The position numbers and the translations under genes were made by a program. A stretch of DNA of 64,000 bases, from assembly GCF_002846335.1 (NCBI RefSeq), contig NZ_PJMQ01000001.1:1984001-2048000 (forward strand), written 5' to 3'. The notes under the pieces were generated by a model. The model did no database searches. It saw nothing but the letters and a program-made list of their open reading frames with translations, and was not told the origin of the DNA. Shown here piece by piece: positions 1 to 64,000 of this stretch (position 1 is the stretch's first letter; the number at the start of each line of letters is the position of its first letter). This stretch comes from Janthinobacterium sp. 61. Its GTDB lineage: Bacteria; Pseudomonadota; Gammaproteobacteria; Burkholderiales; Burkholderiaceae_D.

Positions 1-512
1 TGATCGGCGAAGGCATCGACGTGGCCATCCGCATCGCCAGCCTGTCCGATTCCACTCTGGTGAGCACGAAACTGGCCGATAACCAGCGCGTGCTGGTCGG
101 TTCGCCCGCCTATTTGAAACGGGCAGGCACGCCGCGCATCCCCGCCGACCTGGCGAAACATAATTGCCTGGCGATCAGCAGCGAAGGTAGCCAGCGGGGC
201 TGGACCTTCCGCGAAAACGGCAAGAACGTCATTTTAAAGGTGGCGGGCAATATGGTGTGCAACGATGGCGAAGTGCTGCACGACTGGGCCCTGGCCGGCA
301 AGGGGCTGGCGTGGCGCTCGATGTGGGAAGTGGGTGCCGAAATCGCCTCGGGCCAGCTGGTGACGGTGCTCGATCAGTTCGCCGCGCCGGGCAACGACAT
401 CTACGCCGTGTTCGCCCAGCGCCGTCATTTGCCGCTGCGCATACGGGCGTTTGTGGATTTTTTGCGGCATAGCTATTCGCAAGCCGATTACTGGCGCGAA
501 CGCGCTATCTGA
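1..512 (+). CDS. LysR-family transcriptional regulator, C-terminal part (5' truncated by window)
   Basis: The reading frame is open from the first bases (codons start at base 3), so the gene begins before the window. What is present is the effector-binding half of a LysR-type regulator: an entry strand like DVAIRI, a segment like RVLVGSPAYLKR, then the usual GKGLAWRSMWEV hinge and a C-terminal FVDFLRH helix. The DNA-binding helix-turn-helix is outside the window. LysR proteins bind a small-molecule inducer in this periplasmic-binding-protein-like fold and control nearby, often divergent, genes; the target cannot be inferred here. The family call is firm, the specificity unknown. Confidence 0.9.
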   Translation, partial: IGEGIDVAIRIASLSDSTLVSTKLADNQRVLVGSPAYLKRAGTPRIPADLAKHNCLAISSEGSQRGWTFRENGKNVILKVAGNMVCNDGEVLHDWALAGKGLAWRSMWEVGAEIASGQLVTVLDQFAAPGNDIYAVFAQRRHLPLRIRAFVDFLRHSYSQADYWRERAI

Positions 513-769
513 GGACGCCGGACCAACGCTGCTGCGCGTCTGCACAAGCCGCCTGCGATGCTCACCACCTCGGCGGCCCCGTACTGACGACGGTTGCGCT
601 TCTCGGCCACCTCTGCCTTCCGCTTGCAATGGTGTTGTCCGGGTCGAGACGTCAATGGAGCAAATCGCAGCGGAGCAGCCTGGCCCCTGACGAAAAGTAC
701 GCAAAAAAGAGCTGCGGAACCCATAAAACACACGCAAAACCCATGCTTCACGGAAATTTAGGCGAAAAA
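513..769. other. Intergenic stretch without a recognisable gene
   Basis: Between the LysR stop and the cold-shock terminator I find no convincing coding sequence. Short open frames on both strands are rich in Arg, Pro and Cys and lack a ribosome-binding site or recognisable domain. No promoter, repeat or RNA structure stands out. Confidence 0.5.
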
Positions 770-792
770 AAATCCTCGGAGACCGAGGATTT
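770..792 (-). terminator. Rho-independent terminator of the cold-shock gene, possibly bidirectional
   Basis: Perfect 10-bp inverted repeat AAATCCTCGG / CCGAGGATTT with a 3-nt loop. Read on the minus strand it is followed by a run of T residues (the A run at 764-770), the classical intrinsic terminator layout, 25 bp after the stop codon of the cold-shock gene. The plus-strand side is also T-rich, so it may stop LysR transcripts as well. Confidence 0.85.
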
Positions 793-816
793 CTTTATTT
801 CGTTTGATCCAGCGTA

Positions 817-1020
817 TTAGATTGGCTGAATGTTCGAAGCTTGCTTGCCTTTAGGGCCAGCGGTCACTTCAAAAGAAACGCGTTGGTTCTCTTGCAGGGA
901 CTTGAAGCCGTTCGACTGGATAGCCGAGAAGTGAGCGAACAGATCTTCGCCGCCTTCGTCAGGGGTAATAAAGCCGAAACCCTTCGAATCATTGAACCAT
1001 TTTACGATGCCAGTTGCCAT
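817..1020 (-). CDS. Cold-shock protein, CspA family
   Basis: A 67-residue single cold-shock domain protein, the normal size for CspA-like RNA chaperones. It starts [10 protein letters not shown] and carries both nucleic-acid-binding motifs: RNP1 KGFGFI at residues 13-18 and RNP2 LFAHF at residues 27-31. Such proteins bind single-stranded RNA in the cytoplasm, melt secondary structure and help translation at low temperature or during growth transitions. It is monocistronic, ends in a strong terminator and has a long gene-free stretch upstream (1021-1318), as expected for csp genes with thermosensitive leaders. Which paralogue it is cannot be decided from sequence. Confidence 0.95.
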
Positions 1021-1318
1021 TACAATTTCCTATTTCAGTTAAGTTGGGCTTGCGCCCGTTATATCGTTTGAAGCAAGAAAGAAATGACAGACTAACTGCA
1101 CTACTACCTCGAATCCAACGATGTCCAATTATACCAACAAAACCGAGAAAAACCATTCTTTCGCAAAATAAACTTGCGAACACTACTTTGATAGCCAAAT
1201 CCCAGTCTTGCGGCGCCCCGTACCAGCGGCTTGAAGACACTATATCCTAATCTGCGACGCCGATGCTTTGCGTTGCATCAAATGAATCATAGTAACCACA
1301 ATGCCTAGCTGTACTTAT
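1021..1318 (-). promoter_or_regulatory. Upstream region and probable long 5' leader of the cold-shock gene
   Basis: This roughly 300-bp stretch has no gene and is richer in A/T than its surroundings. It includes a 7-bp inverted repeat TTCGCAA / TTGCGAA (1160-1166 and 1174-1180). Cold-shock genes usually have long structured leaders controlling mRNA stability and translation, so a leader is the likeliest content. I could not assign a convincing -35/-10 pair. Confidence 0.4.
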
Positions 1319-1681
1319 TCACACGCTGAAATGGGTGGCGCCCGCGTCGCGTGCGGCCCAGTGCAACAAGGCCTCCACTTGCCCCCGCACGGAGGGCCAT
1401 TCCGCCACCGCCTGCGCCGGCGCATTGAGCATGGCGCGCACCTGCTGTTCGATGCGCCGGCATTCCTGGCCCAGCGCAGCGAAACCGAAGGTGGCGGCCG
1501 AGCCGGCAACCGCATGCAGCGCACGGTGCAGCTCCGTCAACGGTTCCAGGCGAGGGCCTTCGCTATCGCAGCGGCCGCTGGCCTGCGTGATCGCTTGCAT
1601 CAGGGCTGGCACGCCGGCCGCATACTTCTCGTTCAGGGCGCGCAAACGCGCGCGATAATCCGGGTCGATCAAGGTTGCCAT
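1319..1681 (-). CDS. Hpt domain phosphotransfer protein
   Basis: A 120-residue all-alpha protein that is essentially one histidine phosphotransfer domain. The Hpt signature is visible as LHAVAGSAATFGF, with the phosphorylatable histidine at about residue 56; the following Gly and the small-residue run match the usual HxLKGsAxxxG pattern, with Ala in place of the typical Lys. The start at MATLIDPDYRARL is chosen because sequence upstream of it in the same frame is low quality and overlaps upp. It lies 22 bp downstream of upp in the same direction. Hpt proteins shuttle phosphate between hybrid kinases and response regulators; no partner kinase is adjacent, so its circuit is unknown. Confidence 0.8.
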   Translation of the reverse strand: MATLIDPDYRARLRALNEKYAAGVPALMQAITQASGRCDSEGPRLEPLTELHRALHAVAGSAATFGFAALGQECRRIEQQVRAMLNAPAQAVAEWPSVRGQVEALLHWAARDAGATHFSV

Positions 1682-1703
1682 CGCAATACTCGCCTGAATG
1701 CGC

Positions 1704-2354
1704 TTACTTGGTGCCGAAGATGCGGTCGCCGGCATCGCCCAGGCCCGGCACGATGTAGGCGTGATCATCCAGGTGCGAATCAAGCGAGGCGCAGAACATC
1801 TTGACGTTCGGATGCGCGTTCTGGAACACGGTCACGCCTTCCGGTGCGGCCACCAGCGCCAGGAAGATGATCTGCTCGTCCGTCACGCCCCGCTTCTTCA
1901 GCACGTCAACGGCGTACACGGCCGAATTGCCGGTCGCCACCATCGGGTCGCACAGAATGAAGGTGCGCTCGTTCAGGTCCGGCAGGCGCACCAGGTATTC
2001 CACCGGCATATGCGTGGCCGGGTCGCGGTACACGCCGATGTGACCCACGCGGGCCGATGGCACCAGGTTCAGCAAGCCATCGCTCATGCCGATGCCGGCG
2101 CGCAGGATGGGCACAATCGCCAGTTTCTTGCCTGCAATAACAGGCGCGTCTATGGTCACCAGCGGCGTCTTGATTTCGCGCGTGGTCAACGGCAGGTCGC
2201 GCGTGATTTCATAGCCCATCAGCAAGGTGATTTCCTTGAGCAATTCGCGGAAGGTACGCGTCGACGTGTCGTGCTCGCGCATGTGGCTCAGTTTGTGCTG
2301 GATCAATGGATGATCGGTAATGAACAAATTCGGGAAGCGTGGATCTTGTTTCAT
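1704..2354 (-). CDS. upp: Uracil phosphoribosyltransferase
   Basis: Full-length 216-residue enzyme of pyrimidine salvage that converts uracil and PRPP to UMP in the cytoplasm. The PRPP-binding loop [11 protein letters not shown] is at residues 135-145, and the C-terminal uracil-binding segment ends [13 protein letters not shown] as in well-studied Upp proteins. The start [11 protein letters not shown] follows an A/G-rich but weak ribosome-binding region. It probably shares a transcript with the Hpt gene 22 bp downstream; that pairing is unusual and has no obvious metabolic logic. No uracil permease gene is next to it. Confidence 0.97.
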
Positions 2355-2499
2355 CTTGTTTTTCTTTCTCTGCTATCTGGCGCGGCGGCAAGCATGGCCG
2401 CAGGCGCGTTGTGTGTCGATAAAATGATGGATTGCCGCATTATCCCAGCCCACAGCCCGCCTGTGGCTGGAATTTTCGAAATAATCGGATTTATCGGGG

Positions 2500-4182
2500 T
2501 CAATACTCGCGCAGAGCGCGCCTCAGGATAGCCGCGCAATCAGTGCCCGCCGGCAAGCGCCCATACGCGCCACCCGGCGCTTGCAACAGGCGCGACTGCA
2601 GGAATGCCTGCGCAACGAAGGGCGGCGCATGGCGCAGCAGCAATCCCGCCTGCACGGCCAGCACGATGCGCTCAGATAATTGCCTGGCGCCAAATTCATC
2701 GGCCTGCGGCCCGTCCAGTTCGGCCATCAGGCGCGTCCGGTACTCAGCAAAGGCGGCGTCGGTATCGCCGGCCAGCGCCAGCTCGGCCGCCAGGGCGTCG
2801 CGCGCGGCCGGCGACTTGCCGAAAGCGCGCAAGACGTCGAGACACATGACGTTGCCCGAACCCTCCCAGATCGAGTTGACGGGCAGCTCCCGATACAGGC
2901 GCGCCAGCGGCGCATCTTCCACATAGCCAGTGCCGCCCAGCACCTCCATGGCTTCCGCGCCGAAGCCGGGACCGCGCTTGCAAATCCAGTACTTGCCGGC
3001 CGGTGTCAGCACGCGGGCCAGCATGGCTTGCTGCGGATCGTCCTTTTCATCGAAACAACGGGCCAGGCGCAGGGCAAACGCGGTGGCGGCTTCGGATTCA
3101 AGCGCCAGGTCGGCCAGCACGTTCTGCATCAGGGGCTGCTCGACCAGCGGCTTGCCGAACACGGCCCGCTGGCGCGCATGATGCAGCGCCTGCGTCAGGG
3201 CGGCGCGCATGATGCCGGTGCTGCCCAGCACGCAATCGAGGCGCGTGTGGCTGGCCATTTCCAGGATGGTGGGAATGCCCCGCCCCGGCTGGCCCACCAG
3301 CCAGCCGTAGGCATTGGCAAATTCCACTTCCGACGAGGCATTCGAGCGGTTGCCCAGCTTATCTTTCAGGCGCTGTACACGGATGGCATTGCGGCTGCCG
3401 TCGGGCAGGTAGCGGGGCAAAAAGAAACAGGACAATCCCCCCTCTTCCGCCTGCGCCAGGATCAGATGGGCATCGCACTGCGGCGCCGAGAAAAACCATT
3501 TGTGGCCGACGATGCGCCAGGCGCCGCCAGCCTCGTCGCCGAACAGGGCCCGCGCCTCGTCCGGCGGCACGGGTACGGCGCGCGTGGTATTGCTGCGCAC
3601 ATCCGAGCCGCCCTGCTTTTCCGTCATGCCCATGCCGACCAGGGCGCCACGCTTCTGTTCCACGGGGAGGGAGCGGGGATCGTATTCGCGCGAGAGGATT
3701 TTCGGCAGCCAGCGCTGCGCGATTTGCGGCAGATCAAGGGCCTGGCGCAAGGCGGGCACCGAGGCATACGTCATCGTCACAGGACACTGCGTGCCGTTTT
3801 CCACCTGTCCTACTAATAGATAGGCGGCCGCGCGCGCCACCTGGGCACCGGGCCCTGGCGACGCCCAGGGCGCAGCGTGCGCGCCGGCGCCCACGAGGAT
3901 AGCCATCAGCTCATGCCAGGCCGGATGGAATAGCACTTCGTCGATGCGGCGCCCGGCCCGGTCGAACTGCTGCAGCTCGGGCTTATGGATATTGGCCAAG
4001 CGCGCCAGCGCGTAGGTCTCGGCGTGGCCCAGCTTTTCGCCCAGCGCGTCGAGCTCCTGCAGCGCGGCGCCGCCGCCCTCGCGCAGCAGCGCTTCGATCA
4101 GCGCGGGATCGCTGGCGAAGAGATTGACGTTTTCAAACGGCGTGGCCTGGTTGAAAACTTCATGCGTGTCAAAGGCATTCAT
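2500..4182 (-). CDS. AidB-like acyl-CoA dehydrogenase family flavoprotein
   Basis: A protein of about 560 residues of the acyl-CoA dehydrogenase superfamily, AidB branch. The N-terminus (HEVFNQATPFENVNLF) and the signature SIWEGSGNVMCLDVLR near residues 437-452 are characteristic of AidB, an FAD protein induced in the adaptive response to alkylation damage. The middle carries the flavin-domain motif GMGMTEKQGGSDVRSN. The ATG at 4182 is preferred over an upstream in-frame codon because GGGAG sits just before it. AidB proteins bind DNA in Escherichia coli and may destroy alkylating agents, but the substrate is unsettled. No ada or alkB gene is nearby, so a catabolic acyl-CoA role is also possible. 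Confidence 0.85.
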   Translation of the reverse strand: MNAFDTHEVFNQATPFENVNLFASDPALIEALLREGGGAALQELDALGEKLGHAETYALARLANIHKPELQQFDRAGRRIDEVLFHPAWHELMAILVGAGAHAAPWASPGPGAQVARAAAYLLVGQVENGTQCPVTMTYASVPALRQALDLPQIAQRWLPKILSREYDPRSLPVEQKRGALVGMGMTEKQGGSDVRSNTTRAVPVPPDEARALFGDEAGGAWRIVGHKWFFSAPQCDAHLILAQAEEGGLSCFFLPRYLPDGSRNAIRVQRLKDKLGNRSNASSEVEFANAYGWLVGQPGRGIPTILEMASHTRLDCVLGSTGIMRAALTQALHHARQRAVFGKPLVEQPLMQNVLADLALESEAATAFALRLARCFDEKDDPQQAMLARVLTPAGKYWICKRGPGFGAEAMEVLGGTGYVEDAPLARLYRELPVNSIWEGSGNVMCLDVLRAFGKSPAARDALAAELALAGDTDAAFAEYRTRLMAELDGPQADEFGARQLSERIVLAVQAGLLLRHAPPFVAQAFLQSRLLQAPGGAYGRLPAGTDCAAILRRALREY

Positions 4183-4577
4183 GGGGGTCTCCCGCGTTTT
4201 GTTATCATGGCGCCCTTGCCGTCGCTGGCGCACCGTCAACACCGTCTGCCAGCCAGACTAGCCTAAAGCGCATGTCAGGGCAAGCGCGCTACAGGAGACA
4301 GGTGCGGCAGAAAGTTTCCACAGGGAACGAAATGCCTGCGCATGTCGCGCGGGATGATTTTTTTCATGGAAGACAGGAATATTTACAAAACCTGAAGTAA
4401 TGTTGCTCTATTTCATGTAATCGAATGCTTTTCAATGATACATTTCGTGTAGATCGCGTTCAGATATTTGCCCGCCGGCCCGCTGTGGCGCGCGTAGCGC
4501 ACGATGCACTGTTTCCGTTGGCGCCCTGCCCTGCAGCGAGCGCCGGCACTGATAATAAAAAGGTAAAAGCCAGCACG
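4183..4577. other. Divergent intergenic region between AidB-like and GGDEF-EAL genes
   Basis: About 395 bp separating two divergent genes. The part around 4350-4450 is A/T-rich and is the best place for the two promoters, but I cannot assign specific -35/-10 elements. An in-frame extension of the downstream gene reaches 4425; it looks non-coding in composition. Confidence 0.4.
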
Positions 4578-6317
4578 ATGTTTTCCAGTACCCCATCCGC
4601 CGCCCACCGCGAGGCACGCCACGAGTTGGACAACCTCATGGAAGAGGCCGGCGACGTCGTGTTCCGGCTCGATACGGACGGCCTGATCCTGTTCGCCAGC
4701 AAGCGCGCAGCCACCCTGTTCGGCGCACCATCGGGCCTGACCGGCCATTTGCTGCTGCCGCTGGCGGCCGAAGCGTCGCGCGCGGCGCTGCAGGCCGCGC
4801 TGGAAGATTCCCTGGAAGAACCTGGACGCCTGGAAGTGCGCCTGCAAACGCCGGACCAGGAAATCTGGTTCGAGCTGCGCCTGTCTTCTTATATGAACGC
4901 GGACGGCATCGCCGAATTGCTGGTGGTCGGGCGCGACACGTCGGCCCAGCACAACACGGAAGAACGCTTGCGCCACATGGCCACGCACGACGCGCTCACC
5001 GGCCTGCCGAACCGCCTGTTGCTGTCGGACCGTATCCGCATGGTCATCGCCCAGGCGGCGCGTTCGGGCCAGGGGTTTTCGGTCGCCACCATCGGTCTCG
5101 ATGGTTTTAAAAAGGTCAACGATGGCCTGGGCCACCCCGTCGGCGACGCCGTGCTGCGCCTGGCCGCCGCGCGCCTGCGCAAGACCTTGCGCGACAGCGA
5201 TACCCTGGCGCGCGTGGGCGGCGATGAATTTGTCGCCGTGCTGCCCGGCAGCGCTACCGATGCGCAAATCAAACTGGTGACGGGCCGCCTGCTGGCCACC
5301 CTGCAAGCGCCGTTCGAAGTCGATGGCCACACGATCTACGTGGGCGCGTCCGTCGGCGTAGCTATCTATCCGCAGCATGCGGAAGATGAAGTGCGCCTGG
5401 TGGCGCTGGCCGATGCAGCCATGTCGCGCGCCAAGGAAACGGGCAAGGCCCGCTGCCTGGTCTATAGCCCGCGCCTGAATGGCCCGTCGGAACATGATAT
5501 TTCGCTGGAAGCGGCCATGTTCCACGCCGTGCGCGAAGGAGAATTTCTGCTCTTTTACCAGCCCATCGTCGATGCGCACACGCGGCAAATCCAGGGTTTC
5601 GAAACCCTGATGCGCTGGAAACACCCGACCCTGGGCCTGGTGCCGCCCGTGCGTTTCATCCCGATCGCCGAAGCCAATGGCCTGATCAACCTGCTGGGCG
5701 CCTGGGCGCTAAAGGCTGCCTGCGTGCAGCTCAAGCAGTTCCAGGAAGTGGCCAAGCGGCCGCTGTACATCTCCGTCAATATCAGCCCGCGCCAGTTCCG
5801 CAACGACAAATTCCTCGACGTGCTCGATGACGCCATCGCGTTTTCAGGACTCTCCGGCGAACACCTGGTGCTGGAAATTACGGAAGGCACCCTGATGATC
5901 GACCCAGTGCATGCGGAAACCATCCTCGTCAAGATGACGGAGCGCCGCGCGCGCATCGCCATCGACGATTTCGGCACCGGCTATTCCTCTCTCGCGTATC
6001 TGAAGCGCTTCCCCATTTCAGTACTGAAGATCGACCGTACCTTCATCAAGGACTTGCCCGAATCGAGCAAGGATGCGGCCATCTGCAACACCATTCTCGA
6101 CCTGGCCAAGCATTTGAATTTGTCCGTGGTGGCCGAAGGCGTGGAAACGGAGGAGCAGATGCACTTCATGGAGTCGCGCGGCTGCCAGTATGTGCAAGGC
6201 TATTTGACGGGCAAGCCGATGCCGGCCCATGCCGCGCTATCGGCCTTGAGCGAAAAAACCTATGCGGCGCTGGTGCCCACGCCGTCTGCCAATGAACAGC
6301 GCGGAGGGGTGCAATGA
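4578..6317 (+). CDS. PAS-GGDEF-EAL cyclic-di-GMP turnover protein
   Basis: A soluble 579-residue protein with a PAS-like sensor at about residues 15-130, a GGDEF diguanylate cyclase domain with intact GGDEF at 214-218, and an EAL phosphodiesterase domain at about 320-560. An RDSD inhibitory-site motif precedes GGDEF by five residues, so product feedback is expected. The EAL motif reads ETL (342-344), keeping the catalytic Glu, and the other metal/base residues are present (EITE, IDDFGTGYSSL, KIDR, AEGVE). Both activities are therefore possible. The ATG at 4578 has an AAAGG ribosome-binding site; the longer in-frame start is less likely. Its end overlaps the HDOD gene by 4 bp (ATGA), implying coupled translation. 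Confidence 0.92.
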   Translation: MFSSTPSAAHREARHELDNLMEEAGDVVFRLDTDGLILFASKRAATLFGAPSGLTGHLLLPLAAEASRAALQAALEDSLEEPGRLEVRLQTPDQEIWFELRLSSYMNADGIAELLVVGRDTSAQHNTEERLRHMATHDALTGLPNRLLLSDRIRMVIAQAARSGQGFSVATIGLDGFKKVNDGLGHPVGDAVLRLAAARLRKTLRDSDTLARVGGDEFVAVLPGSATDAQIKLVTGRLLATLQAPFEVDGHTIYVGASVGVAIYPQHAEDEVRLVALADAAMSRAKETGKARCLVYSPRLNGPSEHDISLEAAMFHAVREGEFLLFYQPIVDAHTRQIQGFETLMRWKHPTLGLVPPVRFIPIAEANGLINLLGAWALKAACVQLKQFQEVAKRPLYISVNISPRQFRNDKFLDVLDDAIAFSGLSGEHLVLEITEGTLMIDPVHAETILVKMTERRARIAIDDFGTGYSSLAYLKRFPISVLKIDRTFIKDLPESSKDAAICNTILDLAKHLNLSVVAEGVETEEQMHFMESRGCQYVQGYLTGKPMPAHAALSALSEKTYAALVPTPSANEQRGGVQ

Positions 6318-7810
6318 ATCCAGGTCATTTCACAGTGCCGACACAGCTCGGCAAAAACACCCTGGACCTGCTGTGGGCACGCACGCGCCAGCAGGGCGAC
6401 ATGCCCGGCTTCGCCAAGGCCATCAGCGCCATTCTGGGGGCCATGCGCGGCGAGGATGACCACGAATTCGATATCACGCAAACGGTGCTGTCGGATCCTG
6501 TCCTCACGCACAAGGTGCTCAGGCTGGCCAACAGTGGCATGTACTCGGCCTTCGGCCAGCGGGTCAACACCGTCTCGAAGGCCGTGCTGGTGCTGGGTAT
6601 CGACGCCATCGGCCATCTGGCGCTGGGCCTGAAACTGATCGAGGAGCTGTCGCAGGCGTCGCCCGACTCCGTCAGCGCCCACGTGGAAATGGAAAAGGCC
6701 GTGCTGGCCGGGATGGTGGCGCAGCAGGTAGCCACCAGCGCCGGCAGCTTGCAGGCGGAGCAAGCCGTCGTCTGTTCGATGCTGCACACCCTGGGGCGCA
6801 TGATGGTGACGTTCTACATGACGGACTTCTGGGCGCGCATGCAGGCGCATGCGGGTCCCGGCAATGAAGCGGCCGCCGCGCGCGAAATCCTTGGCCTGTC
6901 GCTGCCGGAAGTGGGCTATGCCACGGCCGCCCACTGGGGCTTGCCGCAGCACCTGATCAACGGCATGCGTCCGATGGATCCGTCGCCCGACAACGCGCCC
7001 GTCAGCGGCGCCGACTGGATGGCAGGATTGTCGACCATGGCGGCGCGCTGCGCCGACTCGCTGTGGCATGACGATGCGGCCGGCGCGGCACAGGTGCATG
7101 CGCTGATCGACGACTATGCGGGCACCCTGGGCATCACGGCGACGGACCTGGTGGTGGCCGTGGACAAGGCCAAGGCGATGGCGGCGGCCGACCTGTCGAT
7201 CGCGCCCCTGTCGAAACCGGCCGAACGGCGCGCGCGCCAGCTGGCCTCGACGCGCATGCGCGCCGAAGGCAATCGCGTCTTGATCAGCGGCCTGGCAGAC
7301 CTGCGCGGCGCCATCGGCAGCGCCAACCCGGGCCAGATGGTCTCGATGGCGCTCGAAACGCTGCACCAGGGCTTTGATTTCTCGCGCTCGGTGGCTTTCG
7401 TGCGCAACCACCGGGATCATTTGTACTCGGCGCGCATCAGCATGGGCGAAGGCATGGCCGACCTGCAGGACTTGATGGTGTTTGGCGACACGTATGAACC
7501 GAACGTGTTCCACGCGGCCCTCAATAGCGACCGCGTGATCTTCATCGACAATGCGCGCGACCCGAAATTTGCCGCCAAGCTGCCGCAATGGTGGAAAGCC
7601 ACGCTGTCGGAGGCGCGCAGCTTCGTCGTGCTGCCCCTGTCGGCCAACGGCCACCCCACGGGGTTCCTGTACGGCGACTGGGACGACAGCTTCCCGCCGA
7701 TCCAGCTGAACCAGACTGAATTTAACCTGATCAACGATATCAGGGCGTTACTGGTGCAGTCGGTGGAGATGCGGCACCAGCTCGAGCTGGTGGCAAATAA
7801 GGTAGCGTGA
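6314..7810 (+). CDS. HDOD domain protein with C-terminal GAF-like region
   Basis: A 498-residue protein with an N-terminal HDOD domain (about residues 25-220), recognisable from LSDPVLTHKVLRLANSG and the following helices. HDOD is a non-enzymatic relative of HD phosphohydrolases used in signalling proteins. The C-terminal 180 residues (DNARDPKF followed by SFVVLPLSANGHPTGFLYGD) look like a GAF sensor domain. It overlaps the preceding PAS-GGDEF-EAL gene by 4 bp, so the two are almost certainly co-translated and may act in one signalling pathway. Exact ligand and partner are unknown. Confidence 0.85.
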   Translation: MNPGHFTVPTQLGKNTLDLLWARTRQQGDMPGFAKAISAILGAMRGEDDHEFDITQTVLSDPVLTHKVLRLANSGMYSAFGQRVNTVSKAVLVLGIDAIGHLALGLKLIEELSQASPDSVSAHVEMEKAVLAGMVAQQVATSAGSLQAEQAVVCSMLHTLGRMMVTFYMTDFWARMQAHAGPGNEAAAAREILGLSLPEVGYATAAHWGLPQHLINGMRPMDPSPDNAPVSGADWMAGLSTMAARCADSLWHDDAAGAAQVHALIDDYAGTLGITATDLVVAVDKAKAMAAADLSIAPLSKPAERRARQLASTRMRAEGNRVLISGLADLRGAIGSANPGQMVSMALETLHQGFDFSRSVAFVRNHRDHLYSARISMGEGMADLQDLMVFGDTYEPNVFHAALNSDRVIFIDNARDPKFAAKLPQWWKATLSEARSFVVLPLSANGHPTGFLYGDWDDSFPPIQLNQTEFNLINDIRALLVQSVEMRHQLELVANKVA

Positions 7811-7830
7811 CAGAAAACGCCAACGATGTT

Positions 7831-7866
7831 GTCGGATTACGCGGGGCGATGCCCCGCTAATCCGAC
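7831..7866. repeat. REP-like palindromic unit, copy 1
   Basis: An almost perfect 36-nt palindrome: GTCGGATTA, one unpaired base, GCGGGGC, a GAT loop, GCCCCGC, TAATCCGAC. It sits between the convergent ends of the HDOD gene and aroC, the typical location of REP elements, and could also stop transcription or protect mRNA 3' ends. It pairs with a second, less perfect unit at 7889-7920. Confidence 0.75.
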
Positions 7867-7888
7867 CTGCACATGGCATGGGTCGTAG

Positions 7889-7920
7889 GTCGGATTAGGG
7901 CCGCAGGCCCGTCATCCGGC
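7889..7920. repeat. REP-like palindromic unit, copy 2 (imperfect)
   Basis: The same GTCGGATTA head as copy 1, followed by GGGCC, a 3-nt loop, GGCCC and a diverged tail ATCCGGC. Together with the unit at 7831-7866 it forms a two-unit cluster in an extragenic gap. A distantly similar GTCGGC...GCCGAC palindrome occurs at 30913-30948. Confidence 0.65.
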
Positions 7921-7930
7921 AACATTCAAC

Positions 7931-9025
7931 TTACTTCAACTTCGGCGTATTCACCGACACATCGCCGCATTGCGCGCGGTGCATCAGGGCGTGGTCGATC
8001 AACACCAAGGCCAGCATGGCTTCGGCGATTGGCGTGGCACGGATCCCCACGCAGGGGTCGTGGCGGCCGAAGGTTTCCACCATCACGGGATTGCCCTCTT
8101 TATCGATCGAGCGGCGCGGCGTGCGGATCGACGACGTTGGCTTGATGGCAATCGACACTTTGACATCCTGTCCCGTCGAGATACCACCGAGTACGCCACC
8201 GGCGTTATTGCCGATAAAACCTTCCGGCGTCAGTTCGTCGCCGTGCTCGGAACCCTTTTGCGCCACCGAATCGAAACCGGCGCCGATTTCCACGCCCTTG
8301 ACGGCATTGATGCCCATCATGGCGTAGGCGATGTCCGCGTCTAGCTTGTCGTAGATGGGCTGGCCCAGGCCGACCGGCACGTTTTGCGCGATCACGTCGA
8401 TGCGCGCACCGATGGAATCGCCGTCGCGGCGCAATTGATCCATGGCCTCCTCCATACGCGCGATCAGGTCCGCGTCGCCGCTGGCAGCAAAGAACGGATT
8501 CGCATGCACGTGTTCCCAGGACTGGAATGGCACGGCAATATCGCCCAACTGGCTCATGCAGCCCTTGAAGGTGGTGCCGTATTGCTGCAGCAGCCATTTC
8601 TTGGCGATGGCAGCCGCGCCCACGACGGGCGCCGTCAGGCGCGCCGAGGAGCGCCCGCCGCCGCGCGGGTCACGCACGCCGTATTTATGCCAGTAGGTGT
8701 AATCGGCGTGGCCGGGGCGGAAGCTTTCCGCGATATTGCCGTAATCCTTGCTGCGCTGGTCTTCATTGCGGATCAGCAGCGCGATGGGCGTACCCGTCGT
8801 CACACCCTGGTACACGCCCGAGAGAATCTCCACCGTATCCGATTCCTGGCGCTGCGTCACGTGGCGCGACGTGCCCGGCTTGCGGCGGTCCAGCTCGGGC
8901 TGGATATCGGCTTCCGACAGGACCAAGCCCGGCGGACAGCCATCGATCACGCAACCGATGGCCGGGCCATGCGATTCGCCGAAAGTGGTAACAGTAAACA
9001 GTTTGCCAAAAGAATTGCCGGACAT
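7931..9025 (-). CDS. aroC: Chorismate synthase
   Basis: A 364-residue full-length enzyme catalysing the last common step of the shikimate pathway: 5-enolpyruvylshikimate-3-phosphate to chorismate, needing reduced FMN. The start [10 protein letters not shown] and the signature FGESHG at residues 15-20 are diagnostic. The conserved stretches [14 protein letters not shown] and [11 protein letters not shown], and the C-terminal HDPCVGIR segment, are all present. It is a single gene on the minus strand, divergent from the REC-GGDEF-EAL gene and followed by REP-like palindromes. No anomalies are seen. Confidence 0.98.
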
Positions 9026-9449
9026 AGTAGGAAGTGTGAAAGACTGGAAAACTCAATTCTACCAGCCTGCGGGGCATGCCATGCCGCTAATGCCGCAGCA
9101 AGGCCCGATATTCCCCAGCCCACATCGCAATTTTCATATCCCGTGTGTTTTTTTCAACTAAAAAACACCAAGTATGAGTTGCAATCATGCAATACAAGAA
9201 ATATTGCTCGACGGAATAGATTTAAAAAAACATTTTGCTTGTTAAATAGCTATATACTTGAACGATAGCGCGCCGACCATGTCCGATGCCAAGCCGGATT
9301 TGGGCTGCGCCGAGAGCACGTCACAACATGCCCGGGGCTAGGCGTCGTTGCCGAAGACAGTACGCGAGTACGGCGAGGCAGCGCAACAACACCATGGGCT
9401 TCTTTGACGTGCTCGTAAAAAATATCGAGTCATCTTGGAGAAGCTATAC
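9026..9449. other. Divergent intergenic region aroC / REC-GGDEF-EAL gene
   Basis: A 424-bp gene-free region. Bases 9130-9262 are conspicuously A/T-rich compared with the surroundings and contain a small palindrome TTGCA-ATCA-TGCAA (9179-9192) and a TATACT hexamer (9253-9258). This is the likely promoter zone for the plus-strand gene, but no hexamer pair has correct spacing. A short open frame from 9286 overlaps the next gene out of frame and is not convincing. Confidence 0.4.
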
Positions 9450-11708
9450 ATGCCCGCACCGATCATCCCCCTTGACGCCAACAAGGACGATCACGACGAC
9501 CTGGTATTCCTCGATGAGCAACCAGCGCCGCTGGCCGTCGCACCGCGCAGCGTCTGGCGGGTGATGATCATCGACGACGATGAAGACGTCCACTCCACCA
9601 CCACTTTCGCCCTGGGCAACCTGGAAATGCAGCACCGCCCGCTGGAATTCGTGCATGCGTATTCAGCCGGCCAGGCGCGCGAACGGCTCAAGCATGAAGA
9701 CAACATCGCTGTCATCCTGCTCGACGTGGTGATGGAACAGGATGACGCGGGCCTGCACCTGGTACGCTACATTCGCGAAACCCTGAAGATGACGGATGTG
9801 CGCATCATCCTGCGCACGGGCCAGCCCGGCTATGCGCCGGAAATCGACGCCATCCGTGATTTCGACATCAACGATTACAAGACCAAGTCCGAACTGACAC
9901 GCATCAAGCTATTTACCACGGTGACGGCGGCCATCCGCTCGTACGAGCAGATACGTTCGATCAGCAACAGCCGGCGCGGCCTGGGCCAGATCGTCCACGC
10001 CAGCACGCAGCTGATGGCGCTGCACGGCGTGCAAAATTTCTCGGCCGGCGTGCTGGCGCAGATCGCCGACCTGCTGGACATCCGCGCCGACGGCGTGCTG
10101 TGCGTGCAAGACTTGCAGGACAGCGGCGCCAGGGAGCTGCTCGTCTCGGCCTGCACGGGCAGCTTTTCCGGCTTGCCGCACAGCGCGCTGTGCGGCCTGC
10201 AAAACCCCCGCGTGATGGCGGCCATCGAACACACGCTGGCGCAGCGGCGCAATGTCTACACGCACGACTACGCCACCCTGTACTTCGCGGGCAAGGCCAG
10301 CCGCGACGCGGCCGCCTACCTGGTGCTGCCGCGCCCCCTCTCGGCCATCGATGAAAGCCTGCTGGAAGTGTTCTGCAGCAACGTCGCCGTGGGCCTGGAC
10401 AATGTCGAACTGGTATCGCACCTGCACAATGCCGCCTTCTACGACCAGTTATCGAAGCTGCCCAACCGCACGCGCCTGGTGGAAATCCTCGACGCTGCCC
10501 TGGCCGGTCCGGCGCGCGACGATGCCACACTGGCGCTGGTCGATCTCGACCACTTTGCCGAGACCAACGACGCGCTGGGACACCAGTTCGGCGACACCCT
10601 GCTGATCGCCGTGGCGGGCCGCCTGCAAACCCAGCTGGGGGCCCAGCTGACCGTGGCGCGCCTGGGCGGCGACATCTTTTGCGTGCTGGGCGACTCCTCG
10701 CAAGTCAATCCGGCCAATATCCTGGCCCTGTTCCAGGCACCGTTCAGCATCGATGGCCAGGATGTGCAGCTGTCGGCCACCCTGGGCCTGGTACGGCTGG
10801 GCGAACATGCGGGCACGGGCGCCGATGCGCTGAAGGATGCCGATATCGCCTTGAAACGGGCAAAAAGCCAGCAGCGCGCCGGGCACTTCTATTTCTCGCG
10901 CAGCATGGGCATCGAAATCCGCGAACGGGTGCGCATGATGCACGCGCTGCGCACGGCCTTCAGCCAGGACCAGCTGTTTGTCGTCTACCAGCCGCAGATC
11001 GACCTGACCACGCGCCGCCCGGTAGGCGCCGAAGCGCTGCTGCGCTGGCAGACGCCGGATGGCAAATTCATCTCGCCTGACCGTTTCATCCCCATCGCCG
11101 AGTATTCGGGCATCATCATCGACCTGGGCGAATGGGTGCTGCGCACGGCTTGCCGCGAACTGGTGCTGCTGCGGGAGCAGGGCCACCGCAACTTCGTCAT
11201 GTCCGTCAACGTGTCGCAAGTGCAGTTCCGCCACCCCCTGTTCCTGGAAATGCTGCGCGCGGCGCTGGAAGAGACACAGGCACCGCCCGAGTTCATCGAG
11301 CTGGAAATCACGGAATCGATGGCCATGGAAGAGCCGGACATGCTGATCAAGATGTTGTGGCAGATCAAGCAGACGGGCGTCAGCATCGCCATCGATGACT
11401 TCGGCACGGGCTTTTCCTCACTATCGTACCTGCAGCGGCTGCAAGTCGACCGCCTGAAAATCGACCGCGCGTTCGTGACGGAAATCACGGGTTCCGCGCG
11501 CGGCAGCAGCATCGCCGAAATGGTCATCCAGCTAGGCCGCAACCTGGGCCTGGCCGTGATCGCCGAAGGCGTGGAAGACGAGCGGCAAGCACAAATTTTG
11601 CAGGCGCTGGGCTGTCCCATGGCGCAAGGTTTCCTGTTCGCCCGCCCCATGACGGCCACGGCGCTGGGCACCTGGCTGAACAACGAGGCGCTGCAGGGCG
11701 CGGCATAG
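9450..11708 (+). CDS. Response-regulator-like protein: REC, DUF3369, degenerate GGDEF, EAL
   Basis: A 752-residue cytoplasmic signalling protein. The receiver domain begins VWRVMIIDDDEDVHS and keeps the phospho-acceptor Asp at about residue 92 (LLDVVME). A DUF3369 region follows (about 180-340), commonly found between REC and output domains. The GGDEF motif is altered to GGDIF (406-410), so cyclase activity is probably lost. The EAL motif is intact (AEALLRW, 528-530), with EITES, IDDFGTGFSSL, KIDR and AEGVE all kept, so it should act as a phosphorylation-controlled cyclic-di-GMP phosphodiesterase. GGAG lies 9 nt before the ATG at 9450, so that start is preferred over TTG at 9435. No histidine kinase is adjacent. 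Confidence 0.92.
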   Translation: MPAPIIPLDANKDDHDDLVFLDEQPAPLAVAPRSVWRVMIIDDDEDVHSTTTFALGNLEMQHRPLEFVHAYSAGQARERLKHEDNIAVILLDVVMEQDDAGLHLVRYIRETLKMTDVRIILRTGQPGYAPEIDAIRDFDINDYKTKSELTRIKLFTTVTAAIRSYEQIRSISNSRRGLGQIVHASTQLMALHGVQNFSAGVLAQIADLLDIRADGVLCVQDLQDSGARELLVSACTGSFSGLPHSALCGLQNPRVMAAIEHTLAQRRNVYTHDYATLYFAGKASRDAAAYLVLPRPLSAIDESLLEVFCSNVAVGLDNVELVSHLHNAAFYDQLSKLPNRTRLVEILDAALAGPARDDATLALVDLDHFAETNDALGHQFGDTLLIAVAGRLQTQLGAQLTVARLGGDIFCVLGDSSQVNPANILALFQAPFSIDGQDVQLSATLGLVRLGEHAGTGADALKDADIALKRAKSQQRAGHFYFSRSMGIEIRERVRMMHALRTAFSQDQLFVVYQPQIDLTTRRPVGAEALLRWQTPDGKFISPDRFIPIAEYSGIIIDLGEWVLRTACRELVLLREQGHRNFVMSVNVSQVQFRHPLFLEMLRAALEETQAPPEFIELEITESMAMEEPDMLIKMLWQIKQTGVSIAIDDFGTGFSSLSYLQRLQVDRLKIDRAFVTEITGSARGSSIAEMVIQLGRNLGLAVIAEGVEDERQAQILQALGCPMAQGFLFARPMTATALGTWLNNEALQGAA

Positions 11709-11732
11709 GCGCCACTCGCCCCTGCAATGCAA

Positions 11733-11754
11733 AACGCCGGCAGTTGCCGGCGTT
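11733..11754. terminator. Intrinsic terminator between convergent genes
   Basis: Perfect 10-bp inverted repeat AACGCCGGCA / TGCCGGCGTT with a 2-nt spacer, 25 bp after the stop of the REC-GGDEF-EAL gene and 24 bp before the stop of the CBS gene. A on the left and CCTTTTATT on the right suggest it works in both directions. Confidence 0.75.
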
Positions 11755-11777
11755 GCCTTTTATTGCATGAGTGAAGC

Positions 11778-12224
11778 TTAGTCGGTAGTTTCGGCCGGCC
11801 AGTCGCGGATATACGCCTTGAGCATCTGGTTTTCAAAGCTTTGCGCTTCGAGCACGGCGCGCGCCACGTCGTAAAAAGAGATAACGCCCAGCAAGGTCTT
11901 GGCGTTCATGACGGGCAGGTAGCGCGCATGCTTTTCCAGCATGATGCGGCGCACTTCGTTCACTTCCGTATCCGGGGTGACGGTGATCGGGTGGTCGTCC
12001 ATGTGCTTGCGCACGGTGCCGCCACCGATCTGGCCCGCGTTTTCATGCAAGGCATTCAATACTTCGCGGAAGGTCAGCATACCGACCAGGTCGCCAAATT
12101 CCATGACCACCAGCGAACCGATGTCTTTTTCAGCCATGGTATTGGCCGCGTCAAGCAGGGGCTGGTCAGGCGTGACCGTGTAGAGGATGTTGCCCTTGAC
12201 TTGGAGAATTTCAGATACTTTCAT
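11778..12224 (-). CDS. Stand-alone CBS-pair protein
   Basis: A 148-residue cytoplasmic protein made of two CBS motifs (about residues 7-60 and 77-132), recognisable from DAANTMAEKDIGSLVV with LVGMLTFREV, and from VRRIMLEKHARYLPVM with LLGVISFYDVA. CBS pairs bind adenosine nucleotides such as AMP, ATP or SAM and act as energy sensors. No effector domain is fused, so its target must be another protein. It is monocistronic and ends at a shared terminator. Function beyond ligand sensing is unknown. Confidence 0.9.
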   Translation of the reverse strand: MKVSEILQVKGNILYTVTPDQPLLDAANTMAEKDIGSLVVMEFGDLVGMLTFREVLNALHENAGQIGGGTVRKHMDDHPITVTPDTEVNEVRRIMLEKHARYLPVMNAKTLLGVISFYDVARAVLEAQSFENQMLKAYIRDWPAETTD

Positions 12225-12310
12225 ATTGGCCGTCCTGTCCGCGTGATTGGTATTTTAGTTATTCTAGCCCTTACTGCGACTGTAGCCTATGCCTGCGGAA
12301 AAATCCAGCC

Positions 12311-12345
12311 TTGCGCGCAATCAAATCGAAGAGGATTGCGCGCAA
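12311..12345 (-). terminator. Perfect 12-bp inverted repeat, probable terminator
   Basis: TTGCGCGCAATC (12311-12322) and GATTGCGCGCAA (12334-12345) form a perfect stem with an 11-nt loop, 8 bp after the stop codon of the prolyl-hydroxylase-like gene. The T tract on the minus strand is weak and displaced, so termination is likely but not certain. Confidence 0.5.
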
Positions 12346-12352
12346 CTTTTCA

Positions 12353-12976
12353 TCACGCGCGGCGGCGGAACCAGCCTGCGATCGAAAGGCGTTCATGCGC
12401 CGTCGGCAGCACCTCGTGCAGCATCTCGCCCGACAGGAACATGGCCATGCGGCCAGCTACCGGCGCGATATCCACGTGGTCGCCGTCCTGCGGGTGCAAA
12501 CGCAGCGCGCCGCCGTGTTCGGGCAGCCAGTCGTCGTTCAGGTACAGCACGACGGACACGGTGCGCTTGTCGTCGTCGCGGAAACGGTCCAGATGGGCGC
12601 GGTAAAAGGCGCCCGGCGCATACAGGGCGAAATGACTTTCGTATTCTTCCAGCCCCAGGAACAGCTCACGGTTGAGTACCTGGCGCAAGGCTTCCATGTG
12701 TTCCAGATAGCGGTCACAGACCTCTGAACGGCCCGCTTCCAGCCATGCGATATGGTCGCCGCGGATATCCGGCTGCAGCAGCGGCGCATGACCACCGCCC
12801 ACGCCGGCACCCTTCATTTTGCCGCTGAGCATGGATTGCACGCATTCGGCGGCCAACTGGTGGCTGAGCTCAGGGGAGATAAAATGCTCTTGCATGTGCC
12901 AGCCTGCGCGGCACAAGCCGTCGACGATAGATGGTCCGGGCACGGCTAGGTCGCCGTCGAACGATATTGCGAGCAT
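12353..12976 (-). CDS. 2-oxoglutarate/Fe(II) oxygenase, SM-20/PHD-type prolyl hydroxylase-like
   Basis: A 207-residue protein with a single double-stranded beta-helix oxygenase domain. The iron ligands are visible as the HLD in YRAHLDRF and the distal His in GEMLHEVLPT, followed by the 2-oxoglutarate-binding Arg (ERLSIAGWFRR). The pattern RTVSVVLYLNDDWLPEHGG is typical of the SM-20/EGLN branch, which includes a Pseudomonas enzyme that hydroxylates a proline in elongation factor Tu. A similar role here is inference. AGGAAAG precedes the ATG at 12976; upstream in-frame codons lack this. The gene is divergent from metY. Confidence 0.85.
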   Translation of the reverse strand: MLAISFDGDLAVPGPSIVDGLCRAGWHMQEHFISPELSHQLAAECVQSMLSGKMKGAGVGGGHAPLLQPDIRGDHIAWLEAGRSEVCDRYLEHMEALRQVLNRELFLGLEEYESHFALYAPGAFYRAHLDRFRDDDKRTVSVVLYLNDDWLPEHGGALRLHPQDGDHVDIAPVAGRMAMFLSGEMLHEVLPTAHERLSIAGWFRRRA

Positions 12977-13258
12977 AAAATCTTTCCTGGTGGACATACA
13001 TGAGAGTGCGCCTGAAGCCCAGGATTTCGTTCGCTTGCAGCTGTTTCCCCGCGGTGCGGCGCACGCGCAAAGGTCGAACAGCCCGAATATCGCTGACACG
13101 GCATCCTACCACCGCCACACATTGCCGGTCACATTTTTTCGACTTCAAGTTACACGCACGGCCCGCCAGGACGGCGCCATGCGCCCTGCACGCCAGCCCT
13201 TTTACTCGACTGCAAATCAGGTTACGATCTTGCCACTATAAAACTTGGCGGAGACACC

Positions 13259-14569
13259 ATGAGCGGCCCGAAATACCCCGGTTTCGACACTTTATCCCTG
13301 CATGCGGGCGCGGCGCCTGACCCGGCCACGGGCGCGCGCGCCACGCCCATCCATTTCACCTCCTCGTTTGCCTTCAAGAGTTCGGAACATGCGGCCTCGC
13401 TGTTCAACATGGAACGGGCCGGCCACGTGTACTCGCGCATGTCGAACCCCACCAACGCCGTGCTGGAAGAGCGCATCGCCGCGCTGGAAGGTGGCGTGGC
13501 CGGCATCGCCACGGCCAGCGGCCAGGCCGCCATGCACCTGGGTTTATGCACCATCGCCGGCGCCGGCTCGCACATCGTTGCCTCGCGCGCCCTGTACGGC
13601 GGCTCGCACAACCTGCTGGCCTACACATTAAAACGCTTCGGCATCGAGACGACGTTTGTCGACCCGCGCGACGTGGATGCCTGGCGCAGTGCGATACGCC
13701 CAAATACGAAAGTGCTGTTTGCCGAAACCCTGGGCAATCCCGGCCTCGACGTGCTCGATATCCCGACGATTGCCGCCCTGGCGCACGAACACCAGCTACC
13801 GCTGATGCTCGATTCAACGTTCACCACGCCGTATTTGCTGCGCCCCTTCGAGCATGGCGCCGACCTGGTGTTCCACTCGGCCACCAAGTTCCTGTGCGGG
13901 CACGGCACGGCCATCGGCGGCTTGCTGGTCGATGGCGGCACCTTCGACTGGCAAGCCGCGTACGACAGGACGGGCCGTTTTGCCGAACTGTGCGAACCGT
14001 ACGACGGTTTTCACGGCATGGTCTTCGCCGAGGAATCGACGGTGGCGCCGTTCGCCCTGCGCGCGCGGCGCGAAGGCTTGCGCGATTTCGGCGCCGCCAT
14101 GAGCCCGCACAATGCCTTCGCCATCCTGCAGGGCATCGAAACCCTGGGCCTGCGCATGGACCGCCACGTGGCCAATACACGCAAGGTGATCGACTTCCTG
14201 CTGGCCAATCCGGCCGTGGATGCCGTGTCCTACCCCGAACTGCCGTCCCACCCCGACTACGCACTGGCGAAAACCCTGCTGCCGAAAGGCGCGGGCGGCG
14301 TCTTCACGTTCCGCCTGCGCGGCGACCGTGCGGCCGGCCAGCGCTTTGTCGATAGCCTCAAAATCTTCTCGCACCTGGCCAATGTGGGCGACGCCAAGTC
14401 GCTCGTCATCCACCCCGCCTCCACCACGCATTTCCGCGTGCCCGACGATCAACTGGCGCAGGCGGGCATCACGCAGGGCACCATGCGTCTGTCGGTGGGC
14501 CTGGAAGACGCAGACGATTTAATTGAAGACCTGGCCCGTGGCCTGAAACTGTCGCAGAAAGGCGCCTGA
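13259..14569 (+). CDS. metY: O-acetylhomoserine sulfhydrylase-type Cys/Met metabolism PLP enzyme
   Basis: A 436-residue cytoplasmic enzyme of the Cys/Met PLP-dependent family. The PLP-binding Lys is at about residue 210 in HSATKFLCGHGTAIGG; VYSRMSNPTNAVLEERIAAL and the C-terminal VIHPASTTHF are typical of O-acetylhomoserine aminocarboxypropyltransferases, which make homocysteine from O-acetylhomoserine and sulfide. The length matches that group rather than the shorter cystathionine gamma-synthases. The ATG follows GGCGGAGACACC. One base separates its stop from the next gene, an alpha/beta hydrolase, so the two are co-translated. I saw no SAM riboswitch in the short upstream region. Confidence 0.9.
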   Translation: MSGPKYPGFDTLSLHAGAAPDPATGARATPIHFTSSFAFKSSEHAASLFNMERAGHVYSRMSNPTNAVLEERIAALEGGVAGIATASGQAAMHLGLCTIAGAGSHIVASRALYGGSHNLLAYTLKRFGIETTFVDPRDVDAWRSAIRPNTKVLFAETLGNPGLDVLDIPTIAALAHEHQLPLMLDSTFTTPYLLRPFEHGADLVFHSATKFLCGHGTAIGGLLVDGGTFDWQAAYDRTGRFAELCEPYDGFHGMVFAEESTVAPFALRARREGLRDFGAAMSPHNAFAILQGIETLGLRMDRHVANTRKVIDFLLANPAVDAVSYPELPSHPDYALAKTLLPKGAGGVFTFRLRGDRAAGQRFVDSLKIFSHLANVGDAKSLVIHPASTTHFRVPDDQLAQAGITQGTMRLSVGLEDADDLIEDLARGLKLSQKGA

Positions 14570-14570
14570 G

Positions 14571-15383
14571 ATGTTATTCACCATCGAGAACACGAGGGCC
14601 TACTGTTATACGGGCGGCAAACCATTCAATCCGAGCCAGCCCACGGCTGTCTTCATCCACGGCGCGCAGAACGACCATTCCGTGTGGGCCCTGCAAACGC
14701 GCTATTTTGCCCACCACGGCTGGAACGTGCTGGCCGTCGATTTGCCCGGCCACGGGCGCAGCCTGGGCGCGGCGAAAACTAGTGTGGAAGCACTGGCGCG
14801 CTGGATCCTGGCCGTGCTGGACGCGGCTGGCGCGGCCAAGGCCCTGCTCATCGGCCACAGCATGGGCTCATTGATCGCGCTGGAGGCGGCGTACCTGGCG
14901 CCGGATCGCATCAGCCACCTGGCCATGCTGGGCTCCACCTACCCGATGAAAGTCTCGCCAGCGCTGCTGGAAACGGCGCTCAAGGACGAACAGGCGGCCA
15001 TCGACATGGTCAATATATGGTCGCATTCGTCGATCGCGCAAAAGCCGTCGTTCCCTGGCCCCGGCTTTTATGCCATGGGCGGCGCGCGGCGCTTGAAACA
15101 GCGCATCGCCGCCCTCAACCCCGATCACGTGTTTCACACGGATTTTTTCGCCTGCAATGCCTATACGAACGGCGAAATCGCCGCCGCTTCGGTACACTGC
15201 CCCGCTTTATTCATTTTCGGCGCGCGCGACATGATGACGCCGCCCAAGTCGACCCGGCTGCTGACAGCGGCCATGGCGCATGGCACCGTGGTGCAGGTCG
15301 ACAGCGGACATGAATTGATGGCCGAGCAGCCCGATGCCGTGCTCGACGCGCTGTTTGCGTTTGCGCAAAGCACGCCGGCATGA
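14571..15383 (+). CDS. Alpha/beta hydrolase coupled to metY
   Basis: A 270-residue soluble alpha/beta-hydrolase-fold protein. The oxyanion segment is FIHGAQNDHSVW, the nucleophile elbow GHSMGS places the catalytic Ser at residue 97, the acid is probably in FGARDMMTP, and the catalytic His is in DSGHELM. It begins one base after the metY stop codon, so it should be made in step with that enzyme. Homoserine O-acetyltransferase (MetX) shares this fold, but MetX is longer with different motifs, so I do not call it metX. Substrate unknown. Confidence 0.85.
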   Translation: MLFTIENTRAYCYTGGKPFNPSQPTAVFIHGAQNDHSVWALQTRYFAHHGWNVLAVDLPGHGRSLGAAKTSVEALARWILAVLDAAGAAKALLIGHSMGSLIALEAAYLAPDRISHLAMLGSTYPMKVSPALLETALKDEQAAIDMVNIWSHSSIAQKPSFPGPGFYAMGGARRLKQRIAALNPDHVFHTDFFACNAYTNGEIAAASVHCPALFIFGARDMMTPPKSTRLLTAAMAHGTVVQVDSGHELMAEQPDAVLDALFAFAQSTPA

Positions 15384-15425
15384 CGCCATGACGCCATGCC
15401 ACGCACACTTTTTTAGGATAGATCG

Positions 15426-16820
15426 ATGATGTTGTTAAATACCCTGCTCGATGAATTGACTGGCCGCGGCAGCGGCACGGAAGCGGAACGGCACGAACGC
15501 TACAACTGGCTGGAGCAGCTGCGCTGCACCAATCCCCAGGCGGACGAAAATGGCCTCATGGCCGGCATACCCAGCTACCACTGGTTCCGGCTGCCGCAGG
15601 CGCTGCAGGTGGCGGGACAGCAGTCCGACCTGCTGGCCGGTACCATGAACGCCCAGTACCTGGTCTTCGAGGGCCGCCATGCGGCGGCGTTTGCGGCCGA
15701 ACTGGGGCTGCAATACGACGCCAACAACCGCATCGACCGCCCCGGCGGCATCGACGAACTGCTCGACGCCTATGAAGAGCAGGACGACGGCAGCTGGACC
15801 ACCGTGCCGAATGAAGCGCCTGCCCCACCGCTGGCCGGCTGGGACGACGTGTATTTCCGCGTGCGTGACCTGAGCGACGGCATAGCCATCCAGAGCGTGA
15901 CCACCATCGCCTACGAGAGCAGCCGTTTTCCCGGCTACACCCTGCTCGGCACGACCCTGGTGGGCGCGGGCGCCATCGCCCACGACGACGAGACGGCGGA
16001 ATATTTGCAACAAATCTTCGCCGACTGGGCTATCCAGCGCGAATGCGCCGCTACCTGCCTGCCTTCATCCACGCCCTGGCCATGCACGCCGCGCCAGGCG
16101 CCGCCCGCACCGTTCGATTGCGCCCGCAACCTGACTTACCTGGACGCGCTGCTCGCTGCCTACGGACGCGCGCAGGCGCAGGCGGAAATCGATGGCGGCG
16201 ATGACGCGTACTGGGCGTGCGCGGCCGCCAGCACGGCTTATCAGGTATTCTCGCTGCGCTACACGGCTGGCTTGCCCTTGCTTGACGTGGAAACGGCGCT
16301 GGAAACGGCGATTGCCGCCTGCGAAACGGCGCGCGCGGCCCTGGCCGCCGCCTACGATGACGACGCCTTGCCCGCCTTTGATTTCGAACAATTGACGGAC
16401 TATGCGCGCACCTTGCAGTTGCTGGGCGCCGCCCTGCTGTTCGGCCGCCACGACCTGGCTGCCCGCCTGGCCGCCCTGCAAACGGCATTCGATGGCGAAG
16501 ACGGCGTGTATGAGGCACTGCTGTCGACCATCGATCCACAGCGTCCCGCCGTCGACGAATGGTATTTCGCCGAGCCCTATTCGGCCCTGTTCGAGTGCCT
16601 GGACGCGGACGATCCCGCACAGCAGCTGGAACACCTGCGGCAGTATCTGGCCAGCTGGCATGGCGCGCTGGTGCACGAAGACTGGTTCAACGGCCATTTG
16701 CGCGCGCAAGGCCTGGGCGGCTACTACGGCCTGTGGGCCTTCGAGGCGGCCGCCGCGGCAAAGCAGCTGGGACTCGATCGCAGCGCGCTGGCGCACTGGG
16801 TCATGCCGCCATCGCCCTGA
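15426..16820 (+). CDS. Two-part protein with C-terminal PoNi-like (DUF1910/DUF1911) immunity domain
   Basis: A 464-residue soluble protein. The N-terminal 200 residues are not recognised. From about residue 220 the sequence resembles the PoNi immunity family: helices around SLRYTAGLPLLDVETALETA and a C-terminal segment GGYYGLWAFEAAAAAKQL followed by GLDRSAL, matching the YxGxWxFEaaA pattern of DUF1911. PoNi proteins neutralise PoNe DNase toxins delivered by type VI or other contact systems. No toxin gene is adjacent. Residues 205-230 are abnormally Pro/Cys-rich (CLPSSTPWPC), and another frame there looks more coding-like (see findings). AGGAT precedes the ATG. Family assignment is from motif memory and is moderate. 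Confidence 0.65.
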   Translation: MMLLNTLLDELTGRGSGTEAERHERYNWLEQLRCTNPQADENGLMAGIPSYHWFRLPQALQVAGQQSDLLAGTMNAQYLVFEGRHAAAFAAELGLQYDANNRIDRPGGIDELLDAYEEQDDGSWTTVPNEAPAPPLAGWDDVYFRVRDLSDGIAIQSVTTIAYESSRFPGYTLLGTTLVGAGAIAHDDETAEYLQQIFADWAIQRECAATCLPSSTPWPCTPRQAPPAPFDCARNLTYLDALLAAYGRAQAQAEIDGGDDAYWACAAASTAYQVFSLRYTAGLPLLDVETALETAIAACETARAALAAAYDDDALPAFDFEQLTDYARTLQLLGAALLFGRHDLAARLAALQTAFDGEDGVYEALLSTIDPQRPAVDEWYFAEPYSALFECLDADDPAQQLEHLRQYLASWHGALVHEDWFNGHLRAQGLGGYYGLWAFEAAAAAKQLGLDRSALAHWVMPPSP

Positions 16821-16849
16821 CTACCCCGTTCACCTTTACATAAATATCA

Positions 16850-18841
16850 ATGATCAATACCGCAGCCCTGTTCAGCACCACCTTCCTGCCCGGCCAAGCC
16901 GGCTTCGACACTGACGCCATCACGGGCCTGGCTGAATGGCGACTGGACACGCCCATGCTGTTCAAGCTGCTCATCGGCGCCGATGCGCAAACCGTCGCCT
17001 GGCCCATCTACGGCGATGGCGAAGACTGCCCCTGCGTGCTGGCCGCGCCGATGGCGCAGGCGCAGGTCAGCTGGCAAGCATTGTCCGCGCTCATGGACAA
17101 GCCGCGCGACGCGGCCGCCATCGTCGCGCGCAGCGCCATCAGCGCCCTGCTGGCCGGTGGCCAGGCGTGGCTGATCCTCGATTGCGTGCAGCTGATCCCC
17201 CACGATATCGACACGCCGGAAACCGCCGCCGCGCTCGAGGCCCTGCGCGCCGAAGCGCAAGCCTTGCACTCTGCCCTGCAGCGCGGCGACCGGGAAGCGC
17301 TGGCGCCCCTGCTGGCCGCTGGTTCTGCAGCGCCTGCGACCGGCTACTGGTCTGCGTCCGCCATCGCGCAGCTGGCCAATGTCGAGGAACTCGGCGCGGA
17401 AGAGCTGCCTTTCCTGCAAGGCCTGGAAGTAGTGAGATGGAAGGAAGACGCGCTGTGCTATGAAGTAAGCACCGCCGGCGAACCGGCCGTCACCGGGCTG
17501 GTCACGCCTTATGGCCGCTGGATCGTGCCGCTGTCGCAGCGCTATGTCGACCTGTGTGCACACGATGCGGAAGAGGGCTGGATCACCTTTGCCACGGCAG
17601 ACGCACCCGATGCGCACGGCGTGCTGGATCTCAATGGCACAGTGGTGCTGCCGCCCGCCCCCGGCGCCCTGTATGTGATCAGCCCCCATCTGGTGCAGCA
17701 GATCGATGCAGACGGCGCCAGTCGCTTGTTGCGCTTGCCCGATGGCGCGCTGCTCATCGACAGGTTAAACAACATGTGCGAGCGCGAAGACGGCTATATC
17801 GACATCGAGCGCCAGACAGACAATGACGACGAACGCAATGTCTGCGGCGTGCTCGACAAGACAGGCAAGGTCGTGGTGCCGCCGGCCTACAGCTCCGTGC
17901 AGGATTTCGGCACGAAGAAAAAAATCGCCGTCGTCAGTCAGCGCATCGCCGGGCGCTTCCTGTTTGGCCTGATCAATAGCCAGGGCGAACTGCTGGCGCC
18001 CTGCCAGTACGAAGCCATCGATAGCGCCACCACCTCGTCGCCGCCAAAAGTGCGCAAGAACCTGATCTTCGCCATCGACGCGCAAGGGCTGGCCTGCATG
18101 CTGACGCTCGATGGAAAACAGGCCTTCACGCCCCTGTATCCGCCCGCCCACCATTTGCGCGGCGTGGCCGTGCAAAGCGACTTTTTATATGTGGTCAAGG
18201 ATGGCATGGCCTGGAGCATGGATTTCACGGGCCAGCTGCTGGAGCAGTTCGACACCGTGGAAAACTTCAAGGCGGCCATCACGGCCCAGTTGAGCGAGGC
18301 CATGGGGCTGAGCAAGAAAAAACCCGTCAGGCGCCGCAGCTTTACGCCCGCGCAGATCCTGGCAAAGGCTGACCGCGAGCAGTTGCGCGCCATGGCCGCC
18401 CTGCTCTTGCTGGGCGATGCGGCACTGGCCGCGCGTTGCGTGGACATCACTTTGGAAGAGCTGGCAGAGGACGACCCGGAAGAGGAATACGAAGGCGACA
18501 CACCCGAAGCGGCATGCTTCTTCCTGCTCTGGTCCACGGCCGCCGATGCGCTGGGCCACGGCACCACCCTGGACTGGAAATCAGTCGATGAAGTGCCGCG
18601 CATCGGCCAGCATATCGGCCTGCCCGCGCTGCGGGACTTCCGCTGGACGGACCGGGAAGATGACGACGCGATGGCCGAGGGCCTGACCGCCATCGCCGCC
18701 CACTTGGCGCCGCACCAGCTGCGCCTGGTGAACATGCACGGTGGCGAAGACACGTATTACCTGGGCGTGGTGCGCGCGTCCGATGCGTCGGCGTTCAGCA
18801 AGTTGGCGCTGCAGGCGGCCTTGCGGCCCGTGCTGCTGTAA
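16850..18841 (+). CDS. WG-repeat protein with DUF6630-like C-terminus
   Basis: A 663-residue protein 29 bp downstream of the PoNi-like gene. The N-terminal 150 residues are unassigned. Residues 215-430 contain WG-type repeats, short units of the form GVLDKTGKVVVPPAYSSV and FGLINSQGELLAPCQYEAI, predicted to form a beta-propeller-like or extended beta structure. The last 180 residues are alpha-rich with DWKSVDEV and a FFLLW segment, resembling DUF6630. WG-repeat and DUF6630 proteins often occur near polymorphic toxin loci, so an immunity or adaptor role is plausible but unproven. No signal peptide or membrane segment is visible. Confidence 0.7.
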   Translation: MINTAALFSTTFLPGQAGFDTDAITGLAEWRLDTPMLFKLLIGADAQTVAWPIYGDGEDCPCVLAAPMAQAQVSWQALSALMDKPRDAAAIVARSAISALLAGGQAWLILDCVQLIPHDIDTPETAAALEALRAEAQALHSALQRGDREALAPLLAAGSAAPATGYWSASAIAQLANVEELGAEELPFLQGLEVVRWKEDALCYEVSTAGEPAVTGLVTPYGRWIVPLSQRYVDLCAHDAEEGWITFATADAPDAHGVLDLNGTVVLPPAPGALYVISPHLVQQIDADGASRLLRLPDGALLIDRLNNMCEREDGYIDIERQTDNDDERNVCGVLDKTGKVVVPPAYSSVQDFGTKKKIAVVSQRIAGRFLFGLINSQGELLAPCQYEAIDSATTSSPPKVRKNLIFAIDAQGLACMLTLDGKQAFTPLYPPAHHLRGVAVQSDFLYVVKDGMAWSMDFTGQLLEQFDTVENFKAAITAQLSEAMGLSKKKPVRRRSFTPAQILAKADREQLRAMAALLLLGDAALAARCVDITLEELAEDDPEEEYEGDTPEAACFFLLWSTAADALGHGTTLDWKSVDEVPRIGQHIGLPALRDFRWTDREDDDAMAEGLTAIAAHLAPHQLRLVNMHGGEDTYYLGVVRASDASAFSKLALQAALRPVLL

Positions 18842-18895
18842 GTTTTTCCACCCGGCGGCGGCCATGCGGCCACGCCAGTTCAAGACAAGGTAGCC

Positions 18896-19210
18896 ATGCG
18901 CGCGAAAAAATTCATCGATGATGTCGTCGCATCCAATGCTTCGCTTCTAGCGCTATATGCGCAGGGACGCGAGGGACAGACCCGGCTTGGCGCCCTGCTA
19001 GACGGGCTTGCACTGGCCGAGGGGCAGCGCGAGCAAATCCTGGCGATGCTCAAGCTGGCGATCGATGACACCACCTACCAACTGGTGTGTGGCATCGAGG
19101 GCAGCGCCTCGCTCGGCGACAGCCAGCGGGATTACACGCTGCTCGACGAAGAGGGCAATACGCTGACGGGCGCACTCGATACCCTGCTGTACGACAGACT
19201 GAACACCTGA
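18896..19210 (+). CDS. Small conserved-looking hypothetical protein
   Basis: A 104-residue soluble protein with an AAGG ribosome-binding site before its ATG, 54 bp after the WG-repeat gene and in the same direction. The N-terminal half is alpha-helical (MRAKKFIDDVVASNASLLAL); the C-terminal half has a patterned segment with GIEGSASLGDSQRDYTLLD and EEGNTLTG. I do not recognise the family. Composition and position suggest it belongs to the same cassette as the two preceding genes. It ends 7 bp before the convergent YihY-type gene. Confidence 0.65.
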   Translation: MRAKKFIDDVVASNASLLALYAQGREGQTRLGALLDGLALAEGQREQILAMLKLAIDDTTYQLVCGIEGSASLGDSQRDYTLLDEEGNTLTGALDTLLYDRLNT

Positions 19211-19217
19211 TCGTCCG

Positions 19218-20594
19218 TCAGGCGCAGCGCACTTCGCCAAAATGCTGTGCCAGGGTCAGGCCCAGCCCCTGCTCCACGGCGTTTTCCACCTGCGCCGCCA
19301 GGGCGGCCGCTTCTTCCGCCGCCTTGATGTCGCGTTCATTGGTGGAACCGACCGGATAACCGGAGTTCACGCGCATGCCGCCGAAGACGAATAAACGGTA
19401 GACGTCGGCCAGGCTGATGCGGTTGACATTGCCCAGCAAGACCCAGTGATCGGAACTGTCGGCCACGCGCTTGCCCCACTGCACCCGCACGGCGCCATCC
19501 ACGTTGACCCTGCCCACCCAGCCCTGCTGCACCATCTTGTCGAGCAGGGTTTCCATCTCTTCGAAACCCAGGCGCGTGCTGCGGCGGATTTCGGCCGCCC
19601 CCACCAGGGCCGAATCGGCGCAGTGGCAGGCCTGGTGCAGCACTTTCAGGATGGCGACCGCGTCGACGAATTCGCTGCCCGGTGCCGCCTCGTACCACCA
19701 GCGTTCGTATTTCACGACGGGCAAGGCGGCCACCAGCAAAGCGCCCACCAGGGTGATCATCCAGCTCAGGTAAATCCACACGAGGAACAGCGGCAAGGCG
19801 GCCAGCGCGCCATAGATGCGCGAATACGTAGGGAATTCCTGGATGAATTCACCGAAGCCACGCTTGGCCACCTCGAAGGCCAGTGCCGCCAGCAAACCGC
19901 CCCAGGCCGCGTCGCGCCAGTCCACGTCGCGGTTCGGCACGGCGATGTACAGCAGGGTAAACGCCAGCATGGTCAGGCCGATCGACACCAGGGTATAAAA
20001 CACGGCGCCGAGGAAAGGCACGGCGCCCACCACGCCGCTGGTGGCCATGAAGAGGCGCGAGGTCACCGTCAGCGACACGCCCACCAGCAGCGGGCCCAGG
20101 GTGACGATGGCCCAGTAGACGAGCAGGCGCTTGGTCCATCGGCGTTCCTGGCGCACGCGCCAGATGCGGTTGAAGACGCGCTCGATCAAGCCCATCATGC
20201 CCACCGAGGTGACGATGAGGGCGCCCGCGCCGATGGCCGACAGGCGCGTCGCCTTCGAGGCAAACGTGGTCAGATAGTCGAGGATGGTGTTCGAAATGCC
20301 CTTGGGCATCACGCTTTGCACGAAATAGTCTTCCAGCGCGTGGCGGAAGGTATTAAACAGGGGGAAAGTGGTGAAGATAGCCAGGGCCAGTGTGAGCAGG
20401 GGCACCAGCGCAAACACGGTGGCGAAGGTCAGGCTGCCGGCCACTTGCGGCAGGCTTTCCTCGCGCACGCGGCGGCGCGCGAACTGCAGCAGGTCGCGCG
20501 TTTCGGACCATGTCAGGCCGCGCACGACGGCCAGTCCCATGCTCAGGGCGCGCCACAGGTATTGAAAGAGGGGGAGTATATATTTTGAAAACAT
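19218..20594 (-). CDS. YihY/BrkB family inner-membrane protein
   Basis: A 458-residue protein with the YihY/BrkB core: an N-terminal cytoplasmic helix (LLQFARRRVREESLPQVAGS), the LTFATVFALVPLLTLALA first membrane segment and five further hydrophobic helices up to about residue 290, including SRIYGALAALPLFLVWIY. The remaining 160 residues form a cytoplasmic extension with winged-helix character (FEEMETLLDKMVQQGWVGRV). The family was once thought to be RNase BN, which is wrong; its transport or structural role is not established. The ATG at 20594 is used; an in-frame TTG lies two codons upstream. Neither has a clear ribosome-binding site. Confidence 0.88.
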   Translation of the reverse strand: MFSKYILPLFQYLWRALSMGLAVVRGLTWSETRDLLQFARRRVREESLPQVAGSLTFATVFALVPLLTLALAIFTTFPLFNTFRHALEDYFVQSVMPKGISNTILDYLTTFASKATRLSAIGAGALIVTSVGMMGLIERVFNRIWRVRQERRWTKRLLVYWAIVTLGPLLVGVSLTVTSRLFMATSGVVGAVPFLGAVFYTLVSIGLTMLAFTLLYIAVPNRDVDWRDAAWGGLLAALAFEVAKRGFGEFIQEFPTYSRIYGALAALPLFLVWIYLSWMITLVGALLVAALPVVKYERWWYEAAPGSEFVDAVAILKVLHQACHCADSALVGAAEIRRSTRLGFEEMETLLDKMVQQGWVGRVNVDGAVRVQWGKRVADSSDHWVLLGNVNRISLADVYRLFVFGGMRVNSGYPVGSTNERDIKAAEEAAALAAQVENAVEQGLGLTLAQHFGEVRCA

Positions 20595-20619
20595 GTGCAA
20601 AATCAGAACGGCGCCATGA

Positions 20620-21680
<1,061 letters not shown>

Positions 21681-21692
21681 GTGATCAAGACT

Positions 21693-23108
21693 ATGAGTGA
21701 GCAAGCCGATTTCCTTACCGCCTGCCGCAACCTGCTGGGCGACACCTATGTACTCACCAGCGACGCCGAAATGTCGCCCTTCCTTACCGACTGGCGCGAC
21801 AGGTTCACAGGCAAGGCGCTGGCCGTGCTGCGCCCCGCCAGCGTGGAGCAAGTGGCAGCCATCCTGCGCGCTTGCGCGCAATGGCAGATTCCCGTCGTAC
21901 CGCAAGGCGGCAATACGGGCCTGGTATTGGGCAGCATCCCGGACGACGCCGGCACGGCCATCGTGCTGTCGCTGGCGCGCCTGAACAGCATCCGCGCGCT
22001 CGACCCCGTCAACCGCACCATTACGGTGGACGCGGGCTGCATTTTGCAAACCATCCAGGAAGCGGCCAGCGCCGCCGGCTGTCTGTTCCCCCTGTCGCTG
22101 GCGGCCGAGGGCAGTTGCACCATAGGCGGGAACCTGGCGACGAACGCGGGCGGCACGGCCGTGCTGCGTTACGGAAACACGCGCGAACTGTGCCTGGGCC
22201 TGGAAGTGGTCACGCCGCAGGGCGAAATCTGGAGCGGCTTGCGCGGCTTGCGCAAGGACAATACCGGCTACGACTTGCGCGACCTGTACATCGGCGCCGA
22301 GGGCACCCTGGGCGTGATCACGGGCGCAGTCATGAAACTGTATCCGCAGCCGAAGGCCTGCATCACGGCGCTGGCCGCCATGCCCTCGCCCGCCCACGCC
22401 CTGCGTCTATTAAGCCTGATGCAGGACCATTGCGGCGCCAGCCTGACGGGTTTTGAATTGATGTCGCAGTATTGCTTGCAACTGGTGGCCGAGCAGTTCC
22501 CCCAGCTGCCGCGCCCCTTTTCCTCCCCGCATGGCCAGTACGTGCTGCTCGAATTGTCCAGCAGCCAGTCCGAGGCGCACGCCGTGGAATTGCTGGAAGC
22601 GAGCATAGGCGAGGCCCTGGAAGACGCGTTGATCGAGGACGCCGTCGTCGCCAGTTCCGTGGCGCAGTCCGAAGGCCTGTGGCAGCTGCGCGAGCACATT
22701 CCGCTGGCGCAGGCGCAGGCGGGCAAGAACATCAAGCACGATATCTCGCTGCCCATTTCCTGCATCGCCGATTTCATCGCCGTTACGGACGTGGCTTTGG
22801 CAACGACCTTCCCCGGCTGCCAGCTCGTGTGCTTCGGCCACCTGGGCGACGGCAACCTGCATTACAACGTGGCGCCGCCTCCCGGCATGACGGACACGGA
22901 TTTCCTGTCCAACCAGGAGGCGATCAACCGCATCGTGCACGACCAGGTCCATGGCTTCGGCGGCTCGATATCGGCCGAACACGGCATCGGCGCGCTGAAG
23001 AAGGATGACCTGGCCCGCTACAAGTCGCCGCTGGAATTGCAGCTGATGCGCGCCGTGAAGCAGGCGCTGGACCCGCAGAACATCATGAATCCGGGGAAAA
23101 TCCTGTGA
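21693..23108 (+). CDS. FAD-linked D-2-hydroxyacid dehydrogenase, GlcD/Dld type
   Basis: A 471-residue flavoprotein of the vanillyl-alcohol-oxidase fold. The FAD-binding domain (about 40-215) shows PVVPQGGNTGLVLGS and GGNLATNAGGTAVLRYGN; the C-terminal domain shows FGHLGDGNLHYNV and the metal-site SISAEHGIG near the end. These mark the D-lactate / D-2-hydroxyglutarate / glycolate dehydrogenase group, which oxidises D-2-hydroxyacids and passes electrons to quinones or an electron-transfer protein. The exact substrate cannot be read from sequence. The ATG at 21693 is preferred to an in-frame GTG at 21681. The stop overlaps the next gene by 4 bp. Confidence 0.9.
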   Translation: MSEQADFLTACRNLLGDTYVLTSDAEMSPFLTDWRDRFTGKALAVLRPASVEQVAAILRACAQWQIPVVPQGGNTGLVLGSIPDDAGTAIVLSLARLNSIRALDPVNRTITVDAGCILQTIQEAASAAGCLFPLSLAAEGSCTIGGNLATNAGGTAVLRYGNTRELCLGLEVVTPQGEIWSGLRGLRKDNTGYDLRDLYIGAEGTLGVITGAVMKLYPQPKACITALAAMPSPAHALRLLSLMQDHCGASLTGFELMSQYCLQLVAEQFPQLPRPFSSPHGQYVLLELSSSQSEAHAVELLEASIGEALEDALIEDAVVASSVAQSEGLWQLREHIPLAQAQAGKNIKHDISLPISCIADFIAVTDVALATTFPGCQLVCFGHLGDGNLHYNVAPPPGMTDTDFLSNQEAINRIVHDQVHGFGGSISAEHGIGALKKDDLARYKSPLELQLMRAVKQALDPQNIMNPGKIL

Positions 23109-23533
23109 AATCGCCTTCCCTCCTGCTCTGCGCCATGGCCTTGCTGGCCGGTTCCGCCAGTGCGCAGGACGTCTACAAATGCGTGCAGGATGGCCAGACC
23201 AGCTACAGCGCCACGCCATGCACGGGCGGCCAGCTGCAGATCCTTGAAATCCCCTCACCGCCGCCTGCCGTCGACAAGGGTGCTGCCACGCGCCAGGAGC
23301 GTGTCGCCAGCCAGATGGAAGCGGCGCGCAAGAAGCGCGAACGCCTGGAAGACCAGGCGCGCGAACGGGCCGCCAAGCAGCTTGAGGCGCGCGACAGGCA
23401 TTGCGCCCAGCTGCGTCTGGATCAGAAATGGGCGGCGCAGGACGCCGTCGGCGCCGGCGACAAGAACCGCGACGCGGCGCAATTGAAAGCGCGGCGCGCC
23501 GGCGAACGCCTGGCCGTCGAATGCGGCAATTGA
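23105..23533 (+). CDS. DUF4124-type periplasmic protein
   Basis: A 142-residue exported protein. The first 20 residues form a Sec signal peptide ending in GSASA, followed by the DUF4124 motif DVYKCVQDGQTSYSATPC, two cysteines in a small beta unit common in betaproteobacterial periplasmic proteins. The rest is a highly charged helix, probably coiled coil (RQERVASQMEAARKKRERLE). It uses a GTG start that overlaps the preceding stop codon (GTGA) and itself overlaps the FtsX permease by 13 bp. Function unknown; tight overlap on both sides points to co-expression. Confidence 0.85.
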   Translation: MKSPSLLLCAMALLAGSASAQDVYKCVQDGQTSYSATPCTGGQLQILEIPSPPPAVDKGAATRQERVASQMEAARKKRERLEDQARERAAKQLEARDRHCAQLRLDQKWAAQDAVGAGDKNRDAAQLKARRAGERLAVECGN

Positions 23534-26112
23534 GTGCGCCACTGGCCAGCGCGGCGACGACGCGCCTGCTGTCGCGCTGGCTGCTGCTGGGAGAATGGCG
23601 CGCGCATCCCGTGCGCGCCCTCGTCGCCATCCTCGCCATCGCCATCGGCGTATCACTGGGCTTTGCCATCCACCTGATCAACGCGGCCGCCTTCAATGAG
23701 TTTTCCACGGCCGTCAAAAGCCTGTCAGGCCAGGCCGACGTGCAGGTGTCCGGGCGCGAAGCGCTGTTCGACGAAGCCATCTATCCTTGGCTGGCGCAGC
23801 GCGATGGCGTGGCCGTCGCTTCGCCCGTGCTGGAGCTGCAAGCCGGCGTGGCCGGCAAAAAAGACGGCGGCCCGCTGCACATCCTGGCACTCGACGTCTT
23901 CCGCGCCGGCTTCATCTCGCCCGACCTGATCGGCGCGCCAGCCGAGGGGCAGCCTTTCGACACCCTGGCCGATGACGCCCTCTTCCTGTCGCCGGCAGCC
24001 TTGCGCTGGCTCAATGTCGCCGAAGGCGGCCAGGTCGCGCTGCAATCGGGCACGAGCACGGTGTCGCTGCGCGTGGCCGGCTCCCTGCAGCGGGCGCGCG
24101 CCGGACAGCGCATCGCCGTGATGGATATCGGCGCGGCTCAGTGGCGTTTCAACAAGCTGGGCAAGCTGTCGCGCATCGACTTGAAACTGCGCCAGGGCGT
24201 CAACCGCGACGCCTTCCAGGCGGCGCTGAGCAGCGCGCTGGAAGCGCAGTATCCGGGGCGCTACCAGGTGGGGCAGCCGAATGACGAGAACCAGAATAGC
24301 CGCAACAATAACCTCAGCCGCGCCTACCGCGTCAACCTGACGGTGCTCGCCCTCGTGGCCCTGTTTACGGGCGCCTTCTTGGTATTTTCCACGCAGGCCT
24401 TGTCCGTCATCCGCCGCCGCGGCCAGTTCGCGCTGCTGCGCGTGCTGGGCATGGAGCGGGGACAATTGCTGCGCCAGGTACTGCTGGAAGGCGCCAGCCT
24501 CGGTATCGTCGGCGCCGCGCTGGGCATCGCTGGCGGCTATGCCATGGCGGCCGTCGCCCTGCGCTTCTTTGGCGGCGACCTGGGCGCCGGCTATTTCGCT
24601 GGCGTGCAGCCGCAGGTGCAATTCACGCCCGTCGCCGCCTTCGTGTATTTTGCCCTGGGCCTGGGCGTGGCCTTGCTGGGCTGCGCCGCACCCGCGCTGG
24701 AAGCGGCGCGCGCCGCCCCCGCCATCGCCCTGAAATCGGGCAGCGAGGAAGTCGTGACGACGCGCCTGGCGAAAACCTGGCCCGCACTGGCTTGTTTGCT
24801 GCTGGCCGGCGCCCTGACCTTGTTGCCTCCCGTGTTCGAGCTGCCTCTTTTCGGCTATCTGTCCATCGCGCTGCTGCTGATCGGCGCCATCGCCCTGATG
24901 CCGCAGCTGGCGGCCGTCGTCTTCCGTTTCCTGCAGCGCACCTGGCTGCGCACGGGCGTGAGCAGCCACGCACCCGTGCGCAGCCTGACCCTGGCCCGCC
25001 TGGCGAATGCCTCGGGCCAGGCCGGCATCGCGCTTGGCGGCGTGCTGTCGAGTTTTAGCCTGATGGTGGCGATGGCCATCATGGTGTCGAGTTTCCGCGT
25101 CTCCGTCGACGACTGGCTGCTGCAGATCTTGCCGGCCGACCTGTATGCGCGCACGGCGGCCAGCGGCGGGACGGCAGGCCTGAATCCGCGCGAACAAGCC
25201 GCCATCACCGCCCTCCCCGGCGTGGCCAGGGTGGATTTCCAGCGCCTCCGTTCGCTGTCGCTGGCGCCCGACCGCCCGAACGTGGTGCTGCTGGCGCGCC
25301 CCATCAATTTACAGGACCCGGGCAAGAGCCTGGTGCTGGTGGGAAATACATTGCCCGTGCCAGATGGCGCGAAAGCCGTGTGGCTGTCCGAGGCGGCCGC
25401 CGACCTGTATAGCGTCAGACCGGGCCAGCAGTTAGACCTGCCGCTGGCGGGCGGCCTGCACCAGTTCTTCGTCGCCGGCATCTGGCGAGACTATGCGCGC
25501 TCCTCCGGCGCCATCCAGATGCCGCTGGACGACTACCGCGGGCTGACGGGCGACCTCGATGTCAGCGATGCGGCCCTGTGGCTGGACAAGGATGCCACTG
25601 GCGAACAGCTGCAGCAGCGCCTGAAAGCCCTGCCCTTCGGCGCCAGCCTGGAAGTATCGAATCCCTCGGCCATCCGCGCCCTGAGCCTGCAGATTTTCGA
25701 CCGCAGCTTTGCCGTCACGTATCTGCTGGAAGCCATCGCCATCGTCATCGGCCTGTTTGGCGTGGCCGCCACGTTTTCCGCGCAGACCCTGGCGCGCGCC
25801 CGCGAATTCGGCATGCTGCGCCACGTGGGCGTGACGCGCGGCCAGATTTTAGCCATTTTGGCGCTGGAAGGCGGTGCGCTGACGGCGCTGGGCATCGCCA
25901 CCGGTTTTGTTTTGGGCCTCTTGATCAGCTTTGTGCTGGTCTTCATCGTCAATCCGCAATCGTTCCATTGGACCATGCAACTGCACCTGCCGTGGCCCTT
26001 GATCGCCACCGTGGCCGGCGCCCTGCTGACGGCAGCCGCCCTCACTGCCCTCATCGCGGGCCGGCAAGCCCTGTCCGCTGGCCCCATCCGCGCCGTCAGG
26101 GAGGACTGGTAA
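23521..26112 (+). CDS. FtsX-family ABC transporter permease (large, two-domain)
   Basis: An 863-residue membrane protein with two copies of the FtsX/MacB-type permease unit. The first transmembrane helix is at about residues 32-50 (ALVAILAIAIGVSLGFAIHL), followed by a periplasmic domain, three helices around 275-400, then a second set starting near 500 and a terminal FtsX domain around 720-860 with VTRGQILAILALEGG. Such permeases pair with an AttE-like ATPase and an AttH-like protein in lipid or lipoprotein export. Here the AttH-like gene follows directly (stop and start share one A), but no dedicated ATPase is adjacent. The start MRQLSAPLAS is chosen because upstream sequence overlaps the DUF4124 gene in another frame. 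Confidence 0.9.
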   Translation: MRQLSAPLASAATTRLLSRWLLLGEWRAHPVRALVAILAIAIGVSLGFAIHLINAAAFNEFSTAVKSLSGQADVQVSGREALFDEAIYPWLAQRDGVAVASPVLELQAGVAGKKDGGPLHILALDVFRAGFISPDLIGAPAEGQPFDTLADDALFLSPAALRWLNVAEGGQVALQSGTSTVSLRVAGSLQRARAGQRIAVMDIGAAQWRFNKLGKLSRIDLKLRQGVNRDAFQAALSSALEAQYPGRYQVGQPNDENQNSRNNNLSRAYRVNLTVLALVALFTGAFLVFSTQALSVIRRRGQFALLRVLGMERGQLLRQVLLEGASLGIVGAALGIAGGYAMAAVALRFFGGDLGAGYFAGVQPQVQFTPVAAFVYFALGLGVALLGCAAPALEAARAAPAIALKSGSEEVVTTRLAKTWPALACLLLAGALTLLPPVFELPLFGYLSIALLLIGAIALMPQLAAVVFRFLQRTWLRTGVSSHAPVRSLTLARLANASGQAGIALGGVLSSFSLMVAMAIMVSSFRVSVDDWLLQILPADLYARTAASGGTAGLNPREQAAITALPGVARVDFQRLRSLSLAPDRPNVVLLARPINLQDPGKSLVLVGNTLPVPDGAKAVWLSEAAADLYSVRPGQQLDLPLAGGLHQFFVAGIWRDYARSSGAIQMPLDDYRGLTGDLDVSDAALWLDKDATGEQLQQRLKALPFGASLEVSNPSAIRALSLQIFDRSFAVTYLLEAIAIVIGLFGVAATFSAQTLARAREFGMLRHVGVTRGQILAILALEGGALTALGIATGFVLGLLISFVLVFIVNPQSFHWTMQLHLPWPLIATVAGALLTAAALTALIAGRQALSAGPIRAVREDW

Positions 26113-27188
26113 TGCGCCGTTTGACTTGTTTATTGTTGTTCTGCAGCGCCGCCGCCATCGCCGCGCCGCCCGCGTTCGCCCCCGTCACGCCGCTGCCGGC
26201 CGGTCAAAGCCTGCGCCTGCCGCACGACTTTGGCGCCCATCCCGCGTATAAAACGGAATGGTGGTATGCCACCGGATGGGTCAAAACCGCCGGCGGTGAA
26301 CAACTGGGTTACCAGGTAACCTTCTTTCGCAGCGCCACGGCCACCGACACGATGAACCCCAGCGCCTTCGCGCCGAAACAGCTGATCATCGGCCACGCGG
26401 CCCTGTCCGACCCGAAGGTGGGCAAGCTGCTGCATGACGAGAAAAGCGCGCGCGAGGGGTTCGGCCTGGCCTACGCCAAGGTGGGCAACACGGATGTCAG
26501 GCTGGACGACTGGCGCATGCAGCGGCAAGCAGACGGCAGCTATCAGGTCAGCCTGGCCGCGCGCGACTTTAGCTTGCAGCTGACCCTGGCCCCCACACAA
26601 ACCGTGCTGCTGCAGGGCGAAGGCGGCTACTCGCGCAAGGGCGCCCGGCCCGCGCAATCGAGCTACTACTACAGCGAACCGCAGCTTGCTACCCGTGGCA
26701 CGATCGCGCGCGCGGGCGGCAAGGCGGAAGCCGTGACGGGCACCACCTGGCTCGATCACGAGTGGTCCAGCCAGGTGCTCGATGCGGATGCCAGCGGCTG
26801 GAACTGGATAGGCGCCAACCTCGCTGATGGCGGCGCCCTGATGGCCTTCCAGATCCGCAGCAAGACAGGTGCTAAACTATGGGCGCACGCGACATGGCGC
26901 GATGCGTCCGGTAAGATGACGCAGTTCGCCCCAGGGGACGTCGATTTCACGCCCACGCAGCTATGGCGTTCGCCCCGCACACAGGCCGAATACCCGGTCG
27001 CCACCGAGATCCGCACGGGCACCACGCGCTGGCAGATCAAGCCATTGCAAACCGACCAGGAGCTCGATTCGCGCCGCTCGACAGGCGCCGTGTACTGGGA
27101 AGGCGCCGTGACGGTGGAGCGCGACGGCCAACCGGTCGGCCGCGCCTACCTGGAAATGACGGGCTACGTGCAGCCGATGAAATTATAA
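26112..27188 (+). CDS. AttH/CrtC-like lipocalin-fold exported protein
   Basis: A 358-residue protein with a 19-residue signal peptide (MRRLTCLLLFCSAAAIAA). The mature part has the hallmark HPAYKTEWWYATGWV near residues 43-57 and a second WLDHEWSSQVL segment, typical of the AttH / carotenoid 1,2-hydratase (CrtC) superfamily of tandem lipocalin-like domains. Members next to FtsX permeases are thought to be periplasmic lipid-handling partners rather than carotenoid enzymes, and no carotenoid genes are here. The ATG overlaps the permease stop codon (TAATG). Family call firm, role inferred from linkage. Confidence 0.9.
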   Translation: MRRLTCLLLFCSAAAIAAPPAFAPVTPLPAGQSLRLPHDFGAHPAYKTEWWYATGWVKTAGGEQLGYQVTFFRSATATDTMNPSAFAPKQLIIGHAALSDPKVGKLLHDEKSAREGFGLAYAKVGNTDVRLDDWRMQRQADGSYQVSLAARDFSLQLTLAPTQTVLLQGEGGYSRKGARPAQSSYYYSEPQLATRGTIARAGGKAEAVTGTTWLDHEWSSQVLDADASGWNWIGANLADGGALMAFQIRSKTGAKLWAHATWRDASGKMTQFAPGDVDFTPTQLWRSPRTQAEYPVATEIRTGTTRWQIKPLQTDQELDSRRSTGAVYWEGAVTVERDGQPVGRAYLEMTGYVQPMKL

Positions 27189-27238
27189 GCAATTATAAAT
27201 AAGCAATACCGGATACAGTACCTACTAAGCGAAAAACA

Positions 27239-29107
27239 ATGACAACCAGCACAGATACAGGCAATACCAGCAGCACCGCAGCAAGCGCAGCCCCCTCCCC
27301 CGATACCGGCAGCAGCCGCGAACTGAAAAAAGGCAGCCTGGCCGCCTTCAAGGGCCTGATGCCCTTTTTGACGCCGTACCGCAAGCAGTTCTTCCTGGCC
27401 GGTATCGCGCTGGTGGTGGCCGCCGCCTCCACCCTGGCCATCCCCGCCGCGTTCAAGCAGATGATCGACCTGGGTTTCGGCGGTGCGGCCGGCTCCAAGA
27501 GCATCCAGCACGTCGACCTGGTGTTCCTCGCCCTGTTCGGTGTGGCGTCCATCCTGGCGCTGGCCACGGCGGCGCGCTTTTATACGGTATCGTGGCTGGG
27601 CGAACGGGTCACGGCCGACATCCGCAGCGCCGTGTACCGCCACGTCGTCACGCAAAGTCCCGAATTCTTCGAAACCACGCAGACGGGCGAAGTCCTGTCG
27701 CGCATCACCACCGACACGACCTTGATACAGGCCGTAGTCGGCACCAGCATCTCCATGGCGCTACGCAATGTGCTGCTGTTCCTGGGCGGCCTGGTGATGC
27801 TGTTCGTCACCAGCGCCAAGCTGGCCGGCATCATCATCGGCTTGCTGATCCTCGTCGTCGTGCCCATCATCGTGTTTGGCCGCCGGGTGCGCAAGCTGTC
27901 GCGCGATTCGCAGGACCGCATCGCCGACGCTTCGGCCATGGCTGGCGAAATCCTCAACGCCATGCCCACCGTGCAGGCGTTCACGCACGAGAAAATCGAA
28001 TCGAAACGCTTCGGCGACTCCGTCGAAGGCGCCTTCATGACGGCCATGCGCCGCATCCGCGCCCGCGCCCTGCTGACCATGATCGCGATTCTGCTGGTGT
28101 TCGGCACCATCGTCTTCGTGCTGTGGCTGGGCGCGCGCGCCGTGCTGGAAGGCTCGATGACGGGCGGCGACCTGGGACAGTTCATCCTGTACGCCTCCAT
28201 CGTGGCCGGCGCCATCGGGGCCCTGTCCGAGGTCATGGGCGAAGCGCAGCGCGCCGCCGGCGCCACCGAGCGCCTGCTGGAACTGATGGCCGTCAAATCG
28301 GAAATCGAGTCGCCTGTCGCGCCCCTGCCGCTGCCCGCGCGCGCCGCGAATGGCGCTTCGCTGTCGCTGGACAATGTCATGTTCTCGTATCCGTCGCGCC
28401 CGGATACCCATGCGCTGGACCATGTCAGCCTCGATATCCGCGCCGGCGAAACGGTGGCCGTGGTGGGGCCGTCCGGCGCCGGCAAGACCACGCTGTTCCA
28501 GCTGTTCCTGCGCTTCTATGACCCGCAAAGCGGCAGCATCCGCCTCGATGGCGTCGACATCAAGCAGCTCGACCTGCATACCCTGCGCGACGCCATCGGC
28601 ATCGTGCCGCAGGATACCGTGATCTTCTCGGCCGATGCCATGGAAAACATCCGCTACGGCCGCGCCGGCGCCAGCGACGAGGAAGTCATCGCGGCGGCAA
28701 AAATGGCAGCCGCCCACGAATTCATCGAACGCCTGCCGAATGGCTATAAATCCTTCCTCGGCGAACGGGGCGTGCGCCTGTCCGGCGGCCAGCGCCAGCG
28801 TATCGCCATCGCCCGCGCCCTGCTGAAAAACCCGCCGCTGCTACTGCTCGACGAGGCGACCAGCGCGCTGGACGCTGAATCGGAGCGCCTGGTGCAAAAG
28901 GCCCTGGAAGCGGCCATGGTGGGCCGCACCACCGTCATCATCGCGCACCGCCTGGCCACCGTGCAGCGGGCCGACCGCATCATTGTCATGGAAGACGGCA
29001 AGATCGTCGAGACGGGCACGCATGCGTCGCTGGTCGCCTTGGGTGGCATTTACGCTAATTTAGCGGCCCTGCAATTCCATCACGTACAGCTCAATCCAGC
29101 AGAATAA
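27239..29107 (+). CDS. MsbA-like ABC exporter half-transporter
   Basis: A 622-residue ABC transporter with fused membrane and nucleotide-binding domains. A 25-residue Ser/Thr/Ala-rich head precedes a six-helix exporter domain (about 35-335). The ATPase domain has the Walker A loop GPSGAGKTT starting at residue 410, Q-loop IVPQDTVIF, signature LSGGQRQR, Walker B LLLLDEATS and switch IAHRL. It should act as a homodimer exporting a lipid or drug; the sequence resembles the MsbA/BmrA-like group of betaproteobacteria. It follows the AttH-like gene after 50 bp that contain only weak A/T-rich sequence, and is followed after 2 bp by a LysE-type exporter, so these belong to one unit. Confidence 0.92.
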   Translation: MTTSTDTGNTSSTAASAAPSPDTGSSRELKKGSLAAFKGLMPFLTPYRKQFFLAGIALVVAAASTLAIPAAFKQMIDLGFGGAAGSKSIQHVDLVFLALFGVASILALATAARFYTVSWLGERVTADIRSAVYRHVVTQSPEFFETTQTGEVLSRITTDTTLIQAVVGTSISMALRNVLLFLGGLVMLFVTSAKLAGIIIGLLILVVVPIIVFGRRVRKLSRDSQDRIADASAMAGEILNAMPTVQAFTHEKIESKRFGDSVEGAFMTAMRRIRARALLTMIAILLVFGTIVFVLWLGARAVLEGSMTGGDLGQFILYASIVAGAIGALSEVMGEAQRAAGATERLLELMAVKSEIESPVAPLPLPARAANGASLSLDNVMFSYPSRPDTHALDHVSLDIRAGETVAVVGPSGAGKTTLFQLFLRFYDPQSGSIRLDGVDIKQLDLHTLRDAIGIVPQDTVIFSADAMENIRYGRAGASDEEVIAAAKMAAAHEFIERLPNGYKSFLGERGVRLSGGQRQRIAIARALLKNPPLLLLDEATSALDAESERLVQKALEAAMVGRTTVIIAHRLATVQRADRIIVMEDGKIVETGTHASLVALGGIYANLAALQFHHVQLNPAE

Positions 29108-29109
29108 TC

Positions 29110-29784
29110 ATGAACGCACTTTTTCACGCCAACCTGGGCATCACCGATTTCTGGACCTTTTTACTGGGGACCATCTTCATCGTCATCCTGCCCGGCCCCA
29201 ACTCCATGTATGTGCTGTCGGTGGCCGCCCAGCGCGGCGTGCGGCCCGCCTACCAGGGCGCCTTCGGCATTTTCGCCGGCGACCTGATATTGATGGTGCT
29301 GTCGGCCTGCGGCGTGGCGTCGCTGCTGAAAGCCAGCCCGGCCCTGTTCTACGTGGTGAAATACATCGGTGCGGCCTACCTGGGCTGGATCGGCCTGCAA
29401 ATGCTGATCGGTTGCTGGCGCAAGCTGCGCGCGCCAAGCCTGCCCGATGGCGAAACGCCTGCGGTACCCAACCCCGTCAAGGAAAGCGATCCATTCCGCA
29501 AGGCCCTGATCATCAGCCTGATGAACCCGAAGGCGATTTTGTTCTTCATCTCGTTTTTCATCCAGTTCGTCGACCCGGCCTTCCCGAATCCCGTGCTGTC
29601 CTTCATCGGCCTGGGGCTGATCTGCCAAATAATCAGCTTCACCTATCTGACGGCCATCATCTTTATGGGTGCGCGCCTGGCAGAGACCTTCCGCCGCCGT
29701 CGCCGCCTGTCGGCCGGCATGGGCGGCGGCGTGGGCGCCATGTTCATTGGATTCGGCGCGAAACTGGCCACCGCCACACTTTAA
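29110..29784 (+). CDS. leuE: LysE/RhtB-family amino-acid exporter, LeuE-like
   Basis: A 224-residue inner-membrane protein with six hydrophobic segments. The family signature is near the N-terminus (IVILPGPNSMYVLSVAAQRG), and the second conserved block is IISLMNPKAILFFISFF. Length and motifs match the LeuE leucine exporter subgroup (named at moderate certainty). It follows the ABC exporter by 2 bp and precedes a PLP lyase by 18 bp, suggesting coordinated amino-acid export and breakdown. Confidence 0.88.
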   Translation: MNALFHANLGITDFWTFLLGTIFIVILPGPNSMYVLSVAAQRGVRPAYQGAFGIFAGDLILMVLSACGVASLLKASPALFYVVKYIGAAYLGWIGLQMLIGCWRKLRAPSLPDGETPAVPNPVKESDPFRKALIISLMNPKAILFFISFFIQFVDPAFPNPVLSFIGLGLICQIISFTYLTAIIFMGARLAETFRRRRRLSAGMGGGVGAMFIGFGAKLATATL

Positions 29785-29802
29785 CTGTACTGGAGATGCG
29801 CC

Positions 29803-30903
29803 GTGACCGACTTGAATGAGCTTGAACTGCGCCAGCGCTGCCATACCGTCCTGCCGGGCCACCGCCAGCCTACGCCAGCGGCCACTTTCACCGCCATGGC
29901 CGCCTGGTGCGACGCCAACGACATCGCGCACGACACCTATGGCGAAGGCGCGCTGATCGAACAGTTCGAGAAAAAGGTCGCCAGCCTGCTCGGCTTCGAG
30001 TCGGCCGTATTCTGCATCACGGGCACCATGACGCAAGTGACGGCCCTGCGCCTGGCCTGCCAGGACCGGGGTTCCTCCCTGGTCGCGCTGCATCCCACTT
30101 CGCACATCCTGCGCCACGAACGGGGCAACCATGCATTGCTCGAACACTTCACGGGCCTGATGATCGGCGACCCGCATCGCCCGTGGACGGTGGACGACTT
30201 GCGCGCCGTGCCCGATGCGCTGGGCGCCGTGCAGGTCGAACTGCCAATGCGCGAAATCGGTGGCCAGTGCCCTTCCTGGGAAGACTTGAGCCAGATCAAG
30301 CGGCACTGCCGCGAGCACAATATCCACCTGCACATGGATGGCGCGCGCCTGTGGGAAGCACAAGCGGGTTTTGGCCAGACCCTGCCCGCCATCTGCGACG
30401 GCTTTGATTCCGTGTATGTCTCGCTGTACAAGGGCATCGGCGGCCTCGGTGGCGCCATGCTGGCCGGCAGCTGCGGCTTTGTCGAACGGGCGCGCGCATG
30501 GTTTCACCGCCAGGGCGGCAATATCGTGCACCGTACACCCTACGTGGTCGCCGCCGCCATGCAGTTCGACGCGCGCATCGCCGCCATGCCCCGCTATTTC
30601 GAGCGCACGCAGTGGCTGTATGCGCTGCTGCGCGACTATCCGGCGATTGCCGTCAACCCTGCCCAGCCGCAGGCCAACATGCTGCACTTGCACTTGCCCG
30701 TCTCGCGCGAGCGGGCCATCGCCATCCGCAACCAGGTGGCCGCAGACCACGGCATCTGGCTGTTTGCCCGCGCCAGCCACGCAGCCCTGCCCGGGCATAG
30801 CGTGGTTGAATGGTATGTAGGAGATCAGTTGCTGGAGCTGCCGGACGACACGGTACGGCTGGCTTTGACCCTGCTGGATCAGGGCATGCGCGCCAGAGAG
30901 TAA
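29803..30903 (+). CDS. Threonine-aldolase-like beta-eliminating lyase
   Basis: A 366-residue PLP enzyme of the aromatic-amino-acid beta-eliminating lyase / threonine aldolase family. HMDGARLWEAQAGFG is the conserved Asp-containing PLP-pyridine site, and the Schiff-base Lys is at about residue 210 in SLYKGIGGLGGAML. The low-specificity L-threonine aldolases that split threonine or allo-threonine to glycine and acetaldehyde share these features, but the N-terminus is divergent and substrate is uncertain. Translation starts at GTG with TGGAG 8 nt upstream. It is the last gene of the plus-strand series and is followed by a palindrome and a strong terminator. Confidence 0.85.
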   Translation: MTDLNELELRQRCHTVLPGHRQPTPAATFTAMAAWCDANDIAHDTYGEGALIEQFEKKVASLLGFESAVFCITGTMTQVTALRLACQDRGSSLVALHPTSHILRHERGNHALLEHFTGLMIGDPHRPWTVDDLRAVPDALGAVQVELPMREIGGQCPSWEDLSQIKRHCREHNIHLHMDGARLWEAQAGFGQTLPAICDGFDSVYVSLYKGIGGLGGAMLAGSCGFVERARAWFHRQGGNIVHRTPYVVAAAMQFDARIAAMPRYFERTQWLYALLRDYPAIAVNPAQPQANMLHLHLPVSRERAIAIRNQVAADHGIWLFARASHAALPGHSVVEWYVGDQLLELPDDTVRLALTLLDQGMRARE

Positions 30904-30912
30904 TCGACACAG

Positions 30913-30948
30913 GTCGGCGTCGGCCGGGTTAGCGTAGCGTAAGCCGAC
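30913..30948. repeat. REP-like palindrome after threonine-aldolase-like gene
   Basis: A GTCGGC head (twice in tandem, 30913-30924) and a GCCGAC tail (30943-30948) flank a TTAGCG-TAGCG centre. It resembles, but is not identical to, the GTCGGATTA...TAATCCGAC units at 7831-7920, and lies in the same kind of position between convergent genes. Confidence 0.5.
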
Positions 30949-30970
30949 ACCACCACCATCGTAACACCCA

Positions 30971-30997
30971 AAAAAAAGCGCCCGAAGGCGCTTTTTT
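30971..30997. terminator. Bidirectional intrinsic terminator
   Basis: A run of A, then AGCGCC, a CGAA tetraloop, GGCGCT and a run of T. The symmetrical A/T flanks allow termination of both the plus-strand series ending at 30903 and fadL ending at 31034. A further 7-bp hairpin GGCGGCC / GGCCGCC follows at 31006-31024. Confidence 0.9.
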
Positions 30998-31033
30998 CAT
31001 TTCATGGCGGCCGGGTTGGCCGCCACTACCTGC

Positions 31034-32476
31034 TTAGAACTTGTAGTTATAAGCGAGACCGATCAACTGCATGCGGGTCTTGAACAGGCCCTTGGTGGTT
31101 TCACCGTTGCCGGTGCAGCCAGTCTTGACAGGCGAGCAGTCGTTTGTGTAGTTGACGTCAGCATCCTTGAAGTCGATATAGCTGTAGGCCAGGTCAAGCG
31201 AAGAATTGGCGTTCAGCTTCCAGTTCGCGCCGATCGAGTACTGCATGCGGTCGCTGTCTGGCAAGGCCGGGTGGCGCAGTTCGGCGCTGCGGACCGGCGC
31301 CTGGTCGTGGGCGATACCGGCGCGCAACATCAGGCTTTCGCTGTACTTGTAGTTGGTACCCAGCGAGACGCGGTAAGTGTCTTTCCAGCTCTGGCGGATA
31401 CGCTCGGCGCCTTCGGCCGTCGGCGGGAACTGGATGTCCAGGTTCTCCAGGCGCGAAGTGCGGGTCCAGGTCACGTCGCCCATCAACGCCCACTTGTCAT
31501 CCATCTGGTGGAAGGCGTTGACCGACAGGGTTTCCGGCGTGCGCAATTCCACCAGCGCCTCGGAATTGACCTTGTTCGAGGCTTTGGCGATGAAGGCGTT
31601 CACGGCAGGATTGCTCGTCACCTGCGAGAAGTCCCAGATGGTGCTGCCCTTGAGCTTGTGCGAAATCGACGAGCGGTAAGCGATACCGAAACGCGTGCCT
31701 TCATTCAGCTGGTACAGATAGCCCAGGTTGAAGCCGAAGCCCCAGTCATGGCCATCCATCGAAGCGTGGCCATCCTTGATTGGACCTTGCAGCGCGGCGC
31801 CGGCAGCTTGCGCCGCAGCCAGGCCTTGCGTCTTGGCGATATTGGCCAGGAATGCCTGCGATGCGCCAGGCGCAAACTTGCCCAGGAAGGCAACCGAACC
31901 CGGCACGTCCACGCCCTGGCCCAGTTCCGCCTTCATGTATTCGGCCGTCACGCCGAAACCGAACGAGTGGTGCTGGTCCAGCTTGAACGATACGGAAGGA
32001 TTCAGTGCAATGGCTTCCAGTTTGATATTGGTGATCGCATAGCGGCCAAACCAGTCATTGCCGTAGTCGAGCTTGGCGCCGTAGGGCACGAACAGGCCAG
32101 CGCCGACGGTCCACTGCTCATTGATTTTCTTGCTGGCGTACAAGGCAGGCGCGAACACCGCGTCCGGCGCGTAGTCCTTGGTTTGCGCGTATGGCGCGCG
32201 ATTGCCCGGGAAGAAAGGCTTCGAACCCGCATCCGTGTAGGTCGAATGCGGTACCACCAGGGTGCCGCCGCCAACGAACTGCGTGCCTTCCAGGCGCGAC
32301 AGGCCGGCCGGGTTGTAGAAAATGGTCGACGCGTCGGCCGCTTCGGCGCCGCTGGCATCGGCCGTGCCTTGGGCGGACACGCTTTGCGAGCCAAAACGAT
32401 AGCCCGATGCTTGTGCGGTGGAGGAGATGCCGGCGAAAGCGGCAACGATCAGGAGGGGCAGATATTTATGTTTCAA
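31034..32476 (-). CDS. FadL/OMPP1 family outer-membrane transport protein
   Basis: A 480-residue protein with a 24-residue signal peptide ending AQA and a mature N-terminus ASGYRFGSQSVSAQG. The following AADASTIFYNPAGLSRL is the hallmark NPAG hatch motif of the FadL family, monomeric beta-barrels that move long-chain fatty acids and other hydrophobic molecules through lateral openings in the outer membrane. The C-terminus ends in the Phe-terminated strand typical of barrels (GLAYNYKF). A pair of cysteines in a late loop (NDCSPVKTGC) may form an extracellular disulfide. Monocistronic. Confidence 0.93.
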   Translation of the reverse strand: MKHKYLPLLIVAAFAGISSTAQASGYRFGSQSVSAQGTADASGAEAADASTIFYNPAGLSRLEGTQFVGGGTLVVPHSTYTDAGSKPFFPGNRAPYAQTKDYAPDAVFAPALYASKKINEQWTVGAGLFVPYGAKLDYGNDWFGRYAITNIKLEAIALNPSVSFKLDQHHSFGFGVTAEYMKAELGQGVDVPGSVAFLGKFAPGASQAFLANIAKTQGLAAAQAAGAALQGPIKDGHASMDGHDWGFGFNLGYLYQLNEGTRFGIAYRSSISHKLKGSTIWDFSQVTSNPAVNAFIAKASNKVNSEALVELRTPETLSVNAFHQMDDKWALMGDVTWTRTSRLENLDIQFPPTAEGAERIRQSWKDTYRVSLGTNYKYSESLMLRAGIAHDQAPVRSAELRHPALPDSDRMQYSIGANWKLNANSSLDLAYSYIDFKDADVNYTNDCSPVKTGCTGNGETTKGLFKTRMQLIGLAYNYKF

Positions 32477-32614
32477 GTTAGTCTCTCTTTATTATATGAA
32501 ATTGTCTTCGGCACACTATCGCGGGCATCACAAGCTGCCCCGTCTTGCACTTTTCTTGCCGCCGTGAACTCCAATTCACTGACGGCATGAGCGAAGCATA
32601 TAATATTTTTTAGA

Positions 32615-32636
32615 AAAAAGCGAACGTTCGCTCTTT
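32615..32636 (-). terminator. Palindrome AGCGAACGTTCGCT: terminator of the GGDEF-EAL sensor gene, or an operator
   Basis: A 14-bp perfect palindrome (32619-32632) flanked by A and T runs begins right after the stop codon of the GGDEF-EAL gene. As RNA it forms a short stem with an ACGT loop extended by A-U pairs, then Us. The same sequence is upstream of fadL and has the symmetry of a TetR-type operator, so a regulatory role at fadL is an alternative. Confidence 0.5.
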
Positions 32637-35426
32637 TTATGAAACAGCGTTGTTTTCCTCGTCAATCACGGGGCTGTAGGGTGGCAACACGGGCGCTGGA
32701 AGCGGTATCAGAAAGCGCTGGTGCATCAGCGCCAGCATCTGTTCGGCCGGCACAGGGCGCGAAATGAAATAGCCTTGCACTTCATTGCACTGCAACGCGC
32801 GCAGGATGTCGAGCTGCTCGCGCGTTTCCACCCCTTCGGCCACCACGCTCATGCCCAGCGCATGCGCCATCGACAGGATGGCGCGCACGAAGACCTCGCC
32901 CTGCTCCGAACGGCCCAGCTCCATGGTGAAGGCACGGTCGATCTTCAAGCCATCCATGGCGAACTTCTGCAACTGCGACAGCGAAGAATAGCCGGTGCCG
33001 AAATCGTCGACCAGCAGGCGCACGCCCAGCGCGCGGATGGCAGATAGCTGCTCCACGGCGCGGTTCTGTTCATCCATCATGGCCGATTCCGTGATTTCCA
33101 CCTCGATCAGGCGCGCATCGATGCGGTGGCGCGTCAGCGCGGACGCCAGCACCTGGTGCACATCGCCACGGCCAAACTGGCGCGCCGACACGTTGATGGA
33201 CACGGGCACCAGTTCCAGTCCGCTGGCCTGCCAGCGCGCCATTTGCAGGCACACTTTCTCGATGACAACTTCGCCCAGCTGCGAAATCAGGCCGCTGCTC
33301 TCGGCCACGGGGATGAATTCCAGCGGCGGCACCATGCCATGCTGCGGATGCTGCCAGCGCACCAGCGCCTCCATGCTGCACAGCTGCCCGCTCATGGCGT
33401 CGACCCTCGGCTGGTAGACGACAAGGAACTGGTCCTGCTCCAGCGCCGCCACCAGGCTTTGCTCCAGTTCGCGGCGGTTGCGGATGGTTTCAAACAATTC
33501 CGGCTGGAAGAAGCGGTGATGGCCCTTGCCTGCCACTTTCACGGCGTACATGGCGATATCGGCGTTCTTCAGCAGCACTTCCGTTTCGGCGCCATCGCGC
33601 GGATACAGGCTGATGCCGATCGAGGCGCCCATCTTGTGGCGTTCGCTGCCCAGGTAAAACGGTTCATCGAAGGCGATGGCGATGCGCTGCGCCACCTGCT
33701 CGGCGCGGCTGTCGTCTTCTACCGGATCGAGCACGACGACGAATTCGTCGCCGCCCAGGCGCACCACGTGGTCGCCCGGCCGCAGCACGGCCTTCAGGCG
33801 CAGCGACGCGGCGCGCAGCACCTTGTCTCCCTCCGCATGGCCCTGCGTGTCGTTGATATCCTTGAATCCGTCGAGGTCGATGAACAGCAGCGCCAGCATC
33901 TGCCGCGCAATGGCGGCGCGCCCCAGGGCGCCAGGCAGGAATTGCTGCAGCCAGTAGCGGTTGGGCAAGCCCGTCAAGCCATCTTCATTGGCCAGGCGGC
34001 GCAAATCGCGCTCGTGCTCCTTGGCCGTGCTGATATCTTGCAGGGTGACAGCCAGGCGGTCGCCGCTGCGCACCAGGCGCCGGCGTATCCAGCGCAGCTT
34101 GAATGGATTCCCTTCCGGCAACTCGATCTCTTCCTCGGAAAAACCGGACTGCATGGCGGCCCGGTAATTATGGATCAGGTCGCGGAAATACGGCTCGTGG
34201 GCGCGCGACTGCAGGCGCATACCCAGCAACTGCTCGCGGCGCACGCCGAAGTAGCCGGCGCCCGGCTCGTTGCAGTCAACGATCTCGAAATCGAGGATGC
34301 TGCCATCCTCGCCGCGCAGGGCGGCAATGATATAAAAGCCATCGCTCGTGCCTTCGGTGGCCATGCGGTAGGCATTGCGCACGCCTTCGGACTGGTGGTG
34401 GCGCCAGGCCAGGCGCAGCGACAGCATGGTGGCGACGGCGGCAAAGGCCAGCAGCAGTACGGTGACGGCCAGGGCGATGCCGATATAAATGGTGCGCGTT
34501 TCCGCGTAGGGGTGCAGCATTTCACCGTCAGACAGCCCGACCACGGCCGTAAACGGATAGGCTTTCAGCGCCTGCCAGCCTACATAGCGGCTTTGCTTGT
34601 CGGAAAACGCGATCCTGCCGCCCGAATGCACGGCACCGCTCTCCGTTTCCAGGAAGCTGGTGTCGAGAAACGGCGTGCCTTTGCCGCTCTGGCTCGGCAG
34701 CACGCGCGAACCGAGGCGCGTGCTGAACAGCTCGCCCTCTTCGCCCACCATGGCGGACATACCGAACTTGCCGAAATTGACACTATTGTAGAATTCGGAA
34801 AAATAGCTGGAATGGATGGAAATGAGCAGCACGCCGTCAAAATTGCCATCCTCGTCTTCCAGCCGACGCGTGAAGTGCACCAGGCTTTCGTCGGCGCCCG
34901 GGGTAGCCGGCGCCGCCTCGCTGGCCCTCCCCAGCGCGATGCGCAGCGCGCTGGAATTGCTGCGCCAGTGGCGCAGCAGGAAATCGCTGCGCTCATTGAC
35001 CCGCAGGCGCTGCAGCGGTGCCGTGGCTGTCACGGGGTGGCCCTTGCGGTCGAGGATGGCGACGATGGCAAATTGCGGCAAGGCATACATGCCCTGCGTC
35101 TTCAAATGATCGAGGCGCAGCTGGCCGCGCGAATTTTCCCACTCATACTTGAGCTGCAAGGTCAGCTGGTCCATCTGTTCCAGGGTGCGCAGCAGATACT
35201 GGCCATACGCTTTCGACAGCGAAGACACGCTGTCAAGCGCCTGCTGCTGCGCCACCTTCTTTTCCGCTTCCAGCTGCAGCAAGGTGGCCGTCCACAGCAC
35301 CGCGCACAGGACCAGCCCTAGCAAGGGCCAGGCCAGCATCAGACGCAGGTTGGCCTTGAGAAAATCGGCCCTGCTCATTTCCACCACGGCGGCGTTATTA
35401 TTATTTACAATTTGTCGCAAGAACAT
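32637..35426 (-). CDS. Membrane sensor GGDEF-EAL protein with periplasmic Cache-like and PAS domains
   Basis: A protein of about 929 residues. A transmembrane helix at about 29-50 and a second at about 318-340 bracket a large periplasmic sensor domain of Cache/PDC type. A cytoplasmic PAS domain (about 350-465) follows, then GGDEF with an intact motif at 558-562 and an RPGD inhibitory-site motif five residues upstream, then EAL with intact MEALVRW (EAL at 686-688), SINVSARQF, EITES, VDDFGTGYSSL and AEGVET. Both cyclase and phosphodiesterase activity are possible. The start is uncertain: ATG 35426 is used here, ATG 35378 is closer to a GGTGG site. Its periplasmic ligand is unknown. Confidence 0.9.
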   Translation of the reverse strand: MFLRQIVNNNNAAVVEMSRADFLKANLRLMLAWPLLGLVLCAVLWTATLLQLEAEKKVAQQQALDSVSSLSKAYGQYLLRTLEQMDQLTLQLKYEWENSRGQLRLDHLKTQGMYALPQFAIVAILDRKGHPVTATAPLQRLRVNERSDFLLRHWRSNSSALRIALGRASEAAPATPGADESLVHFTRRLEDEDGNFDGVLLISIHSSYFSEFYNSVNFGKFGMSAMVGEEGELFSTRLGSRVLPSQSGKGTPFLDTSFLETESGAVHSGGRIAFSDKQSRYVGWQALKAYPFTAVVGLSDGEMLHPYAETRTIYIGIALAVTVLLLAFAAVATMLSLRLAWRHHQSEGVRNAYRMATEGTSDGFYIIAALRGEDGSILDFEIVDCNEPGAGYFGVRREQLLGMRLQSRAHEPYFRDLIHNYRAAMQSGFSEEEIELPEGNPFKLRWIRRRLVRSGDRLAVTLQDISTAKEHERDLRRLANEDGLTGLPNRYWLQQFLPGALGRAAIARQMLALLFIDLDGFKDINDTQGHAEGDKVLRAASLRLKAVLRPGDHVVRLGGDEFVVVLDPVEDDSRAEQVAQRIAIAFDEPFYLGSERHKMGASIGISLYPRDGAETEVLLKNADIAMYAVKVAGKGHHRFFQPELFETIRNRRELEQSLVAALEQDQFLVVYQPRVDAMSGQLCSMEALVRWQHPQHGMVPPLEFIPVAESSGLISQLGEVVIEKVCLQMARWQASGLELVPVSINVSARQFGRGDVHQVLASALTRHRIDARLIEVEITESAMMDEQNRAVEQLSAIRALGVRLLVDDFGTGYSSLSQLQKFAMDGLKIDRAFTMELGRSEQGEVFVRAILSMAHALGMSVVAEGVETREQLDILRALQCNEVQGYFISRPVPAEQMLALMHQRFLIPLPAPVLPPYSPVIDEENNAVS

Positions 35427-35583
35427 GGTGCAGCATCTGCCGTTTCTGTGTATTTCTTTAAGGACACACAAATTACCACAGAGTCATGTTTGCAGGTGAA
35501 ACGGCAGCGCATTTATGTGCGTGGACGGCAGCCCGCCTGTCGCGCCTGCGTTACAATCACCGTCCTTACCGTTGGAGAAATAC

Positions 35584-36558
35584 ATGCAGCAATATCAAGA
35601 TTTGATCAAGACCGTGCTCGAAACGGGCAGCTGGCAAGACAACCGCACGGGCATCCGCACCCTGAGCGTGCCGGGCGCCATGATGCGTTTCGACTTGGCC
35701 AACGGCAGCTTCCCTGCCGTGACAACCAAGAAACTGGCTTTCAAATCCGTGATTGGCGAACTGTGCGCCTTCCTGCGCGCCTCGCGCAATGCGGCCGAGT
35801 TCCGCGCGCTGGGCTGCAAGGTGTGGGACCAGAACGCCAACGAAAATGCGCAATGGCTGGCCAACCCCTACCGCGAAGGCGAGGATGACCTGGGCCCCGT
35901 GTACGGCGTGCAATGGCGCTCATGGCCCGCGTACAAGCTGCTCGATGCCGACAAGCCGGCACAGATTGCCGATGCGCAAGCGAACGGTTTTACGCTGGTC
36001 GCCCCCATCGTCGACGATGGCGTGCAAAAAGTGCTGCTGTACAAGGCCGTCGACCAGTTGCGTGCATGCCTGGACACCATCATGAATAACCCGGGCAGCC
36101 GGCGCATCCTGTTCCACGGCTGGAACCCGGCCGTGCTGGACGCCGTCGCCCTGCCCGCCTGCCATTTGCTGTATCAATTCATCCCGAACGCCAGCACGCG
36201 CGAAATTTCCCTGTGTTTATATGTACGCAGCAACGATATCGGCTTGGGCACGCCGTTCAACATCGCCGAAGGCGCGGCCCTGCTGCATCTGGTGGCGCGC
36301 CTGACGGGCTATACACCGCGCTGGTTCACCTACTTCATCGGCGACGCGCATATCTATGAAAACCACCTCGACATGGTGGAAGAACAATTGAAGCGCACGC
36401 CCTTCCCCGCGCCGCGCTTCGTCATTTCCGACCGCGTGCCAGACTATGCGAAAACGGGCAAGTACGAGCCGGAATGGCTGGAAAAGATCGAACCGTCGGA
36501 TTTCTCGCTGGAAGGCTATGAACACCATGCGCCCATCAAGGCGGCGATGGCCGTCTGA
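35584..36558 (+). CDS. thyA: Thymidylate synthase
   Basis: A 324-residue enzyme making dTMP from dUMP with methylene-tetrahydrofolate. The catalytic Cys is at about residue 193 ([10 protein letters not shown]), with the dUMP-binding [17 protein letters not shown] and the folate-site [11 protein letters not shown] motifs. It is longer than the 264-residue Escherichia coli enzyme because of an insertion around residues 85-150, a known variant among bacteria. TTGGAG precedes the ATG at 35584. The stop codon overlaps the ATG of a SUKH-like gene (TGATG), so the two are translationally coupled. Confidence 0.97.
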
Positions 36559-37598
36559 TGGCGGTCGCTCCGCTGGCCGCCCTGCACCGCAAGCTGTTTG
36601 ACGAAACGGATGGCAGCAAGTTCGCCCGGCTGAAGGAACGGCTGCTGAAAAAGCATGCGCCCGACGACCGGCTGGCCGTGCTGGACATTCTGATGGCGTA
36701 TGCGCGCGATGGGCAACTGCTGCACTGGCGCAGCTTCCTGATGACGGATATCGTCGCGCTGGTCGAACCCGGCGAGCACGGCACATTTTTCAGCTGGAGT
36801 CTCGAGATGGCCGGCCTCGCCTACTGGGGCGTCGATGGCATGCTCAAAAGCATGGGCAAAGCGGCGTATGGCCCGCTGCTTGCGCTGGCCACCGCAGAAC
36901 ATACCACGCTGAGCGTGCGGGCCAAGGCCGTGAAAAGCCTGGCCGTCTTCAGCCGCCAGCCTTTCGATGCAGGTTTGCCTTACGATCCCGGTCACTGGAA
37001 GGCAGAGCAGCTGCAACTGGACGCCGTACTGGCCTGGCAGCGCGATGGCTATCCGGATGGCGCAGGCCACGCGCTGCCCGCCACGCATGCGGCGCTCGAT
37101 GATCCGCGCACGCCACTGGAAAAAGCCGCGGCCATGCTGGATAAAAAGCTGGCGGCCAGACGCAGGAAAGAGCAGGACCTGGCGCAGCCATCGAACTGGC
37201 TGACCATCGCCAGCGCCGCCGACATGGCCGGCATCGCGCAACGCTGGGCCTTGCCGGAACACTACCGGCGCTTCCTGGCTTGCCATTCGCCGCTGCGGGT
37301 ATGTATCGACAGCCCACAGTATTTCCAGGGTTTGAGCCTGTACGGCGCGGCAGAACTGATCAAGGCTCAGCACGGTTACGCCTGGAATCCCGTCAGCGGT
37401 GACGCCATCGCCGGCTGGCCGGAACAGTACCTGGTGATTGCCGACGCGGGTGCCGATCCGTATTGCCTGGACCTGGGCGCCATTGCCGACGGCGATGCGC
37501 CCGTGTACACGGCCGAGCATGGCACGGGCGCATGGTGCTTCGAGCACCATGCGGATAGTTTCATCGACTTCCTGAACGAGATCGCGACAGCGGCCTAG
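36558..37598 (+). CDS. SMI1/KNR4 (SUKH)-like protein coupled to thyA
   Basis: A 346-residue soluble protein. The N-terminal 190 residues are helical and resemble HEAT-type repeats. The C-terminal part (about 215-340) looks like a SUKH/SMI1-KNR4 domain: LPEHYRRFLACHSPLRVCI at the start, LYGAAELI, a middle WPEQYLVIADAG with a following YCLDLGA, and a terminal DSFIDFL helix. SUKH proteins are frequent immunity proteins against nuclease toxins, but also occur in housekeeping settings. It begins within the thyA stop codon and ends overlapping the convergent TonB receptor gene (both stops share CTAG). No toxin gene is nearby. Confidence 0.75.
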   Translation: MAVAPLAALHRKLFDETDGSKFARLKERLLKKHAPDDRLAVLDILMAYARDGQLLHWRSFLMTDIVALVEPGEHGTFFSWSLEMAGLAYWGVDGMLKSMGKAAYGPLLALATAEHTTLSVRAKAVKSLAVFSRQPFDAGLPYDPGHWKAEQLQLDAVLAWQRDGYPDGAGHALPATHAALDDPRTPLEKAAAMLDKKLAARRRKEQDLAQPSNWLTIASAADMAGIAQRWALPEHYRRFLACHSPLRVCIDSPQYFQGLSLYGAAELIKAQHGYAWNPVSGDAIAGWPEQYLVIADAGADPYCLDLGAIADGDAPVYTAEHGTGAWCFEHHADSFIDFLNEIATAA

Positions 37599-39886
37599 CC
37601 TGCTTCGCCTGCCGGTCCGCCCGGGCCTGGACCGCCCGGCCCGCGTCCGCCGGGCGGGCCGAAACGCGGTTCCCGCTCGCCTTCTTTCGCCGCCGTGGTG
37701 GCGCCGCCGAGGCGGTACGACAGCCCCACATAAATCATGCGCCCATCGAAGCGGCGTGTGCTCGTCTCGCGCAAGGAGGCACTGTTGATGACGGTTTCCA
37801 TTTTGTTGGTGCTGAACACATCGGTCACATTCATGACCAGGCTCAGCTGCGGGGTTACCGTGTGGCGCAGACTGAGGTTCAAGGTGTTGTTCGGCGAGCG
37901 GTAGCCCTGTCCCGACAGCATCTTGCCTTGCATTTGCAGGGCCAGTTGCAGCTGGTTAGCCGGATTGATCTGGTAATTCAGGCGTGCGCGACCGCTCAGG
38001 GCATTCGCCGTGCGCGTGCTGCGGTTACCCAGGTCGTCCGAGCTGGTTTGCTGGCTGCGCGCCAGGTTGCCGCTCGTGTTCAGGGTCAGGGACGGCGTCA
38101 GCTTGCCGCTGACGCTGAATTCCAGACCGCTCGCATGGCTGCCTGCGCCGTTTTCGCGCGTGGTCAGCAGCACATTGTCGCTAATAAAATAGCGGTAATC
38201 GACGATGGCGTCCGTGTCGCGCCGGTGATAGGCGCGCAAGCTGCTTTCCAGGCCAAACAATTTGGTTTCATAGCCGATCTCGAACGAGTCCGTTTGCGTG
38301 GGTTTCAGCTTGGGATTGCCAGCCGACACATTGAACTCGTCGCGGTACACCACGTACGGGTTCAGGTCGCCCGCGTTGGGGCGGCGCAGGCGGTGCGCAT
38401 AACTGAAGCGCAAATTGCTCTCGTCGCTGACTTTATAAGTGGCGAACAGGCTGGGAATGTAATTGACGTAGTTGTTGCTGGCCTCGACGCCGCCCGTGAT
38501 CTGGCGCACGTTCAAGTCCGTGTATTCGGCGCGCAAGCCGGCCAGCGCGCCCCAGCGTTCGCTAAGGCGCATCTGGTAAGAGCCGTACAGCGCGATGGTG
38601 CGCTCATCCATCTCGAAACGATTGCTGCGCATGGGGTTGACGATCTCCGCCAGGCTGGCCGGGTTGATGTCCGTGTACAGGGTGTCGAAGCTGCTCTTGT
38701 TGTCGGCCACCTTGTAGCCCAGCTTGGCCGTGCCGCCCGCCAGCGGACGCTCGTAATCGCCGCTGAAGTCGATGATGCGGTTGCCCGTCTCGCTATGCTG
38801 GCGCGCGCGGCTGTCGAAGGCATTCACGGGCGTCACCGTGTAGGTGTTGGCGTAATCGCTGTCGCTCTCGTTGGTGGACGAGGACACGCGCAAGTCAATT
38901 TTGAGGGTTTCGCCCGGCAGTTCCCCCTTGTGGTCGTAGCGCGCGCCCCAGCTGTAATTGCGGCTGTCGCCATTGCGCACGGTGCTGCGCACATAGTCGA
39001 CTATGGTGCCGCCCATGGTGTCGCCATTGATGTAGCGGTCGAGCGAGCGCTGGTCGTTGCTGCGCCCGTTATACGACATGCTGGCGGCCAGGGTGTCATT
39101 CGTATTCAGGTTGTAATTCACGGTGCCGTGCAAGCCCAGCGAGTCATTCAAGCCATTGCTGATGGAGCTTTGGCTGCTGGGGGCAAAGGCACCCATACCG
39201 GGCTCCAGGCGCTCGCGGCTGACCTCGCCCACGGAATTGCGGCCGTCGTGGCGCACATTGATGCCGCCCTGGTAGCCCCACGGACCTTCATTGTAGCTGC
39301 CGGAGACGGCGCTGTTATAGCGCCCGGCAATGCCCGCATTCGCATTCACGGTGGCAAAGCCACCCGGCTTGCGGTTGCGCCGCATCACCAGGTTCAGAAT
39401 CGGGCCGCCACCGGCCTCGTTGCCGAACTGGGCGCCGGGATTGTTGATCACTTCCACCGATTCGATATCGTCCGCCGCCATGGCGTTCAGGGTGGCGCCG
39501 CGCGAGTCGCCCTGCAGCATGGCCGAAGGCTTGCCATCGATCAGGATTTGCACGTTGCTGCTGCCGCGCAGGGACACGGAACCGTCGGGGTCGACGGCCA
39601 CCGACGGTACATTGTTCAAGGCGTCGGCCGCCGTGCCATTGCTGCTACCCACGTCGGACTTGACATCGTAGACTTGCCGGTCGATGCGGCCCGTGGGACG
39701 CTCGGCCGTCACGCTGACGGACGGGGTATCGGTGGCCGGCGCCTTGGCCGATACTGGCGCTGGCGCTGGTGCTGGTGCTGGTGCGGGCTTGATGACGGTG
39801 TCGCCGGTGACAGTTTGCGCCTGAACAAAGGCGCCGGAGACCAGCAGGCTACTGCCCGCCAGACAGTGGAAAAGGATTTTATGCAT
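37595..39886 (-). CDS. TonB-dependent outer-membrane receptor (OMP_b-brl_3-like barrel)
   Basis: A 763-residue outer-membrane receptor. The signal peptide MHKILFHCLAGSSLLVSGAF runs to about residue 24, then a Pro-Ala repeat tract (about 35-46), a plug domain with NVPSVAVDPDGSVSLRGSSN and VEVINNPGAQFGNEAGGG, and a long barrel with YAHRLRRPNAGDLNPYV. It lacks a signal-transduction STN domain, so it probably does not control its own sigma factor. The C-terminal tail is Gly/Pro-rich (GPPGGRGPGGPGPGG), unlike most barrels, which end in Phe or Trp. Substrate unknown; the barrel type is common in receptors for peptides or siderophores. An exact CpxR-type box lies 112 bp upstream of the start. Confidence 0.9.
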   Translation of the reverse strand: MHKILFHCLAGSSLLVSGAFVQAQTVTGDTVIKPAPAPAPAPAPVSAKAPATDTPSVSVTAERPTGRIDRQVYDVKSDVGSSNGTAADALNNVPSVAVDPDGSVSLRGSSNVQILIDGKPSAMLQGDSRGATLNAMAADDIESVEVINNPGAQFGNEAGGGPILNLVMRRNRKPGGFATVNANAGIAGRYNSAVSGSYNEGPWGYQGGINVRHDGRNSVGEVSRERLEPGMGAFAPSSQSSISNGLNDSLGLHGTVNYNLNTNDTLAASMSYNGRSNDQRSLDRYINGDTMGGTIVDYVRSTVRNGDSRNYSWGARYDHKGELPGETLKIDLRVSSSTNESDSDYANTYTVTPVNAFDSRARQHSETGNRIIDFSGDYERPLAGGTAKLGYKVADNKSSFDTLYTDINPASLAEIVNPMRSNRFEMDERTIALYGSYQMRLSERWGALAGLRAEYTDLNVRQITGGVEASNNYVNYIPSLFATYKVSDESNLRFSYAHRLRRPNAGDLNPYVVYRDEFNVSAGNPKLKPTQTDSFEIGYETKLFGLESSLRAYHRRDTDAIVDYRYFISDNVLLTTRENGAGSHASGLEFSVSGKLTPSLTLNTSGNLARSQQTSSDDLGNRSTRTANALSGRARLNYQINPANQLQLALQMQGKMLSGQGYRSPNNTLNLSLRHTVTPQLSLVMNVTDVFSTNKMETVINSASLRETSTRRFDGRMIYVGLSYRLGGATTAAKEGEREPRFGPPGGRGPGGPGPGGPAGEAG
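39756..39786 (-). repeat. Hexanucleotide tract coding for Pro-Ala repeat
   Basis: Tandem GCTGGT/GCTGGC hexamers on the plus strand encode the (Pro-Ala) repeat just after the signal peptide of the TonB receptor. Slippage by whole units would change the length of this spacer without breaking the frame. Confidence 0.7.
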
Positions 39887-39997
39887 TTGGCTAAAAAATA
39901 ATCGAGACGCTACGGATGAGGCGCTACGCCGCAGCGTGAGGGCACCGTCAAAGCATGCCACGAGTCCCGGGACCAAGGCAAATGCGAACCATTGTTA

Positions 39998-40012
39998 TTT
40001 ACTTCAATTTAC
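39998..40012 (-). promoter_or_regulatory. CpxR-type tandem box upstream of the TonB receptor
   Basis: On the minus strand the sequence reads GTAAATTGAAGTAAA, an exact GTAAA-N5-GTAAA, ending 112 bp before the receptor start codon and in the same orientation. The same motif occurs three times in the CpxR/CpxA-like locus of this window. Motif knowledge comes from enterobacterial CpxR. Confidence 0.55.
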
Positions 40013-40071
40013 AAATCTCTTCCACTTGGGGTCGTACAGCCTCATCCGATGAGCTTTGCGCCAGCTTTACA

Positions 40072-41415
40072 CTATCTCAGCAAGCCCTTGCCGCGCGCCA
40101 GTGTCAGCCAGCCCGGATATTCCGTCATCAATAAGTCATACAGTTCCGCATCGCTGTGCTCGTCGGGCGAGCTGACGGAAAAGTAATTGGCGTTATCGAC
40201 CAGGCGTCCCTGCAGTTCGTCGAGCTTTTCCAGGAAGGGGAAGTCGGAATCGGCAAAGGCGGCGAGGAACTTGCTTTTCGATTTGCGTCCTTTGCCGATG
40301 CCCATGAATTGCCAGAAAATCGGCTCATTGCTGGCCCAACGCAACTGTTTCTCTGTCGTCGCCTGGTCGCTCGTGCCGCCATCGGTCACGAACATGACGT
40401 ACACGGGTAATTCCGCCGCGACCGCCCGCGTGCGCTCGCCGCCAGCCGCGTCGGGGAAATAGAACGCACGAATGGCTTGCATGGCAGCGCCATAACGGGT
40501 GTCGCCTTCCAGCGGGTGGCGCTGTATGGCTTGACCCACATAGCTATTGCAGTTGCTCAAGGCCATGGGCGCCGGATGGTGGACGTTCTTGCCGAACAAG
40601 AAAACATCGATCTCGCCATCGTCATCGAACTTGCAGCCCAAAGCGAGGATGCGCTCGGCAAAGCGCTGCACCAGGCCTTCTTTATACAGCCGTCCCATGG
40701 AACCGGAAATATCCAGACATAAACAGACCTTGGCGCGGTGGTCGGACAAGCCCACTTTTTGCAGGGACACGCCCGCCTGCTTGACCAGGCTGACCAGTTG
40801 CGGCGCTTCGCGTTCAACGCGCTTTTCCAGGTTGATCTTCGCCTGCATGACGGCCGAAGCCGCCGGGGCCGCCGCAGGAGCGGCCGGCGCGGCCTGGTCG
40901 ACTTCGCCGCCGAAATGGCGCACCAGCGCATCGAGGCCCCCATTGAAACCCTGGTCCACGGCCATGCAGCGCCAGCCGCCATCCTTGCGGTAGAGTTCCA
41001 GCAGCATGACGGCTTTTTCTTGCGCAAAATCAGACCCTGCAAAGGTAAAGCGGGCCAGTTCGCGCCCGCCCGCCTGCAAGCGCACGTGGCCAGCTTGCAA
41101 CTGCGACATCACGCCGCCGCCATCGATGGACGCCGTCACGACAAGGCGGTCGATATTGGCCGGCAAGCGCGCCAGCTGCAAGGCAAATTCTGCCATGTCG
41201 CCACCACTGCCGGCGCGCGCTTCCACGCCGCCGCACGGCGTGCGCGGTTGGTTGAAAAAAGTCATGTAGCGCTCGTCGGACAGCTTGCCCGCAGCATCGA
41301 GGCCAAAACAGGCCACGTCGAGCGCCAGCCCCTGCGCGGCAACGCCGACCTGCAGCACGCCATCGGGAACAAGATTGGCCAGCGGCAAGCGCTGACCCTT
41401 GGCCAAGGTTTCCAT
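40072..41415 (-). CDS. TerD domain fused to von Willebrand factor A domain (TerF-like)
   Basis: A 447-residue cytoplasmic protein. Residues 1-175 are a TerD-type domain (LPLANLVPDGVLQVGVAAQG to WRCMAVDQGFNGGLDAL), followed by an Ala/Pro-rich linker and a vWA domain (about 225-440) with a MIDAS motif DISGS at 235-239 and a later FVTDGGTSD. This is the architecture of TerF in tellurite-resistance gene clusters, proteins thought to assemble Ca2+-binding stress complexes at the membrane. It is the last gene of a three-gene operon, 9 bp after the TerA-like gene. Confidence 0.88.
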   Translation of the reverse strand: METLAKGQRLPLANLVPDGVLQVGVAAQGLALDVACFGLDAAGKLSDERYMTFFNQPRTPCGGVEARAGSGGDMAEFALQLARLPANIDRLVVTASIDGGGVMSQLQAGHVRLQAGGRELARFTFAGSDFAQEKAVMLLELYRKDGGWRCMAVDQGFNGGLDALVRHFGGEVDQAAPAAPAAAPAASAVMQAKINLEKRVEREAPQLVSLVKQAGVSLQKVGLSDHRAKVCLCLDISGSMGRLYKEGLVQRFAERILALGCKFDDDGEIDVFLFGKNVHHPAPMALSNCNSYVGQAIQRHPLEGDTRYGAAMQAIRAFYFPDAAGGERTRAVAAELPVYVMFVTDGGTSDQATTEKQLRWASNEPIFWQFMGIGKGRKSKSKFLAAFADSDFPFLEKLDELQGRLVDNANYFSVSSPDEHSDAELYDLLMTEYPGWLTLARGKGLLR

Positions 41416-41424
41416 CAGTGCCTC

Positions 41425-42678
41425 CTAGGCGATATAGCGGCGCGGATTGTCCGCATTGAAATCATCCTCATCGTCCTTGTCCTCACCCTTGAAGACGACG
41501 GGGCCATTGAAGACCAGCTGCAGGTTCTCTCCCTGCCAGCTCAGCCACGGCGTCGCTTCGCTGCCGGGATCGGACGTCTTGCCGGACGGCTCCAGGATAA
41601 TGCTATCCGGCGTGATGCGGGCCATGCCGATCACATAGGTGTAGACCGTGTCGTCCTCGGCCGCCTTGGACAGGCGGAAGTCGAAGTCGCACTCGACGAT
41701 TTGCTGGCCGTATTGCATGACCATTTTCGGCCGCATGGACGCCACCGGGACGGCGCCGTTGGCCAGCGCAGAATACACGCTGAAAACGAGGCCCACCGTG
41801 CCGCCGTAATGCTGCGCCAGCGCTGGATTGACTTCCACCGTTTCCGTGGCAGGCTCCTTGCCTGACGCGCCCGCCACATCGCCCAGGTGGCGTACATACG
41901 GCATGGCGTCAAAGCTGCCGGGCGTGTCCGGCGCCTGGATGAAGCGCATCTGGCCATTCGGCAAGAGGATGCCGACCCGCAAGTCGAGATCGTCGTTATC
42001 ATCGTCCCCATCGCCGTTATCGACCCAGGTGGCCTTGACGGTCAGTTTGCTGGGCGCGCCAGCGCCTTTTTCCAGCGACACCTTGTGCGTCTGGCCCGCC
42101 TTGGTCAGCGAGATTTTCGACAAGGAAATCTTGGGGGACGGCGCCGGTTCAGCGGCCGGCTGCGCCACTTCGCCGCCGAAATGGGCCACCAGCGCGTCCA
42201 GGCCACCATTAAAACCCTGGCCCACGGCCATGAAGCGCCAGCTGCCGTCCTTGCGGTAGAACTCGCCCAGCATGACGGCTTTTTCTTGCGCAAAATCAAC
42301 GCCCGCATACGCGTAGCGGGCCAATTCACGCCCGCCGTCGAGCAAACGCAGGTAGCCGCTGCCCAACTGCGCCATAGTGGCCGCGCCATCGATGGCGGCC
42401 GTGACGACCAGGCGTTCGATGGACGCAGGCAAACGCTCCAGCTGGTAGCTGAAGCCGGCCGCATCGCCGGACGGCGCCGATGTTTCCACGCCGCCGCACG
42501 GCGTGCGCGGCTGATTGAAGAAGGTCATGTAGCGCTCGTCGGACAATTTACCGGCGGCATCGAGGCCGAAACAGGCAAAGTCCAGCGGCACGCCGGCGCT
42601 GGCGAGGCCCAGTTGCACGACATTGCCCGTGACGAGGCCGGACAGCGCCAGGCGCTGCCCCTTGATCAGGTTTTCCAT
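41425..42678 (-). CDS. TerD-family protein with C-terminal TerA-like domain
   Basis: A 417-residue cytoplasmic protein. The first 180 residues are a TerD-type domain very similar to that of the downstream gene: both share GLDAAGKLSDERYMTFFNQP and then PRTPCGGVE, so they arose by duplication. The second half has an acidic segment (DNGDGDDDNDDLDLRVGI) and a TerA-like beta domain (CDFDFRLSKAAEDDTVYTYV). TerA/TerD proteins bind Ca2+ and are linked to tellurite, phage and colicin resistance. The ATG at 42678 is preferred over a further-upstream in-frame codon because homology begins there (MENLIKGQRL). Confidence 0.85.
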   Translation of the reverse strand: MENLIKGQRLALSGLVTGNVVQLGLASAGVPLDFACFGLDAAGKLSDERYMTFFNQPRTPCGGVETSAPSGDAAGFSYQLERLPASIERLVVTAAIDGAATMAQLGSGYLRLLDGGRELARYAYAGVDFAQEKAVMLGEFYRKDGSWRFMAVGQGFNGGLDALVAHFGGEVAQPAAEPAPSPKISLSKISLTKAGQTHKVSLEKGAGAPSKLTVKATWVDNGDGDDDNDDLDLRVGILLPNGQMRFIQAPDTPGSFDAMPYVRHLGDVAGASGKEPATETVEVNPALAQHYGGTVGLVFSVYSALANGAVPVASMRPKMVMQYGQQIVECDFDFRLSKAAEDDTVYTYVIGMARITPDSIILEPSGKTSDPGSEATPWLSWQGENLQLVFNGPVVFKGEDKDDEDDFNADNPRRYIA

Positions 42679-42775
42679 GGGATCAGGTAGTAAGAAGGGT
42701 GATACAAAGGATAAGCAAAACCGGGCAGCGTGGCCGCCCGGCAAAGGTACGCCCTTTCAGGCGTCAACATGCTTT

Positions 42776-43351
42776 TTAAGCATTAATACCAAAGGAACGC
42801 GCCAGAGGGCCCAGGCCGCCTTTAAAGCCTTGACCAATCGCCTTGAATTTCCATTCGCTGCCGGCGCGGTAGATTTCGCCGAAGATCATGGCCGCTTCCG
42901 TCGAGCCGTCTTCCGACAGGTCGTAGCGGGCGATTTCCGTGCCGTTGTCGCCGTTCAGGCAGCGGATGTAGGCCTTGCCCACCATGCCAAAATTCTGCTT
43001 GCGGGCTTCCGCGTCGTGAATCGTGACGGCCACGGCGATCTTGTCGATGTCGGCCGGCACGTTGGCCAGGTCGACGGCGATTTTCTCGTCATCGCCATCG
43101 CCGCCGCCCGTGGTGTTATCGCCCGCGTGGACGATGGAGCCGTCCACCGACTTCAGGTTATTGTAAAAAATGAAATCAGCGTCGGAACGGGCCTTGCCGT
43201 CGGTTTTCAGCAGGAAGGCGCTGCCATCCAGGTCGAAAGCGGCGCCATCGGTGGCGCGCGGGTCCCAGCCCAGGCCAATCACGATTTTCTTCAAGCCAGG
43301 GGCTTCCTTGCTCAGGTTGACATTGCCGCCTTTTTGCAAACTGATCGCCAT
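42776..43351 (-). CDS. TerD-family Ca2+-binding stress protein
   Basis: A 191-residue canonical TerD/TerE protein, [20 protein letters not shown] at its start. The two Ca2+-binding regions are visible as [10 protein letters not shown] and [13 protein letters not shown], and the C-terminus has [20 protein letters not shown] and [13 protein letters not shown] strong GAGGAAA ribosome-binding site stands before the ATG. It is the first gene of the operon terD - TerA-like - TerF-like. The membrane partner TerC and the TerB and TerZ genes are not in this window, so this is a reduced version of the system. Confidence 0.93.
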
Positions 43352-43567
43352 GGTATTTCCTCTTTAAAGTGGGGGTTGCATTCGGTGTTTCAGGTCACGT
43401 CGCCGTTACTCCGGCTTGATGAGCCATGAGCCTACCATAAAGTTACTGCTTGCCAGCCGCGCACTATTGAAAATAATGCCATACGGAAAAGACGGGGCCA
43501 CTGCCCGGAGGCGCAAAATGACGGATAATGCCGCTCGACAAAAACTTTCACCATCCTGTACCCAGGC

Positions 43568-44344
43568 TTGTCCTTGAACAATACCAAAATACGACTCGAT
43601 TGCATTCCTGGCACCTTGTGCGACGAGCGCCTGTGGTCGCGCCTGGCGCCTGCCCTGGGCCACGCCTTTGATCTGCAGCACGTGCCCCTGCACCAGGCGC
43701 GCACGCGCCCGCAAATGCAGCAGATGATCGCCAGCCATAGCGCTCCACAAGCCCATCTGGTGGGCTTCTCGCTGGGCGCCTACCTGGCGCTCGAACATGC
43801 GCTGGCGCACCCGCAGCGCGTGAAGTCGCTCACGTTGATCGCCAATTCGGCCCAAGGCTTGCTGCCGGCGGAAATTGAAGCGCGCCAGCGCATCGTCGCC
43901 ATGCTCGAGCGCAATGCCTATGCGGGCATCACGCGCCAGCGCCTGCGCGAACTGCTGCACCCATTGCACCTCGACGATGTCGCCATCACGGGACTGATCC
44001 AGCAGATGGGGCTGGACCTGGGCAAGGACGTGCTGCTGGCGCAATTTCTCACCACGATAGACCGCCCCGACCTGATGGCGCGGCTGCCCGAGCTCGATTT
44101 TCCCGTGCTGATCGTGGGCGCCGAAGACGATAAGCTGGTCAATCCCGACGACCTGCGCGCCATGGCGGCCCGGCTGCCGCAAGCCACCCTGCACTTGCTC
44201 AAAGATAACACCGGCCACATGATCCCGCTGGAAGCGCCAGGCGCGCTTGCGCAAGCCATGCGTGCGCATCTGGAGGCGGCAAGCGATTTCAACGATAATG
44301 ACGGGCATCGGGTCATGCCCCCACCACTTTTACAGAACCAATGA
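43568..44344 (+). CDS. Alpha/beta hydrolase upstream of folA
   Basis: A 258-residue soluble alpha/beta-hydrolase. It starts with the strand IRLDCIPGTLCDERLW, a pattern common to a group of small esterase-like hydrolases, and has the nucleophile elbow GFSLGA (Ser at residue 68), an acid in VGAEDDKLV and His in TGHMIPLE. No ATG precedes the first strand, so translation must start at TTG 43568 or 43574. The stop codon overlaps the folA start (ATGA), which couples the two genes. The substrate is unknown; coupling to folA may only reflect expression. Confidence 0.82.
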   Translation: MSLNNTKIRLDCIPGTLCDERLWSRLAPALGHAFDLQHVPLHQARTRPQMQQMIASHSAPQAHLVGFSLGAYLALEHALAHPQRVKSLTLIANSAQGLLPAEIEARQRIVAMLERNAYAGITRQRLRELLHPLHLDDVAITGLIQQMGLDLGKDVLLAQFLTTIDRPDLMARLPELDFPVLIVGAEDDKLVNPDDLRAMAARLPQATLHLLKDNTGHMIPLEAPGALAQAMRAHLEAASDFNDNDGHRVMPPPLLQNQ

Positions 44345-44826
44345 GCCATTTGACCATCATCGTCGCCACCGACCAGCAAGGCGGCATCGGCATTGACAAC
44401 ACCCTGCCATGGAAATTGCCGGAAGACCTCGCGCACTTCAAGCGCTTGACGACGGGCCATCCCATCCTCATGGGCCGCAAGACCTTCGATTCCATCGGCC
44501 GCCCGCTGCCGAACCGCCGCAACATCGTTATCACGCGCAATCCGGACTGGCGCCATGAGGGGGTAGAAGCGGTGTCGTCGGTGGAAGCGGCCATCGCCCT
44601 GCTCGATGGCGCGGAAGGCTATGTCATCGGTGGCGCCGAGATCTACAAACAGTCACTGACCCTGGCGCAGCGTTTGATCATCACGGAAATCGGCCAGACG
44701 TTTGACTGCGACGCCTTTTTCCCCGCCGTGGATCACGCCACGTGGCAAGAAACCGCGCGCGAAGCGCATGTCTCGGAGAAATCCGGCCTGCCTTACGCCT
44801 TTGTCACGCTGCAACGCAAAGCCTGA
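44341..44826 (+). CDS. folA: Dihydrofolate reductase
   Basis: A 161-residue chromosomal-type DHFR reducing dihydrofolate to tetrahydrofolate with NADPH. Motifs: TIIVATDQQGGIG, the substrate site LPWKLPEDLAHFKRLT, the NADPH sites MGRKTFDSIGRPLPNR and VIGGAEIYKQSL, and the terminal FVTLQRK strand. It overlaps the upstream hydrolase gene by 4 bp. The partner thyA lies about 8 kb away in the same orientation, separated by the TonB receptor and the Ter operon on the opposite strand. Confidence 0.97.
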   Translation: MSHLTIIVATDQQGGIGIDNTLPWKLPEDLAHFKRLTTGHPILMGRKTFDSIGRPLPNRRNIVITRNPDWRHEGVEAVSSVEAAIALLDGAEGYVIGGAEIYKQSLTLAQRLIITEIGQTFDCDAFFPAVDHATWQETAREAHVSEKSGLPYAFVTLQRKA

Positions 44827-44880
44827 TATGGTGATATAGATAGCCAGAATGTTGCTGTAATACCCCTGTCACACCCATGC

Positions 44881-44904
44881 GTCACGCTAGCGCAAGCGTG
44901 TGAC
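44881..44904 (+). terminator. Possible terminator of folA
   Basis: An imperfect stem GTCACGCT / AGCGTGTGAC, 54 bp after the folA stop, followed after a short gap by a run of seven Ts. The gap between stem and T tract weakens the call. Confidence 0.3.
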
Positions 44905-45064
44905 GCTTTGCTACGATATTTTTTTCCCGCAGACGCCGCATTTCTGCGAGAATCCCGTTCTTATTTTTTTTCTGCGGCTGCCGGGTTGCACTACCGCCTG
45001 ACCGTCGCGCCCTAGTCCGCCCCTTCACATCTGTCAGGGGCGGCTTGCTTTTTTGGAGACATGC

Positions 45065-47329
45065 ATGAAATTTCGTTTCCCCATCGTCATCATTGACGAG
45101 GATTTCCGTTCTGAAAATACGTCCGGCCTGGGCATTCGCGCCCTTGCCGCCGCAATGGAAAAAGAAGGCATGGAAGTGCTGGGCGTGACCAGCTACGGCG
45201 ATTTGTCGCAATTTGCCCAGCAACAATCGCGCGCGTCGGCCTTCGTGCTGTCGATCGACGATGAAGAATTCGGCGCCGGGTCCATCGAGGAAACCGATCA
45301 CGCGCTCAAGTCGCTGCGCGCCTTCGTCGAGGAAATCCGCTACAAGAACGCCGACATCCCCATCTATCTGTACGGTGAAACGCGCACCTCGCGCCACATC
45401 CCCAACGATATTCTGCGCGAACTGCATGGTTTCATCCACATGTTCGAAGATACGCCGGAATTCGTCGCGCGCCACATCATCCGCGAAGCGAAATCCTACC
45501 TGGACGGCCTGTCGCCGCCCTTCTTCCGCGCGCTGGTGCACTACGCCAACGACGGCTCCTATTCGTGGCACTGCCCCGGCCACTCGGGCGGCGTGGCGTT
45601 CCTGAAGTCGCCGATCGGCCAGATGTTCCACCAGTTCTTCGGTGAAAACATGCTGCGCGCCGACGTCTGCAACGCCGTCGAGGAACTGGGCCAACTGCTC
45701 GACCATACGGGCCCGGTCGCCGCGTCGGAACGCAATGCGGCGCGCATCTTCAATGCCGACCATTGCTATTTCGTCACGAATGGCACGTCGACCTCGAACA
45801 AGATGGTGTGGCACTCGACGGTGGCGCCAGGCGACATCGTCGTCGTCGACCGCAACTGCCACAAGTCGATCTTGCATTCGATCATCATGTGCGGCGCCAT
45901 TCCCGTGTTCCTGATGCCGACGCGCAACCACCTGGGCATCATCGGCCCCATCCCGCTGGCTGAATTCACGCCGGAAAGCATTGCCCGCAAGATCGAGGCA
46001 AATCCGTTCGCGCGCGAAGCGAAGAACAAGAAGCCACGCATTTTGACCATCACGCAATCGACCTATGATGGCGTGATCTACAACGTGGAAACCCTGCGCG
46101 AAATGCTGGACGGCAAGATTGACACCCTGCACTTCGATGAAGCATGGCTGCCGCACGCCACCTTCCACGACTTCTACAAGAATATGCACGCCATCGGCAA
46201 GGACCGTCCGCGCGCCAAGGAATCGATGATCTTCTCGACCCAGTCCACGCACAAATTGCTCGCCGGCCTGTCGCAAGCCTCGCAAATCCTCGTGCGCGAA
46301 TCGGATACGGTCAAGCTGGACCAGGACGCCTTCAACGAGGCTTACCTGATGCACACCTCGACCTCGCCGCAGTACTCCATCATCGCCTCCTGCGACGTGG
46401 CTGCGGCCATGATGGAAGCGCCGGGCGGCACCGCCCTGGTGGAAGAATCGATCATGGAAGCGCTCGATTTCCGCCGCGCCATGAAGAAGATCGACCAGGA
46501 ATGGGGCCAGGACTGGTGGTTCCAGGTCTGGGGTCCGGAAAACTTCAACGACGAAGGCATGGGCCAGCAGGAAGACTGGATGATACGTGCCGAGGATGAC
46601 TGGCACGGCTTCGGCGATCTCGCTCCCGGCTTCAATATGCTCGACCCGATCAAGGCGACCATCGTCAACCCGGGCCTGTCGCTGGACGGCCAGTTCGGCG
46701 AGACGGGCATCCCCGCGTCCATCGTCACCAAATACCTGGCCGAGCACGGCGTCATCATTGAAAAATGCGGCCTGTACTCCTTCTTCATCATGTTTACCAT
46801 CGGCATCACCAAGGGCCGCTGGAATACCCTGCTGACGGCCTTGCAGCAGTTCAAGGACGACTACGACAAGAACCAGCCGATGTGGCGCATCCTGCCGGAA
46901 TTCGCGGCGGCCAACCCGCGTTACGAAAAAATGGGCTTGCGCGACCTGTGCCAGCAAATCCACGACTTCTACAAAGCCTACGACGTGGCGCGCCTGACGA
47001 CGGAAATGTATTTGTCGGACATGATCCCGGCCATGAAGCCGTCGGACGCCTTCGCCAAAATGGCGCACCGCGAAATCGAGCGCGTGGCGATCGACGAACT
47101 GGAAGGCCGCATCACGTCCATCCTGCTGACGCCGTATCCACCGGGCATTCCCCTCTTGATCCCGGGCGAGCGCTTCAACAAGACCATCGTCGACTACCTG
47201 CGCTTCGCGCGCGACTTCAACGAGCGCTTCCCCGGCTTCGAGACGGATGTGCATGGCCTCGTGAAACGCGAAGTCGATGGCAAGCGCGGCTATTTTGTCG
47301 ATTGTGTGAAATTGGATGAGAACGCCTAA
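45065..47329 (+). CDS. Group III PLP decarboxylase (Orn/Lys/Arg decarboxylase, inducible type)
   Basis: A 754-residue cytoplasmic enzyme of the large bacterial ornithine/lysine/arginine decarboxylase family. The N-terminal wing (IVIIDEDFRSENTSGLGI and GVTSYGDL) is followed by the PLP domain with HCPGHSGGVAFLKSP, HFDEAWLPHA and the Schiff-base Lys at about residue 397 (STQSTHKLLAGLSQAS), then the C-terminal LTPYPPGIPLLIPGERF. It makes a diamine or agmatine and consumes protons, used in acid resistance and polyamine supply. Which amino acid it takes cannot be told from sequence. TTGGAG precedes the ATG at 45065. No antiporter gene is adjacent, and the gene ends in a strong terminator. Confidence 0.92.
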   Translation: MKFRFPIVIIDEDFRSENTSGLGIRALAAAMEKEGMEVLGVTSYGDLSQFAQQQSRASAFVLSIDDEEFGAGSIEETDHALKSLRAFVEEIRYKNADIPIYLYGETRTSRHIPNDILRELHGFIHMFEDTPEFVARHIIREAKSYLDGLSPPFFRALVHYANDGSYSWHCPGHSGGVAFLKSPIGQMFHQFFGENMLRADVCNAVEELGQLLDHTGPVAASERNAARIFNADHCYFVTNGTSTSNKMVWHSTVAPGDIVVVDRNCHKSILHSIIMCGAIPVFLMPTRNHLGIIGPIPLAEFTPESIARKIEANPFAREAKNKKPRILTITQSTYDGVIYNVETLREMLDGKIDTLHFDEAWLPHATFHDFYKNMHAIGKDRPRAKESMIFSTQSTHKLLAGLSQASQILVRESDTVKLDQDAFNEAYLMHTSTSPQYSIIASCDVAAAMMEAPGGTALVEESIMEALDFRRAMKKIDQEWGQDWWFQVWGPENFNDEGMGQQEDWMIRAEDDWHGFGDLAPGFNMLDPIKATIVNPGLSLDGQFGETGIPASIVTKYLAEHGVIIEKCGLYSFFIMFTIGITKGRWNTLLTALQQFKDDYDKNQPMWRILPEFAAANPRYEKMGLRDLCQQIHDFYKAYDVARLTTEMYLSDMIPAMKPSDAFAKMAHREIERVAIDELEGRITSILLTPYPPGIPLLIPGERFNKTIVDYLRFARDFNERFPGFETDVHGLVKREVDGKRGYFVDCVKLDENA

Positions 47330-47361
47330 AAACGTCATCGTTCCTTGAACTGTAGTCATGG

Positions 47362-47393
47362 ACGCCGCCTGATGCAAATCTGGCGGCGTTTTT
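47362..47393 (+). terminator. Intrinsic terminator of the decarboxylase gene
   Basis: An 8-bp stem ACGCCGCC / GGCGGCGT with a 12-nt loop directly followed by a T tract (GTTTTTC), 33 bp after the stop codon. Confidence 0.88.
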
Positions 47394-47880
47394 CATTTCA
47401 GGCCAGCGCGCACGCTTGCGCCAGATCAGACGGCGGGAATATCAGGCTACCCGCCTGAGTGACTCGTGCCAGGTTGTCTGGTTCGCGCCGCTTCAGGGCC
47501 AGCGGCGAAGCACCATGCGGAGAGAGCCTGCCCGGCGCAGGAGAAGAGCGGCTTGGTATGGCGCACGGCGTTTCGCCAATAGCGTATAAACCATCGTTTC
47601 CGAAGCTGCGGGTTTCCTTGTCAAGATGAGCGTTCAAACAAGCTTAATTGGCAGGAATGATTACGTCGCTTATACGCCACAGTGCACGTGCTCGACAAAA
47701 AGTAATTTTCATTTTCAAAAAGGAAACTTTGCACTAGTTCGGCAAAAACATCCTCAATTACACGCCAACACCAATTAAAAGCAAACCAGACCAATATGCA
47801 GCCAGTTAATTGGAAACAGGATTTTGTTCAACAAGCCCTACACTGAACGGGCGAGATTTTTATTGCCCGAAAGAAACCAA
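47394..47880. other. Intergenic region upstream of the DUF1800 gene
   Basis: About 490 bp. Bases 47398-47637 hold a minus-strand open frame of 79 codons, but it depends on a TTG start, has no ribosome-binding site and no recognisable domain; it could be a decayed remnant. Bases 47640-47840 are strongly A/T-rich and probably contain the promoter for the plus-strand operon. A small stem CGGGC / GCCCG (47848-47852, 47865-47869) lies 11 bp before the ATG and might affect translation start. Confidence 0.4.
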
Positions 47881-49665
47881 ATGACTCATCCTGCTTTGCA
47901 CCGTGTGCTGGTCATCACCCTACTCAGCCTGCTTGCCGCCTGCGGCGGAGGCGGCGACAGCAAGACCGGCGCCACCCAGAACCCGGACATCTCGGCAGTG
48001 CCGCCAGCGACCGCCGGGCCTGGCACCACGCCGGGCGACACTATTGCACCGCCGCCTCTGACCACGCCGCCGTCCAGGCAGACAGCCACCTTTACGCGCC
48101 TGGAAGCGTCGCGTTTCCTGGGCCGTGCCACGTTCGGGCCGAACATCGCGGCCATCGAGGCGCTGGCCGCCAGCGATAGCGACGCCTGGCTCCGCGCTCA
48201 GTTCTCCAAGCCGCAAACCCTGCACCGCAGCTACATCGACGCCATGCTGGCAGCGCAGGCCGCCGGCGGGCAAAAAGTGGGGGTTACGGGGGTATATGAA
48301 ACCTTCTGGCAGCAGGGCATCCGTGGCGAGGACCAATTGCGCCAACGCATGGCCTTTGCCCTGTCCGAGATTTTCGTTATTTCCATGCAGAATGATGCCG
48401 TACGGCCGCAGGTGCGTGGCGTGGCCAGTTATTACGACATGCTGGGCCAGCATGCTTTTGGCAACTTCCGCGACTTGCTGGAAGGCGTGGCCCTGCATCC
48501 GATGATGGGGCTGTACCTGTCCCATCTGCGCAACCAGAAAGAATCGGCCACCCGTACGGCAGATGAAAACTTCGCCCGCGAAGTGATGCAACTGTTTACC
48601 ATCGGCCTGTACCAGCTGAATGCGGATGGCAGCCTGAAACTGTCCGGTGGCAAACCCATCGACACCTATACGCACGACGACGTGGCGGGCCTGGCTCGCG
48701 TCTTTACAGGCTGGAGCTGGGCCGGTCCGGACCAGAGCGCTACGCGCTTCTATGGCGGCACGGCCGATCCCGACCGCGACTGGAAGCCGATGCAGAACTA
48801 CGCGGCCTATCATTCCAGCGGCGACAAGCGCTTCCTGGGCCAGAGCATCTCCGGTGTCAGCAGCGGCCAGGCCGACCTGAAACTGGCACTCGATACCCTG
48901 TTCAATCATCCCAATGCGGGACCGTTCTTTGCCCGCCAGTTGATCCAGCGCCTGATCAGCAGCAATCCCAGCCCCGCCTACGTGGGCCGCGTGGCCGCCG
49001 CGTTTGCAAATAACGGTAGCGGCGTGCGCGGCGACATGCAAGCCGTCATCCGAGCAGTACTGCTCGACCCGGAGGCGCTGGCCCCAAGCGGCAGCACCTT
49101 GCGCACAGGCAAGCTGCGCGAGCCACTGCTGCGCCTGGCTGGCTGGATGCGCGCCTTCGATGCCAAGCCAGCTGGCGGCCGCTACAGCCTGTATTACCTC
49201 GACGATCCTTTGAGCGGGCTGGGCCAGAGTCCCTTGAATCCGCCTTCCGTATTCAGTTTTTTCCGCCCCGCTTATACGCCGCCCAATTCCGCCCTTGCCA
49301 GCGCGGGCCTGGTGGCGCCGGAACTGCAAATCACGGCGGAACCGTCGGTGACGGGCTACCTGAACTTCATGCAAGACGCCATCAATAGCGGTGTGGGCGA
49401 GAGCCGTGAAGTCAAGCCCGACTACACGCGTGAACTGGCGCTGGCAAGCGACACGGGTGCCCTGCTCGACCGCATCGACCTGCTCCTGATGCATGGCAGC
49501 ATGCCAGCCAGGCTGCGCGGACAAATCCTGACCGCCGTCAATGGCATCAGCATCCCCACGGCGACGGCCAGCAATGCCACGCAAGTTGCCACCGCCAAGG
49601 CCAACCGCGTCAAACTGGCCATTTTCCTGACCATGGCCTCGCCGGCCTACCTGGTGCAAAAGTAA
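47881..49665 (+). CDS. DUF1800 family lipoprotein
   Basis: A 594-residue exported protein. The N-terminus MTHPALHRVLVITLLSLLAA leads to a lipobox Cys at residue 21, then a Gly/Pro/Thr-rich linker and the DUF1800 domain from about residue 75: ASRFLGRATFGPNIAAIEAL, FAREVMQLFTIGLYQLN, DDVAGLARVFTGWSW and the terminal FLTMASPAYLVQK. DUF1800 genes almost always precede a DUF1501 gene, as here (10-bp gap). The pair is widespread in bacteria making secreted or surface material, but its function is unsettled. Lipidation places it at the inner or outer membrane. Confidence 0.9.
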   Translation: MTHPALHRVLVITLLSLLAACGGGGDSKTGATQNPDISAVPPATAGPGTTPGDTIAPPPLTTPPSRQTATFTRLEASRFLGRATFGPNIAAIEALAASDSDAWLRAQFSKPQTLHRSYIDAMLAAQAAGGQKVGVTGVYETFWQQGIRGEDQLRQRMAFALSEIFVISMQNDAVRPQVRGVASYYDMLGQHAFGNFRDLLEGVALHPMMGLYLSHLRNQKESATRTADENFAREVMQLFTIGLYQLNADGSLKLSGGKPIDTYTHDDVAGLARVFTGWSWAGPDQSATRFYGGTADPDRDWKPMQNYAAYHSSGDKRFLGQSISGVSSGQADLKLALDTLFNHPNAGPFFARQLIQRLISSNPSPAYVGRVAAAFANNGSGVRGDMQAVIRAVLLDPEALAPSGSTLRTGKLREPLLRLAGWMRAFDAKPAGGRYSLYYLDDPLSGLGQSPLNPPSVFSFFRPAYTPPNSALASAGLVAPELQITAEPSVTGYLNFMQDAINSGVGESREVKPDYTRELALASDTGALLDRIDLLLMHGSMPARLRGQILTAVNGISIPTATASNATQVATAKANRVKLAIFLTMASPAYLVQK

Positions 49666-49675
49666 GAGCGATCAC

Positions 49676-51115
49676 ATGCAAAATTTCCCCTTTTCCCGCC
49701 GCCGCTTCCTCGGCTCCATGCTGAGCCTGGCCGGTACCACGGCCACCCCCTTCGCCATGAACCTGGCCGCCATGGGCAACGCCGCCGCGCAATCGGCCAA
49801 CGACTACAAGGCCATGGTTTGCCTGTTCATGGCAGGCGGCAACGACGCCTTCAACACGGTGCTGGCCACCGATACGACCTCATGGAATGAGTACTCGCGC
49901 CTGCGCAACACGGGCGGTGCCGATTCCATCCATCTGCCCGGCGTGGGCGAGACGGGCGGCGTCTTGCCGGTCACGCCCGCCACCGTGCAAACGGGCCGCG
50001 CCTTCGCCCTGCATCCCCAGCTGGCGCCACTGAAAGACCTGTTCGACAATGGCCGCGCCGCCATCGTGGCCAATGTAGGCACCTTGATCCAGCCCGCCAC
50101 TCTGGCGCAGTACAAGGCGGGCAGCGTCGCCCTGCCACCCAAGCTGTTCTCGCACAACGACCAGCAATCGACGTGGCAATCGGGTTCGCCGGAAGGCGCC
50201 AGCGTGGGCTGGGGCGGCCGAATGGCCGACGTGGCCGGCTCGCTCAATACGAATGCGATGTTCACGGCCATTTCCGCCGCAGGCAACACCGTCTTCCTCA
50301 GCGGGCGCCAGGTGCGCCAGTTCCAGGTGGGGCAGGCAGGTGCCGTGCCCATCCGTGGCCTGGGCGGCAGCCTGTATGGCAGCACGGGCGGCGCGGGTGC
50401 GCTGCAAGCGATCGTCAACGATGCGGGCAGCGACCTGATCGAACAGGAACACGTGGCCGTCGTGCAACGCGCCATTTCCAGCCAGAGCATCCTCAACGGC
50501 GCCATGCTGGCAGCCGGCGCGGGCGGCGTGCCCAATCCCCCACCCTACATCAATCCGAACACGGGCGTGTCCGGTGTCAATCCGCTGGCCGTGCAATTGC
50601 AGACGGTGGCGCGCATCATCGGCGGGCGCGGCGCCCTGGGGGCGAAACGGCAGGTGTTTTATGTGACACTGGGCAGTTTCGACACGCATGACCGGCAAAA
50701 AGTGCTGCATGCCGACCTGATGGCGCGCCTGGCGCACGCGCTGGCGTATTTCGACGCGACACTGGCCGCCCTGCAGGGCGCGGACGTGCGGCGTCAGGTG
50801 ACAACGTTTACGGCGTCGGACTTCGGCCGCACCTTCAGCAGCAATGGCGACGGCACGGATCACGGCTGGGGCGCGCACCACTTTGTCGTGGGCGGCGCCG
50901 TGAAGGGCCGCGACATCTACGGCACCTTCCCCGTCACGGGGCTGGGCCATGCGCTCGATGTCGGTTCCGGCGCCCTGCTGCCGACCACCTCCGTCGACCA
51001 GTACGGCGCCACCCTGGCCAAATGGTTCGGCGTGGCCGACAGCCAGATGGCCGAGGTGTTCCCGAACATCGGCAACTTCAGCCGGCGCGACCTGGGCTTC
51101 ATGACGGCAACTTAA
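49676..51115 (+). CDS. DUF1501 family Tat-exported protein
   Basis: A 479-residue protein with a twin-arginine signal (SRRRFLGS at residues 7-14, cleavage near AAAQSA). The mature protein has the sulfatase-like DUF1501 fold: AMVCLFMAGGNDAFNTVL at the start, GRAFALHPQLAPLKDL, FSHNDQQSTWQSG, GSFDTHDRQKVLH, TASDFGRTFSSNGDGTDHGW and a following GAHHFVVGGAVKG. These keep the metal-ligand-like Asp/His residues. It is paired with the DUF1800 lipoprotein gene upstream. Its stop overlaps the convergent dioxygenase-like gene by 4 bp. Confidence 0.92.
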   Translation: MQNFPFSRRRFLGSMLSLAGTTATPFAMNLAAMGNAAAQSANDYKAMVCLFMAGGNDAFNTVLATDTTSWNEYSRLRNTGGADSIHLPGVGETGGVLPVTPATVQTGRAFALHPQLAPLKDLFDNGRAAIVANVGTLIQPATLAQYKAGSVALPPKLFSHNDQQSTWQSGSPEGASVGWGGRMADVAGSLNTNAMFTAISAAGNTVFLSGRQVRQFQVGQAGAVPIRGLGGSLYGSTGGAGALQAIVNDAGSDLIEQEHVAVVQRAISSQSILNGAMLAAGAGGVPNPPPYINPNTGVSGVNPLAVQLQTVARIIGGRGALGAKRQVFYVTLGSFDTHDRQKVLHADLMARLAHALAYFDATLAALQGADVRRQVTTFTASDFGRTFSSNGDGTDHGWGAHHFVVGGAVKGRDIYGTFPVTGLGHALDVGSGALLPTTSVDQYGATLAKWFGVADSQMAEVFPNIGNFSRRDLGFMTAT

Positions 51116-51972
51116 CCGTTCACGGCCACCGTCAGGGTCGCCACATAGCCCTCTGTGGCATCGCCCGTTACCGCGGCCATCTGCAGGCAGGTGCCGTCGC
51201 GGAAGATATTGTCGGAGGCATAGCTGATCTGCGCCAGGTTGTGCACGCTGGCCGTGTAGCCGCTGGCCGCGTAGACCTCGCTTAACGTTGCCATCGGAAA
51301 GGTGAACTGCGAGGTCTTGAGGCGGTTCGCGGCAGAGGCCGCCTTGGCCAGGCTGGGATAGACCTCGAGATGCACGTGCGGCATGCGCCCCGCGTAGCAG
51401 CCGGGAAAGATCGTCGTGAAGGCAAGGTTGCCGGCGCTGTCCGTTTCCTGCACGCCCCGCAAATAATTTTGCGCCGTCACGCCGCTCGAATACAGCGAAT
51501 ACTGGCCGTCGCGGTCACAATGCCATAAATAGACGGCGTAGCCGGCCAGGCTGGCGCAGCTGCCGCTGGCGTTGAGCAACTGCAGCTTGATAGTGAGTGG
51601 CACGCCCGCCGCCATACCCGTGGCGCCATTAAAACTGGCGCGAATATCGCTGCGCACCACCCCCGACTGGTTCAGCACGTTGATGATGCTGCCGCCATTC
51701 GTATTCGTGCCGTCGGCCGGATACGGCCCACCCGTTTCTTCGGGGATCACCGGACAGGCGCCCACCGTCGGTATCGTGACGGTGCCGCTGCCGGAAATGC
51801 CTGTGCTGGCAACGCTGGCTGCCACCGTGCCGCTGGCGTCCGAACCGCCGCCGCAGCTGCTCAGGGGCAAGGTAGCGGCGCCGGCCAGCAGCCAGCGCAG
51901 GACTTGCCGCCGCTCAACCGCATGGCGCATCATTTCGAGGTCGGATGCCAGACCGTGATCATGTAATTCCAT
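51112..51972 (-). CDS. Intradiol ring-cleavage dioxygenase-like Tat lipoprotein
   Basis: A 286-residue exported protein. A twin-arginine motif (RRQVLRWLL, from residue 21) runs into a lipobox Cys at residue 40, so it is probably a Tat-exported lipoprotein. The mature part matches the intradiol dioxygenase fold: CPVIPEETGGPYPADG, YLWHCDRDGQYSLYSSG, FPGCYAGRMPHVHLEV. The Tyr/His ligands of the iron centre seem to be present. Classical members cleave catechols in the cytoplasm; exported members have unknown substrates. It is at the end of the minus-strand cluster that begins with the Spy-like gene. The ATG at 51972 has a GGAA site upstream. Confidence 0.82.
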   Translation of the reverse strand: MELHDHGLASDLEMMRHAVERRQVLRWLLAGAATLPLSSCGGGSDASGTVAASVASTGISGSGTVTIPTVGACPVIPEETGGPYPADGTNTNGGSIINVLNQSGVVRSDIRASFNGATGMAAGVPLTIKLQLLNASGSCASLAGYAVYLWHCDRDGQYSLYSSGVTAQNYLRGVQETDSAGNLAFTTIFPGCYAGRMPHVHLEVYPSLAKAASAANRLKTSQFTFPMATLSEVYAASGYTASVHNLAQISYASDNIFRDGTCLQMAAVTGDATEGYVATLTVAVNG

Positions 51973-52094
51973 ACATATTCCAACAAGTGGGGCAAACCCG
52001 CCAAGGCAGGACTCAGGCTGGCGCACAGGAACAGCGCCTGCGTGGCCCGTGGCGAGAGCGCCTTCCTGGCAACCAGGGCGAGCTTGCGTTCCAT
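51930..52094 (-). CDS. Possible 54-residue small protein
   Basis: An ATG-started open frame between the Ser-rich gene (3-bp gap) and the dioxygenase-like gene (43-bp overlap). It encodes a basic head MERKLALVARKAL, a hydrophobic helix (FLCASLSPALAGLPHLLEYV) and an aromatic tail WNYMITVW. Third codon positions in the first half are G/C-rich, like real genes here. There is no Shine-Dalgarno sequence, but translation could be coupled to the gene above. Could also be chance. Confidence 0.35.
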   Translation of the reverse strand: MERKLALVARKALSPRATQALFLCASLSPALAGLPHLLEYVWNYMITVWHPTSK

Positions 52095-52097
52095 GGT

Positions 52098-52745
52098 TCA
52101 GGCCGTTGTATTGACCAGGTTGCCGCTGGATGGCAGGCTGGCACTGCTGCCGGAAGCCCCCAGGCTGCCCGATAGCGCCTGCAAGAAACTGCTCAACTTG
52201 GCGCTGCTGTCGCCGCTGGTGCTGGCGCCGCCGCCCAAGGCAGTGATCAGACTGGAGAAGCTTGATTGCAAGTCCGAAACGCTGCTGTTATCGCTGCCCG
52301 TGCCGGACGACAGGGTCTGGATCAGGCTTTGCAAGTCCGATTTGATATTGCCATGCCCCCGTGCCCGTACCCCGCCGCCGTCCTTGTCGCCGTCCTTGTC
52401 TGCGCCGGCGCTGGCGCCAGAGCCACCCTGGGCATGCAGGCTACCCATCAACTGGTGCAGGAACGCTCCCAATGCCTGGCCGGCATCGCTGCTGCCGGCG
52501 GTGCTGGTGTCGGCGGTGCTGGTGTCGGCGCCAGTGCTGTCGGACGATACCGTGTCGGGCAGCGTCACGCCGATCGACGACAGTGCGCTGGAAACGGCAT
52601 CGAGAAAGCCCTTATCGTCCTGCCTGGGCGGCCGCGCGCCGCCCACGCTGTCGGCGCTGCCGGTATTGCTGCCGCTGACGCGGTTGAAAGCACTCAGCTG
52701 GGTAGCGGCGCTGCTGGAACTCAAGGCACTGATGCTCATGCTCAA
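52098..52745 (-). CDS. Ser/Gly/Ala-rich protein of unknown function
   Basis: A 215-residue low-complexity protein 23 bp downstream of the Spy-like gene. It begins MSMSISALSSSSAATQLSAF, has no signal peptide or membrane helix, and alternates disordered Ser/Gly/Asp tracts (ADKDGDKDGGGVRARGHG) with short amphipathic helices such as FLDAVSSALSSIGV and ALGAFLHQLMGSLHA. Repeated motifs of the form LQSLIQTLSSGTGS and LQSSFSSLITALGG suggest internal duplication. An exact 15-bp tandem repeat lies inside. I do not recognise the family. Operon position predicts control by the CpxR-like regulator. Confidence 0.7.
   Translation of the reverse strand: MSMSISALSSSSAATQLSAFNRVSGSNTGSADSVGGARPPRQDDKGFLDAVSSALSSIGVTLPDTVSSDSTGADTSTADTSTAGSSDAGQALGAFLHQLMGSLHAQGGSGASAGADKDGDKDGGGVRARGHGNIKSDLQSLIQTLSSGTGSDNSSVSDLQSSFSSLITALGGGASTSGDSSAKLSSFLQALSGSLGASGSSASLPSSGNLVNTTA
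52501..52530. repeat. Exact 15-bp tandem duplication in the Ser-rich gene
   Basis: GTGCTGGTGTCGGCG occurs twice back to back and encodes an ADTST repeat on the minus strand. In-frame slippage would vary protein length. Confidence 0.85.
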
Positions 52746-52768
52746 TCTCCTGTCGTTGGATGATGTCG

Positions 52769-53275
52769 TTACTGGGGACGGTGCGGGCCGGGGCGGCTGT
52801 CGCGCCGCTGCTGCGCCTGCTTGCGTTGCTCCGGCGTCAGCACGGCCAGCAATTGCTGCTCCAGCCGCGCATGCAGCAAGCTGATCTGCGCCAGGGCTTG
52901 CGCCGCCGTACTCGCCAGTGCGCTGGCCTTCGCATCGTCATAGGCGCTGGATCCTGCCAGCTCGCGCAACTGCGCATGCGCCTTGAAGGCGATTTTTTCC
53001 TGTTCGCGCAGCAAGGGCGCCTGGGCGTAGGTGGCGGCGAAAACCTTGTCCTGCTGCGCTTCGCTCAGATCGATGCCGTGCAGAAACGGCGGCAAGCCTT
53101 GCGCGCCGGGGCCGCCCGGACCGTGACCGGGGCCATGGCCAAAGCCGGGTGGCGGCCCCGGCATGGCGCGCGGCGGCGTGCCGTCCGGCGCAGGCTCCTG
53201 CTGGGCCAGTGCGAGCAGCGGCATGCTGCAGGCGGACAGCAGCAACAGGGATACGGCGATACTCAGGTGTTTCAT
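52769..53275 (-). CDS. Spy/CpxP-like periplasmic protein
   Basis: A 168-residue exported protein. The N-terminus MKHLSIAVSLLLLSAC contains a possible lipobox (LSAC, Cys 16), but a Sec cleavage site after ALAQ is an alternative. A Pro/Gly/His-rich spacer (GHGPGHGPGGPG, potential metal binder) leads to the Spy/CpxP helical domain: GIDLSEAQQDKVFAATY and the LTPEQRKQAQ version of the LTxxQ motif. Spy/CpxP proteins are periplasmic chaperones, and CpxP inhibits the CpxA sensor. The gene is divergent from a CpxR/CpxA-like pair and two CpxR boxes lie between them. AAGGAAA precedes the ATG. Confidence 0.85.
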   Translation of the reverse strand: MKHLSIAVSLLLLSACSMPLLALAQQEPAPDGTPPRAMPGPPPGFGHGPGHGPGGPGAQGLPPFLHGIDLSEAQQDKVFAATYAQAPLLREQEKIAFKAHAQLRELAGSSAYDDAKASALASTAAQALAQISLLHARLEQQLLAVLTPEQRKQAQQRRDSRPGPHRPQ

Positions 53276-53344
53276 TGGGTTTTCCTTTCGTGGCGACCAG
53301 CCCTGATTGTCGGCGTCTGGCATGTAAAGCAACGTTAGGCTGGG

Positions 53345-53359
53345 GTAAAAGCGTGTAAA
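53345..53359 (+). promoter_or_regulatory. CpxR-type tandem box 1 in the divergent promoter
   Basis: GTAAAAGCGTGTAAA, an exact match to GTAAA-N5-GTAAA, the CpxR site known from enterobacteria. It lies 70 bp upstream of the Spy-like start and 110 bp upstream of the response-regulator start. An extra half site GTAAA is at 53324-53328. Confidence 0.75.
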
Positions 53360-53388
53360 GGAAGGGGCGGAAATGTAAGCAGAGGTAT

Positions 53389-53403
53389 GTAAAAGCGGGT
53401 AAA
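53389..53403 (+). promoter_or_regulatory. CpxR-type tandem box 2 in the divergent promoter
   Basis: GTAAAAGCGGGTAAA, a second exact GTAAA-N5-GTAAA, 44 bp from box 1 and 65 bp upstream of the response-regulator ATG. A GTAAG half site at 53375-53379 lies between the two boxes. The arrangement suits autoregulation of the pair together with the Spy-like gene. Confidence 0.75.
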
Positions 53404-53468
53404 ACCGTCCTGAACAGCCCCCCTTGACTGCTATCATCGGGCGATATTCACCCGAAAAAAGCACAGGC

Positions 53469-54158
53469 ATGAGCAAGGTTTTGTTAATCGATGACGACGT
53501 GGAACTGGTTGGCATGTTTCAGGAATACCTGACGCAGGAAGGTTTTGACGCCCGCGCCGTGCATGACGGCGAAAGCGGCGCGGCCGAGGCACTGACAGGC
53601 CTGTACGCCATCGCCGTGCTCGACGTCATGATGCCGCGCATGAATGGCCTGGAAACCCTGCGCCGCATTCGTGGCGGCAGCAACCTGCCCATCCTGATGC
53701 TGACGGCACGCGGCGACGACACGGACCGCATCGTGGGCCTGGAGCTGGGTGCCGACGATTACGTGACCAAGCCGTGCACACCGCGCGAGCTGACGGCGCG
53801 CATCCGCGCCATCCTGCGCCGTTCGCAAGCGGCGCCGCACGATAGCTCGGGCCTGGCGCCGCTGACCGTGGGGCAACTGACGATGTGGCCGGAACAGCGC
53901 CGCATCGCCTGGGCCGGCACGCACCTGGAACTGACAAGCACTGAATTCAACCTGCTGGAAGTGCTGGTGCGCCATGCGGGCAAGCCCGTGAGCAAGAATC
54001 AGTTGTCCGAACTGGGCCTGGGCCGCCCCATGGCGCGCTTCGACCGCAATATCGACGTGCACTTGAGCAGCCTGCGCCGCAAGCTGGGCAGCCTGGCCGA
54101 TGGCCGTTCCTGCCTGCAGACCGTGTACCGTCTCGGCTACCAGCTGATCAAGGAATAA
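53469..54158 (+). CDS. OmpR-family response regulator, CpxR-like
   Basis: A 229-residue response regulator. The receiver domain has the acidic pocket DDD (8-10), phospho-acceptor Asp 52 (LDVMMP) and conserved Lys near 102 (YVTKPC). The winged-helix DNA-binding domain ends with NIDVHLSSLRRKLG and VYRLGYQLIKE. The overall sequence, including LTSTEFNLLEVLVRHAG and KPVSKNQLSE, is close to CpxR, the regulator of envelope stress. Divergence from a Spy/CpxP-like gene and CpxR-type boxes in its promoter support this. It is 2 bp from the sensor kinase gene. Confidence 0.9.
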   Translation: MSKVLLIDDDVELVGMFQEYLTQEGFDARAVHDGESGAAEALTGLYAIAVLDVMMPRMNGLETLRRIRGGSNLPILMLTARGDDTDRIVGLELGADDYVTKPCTPRELTARIRAILRRSQAAPHDSSGLAPLTVGQLTMWPEQRRIAWAGTHLELTSTEFNLLEVLVRHAGKPVSKNQLSELGLGRPMARFDRNIDVHLSSLRRKLGSLADGRSCLQTVYRLGYQLIKE

Positions 54159-54160
54159 GC

Positions 54161-55666
54161 GTGGGCCGTCTGTTCTGGAAGTTTTTTCTGTGCATCATGC
54201 TGGCGCAAGTCACGGCCACCATCGGTATCGGCGGCACTTTCTGGCTGAAAAACCGGGCGGCGCAACAGGAGCGGGCCCTCGACATCGATACCAGCCCGCC
54301 CGCACAGATGGCCATCGAAGCGGCCAGCGCCACCCTGGAAGCGGGCGGCAGCAAAGCCTTGCAGCAGTTTCTCGGCAAGATGGAACGCATGCGCGTATTT
54401 GCCGTCGATGAAAAAGGACAAGAACTGATGGGCCGCAAGGTCCATCCGGCCATACTCGGCAAGGCGCGCGCGCTGCTGGCGCAAGGCTCGCCCCATGCCG
54501 TGGTGCGCGAGGTCATCGGCAGCGACGGCGTGCGTTACCTGCTGTTCCTGCCCTCGTCCGTCCGCTTTCGCACTGCCGAGGCGGGCGCCGCGCGCGACAC
54601 GCTCAACGCCGTCACCCTGAGCGGCCCGCGCGGCATGGGCGCCCCCCGTTCCGAAGCGTCCGGCATGCCGCCGCCGCACGCCGACTACCAGCGCGGAGGT
54701 CCGCGCGAGATGGGTGGCATGGGCGGCATGCCGCCGGGACCGCGCATGGACAACCCCTACCGCACCTTCATTCCCCTGGCCGCCGCCATCGCCGCCAGCC
54801 TGCTGTTCTCTTTCTTGCTGGCCTGGTATTTTGCGCGTCCCATCCGCGACCTGCGACAAGCGTTCGAGGCCGCCTCGCACGGCGACCTGGCGCCCCGCTT
54901 TCACGCCAGCGGCAAGCGCGGCGATGAATTGACGGACCTGGGCCGCGATTTCGACCGCATGACGGGTCGTTTGCGCAATCTCATGGAGAGCCAGACGCGT
55001 TTGCTGCATGACGTGTCGCACGAACTGCGCTCGCCGCTGGCACGCTTGCAAGCGGCCATCGGCCTGGCGCACCAGCAGCCGGACAAGATGGACGCCTCGA
55101 TGCAGCGCATCGAACGCGAAAGCGAACGCATGGATAAGCTGATCGGCGAGCTGCTGACCCTGTCGCGGCTGGAAGCTGGCGCTGGCTCACCGCTCAGCGA
55201 AGACGTCGGCATCGCCGACCTGTTGCACGACATTATGGAAGACGCCCGCTACGAAGCGAAGGCGCGCCAGGTGGAGATAGCCCTCGCGGGCGACGCGGCC
55301 ATCGCCGACGCCGCTGTCACGGGCCGGCCGGAGCTGCTGGCGCGCGCCGTGGAAAACGTGGTGCGCAATGCCGTCAAGCACAGTCCCGATGGCGGTACGG
55401 TGGAAGTGAATTTGTCGCGCCAGCATGATTGGCTGCGCATCGCCGTGCTGGACCGGGGACCCGGCGTCGCAGGTGCCGACCTGGCCAGCATTTTCCAGCC
55501 GTTCTTCCGCGCCAGCAATACCCAGCACAGTACGGACGGCCATGGCCTGGGCCTGGCCATCGCCCAGCACGTCATCAGCGCCCATGGCGGGCGCATCGGG
55601 GCCAGCTTGCGTAGCGGTGGCGGGCTGTGTGTGGAAATGTTGCTGCCCACCAAAACGCCAGGCTGA
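54161..55666 (+). CDS. Membrane histidine kinase, CpxA-like
   Basis: A 501-residue sensor kinase with a GTG start. One membrane helix at about 8-28, a periplasmic domain to residue 200, a second helix at about 204-224, HAMP (225-278), the phospho-acceptor His 287 in HDVSHELRSPLARLQ, and an ATPase domain with N-box ENVVRNAVKHS, DRGPGV and GHGLGLAIAQHV. It is paired with the CpxR-like regulator. The periplasmic domain ends in an unusual Gly/Met/Pro-rich segment (about 150-200, e.g. MGGMGGMPPGPRM) not present in enterobacterial CpxA, which could bind metal or a partner. The Spy-like protein next door is a candidate inhibitor. Confidence 0.9.
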   Translation: MGRLFWKFFLCIMLAQVTATIGIGGTFWLKNRAAQQERALDIDTSPPAQMAIEAASATLEAGGSKALQQFLGKMERMRVFAVDEKGQELMGRKVHPAILGKARALLAQGSPHAVVREVIGSDGVRYLLFLPSSVRFRTAEAGAARDTLNAVTLSGPRGMGAPRSEASGMPPPHADYQRGGPREMGGMGGMPPGPRMDNPYRTFIPLAAAIAASLLFSFLLAWYFARPIRDLRQAFEAASHGDLAPRFHASGKRGDELTDLGRDFDRMTGRLRNLMESQTRLLHDVSHELRSPLARLQAAIGLAHQQPDKMDASMQRIERESERMDKLIGELLTLSRLEAGAGSPLSEDVGIADLLHDIMEDARYEAKARQVEIALAGDAAIADAAVTGRPELLARAVENVVRNAVKHSPDGGTVEVNLSRQHDWLRIAVLDRGPGVAGADLASIFQPFFRASNTQHSTDGHGLGLAIAQHVISAHGGRIGASLRSGGGLCVEMLLPTKTPG

Positions 55667-55707
55667 CCTTCCGGCGAGCCTGGCGGCGAGCATTGCCGCT
55701 AACCTTG

Positions 55708-56049
55708 TTACGCCTGGGTATCGATGATGCTGCCCAGGGTCGACGAGCTTGATTTGGCCGGACTCGTCGCCGTATCGGCGCTGCTGGTCGTCTGAGGAGC
55801 TTGCTGCGCCGCCTCTTGCGCCGCTGCCGCCTGTAACTGGGCAATTTGCGCCTGCAAGGCCTGGATTTGTTGCGCCAACTGCTGCTGCAGCTTTTGCGAC
55901 GCGTCCGTCTGCGCGCCCTTCTGCGATTCCGTCAACTGCTTTTGCGCCGCCGTGATCTGCTTTTGCAGCGCCGCGATCTGCGAACTGCTGCCCGAGCTGG
56001 CGCTACTTGCCGCACTGACCGCGCTGCCTGAACCGATTGCCGCTACCAT
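55708..56049 (-). CDS. FlxA-like coiled-coil protein
   Basis: A 113-residue protein: Ser/Ala-rich head, then a long Gln-rich heptad pattern (IAALQKQITAAQKQLTESQK and QIQALQAQIAQLQAAAA), and a Ser/Thr-rich tail. This is the pattern of the FlxA-like family, originally a flagellar-regulon protein of unknown function. There is no signal peptide or membrane helix. It converges with the CpxA-like gene. An exact CpxR-type box lies 68 bp upstream of its start, so it should respond to the same stress signal. The downstream dcd gene is a separate minus-strand unit. Confidence 0.75.
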   Translation of the reverse strand: MVAAIGSGSAVSAASSASSGSSSQIAALQKQITAAQKQLTESQKGAQTDASQKLQQQLAQQIQALQAQIAQLQAAAAQEAAQQAPQTTSSADTATSPAKSSSSTLGSIIDTQA

Positions 56050-56116
56050 GATGCCTCCTCAGTGTTTCACTACCAAGGTTAACGGCAAGCATGGGCGCGG
56101 ATGTAGTGCTGCGGGT

Positions 56117-56131
56117 GTAAAGGCAGGTAAA
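56117..56131 (+). promoter_or_regulatory. CpxR-type tandem box upstream of the FlxA-like gene
   Basis: GTAAAGGCAGGTAAA, an exact GTAAA-N5-GTAAA, 68 bp before the start codon of the minus-strand FlxA-like gene. The box is oriented opposite to the gene, as box 1 is relative to the Spy-like gene. Confidence 0.65.
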
Positions 56132-56168
56132 GAAGGGAAAGACGGCTGGCGCCCCGCCCTTCCAGCAA

Positions 56169-56738
56169 TCAGGTCTTCGGCAGGGTCACGCCAACCTGGC
56201 CCTGGTATTTGCCGCCACGGTCCTTGTACGAGGTTTCGCACACTTCATCGGATTCGAAGAACAGCACTTGCGCCACGCCTTCGTTGGCGTAGATTTTCGC
56301 CGGCAACGGTGTCGTATTCGAAAACTCCAGGGTCACGAAACCTTCCCATTCCGGTTCGAACGGGGTGACATTGACGATGATGCCGCAGCGCGCATACGTG
56401 CTCTTGCCCAGGCAAATCGTCAATACATTGCGGGGAATGCGGAAATACTCGACCGTGCGGGCCAGCGCGAACGAGTTCGGCGGGATGATGCAATAGCCCT
56501 TGCCAGACACATCGACGAAGTTATTCGCGTCAAAATCCTTCGGATCGACGATGGTAGTGTTGATGTTGGTAAACAACTTGAACTCGTCGGCGCAACGGAT
56601 GTCATAGCCATAGCTGGACGTGCCGTAAGAAACGATGCGGTTGCCGTCGCGTTCCTTGACCTGGCCCGGTTCGAACGGCTCGATCATGCCCGTTGTTTCC
56701 GCCATGCGGCGTATCCATTTATCGCTTTTAATCGTCAT
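56169..56738 (-). CDS. dcd: dCTP deaminase
   Basis: A 189-residue enzyme deaminating dCTP to dUTP, the precursor of dUMP for thymidylate synthase. Conserved stretches are present: [38 protein letters not shown] and [20 protein letters not shown], with the catalytic Glu in the last, plus the trimer-forming C-terminus [17 protein letters not shown]. Length is normal. Together with thyA, folA and upp this window holds much of pyrimidine-nucleotide supply, but the genes are dispersed and not co-transcribed. Confidence 0.97.
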
Positions 56739-56870
56739 CGCAGGGGCTCTTTCTAGAATATCGGAATGGCGGGGGCCGCACGCCTGCTGCAGGCGCGGCC
56801 CGAATGGCAGGATTTTACGCGAAAACCCGCCACTGTTGGCCCTTGCAAGATGAAAATCGTTGGCGTCAGG

Positions 56871-57671
56871 CTACTGCTTCGCCAGCAAGGAAGCGATCAT
56901 CTCGCGCACCACTTGCGCCGTCAGTTCCGGGTTTTCCATGGGAAACAGATGGCCGCCCGGCACCTGGCGGAAAAACCTGCCGACCAGCTTGCGCGTGGCC
57001 TTCAAACCCGCCTGGCGGCATTCCACCGATGCCGTGCCGCCGATAAAACCGATGGGCACGGGAAAGCCATCCTTGACGAGGCCGCCGATATGATGCGGCA
57101 AGCTGCGATAAACATCCGTTTCCACTTCGCGCGTAAAGCGCAGCTGCACCCCGTCCGGGTGGGGAACCAGGCCGCTATCGATATAGTCGCGCAAGACTTG
57201 CGGCGCCCAGATCGCGAACATGTCTTTGGAGGCAAAGTGTGCATACGCGGCTTGCGCATCGGGCCACAACTTGCGCCGCCGGGCGGAAAAGCGCGACGGA
57301 GAAAACCGTTCGCCCAGCGCCGTATTGCGCGCCAGGCGCACCAGCAAGGCGCGCCAGCCCGCCACCACGGGCGAATCGAGCAAGACCACGCAGCGCACCA
57401 GGTCGGGGCGCTGCTTGGCCACCATGACGCTGAGCATGCCGCCAAGCGAATGGCCGACGAGGATCACGGGCGCGCTGTAGCGGCGTTCCAGGTCGTCGAT
57501 GTATTCGCGCACCAGCTCGGGCCAGCCCGTGCTGACGGGGTAAGCGGGATCGTGCGCGTGCATGTCGAGCGCCTGCACGCTGTAGTGCTGACCCAGCAAG
57601 GCGAACAGCCTGCGGTAGGTGCCTGCAGGATAACTGTTGGCATGGGCAAAGTGCAGTTGCGGGAGTGTCAT
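56871..57671 (-). CDS. Alpha/beta hydrolase
   Basis: A 266-residue soluble hydrolase. Motifs: FAHANSYPAGTYRRLF (oxyanion-hole region), GHSLGGML with the nucleophile Ser at residue 75, and PGGHLFPMENPE with the catalytic His. The start LHFAHANSYPAG is typical of a betaproteobacterial group annotated only as alpha/beta hydrolase. It sits alone between dcd and the HAD phosphatase, 58 bp from the latter, all on the minus strand. Substrate unknown. Confidence 0.88.
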   Translation of the reverse strand: MTLPQLHFAHANSYPAGTYRRLFALLGQHYSVQALDMHAHDPAYPVSTGWPELVREYIDDLERRYSAPVILVGHSLGGMLSVMVAKQRPDLVRCVVLLDSPVVAGWRALLVRLARNTALGERFSPSRFSARRRKLWPDAQAAYAHFASKDMFAIWAPQVLRDYIDSGLVPHPDGVQLRFTREVETDVYRSLPHHIGGLVKDGFPVPIGFIGGTASVECRQAGLKATRKLVGRFFRQVPGGHLFPMENPELTAQVVREMIASLLAKQ

Positions 57672-57729
57672 CGTGGGATGGTGCCGGTGAATGCGATAGG
57701 CAATTGTAATGGCATGCCGGCAAGCCGTA

Positions 57730-58425
57730 TCAGAGGAAGGCCTCTAATTGCCGGGGTGCTTGCGCCATGCCGGGCACGAAGGAGGCCAGCACCGCGCCCA
57801 GCTCGGCACTTGATTCCACTATGCAAAAGGCGTCGTCGAACGCATGCTCGCGGTTCATATGATTGCGCACGATGATGCATTCCAGCCCGGCAGCCTTGGC
57901 GGCGCGCAAGCCGCGCGGCGAATCTTCCACGGCCACGCATTGGGCCGCGGCCAGCCCCAGGCGCTGCAAACCCAGCTGGTAGCCGTCGGGCGCCGGCTTG
58001 CTTTCCCCATACATTTCACGCGTCAGCACGAAGTCGAAGTGCGGCAACATGCCCGTGGCCGCATGGCTGAGCTGGAAATGCTGTGCGTAGGCGCTCGTCA
58101 CCACGCCCATGGCAACATGCGGGCGCAGCGCCGCCAGCACTTGCCCGATGCCGGGCATGGCCAGCTGGCGCGCCTGGCGCAGCCGTTCCGCAAACAGCAC
58201 GGTACGCTCGGCGCGCAGGCGATCGACCAGTTCGATAGCGTGGCCCTGTCCCAGCAGCACATGCCAGGCGCCGTAGTTATTGTCCAGGAACCAGTCAAAG
58301 AATTGCTTTGGCGTCAAGTCTATGCCGTAGGGCATGAGCAAGTCGCGGTTGCTTTCATAGAACAGCTGCTCGGTGTTGACCAGCACGCCATCGTTGTCCC
58401 ACAGCACGCCCTGGATGGTTTTCAT
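57730..58425 (-). CDS. HAD-family phosphatase, phosphoglucomutase/CbbY-like
   Basis: A 231-residue HAD hydrolase with a four-helix cap (subclass I). Motif I is WDNDGVLVNTE, with both catalytic Asp residues and Asn between; motif II is in VVTSAYAQHF; motif III is the Lys of ESKPAPDGYQLGL; motif IV is VAVEDSPRGLRAAKAAG. This is the beta-phosphoglucomutase-like / sugar-phosphatase branch; the substrate is not predictable. It lies 21 bp downstream of the TauE/SafE permease gene on the same strand and is probably co-transcribed with it. Confidence 0.9.
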   Translation of the reverse strand: MKTIQGVLWDNDGVLVNTEQLFYESNRDLLMPYGIDLTPKQFFDWFLDNNYGAWHVLLGQGHAIELVDRLRAERTVLFAERLRQARQLAMPGIGQVLAALRPHVAMGVVTSAYAQHFQLSHAATGMLPHFDFVLTREMYGESKPAPDGYQLGLQRLGLAAAQCVAVEDSPRGLRAAKAAGLECIIVRNHMNREHAFDDAFCIVESSAELGAVLASFVPGMAQAPRQLEAFL

Positions 58426-58446
58426 GGCTTGTTGTCGTTTAAAAAC

Positions 58447-59208
58447 TTACTTGAAGAAGATGTCGTAAGACAATTTCACAATCAGCAGCACCAGGAGCAC
58501 GAGGAACAGGATGCGCACGAAGGCGGCGCCGCGCCGCACGGCGATCCAGGTGCCCGTCAGGGCACCCAGGATGTTGCACACAGCCATCGGTGCGGCCACG
58601 GCGTATACCACGTGGCCGGCGGGAATGAAGAAGGCCAGGGCGGCCACGTTGGTGGCGATATTCACCAGTTTCGAGCAGGCCGAAGCGAGGATGAAATCAA
58701 AGCCGAAAACGCGGATGAAGAGGAAAATCAGGAAACTGCCAGTGCCTGGCCCGAACAGACCGTCATAAAAGCCGATGGCGCCGCCAATGACGATGGCAAG
58801 GATGCGTTCGCGCGGACCGATGGGGCGCGCTTCGCGCGTCGTGCCGAAATCCTTCTTGATGAAGGTGTAGATGGCCATGATGATGATCAATACCAGCACC
58901 ATGGGGCGCACCACCTGTTGTGGCACATACGACACGGCGGCCGCGCCGATGAAGGACATGATGAAGGCGCTGGCCACGGCGGGCAGCACCAGCAGCCACG
59001 GGATATGCACCTTGCCGACAAAGGAGCGGGCGGCAAACGTGGTGCCGCAGGCGGACGCCAGTTTATTCGTCCCCAGCAAGGACGTGGAAGCCATGTTCGG
59101 CATCAGGTTGAACAGGGCCGGCAGCTGTATCAGCCCGCCCCCGCCCACGGCGGCATCGATCAGGCCGGCAAAGAAAGCAAATAAACACAGCAGCGAAATG
59201 GTCAGCAT
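58447..59208 (-). CDS. TauE/SafE family sulfite/sulfoacetate-type permease
   Basis: A 253-residue inner-membrane protein with about eight hydrophobic helices. The N-terminal repeat unit FFAGLIDAAVGGGGLIQLPAL and its counterpart GGAIGFYDGLFGPGTGSFLI in the second half are the two family motifs of TauE/SafE permeases, which export sulfite or organosulfonates in characterised cases. The ATG at 59208 is chosen because the longer in-frame version needs a TTG start and adds a non-hydrophobic leader. It is divergent from a LysR gene 151 bp away, the usual arrangement for a regulator and its target. Confidence 0.88.
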   Translation of the reverse strand: MLTISLLCLFAFFAGLIDAAVGGGGLIQLPALFNLMPNMASTSLLGTNKLASACGTTFAARSFVGKVHIPWLLVLPAVASAFIMSFIGAAAVSYVPQQVVRPMVLVLIIIMAIYTFIKKDFGTTREARPIGPRERILAIVIGGAIGFYDGLFGPGTGSFLIFLFIRVFGFDFILASACSKLVNIATNVAALAFFIPAGHVVYAVAAPMAVCNILGALTGTWIAVRRGAAFVRILFLVLLVLLIVKLSYDIFFK

Positions 59209-59359
59209 GATAGGCAATAAGGAATGGGCGACAGCGGCAGTATAGGCGCCGTGGATTTTTCCGGATGCAACTTCATATTGCGGAAAACGCAATCACACGT
59301 AACGCTTGACGGAATACGCCCCGTGCGGTCTACTGGCCTCTTTTGCCGGGAGTCACACG

Positions 59360-60283
59360 ATGTCGATGAAACTGATGTGGGAGATCCGCGCCTTTTGCAC
59401 CGTCGTCGAAAAGCGCAGCTTCATCCACGCGGCGCGCATGCTGGGACGCTCGCCGTCGGCCGTCACGCGCGCCATCCAGTTCCTCGAAGACGCCATCGGC
59501 GCCGAGCTGATCCTGCGCACGCAAAAGCAGTTCACCCTGACGACGGCCGGCGAAACGTATTACGCGTCGGCCAAGCACTTGCTGGAAACGCAGGCCGAGG
59601 CGGAAGACCAATTGGCCGAGCTGAGCAACTCACCGCAAGGCTGGGTGCGCCTCTCGGCGCCGGAAATCCTCTCGCTGGGCTTCTTGCCGAAGGTGGTAGC
59701 ACAATTTTCGCGCGACTACCCGAACGTCTCCGTGGACATCCATTTTTCGGACAAATCAATCGACCCCATCCAGGAAAAGCTGGACTTCGCCATCCGCGGC
59801 GCCTTCCCCCAGTCGAGCGAGCTGATCGGTTATCCCCTGTGGAATTACCGCCGCTACATGTACGCTTCGCCCAGCTATATAGCCCGCATGGGCGCGCCGG
59901 ACGAACCGGAAGAGCTGGCCGGCCACGACATCATCATGCACTCGGCCCCGCGCATCCTGCGCGACTGGCATTTCGTCTCTGCTACGCGCAATGTGCGCTA
60001 CCAGGTGCAACCGCGTTTCCGCTTCACTTCCGGCATCGCCACCTTCCAGGCCGCCCTCGAAGGCGCCGGCATCGTGCGTCTGGCCAGCTGGCTGGCCGAG
60101 CCTGCCGTGGCCGCCGGCACCCTGCGCCGGGTCTGCACGGCGTACCGGCTGACGTCGTCAAAGGAGCTGGACCCCAGCATCCACGCCGTCTACGGCACCT
60201 CGCGCATGGCCAAGGGGGCGCGGCTGTTTCTGGAGTATGTGCGGCAGCGGGGGCTGGAGATACCCGACGAACGGGCAAGTTAG
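59360..60283 (+). CDS. LysR-family transcriptional regulator
   Basis: A 307-residue regulator. The N-terminal helix-turn-helix is clear: IRAFCTVVEKRSFIHAARML with GRSPSAVTRAIQFLED. The C-terminal inducer-binding domain starts near residue 90 (GWVRLSAPEILSLGFLPKVV). GGGAG precedes the ATG at 59360. Divergence from the TauE/SafE permease suggests it controls that gene, and perhaps the HAD phosphatase behind it, in response to a small molecule. This is inference from layout. Confidence 0.92.
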   Translation: MSMKLMWEIRAFCTVVEKRSFIHAARMLGRSPSAVTRAIQFLEDAIGAELILRTQKQFTLTTAGETYYASAKHLLETQAEAEDQLAELSNSPQGWVRLSAPEILSLGFLPKVVAQFSRDYPNVSVDIHFSDKSIDPIQEKLDFAIRGAFPQSSELIGYPLWNYRRYMYASPSYIARMGAPDEPEELAGHDIIMHSAPRILRDWHFVSATRNVRYQVQPRFRFTSGIATFQAALEGAGIVRLASWLAEPAVAAGTLRRVCTAYRLTSSKELDPSIHAVYGTSRMAKGARLFLEYVRQRGLEIPDERAS

Positions 60284-60286
60284 CGC

Positions 60287-60808
60287 CTATTGCGCGACGA
60301 CGGCATCGCTATACACGGCAAACTGCGCGCCATCGAAAACAAAACCGGCCACTTCGCGCATGCCCAGCCTCTCATGCGCACGCAGCGAGCCGATATTGTC
60401 GTGCCGGATGAACAGCACCGCCTCCGCCCCGCCATGCTGCGCGCGCAGGGCTGCGTACAGCAGCGCCAGCAAGCCCTGCCCCCGCTCCGAGTCCGCAATG
60501 CAGACGGGGCCATACACATAGGCGTTGTCACTTCCCGCATACGCGGCAAGCATGGCCAGCACCACGGGCGCCTGCACGGTGGCTGGCGCCGCACTGAACA
60601 ATACGCCAACGACAGGCCCATCGGCCACGCGCCGCGCCACGATGACGGGCGAAGCGCCATCCGCCATGGTCGCCACCTTTTCCAGTGAAAACTCGCCCGT
60701 CAGGCTGCCGCCCTGAGAAGGGGAGTTGGCTTGCAGCAAGGCAGTGATGGCGTCGATATCGGCGGTTTTGGCCGTGCTGACAAGATAAGTTGTGCCGGGG
60801 TACGTCAA
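60287..60808 (-). CDS. GNAT-family N-acetyltransferase
   Basis: A 173-residue protein with the GNAT fold. The acetyl-CoA-binding motif A is VCIADSERGQGLLALLYAAL (Q/RxxGxG/A as RGQGLL), followed by VLFIRHDNIGSLRAHERLGM. The start is best placed at TTG 60808, which has AGGGAG 6 nt upstream; the longer version to 60856 lacks a start codon with a site. It ends 4 bp from the convergent LysR stop. The substrate cannot be predicted. It is the last of a minus-strand run after comEC and the unknown gene. Confidence 0.85.
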   Translation of the reverse strand: MTYPGTTYLVSTAKTADIDAITALLQANSPSQGGSLTGEFSLEKVATMADGASPVIVARRVADGPVVGVLFSAAPATVQAPVVLAMLAAYAGSDNAYVYGPVCIADSERGQGLLALLYAALRAQHGGAEAVLFIRHDNIGSLRAHERLGMREVAGFVFDGAQFAVYSDAVVAQ

Positions 60809-60863
60809 TTCATTCTCCCTTGAGCATCGCGACGGCGAGCCCGGCGCGCGCAGCAATTGGCGA

Positions 60864-61376
60864 TTATTTTTTCACGTAAATGCAAAGCGGCGTATCCAGC
60901 ACGCATGCCACATCATAAAGTGGCGCCTCGCCACGAAACGATATCGCGATCAGCATCAGCGGCGTCAATGTGCCGTGAGCAATAAACGTCTCCACATAAC
61001 CCTCGGAACCGACGTGGTGGTAAGCCACCTCCGGCGCTTTCGGTGACGGCACTTCCCCGACCATGGAGCTTCCCTTGAATTGAAAAATCAGCGCACAGCC
61101 TTTTCTTTCCGCCTGTTGCGCCGCGCCTTGCAGTTCCTGAGACAGTGTCACGTAGGGGAAAATGCCCTGCAGTTGCCGCGAGTTCACGATAGCCTCGGCG
61201 GTTGGAAGGTCCGTCACATGAAACAGATACGGATGTTGCAGGCGAACGGCGTCAGTTTGCCTCCCCTGCAAGTCAAACTGACGGGACTTTGCCGGCTTGC
61301 TTTGCAAACGGATACGTTCCTCAAAGCCGACCTGCGGCATGGCCGCTTCTTTCTTGCACCAGTCAAACAGCCCCAT
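60864..61376 (-). CDS. Unknown protein, possible ADP-ribosyltransferase-like fold
   Basis: A 170-residue soluble protein with a good ribosome-binding site (AAAGGA) before its ATG. I do not recognise the family with confidence. Its layout resembles ADP-ribosyltransferase folds: an early FHVTDLPTAEAIVNSRQL (the His-containing first strand plus helix), a YVTLSQELQGAAQQA strand-helix, and a terminal GYVETFIAHGTLTPLMLIAI with Glu before a G-x-hydrophobic-x-P turn, as in H-Y-E type enzymes. This is motif-level inference only. It lies between comEC and a GNAT gene on the same strand. Confidence 0.7.
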   Translation of the reverse strand: MGLFDWCKKEAAMPQVGFEERIRLQSKPAKSRQFDLQGRQTDAVRLQHPYLFHVTDLPTAEAIVNSRQLQGIFPYVTLSQELQGAAQQAERKGCALIFQFKGSSMVGEVPSPKAPEVAYHHVGSEGYVETFIAHGTLTPLMLIAISFRGEAPLYDVACVLDTPLCIYVKK

Positions 61377-61467
61377 CTTTATCCTTTTAGCATGGTCCAG
61401 GCAGCGACGTGCGCCGCCAAACCCCAATCATAGAGAGATGTGGCATGAAACTCAACGACCCAGGCCA

Positions 61468-63891
61468 CTAGCGCCCATGCCAGTAGCGCGGCCGGCTGCT
61501 GCGATACAGCGTCACGTCAATATCCGCGCCAAACGCCAGCACCACTGCCCCCGTCACGTCCGTGCGCAAGCGGGTAATCCCCATGTCGCCATAGCGCGCA
61601 TATACCTGCGCTTTCGGATGTTTATAGCGGTTGCGATGTCCGACCTGGAAAATCGCCAGATCGGGATGGACGGCGTTCAAAAACGCCTGTGTCGACGAGG
61701 TGCCGCTACCATGATGGGGCGCCAGCAGCACGTCGGCCGCCAGGTCGCCGTGCGCCGAGCGCGCCAGCAATTGCGCTTCCTGCGCCGCTTCGATGTCGCC
61801 GGCCAGCAAAATTGCATGCTTGCCCGCAGTGATTTTCACGGTGCAGCTGCGGGCGTTCGGTTTCAATGAAATGTCCGTGTGGCTGACGGGCAAAGGGTGC
61901 AACATGGTGAACTGTACGCCTTCCCAAGTCCAGCTCTGGCCCGCCATGCAGTGCAGATAGGGCCGGTGCAACTCCCGCCGGGCCTCGATGGCCGGGTGAC
62001 CGTCGAACAGGGACGAGGCCAGCCAGCCCACGTCTATGTTTTCCAGCAAGGACATGGCACCGCCCGCGTGATCGAGGTCGCTGTGGGAAATAATCACGCC
62101 GTCGAGCTTGGCGATGCCGCGCGCACGCAAGTACGGCACGATGACCCTGCTGGCACCATCGGAATCGAGGCTGTAGGCGGGCCCCGTGTCGTACAGCAGG
62201 CGGTGGCCGTGGGTTTCCACCAGCACGGCCATGCCTTGTCCCACGTCAAAGGCCGTGATCCACATCTGGCCAGCTGGCGGGCTCGATGGCAAGGCTGTCA
62301 GCAGGGGCAGCCAGCCCAGCATGCCCGCCCAGCGATGGGGCCATCCCCTGGGCGCCAGCAGCCATGCCGTGCCAAACAATGCCCAGCAAAAACTCCACAT
62401 TGGCGGCGCGGGCGCCGTCCACACGGCAAAGCGGCGTGCGCCCAGCCAGTCCAGCACTTGCGCCAGCACTTGCACGATGGCGTGCGCCAGCAGCAACAGC
62501 CAGTCGCACAGAGGCGCGGGCAGCAGGCTGCCAGCCAGCGACAGGGGCGTGACGACCAGGCTGATGACGGGAATGGCCAGCGCATTGGCCACGGGGCTGA
62601 CCAGCGACACTTGCGAGAACAGCAGCATCGTCAGCGGCACCAGCCCCACCGTCACCACATACTGCGTGTGCGCGCCCAGCGCCACGGCGGCACGCATACG
62701 CCGCCAGCGGCTGGCGTTCTCTGGCAAGGGGGCCGTGGTGCGGCCCGCCGTCGCGTACAGCATGGTGGCGACGGCGCCGAATGACAGCCAGAATCCGGGC
62801 CACAGCACGGCCCACGGATCGAGCAGCAGCACCACGCCCAGCGCCAGGCACAGCACGTGGCCTATGCTGGTGATGCGCCCCAGCCACAAGGCCAGTGCCA
62901 CCACCAGCAGCATGTATAAAGTGCGCTGCGCGGGCACGCCGAAGCCGGCCAGCAACACATAGACAAATGCCGCCAGCGCGCCGGCCAGCGCCGCCACCTT
63001 TTGCGCCGGCAGCAGCAAAGGCAGTTGATTGTCCGTGAAAAACGAGCGCCGCCACAGCGCGCCCGCTCCCAGGGCGAACAGGCCCGCGATCATGGTGATG
63101 TGCAAGCCGGAGATCGAAATCAAATGACTGACGCCCGTGCGGTTGAATACTTGCCAGTCCGACTGGGGAATGGCACGCTGGTCGCCCACCACCAGCGCCA
63201 CGATCACGCCTGCATACTGTTTTCCTTCCAGCCTGCGCAGGATACGCGCGCGCAGTGTCGCGCGGCTGGCCTCCACCACATTGCCGAAAGCGGGCACGAA
63301 GGCTGCCAGGCGCAGGTTCGGCGTATCGGCGCGCGGCTGCGGCCGTACATAGCCCGTGGCGCGCACGCCCTGCTCCAGCAGCCACGCCTCGTAGTCAAAA
63401 CCCATGGGATTCGCATTGCCGTGCGGACGCTGCAGCCGTACTGTCAAACGCCAGCGCTCGCCAGGCTGCACGTCGCCCACCTCGTTCGTCACTTCATCGC
63501 GAAAGCCCGCGTACCAGGACAGGGCGATCAGGGGCGGCACCTTCGCCCCCACCGACTTTTCCACGGCAAAATTGAAACGCACACCCTGCTCGAAGCGGTA
63601 CGGCAGGCTGGCGACCGTGCCAGTGACGGTGATGGCCTGTCCTTCATCGGCCAGCGCCAGTTGTGGCGACAAGGCGGCCTGGGCCAGCCAGGCGGCCCAA
63701 TAAAAGCCCAGTGCCACGCCAGCGGCGAAGCCGACAATGCAGCGCCAGTATGTGTGATGGCGCAGCAGCAGTACAGTCATCAGCGACACACCAGCGATCA
63801 CCCACAGCAGCGCGCGCGCATGCGGCGGCAAGCTTGCCTGCGTCTGCAGCCAGGCGGCGCCAGCGGCAAAGCCAAGTATCAGGGTGCGCAT
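61468..63891 (-). CDS. comEC: ComEC/Rec2 DNA-uptake channel protein
   Basis: An 807-residue membrane protein forming the inner-membrane channel for single-stranded DNA in natural transformation. It has an N-terminal membrane and OB-like (DUF4131) part with GERWRLTVRLQRPHGNANP, a competence domain with VSHLISISGLHITMIAGLFA and many helices (about 225-510), and a C-terminal metallo-beta-lactamase-like domain with FDVGQGMAVLVETHGHRLLY, the metal-site SHSDLDHAGG and LLAPHHGSGTSS. The metal-site residues are intact, so nuclease activity is possible. Length is normal, no frameshift seen. It is separated by 91 bp from the unknown gene downstream. Confidence 0.95.
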   Translation of the reverse strand: MRTLILGFAAGAAWLQTQASLPPHARALLWVIAGVSLMTVLLLRHHTYWRCIVGFAAGVALGFYWAAWLAQAALSPQLALADEGQAITVTGTVASLPYRFEQGVRFNFAVEKSVGAKVPPLIALSWYAGFRDEVTNEVGDVQPGERWRLTVRLQRPHGNANPMGFDYEAWLLEQGVRATGYVRPQPRADTPNLRLAAFVPAFGNVVEASRATLRARILRRLEGKQYAGVIVALVVGDQRAIPQSDWQVFNRTGVSHLISISGLHITMIAGLFALGAGALWRRSFFTDNQLPLLLPAQKVAALAGALAAFVYVLLAGFGVPAQRTLYMLLVVALALWLGRITSIGHVLCLALGVVLLLDPWAVLWPGFWLSFGAVATMLYATAGRTTAPLPENASRWRRMRAAVALGAHTQYVVTVGLVPLTMLLFSQVSLVSPVANALAIPVISLVVTPLSLAGSLLPAPLCDWLLLLAHAIVQVLAQVLDWLGARRFAVWTAPAPPMWSFCWALFGTAWLLAPRGWPHRWAGMLGWLPLLTALPSSPPAGQMWITAFDVGQGMAVLVETHGHRLLYDTGPAYSLDSDGASRVIVPYLRARGIAKLDGVIISHSDLDHAGGAMSLLENIDVGWLASSLFDGHPAIEARRELHRPYLHCMAGQSWTWEGVQFTMLHPLPVSHTDISLKPNARSCTVKITAGKHAILLAGDIEAAQEAQLLARSAHGDLAADVLLAPHHGSGTSSTQAFLNAVHPDLAIFQVGHRNRYKHPKAQVYARYGDMGITRLRTDVTGAVVLAFGADIDVTLYRSSRPRYWHGR

Positions 63892-64000
63892 GGGAAGGCA
63901 GGATCAAGGCAGGATCGTCGCTCGCTGCGAAAGGTACTCGGATACTCTGATCGTTTTCCACTCTTTGCCGTCTGATCTGGCGCAATGGTGACGTGGATAA

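Follow-up and report, generated by a model that had tools for sequence, protein, structure and literature searches.

The region between two divergent genes of Janthinobacterium sp. 61 contains a repeated A/T-rich motif, which raises the question of what protein lands there and which genes it governs. Within the window, that is, the whole stretch of 64,000 nucleotides analyzed here, the two start codons lie at 53275 (−) and 53469 (+), and the motif copies lie in between. As in Escherichia coli, the Cpx envelope-stress regulator very probably binds at this motif. From sequence comparison, we assign a probability of about 0.9 to the reading of 53324–53403 as the control region of an orthologous Cpx envelope-stress system.

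Two exact copies of GTAAA-N5-GTAAA had been described here in a first-pass annotation, and a pattern search recovered both of them. The distal box GTAAAAGCGTGTAAA (53345–53359, +) stands at −124 and the proximal box GTAAAAGCGGGTAAA (53389–53403, +) at −80 from the regulator start codon, and both assignments rest on pattern match and conservation. Counting both strands, the window holds four exact boxes, the others being at 39998–40012 (−) and 56117–56131 (+), while 100 dinucleotide shuffles of the window gave none. A scan of 53200–53500 for a consensus promoter found none.

The gene to the right (53469–54158, +) encodes a CpxR-type response regulator of 229 aa with Response_reg and Trans_reg_C domains. 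Its closest named relatives among the matches listed belong to Janthinobacterium (97–98% identical), and it is 46% identical to E. coli CpxR. When E. coli CpxR was searched one way against the 6-Mb genome, this gene was the best match with 197 bits, the next reaching 168. A tree of 57 rows, rooted at the midpoint and with several outside rows on long branches, unites E. coli CpxR with 36 Burkholderiales regulators, including that of the window, with support of 100/97. Outside this group fall E. coli OmpR, RstA, CreB, ArcA, BaeR and PhoB as well as seven paralogues from the same genome; six loci with a regulator below 50% identity were also placed in the tree, and four of them proved to be OmpR-type. 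The NCBIfam CpxR model ranked first for the protein with 213 of 341 bits, below an equivalog cut-off that may have been set for enterobacteria. Together, the tree and the one-way best match support orthology of the predicted protein to E. coli CpxR.

The conservation of the box was followed in loci gathered via the regulator protein and not via the box itself. These came from 44 of 145 family genomes (E 1e-60), the best 80 named contigs of a longer list and 56 of 250 order genomes (E 1e-50). All 182/182 loci contain a regulator match, and 168 of them are distinct over the 150 bp preceding the regulator gene. An exact box on the same strand as the regulator lies within 300 bp upstream in 135 of the 168 distinct loci, and one on the opposite strand in 0/168. 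Split by regulator identity, the box is present in 108/108 loci at 70% or above, 17/22 at 60–70%, 5/12 at 55–60%, 4/16 at 50–55% and 1/10 at 40–50%, where shuffling predicts at most 0.05 loci per band. The earlier annotation had named a lack of conservation in relatives as what would speak against its reading, and the comparison shows the box kept. As a separate observation, the regulator of G110 (L161, L270) is not immediately preceded by an exact box; its close upstream neighbor, an EF-hand gene in the same orientation, bears the tandem boxes instead.

One alternative is that these are chance A/T-rich repeats without function. In its favor is the count over the whole genome, in which 12 exact boxes stand against 7 of a reversed-pattern control, and single boxes elsewhere may therefore be chance. 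At the regulator's promoter, chance was refuted by word and spacer controls covering 300 bp upstream in 134 distinct loci with a regulator at least 58% identical. When all 1024 five-letter words were tried as N5 direct repeats, GTAAA came first with 128/134 loci, always on one strand only, and the next word, TAAAA, reached 38. By spacer, the GTAAA repeat occurs in 128 loci with N5, 57 with N16, 20 with N19, 14 with N9 and 8 with N6, and in at most 6 loci for each remaining spacer from 0 to 25. The density of exact boxes is 4.95 per kb upstream of the regulator vs 0.037 per kb elsewhere in these loci. The claim that the repetition exceeds chance is thus upheld here, and the probability left to functionless repeats is negligible.

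Two half sites had also been proposed beside the exact boxes. The letters are as described, with GTAAA at 53324 and, with one mismatch, GTAAG at 53375, but the first of them is part of a conserved degenerate full box (GTAAAGCAACGTTAG, 53324–53338, +), 21 bp ahead of the first exact box, because a GTTAG-like partner is kept 10 bp on. This profile was drawn from 52 distinct arrays in which a GTAAA precedes an exact box by 21 bp. The upstream half reads TGTAAAGC over these arrays, its GTAAA being the selection criterion, and the partner was not selected for; 10 bp downstream of the upstream GTAAA it shows G1.00 T0.98 T0.54 A0.92 G0.83. The N16 repeat above, seen in 57/134 loci, corresponds to one GTAAA placed 21 bp before the next. 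At 53375, GTAAG is followed by a weak partner GTATG at 53385, and the two form a weak possible box seen by eye (GTAAGCAGAGGTATG, 53375–53389, +).

Placed two helical turns above the exact box, the degenerate box fits two regulator dimers on one face of the DNA, and the side-by-side dimers might cooperate. For box-to-box spacing, a period of 11 bp, one of six tried, gives R 0.67 over 74 spacings. Over 28 distinct spacing values it gives R 0.44 with p ~0.005, uncorrected and from lineages that are not independent, so strict helical phasing is suggestive only.

The second gene of the pair (54161–55666, +) encodes a CpxA-type sensor kinase of 501 aa. Its core of HAMP, HisKA and HATPase_c domains adjoins the regulator, as is expected of CpxA, and its top NCBIfam models are CpxA, below cut-off. 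With this core and the position of the regulator, the CpxR/CpxA-like pair of the first-pass annotation holds. A structure model predicts a periplasmic PAS-like domain (~54248–54586, +), closest to the Cellvibrio structure 2va0 and more alike to it than to CpxA, a PAS-like fold being common to many sensors. We also considered whether the kinase contains a metal-sensing insert rich in Met and Gly and dropped the idea; in 80 relatives this stretch is a Gly/Pro-rich linker that varies.

The divergent gene on the other side (52769–53275, −) encodes a Spy/CpxP-like periplasmic protein of 168 aa, assigned by fold and by a Pfam Metal_resist match above cut-off. The NCBIfam Spy model ranked first with 38.5 of 174 bits and the CpxP model gave 24.7 of 160 bits, both below cut-off. 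The best PDB matches of its structure model are Spy, CpxP and CnrX (Foldseek probability 1.00), with TM by target mostly 0.6–0.7 and E values of 0.0075 and up. Two LTxxQ-type motifs, LSEAQ and LTPEQ, were found by eye, and with the helical cradle fold of the model they would place the protein in the CpxP/Spy group, in agreement with what had been proposed from the letters.

The same structures lend themselves to another interpretation, in which the system is Cpx-like but functionally different, a CpxR-family regulator joined to an AbfS-like sensor whose cue is a nutrient or a metal and not misfolded envelope proteins. The kinase sensor domain is modeled closest to a Cellvibrio sensor that is tied by title to xylan degradation, a TonB receptor is among the conserved box-bearing genes (see below), and the Spy-like fold also matches the metal sensors CnrX and ZraP besides Pfam Metal_resist. 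However, PAS-like folds are widespread among sensors and likeness of fold is no proof of function, the regulator groups with CpxR in the tree, and the Spy/CpxP-type gene is divergent like E. coli cpxP. We consider a nutrient or metal signal unlikely and hold to the Cpx envelope-stress reading.

Further genes follow the Spy-like gene on its strand. The next one encodes a Ser/Gly-rich protein of 215 aa (52098–52745, −) with no Pfam or NCBIfam match, and from the gap of 23 bp it is likely on the same transcript. This family follows the Spy-like gene in many relatives, with a MSISALSSSS-like start, in many of them then a proline run, and a GNLVNTT-like end; in one locus (L205, G142) a similar-looking gene is divergent from the regulator in place of spy. 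Third in the row is a Dioxygenase_C (PF00775) protein (51112–52026, −), and genes like it were seen by eye nearby in several relatives. Also by eye, the 215-aa protein shares a short start, M-(V/S)-x-S-I-(S/G)-S, with FlxA-like and EF-hand proteins, all of them box-linked and seemingly without a signal peptide (window 52098–52745 and 55708–56049 (−); L243 532–1395; L244 1621–2751).

The organization of the window can be compared with described systems. A cpxP/spy-type gene is divergent from the regulator and kinase genes with boxes in between, the arrangement by which a Cpx locus is known, and E. coli cpxP-cpxRA likewise has the chaperone gene divergent from the regulator-kinase pair. The cpxR gene of E. 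coli K-12 bears a single exact box, GTAAAACAACGTAAA, at −70 on its own strand, and that of the window has its proximal box at −80 on the same strand. Unlike E. coli with one exact box, the locus described here has two exact boxes and at least one degenerate box, Gly/Pro-rich linkers in chaperone and kinase, an extra neighbor gene that is conserved in many relatives, and a sensor domain that is only distantly similar.

In Pseudomonas, a GTAAA-N4-8-GTAAA box has been described upstream of cpxP (PMC5063474), and the CpxP of P. aeruginosa is described as closer to Spy than to E. coli CpxP (PMC5063474, PMC12802237). The P. aeruginosa CpxR/CpxS/CpxP system is thus like that of the window in its box upstream of cpxP and in its Spy-like CpxP. 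In P. aeruginosa, however, cpxP is flanked by the kinase gene on one side and the regulator gene on the other, and cpxR shares an operon with a partner of its own (PMC12802237), whereas here kinase and regulator genes form one pair. Neisseria MisR/MisS has been described as similar to CpxR/CpxA, with the consensus KWWWTGTAARGNNWH (PMC7286886), which has the TGTAAAG half too. As described there, the MisR consensus is a single half site, in contrast to the strict 10-bp direct repeat of the window.

The likeness of the window kinase to the AbfR/AbfS system of Cellvibrio, to which PDB 2va0 belongs, lies in the sensor-domain fold of the model.

Cpx systems have been reported across the alpha-, beta- and gammaproteobacteria, most of the loci having cpxP divergent from cpxAR (PMC12802237). 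The first-pass annotation had spoken of a conserved but undescribed Cpx system; the conservation stands, while betaproteobacterial Cpx loci with a divergent cpxP are already in print and are not new (PMC12802237). Searches of the literature by title and abstract start listed no Cpx-system paper for Herbaspirillum, Janthinobacterium, Massilia or Oxalobacteraceae, and none on the system of the window for CpxR with Burkholderiales or FlxA; no paper was found on CpxR and Spy in betaproteobacteria. The part of the finding that may be new is the target set.

Two candidate targets beyond the locus lie in the window. Beside the kinase gene, a FlxA-like protein of 113 aa (55708–56049, −; Pfam and box) has the exact box GTAAAGGCAGGTAAA (56117–56131, +; pattern match) at −82 from its start codon. 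A TonB-dependent receptor (37595–39886, −; PF14905, PF00593, PF07715) has the exact box GTAAATTGAAGTAAA (39998–40012, −; pattern match) at −126 from its start codon. The receptor gene adjoins a gene with TerD and TerF-type vWA domains (40072–41415, −), after which comes a second gene with a start similar by eye (region 40072–42744, −). A third candidate is an EF-hand gene, whose box was first noticed in G018 and G139.

The FlxA-like gene was followed in 16 family genomes, and an exact box stands between −80 and −99 from it in 12/13 genomes with the regulator and in 0/3 without it. In 3/13 the gene is distant from the regulator, ~880 kb away in G106 and on other contigs in G133 and G019, and the exact box is kept in two of these three, G019 having only half. 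Homologues of the TonB receptor in 30 genomes have a same-strand exact box in 14/22 with the regulator and 0/8 without; where the regulator is present, the box is found in 14/16 receptors at least 59% identical (missing in G067 and G108) and in 0/6 below 59%, of which G018 has an opposite-strand box. In G045, which lacks the regulator, GTAAG-N5-GTAAG stands at the matching place before the receptor gene, as if the box had decayed. For the EF-hand gene, a strand-aware count that left out three second matches (L282–L284) gives 5/5 genomes with the regulator and 1/11 without, the exception again being G045.

Here, 'without the regulator' means no match at E 1e-60, with at most 20 candidates scored per genome. 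Twelve such genomes were searched a second time, comprising all 11 of the EF-hand set and all three of the FlxA set but from the TonB set only G045, and their best match is only 40–43% identical, like the paralogue of G048. The target genes had been picked for boxes already seen, FlxA-like and TonB genes in G000, G048 and G123 and EF-hand genes in G018 and G139. With these discovery genomes left out and relatives treated as independent, the counts are 9/10 vs 0/3 for the FlxA-like gene (Fisher p 0.014), 3/3 vs 1/11 for the EF-hand gene (p 0.011) and 11/19 vs 0/8 for the TonB receptor (p 0.008). These patterns suggest that the three genes may be under the control of the same regulator.

The losses also bear on who occupies the motif. 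The direct-repeat binding mode is common to OmpR-family regulators, which speaks for the possibility that another member, for example an OmpR-type paralogue, binds the motif and that the CpxR-type gene is nearby incidentally; the best paralogue of G048 is 42% identical. Yet the genomes that have only a 40–43% identical paralogue are those in which the FlxA-like and EF-hand boxes are nearly all missing, and E. coli cpxR itself bears the same box. Binding by such a paralogue is therefore highly improbable, and the CpxR-type regulator remains the preferred occupant.

Enrichment of exact boxes across the genome had also been proposed as a check, and broad enrichment is not seen. To the own-genome excess given above, eight relatives with the regulator add 81 boxes vs 59 in the control. 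In the 44 genomes that have the regulator, the extended form TGTAAAG-N4-GTAAA occurs 41 times and its control 18 times; in the 101 that lack it, the figures are 33 and 45 (p 0.002 between sets). Of the 41, 22 lie before cpxR, FlxA-like, EF-hand and TonB genes and the other 19 equal the control, so that these four gene types use up the surplus and exact boxes hint at no further targets. These counts show no sign of a large exact-box regulon.

The other eight own-genome sites include two in coding frames (L011, and L002 by its G048 counterpart), one next to a stretch rich in T, one ahead of a phage-like gene and two that overlap. In L007 (~1501–1525; own genome 2464118–2464142), two overlapping exact boxes made of three GTAAA at 10-bp steps occupy a region without a clear gene, present in G048 too. 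In L001 (1501–1515; own genome 1033883–1033897), TGTAAAGCAACGTAAA stands 14 bp before a phage-like gene, and the same 16 letters recur in G048, G072 and G092, the phage-like context having been checked for G048 only. Exact boxes were also seen in single genomes upstream of genes that resemble, by eye, C-terminal-processing proteases (G106, G018) and an RND efflux operon (G129) (L247, L218, L204).

If the Cpx envelope-stress reading is right, periplasmic damage would most likely lead the CpxA-type kinase to phosphorylate the CpxR-type regulator, whose dimers would sit head to tail on the GTAAA-N5-GTAAA boxes. From there the regulator would turn on both the divergent gene for the Spy/CpxP-like chaperone and the neighbor of that gene, and adjust cpxRA itself. 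It would also act on the box-bearing FlxA-like gene and TonB receptor in the window.

For the family, the finding provides a precisely placed and well-conserved predicted CpxR operator where the literature search listed no Cpx study, together with a short list of testable candidate targets. The loss of the box in genomes without the regulator offers a natural experiment on the dissolution of a regulon. More tentatively, and as a possibility rather than an expectation, the Cpx system of Oxalobacteraceae may have a lineage-specific output (spy with the Ser/Gly-rich FlxA-like, EF-hand and 215-aa proteins, and the TonB receptor), phased tandem boxes and an AbfS-like sensor. If true, the response would differ from the enterobacterial one in both input and output.
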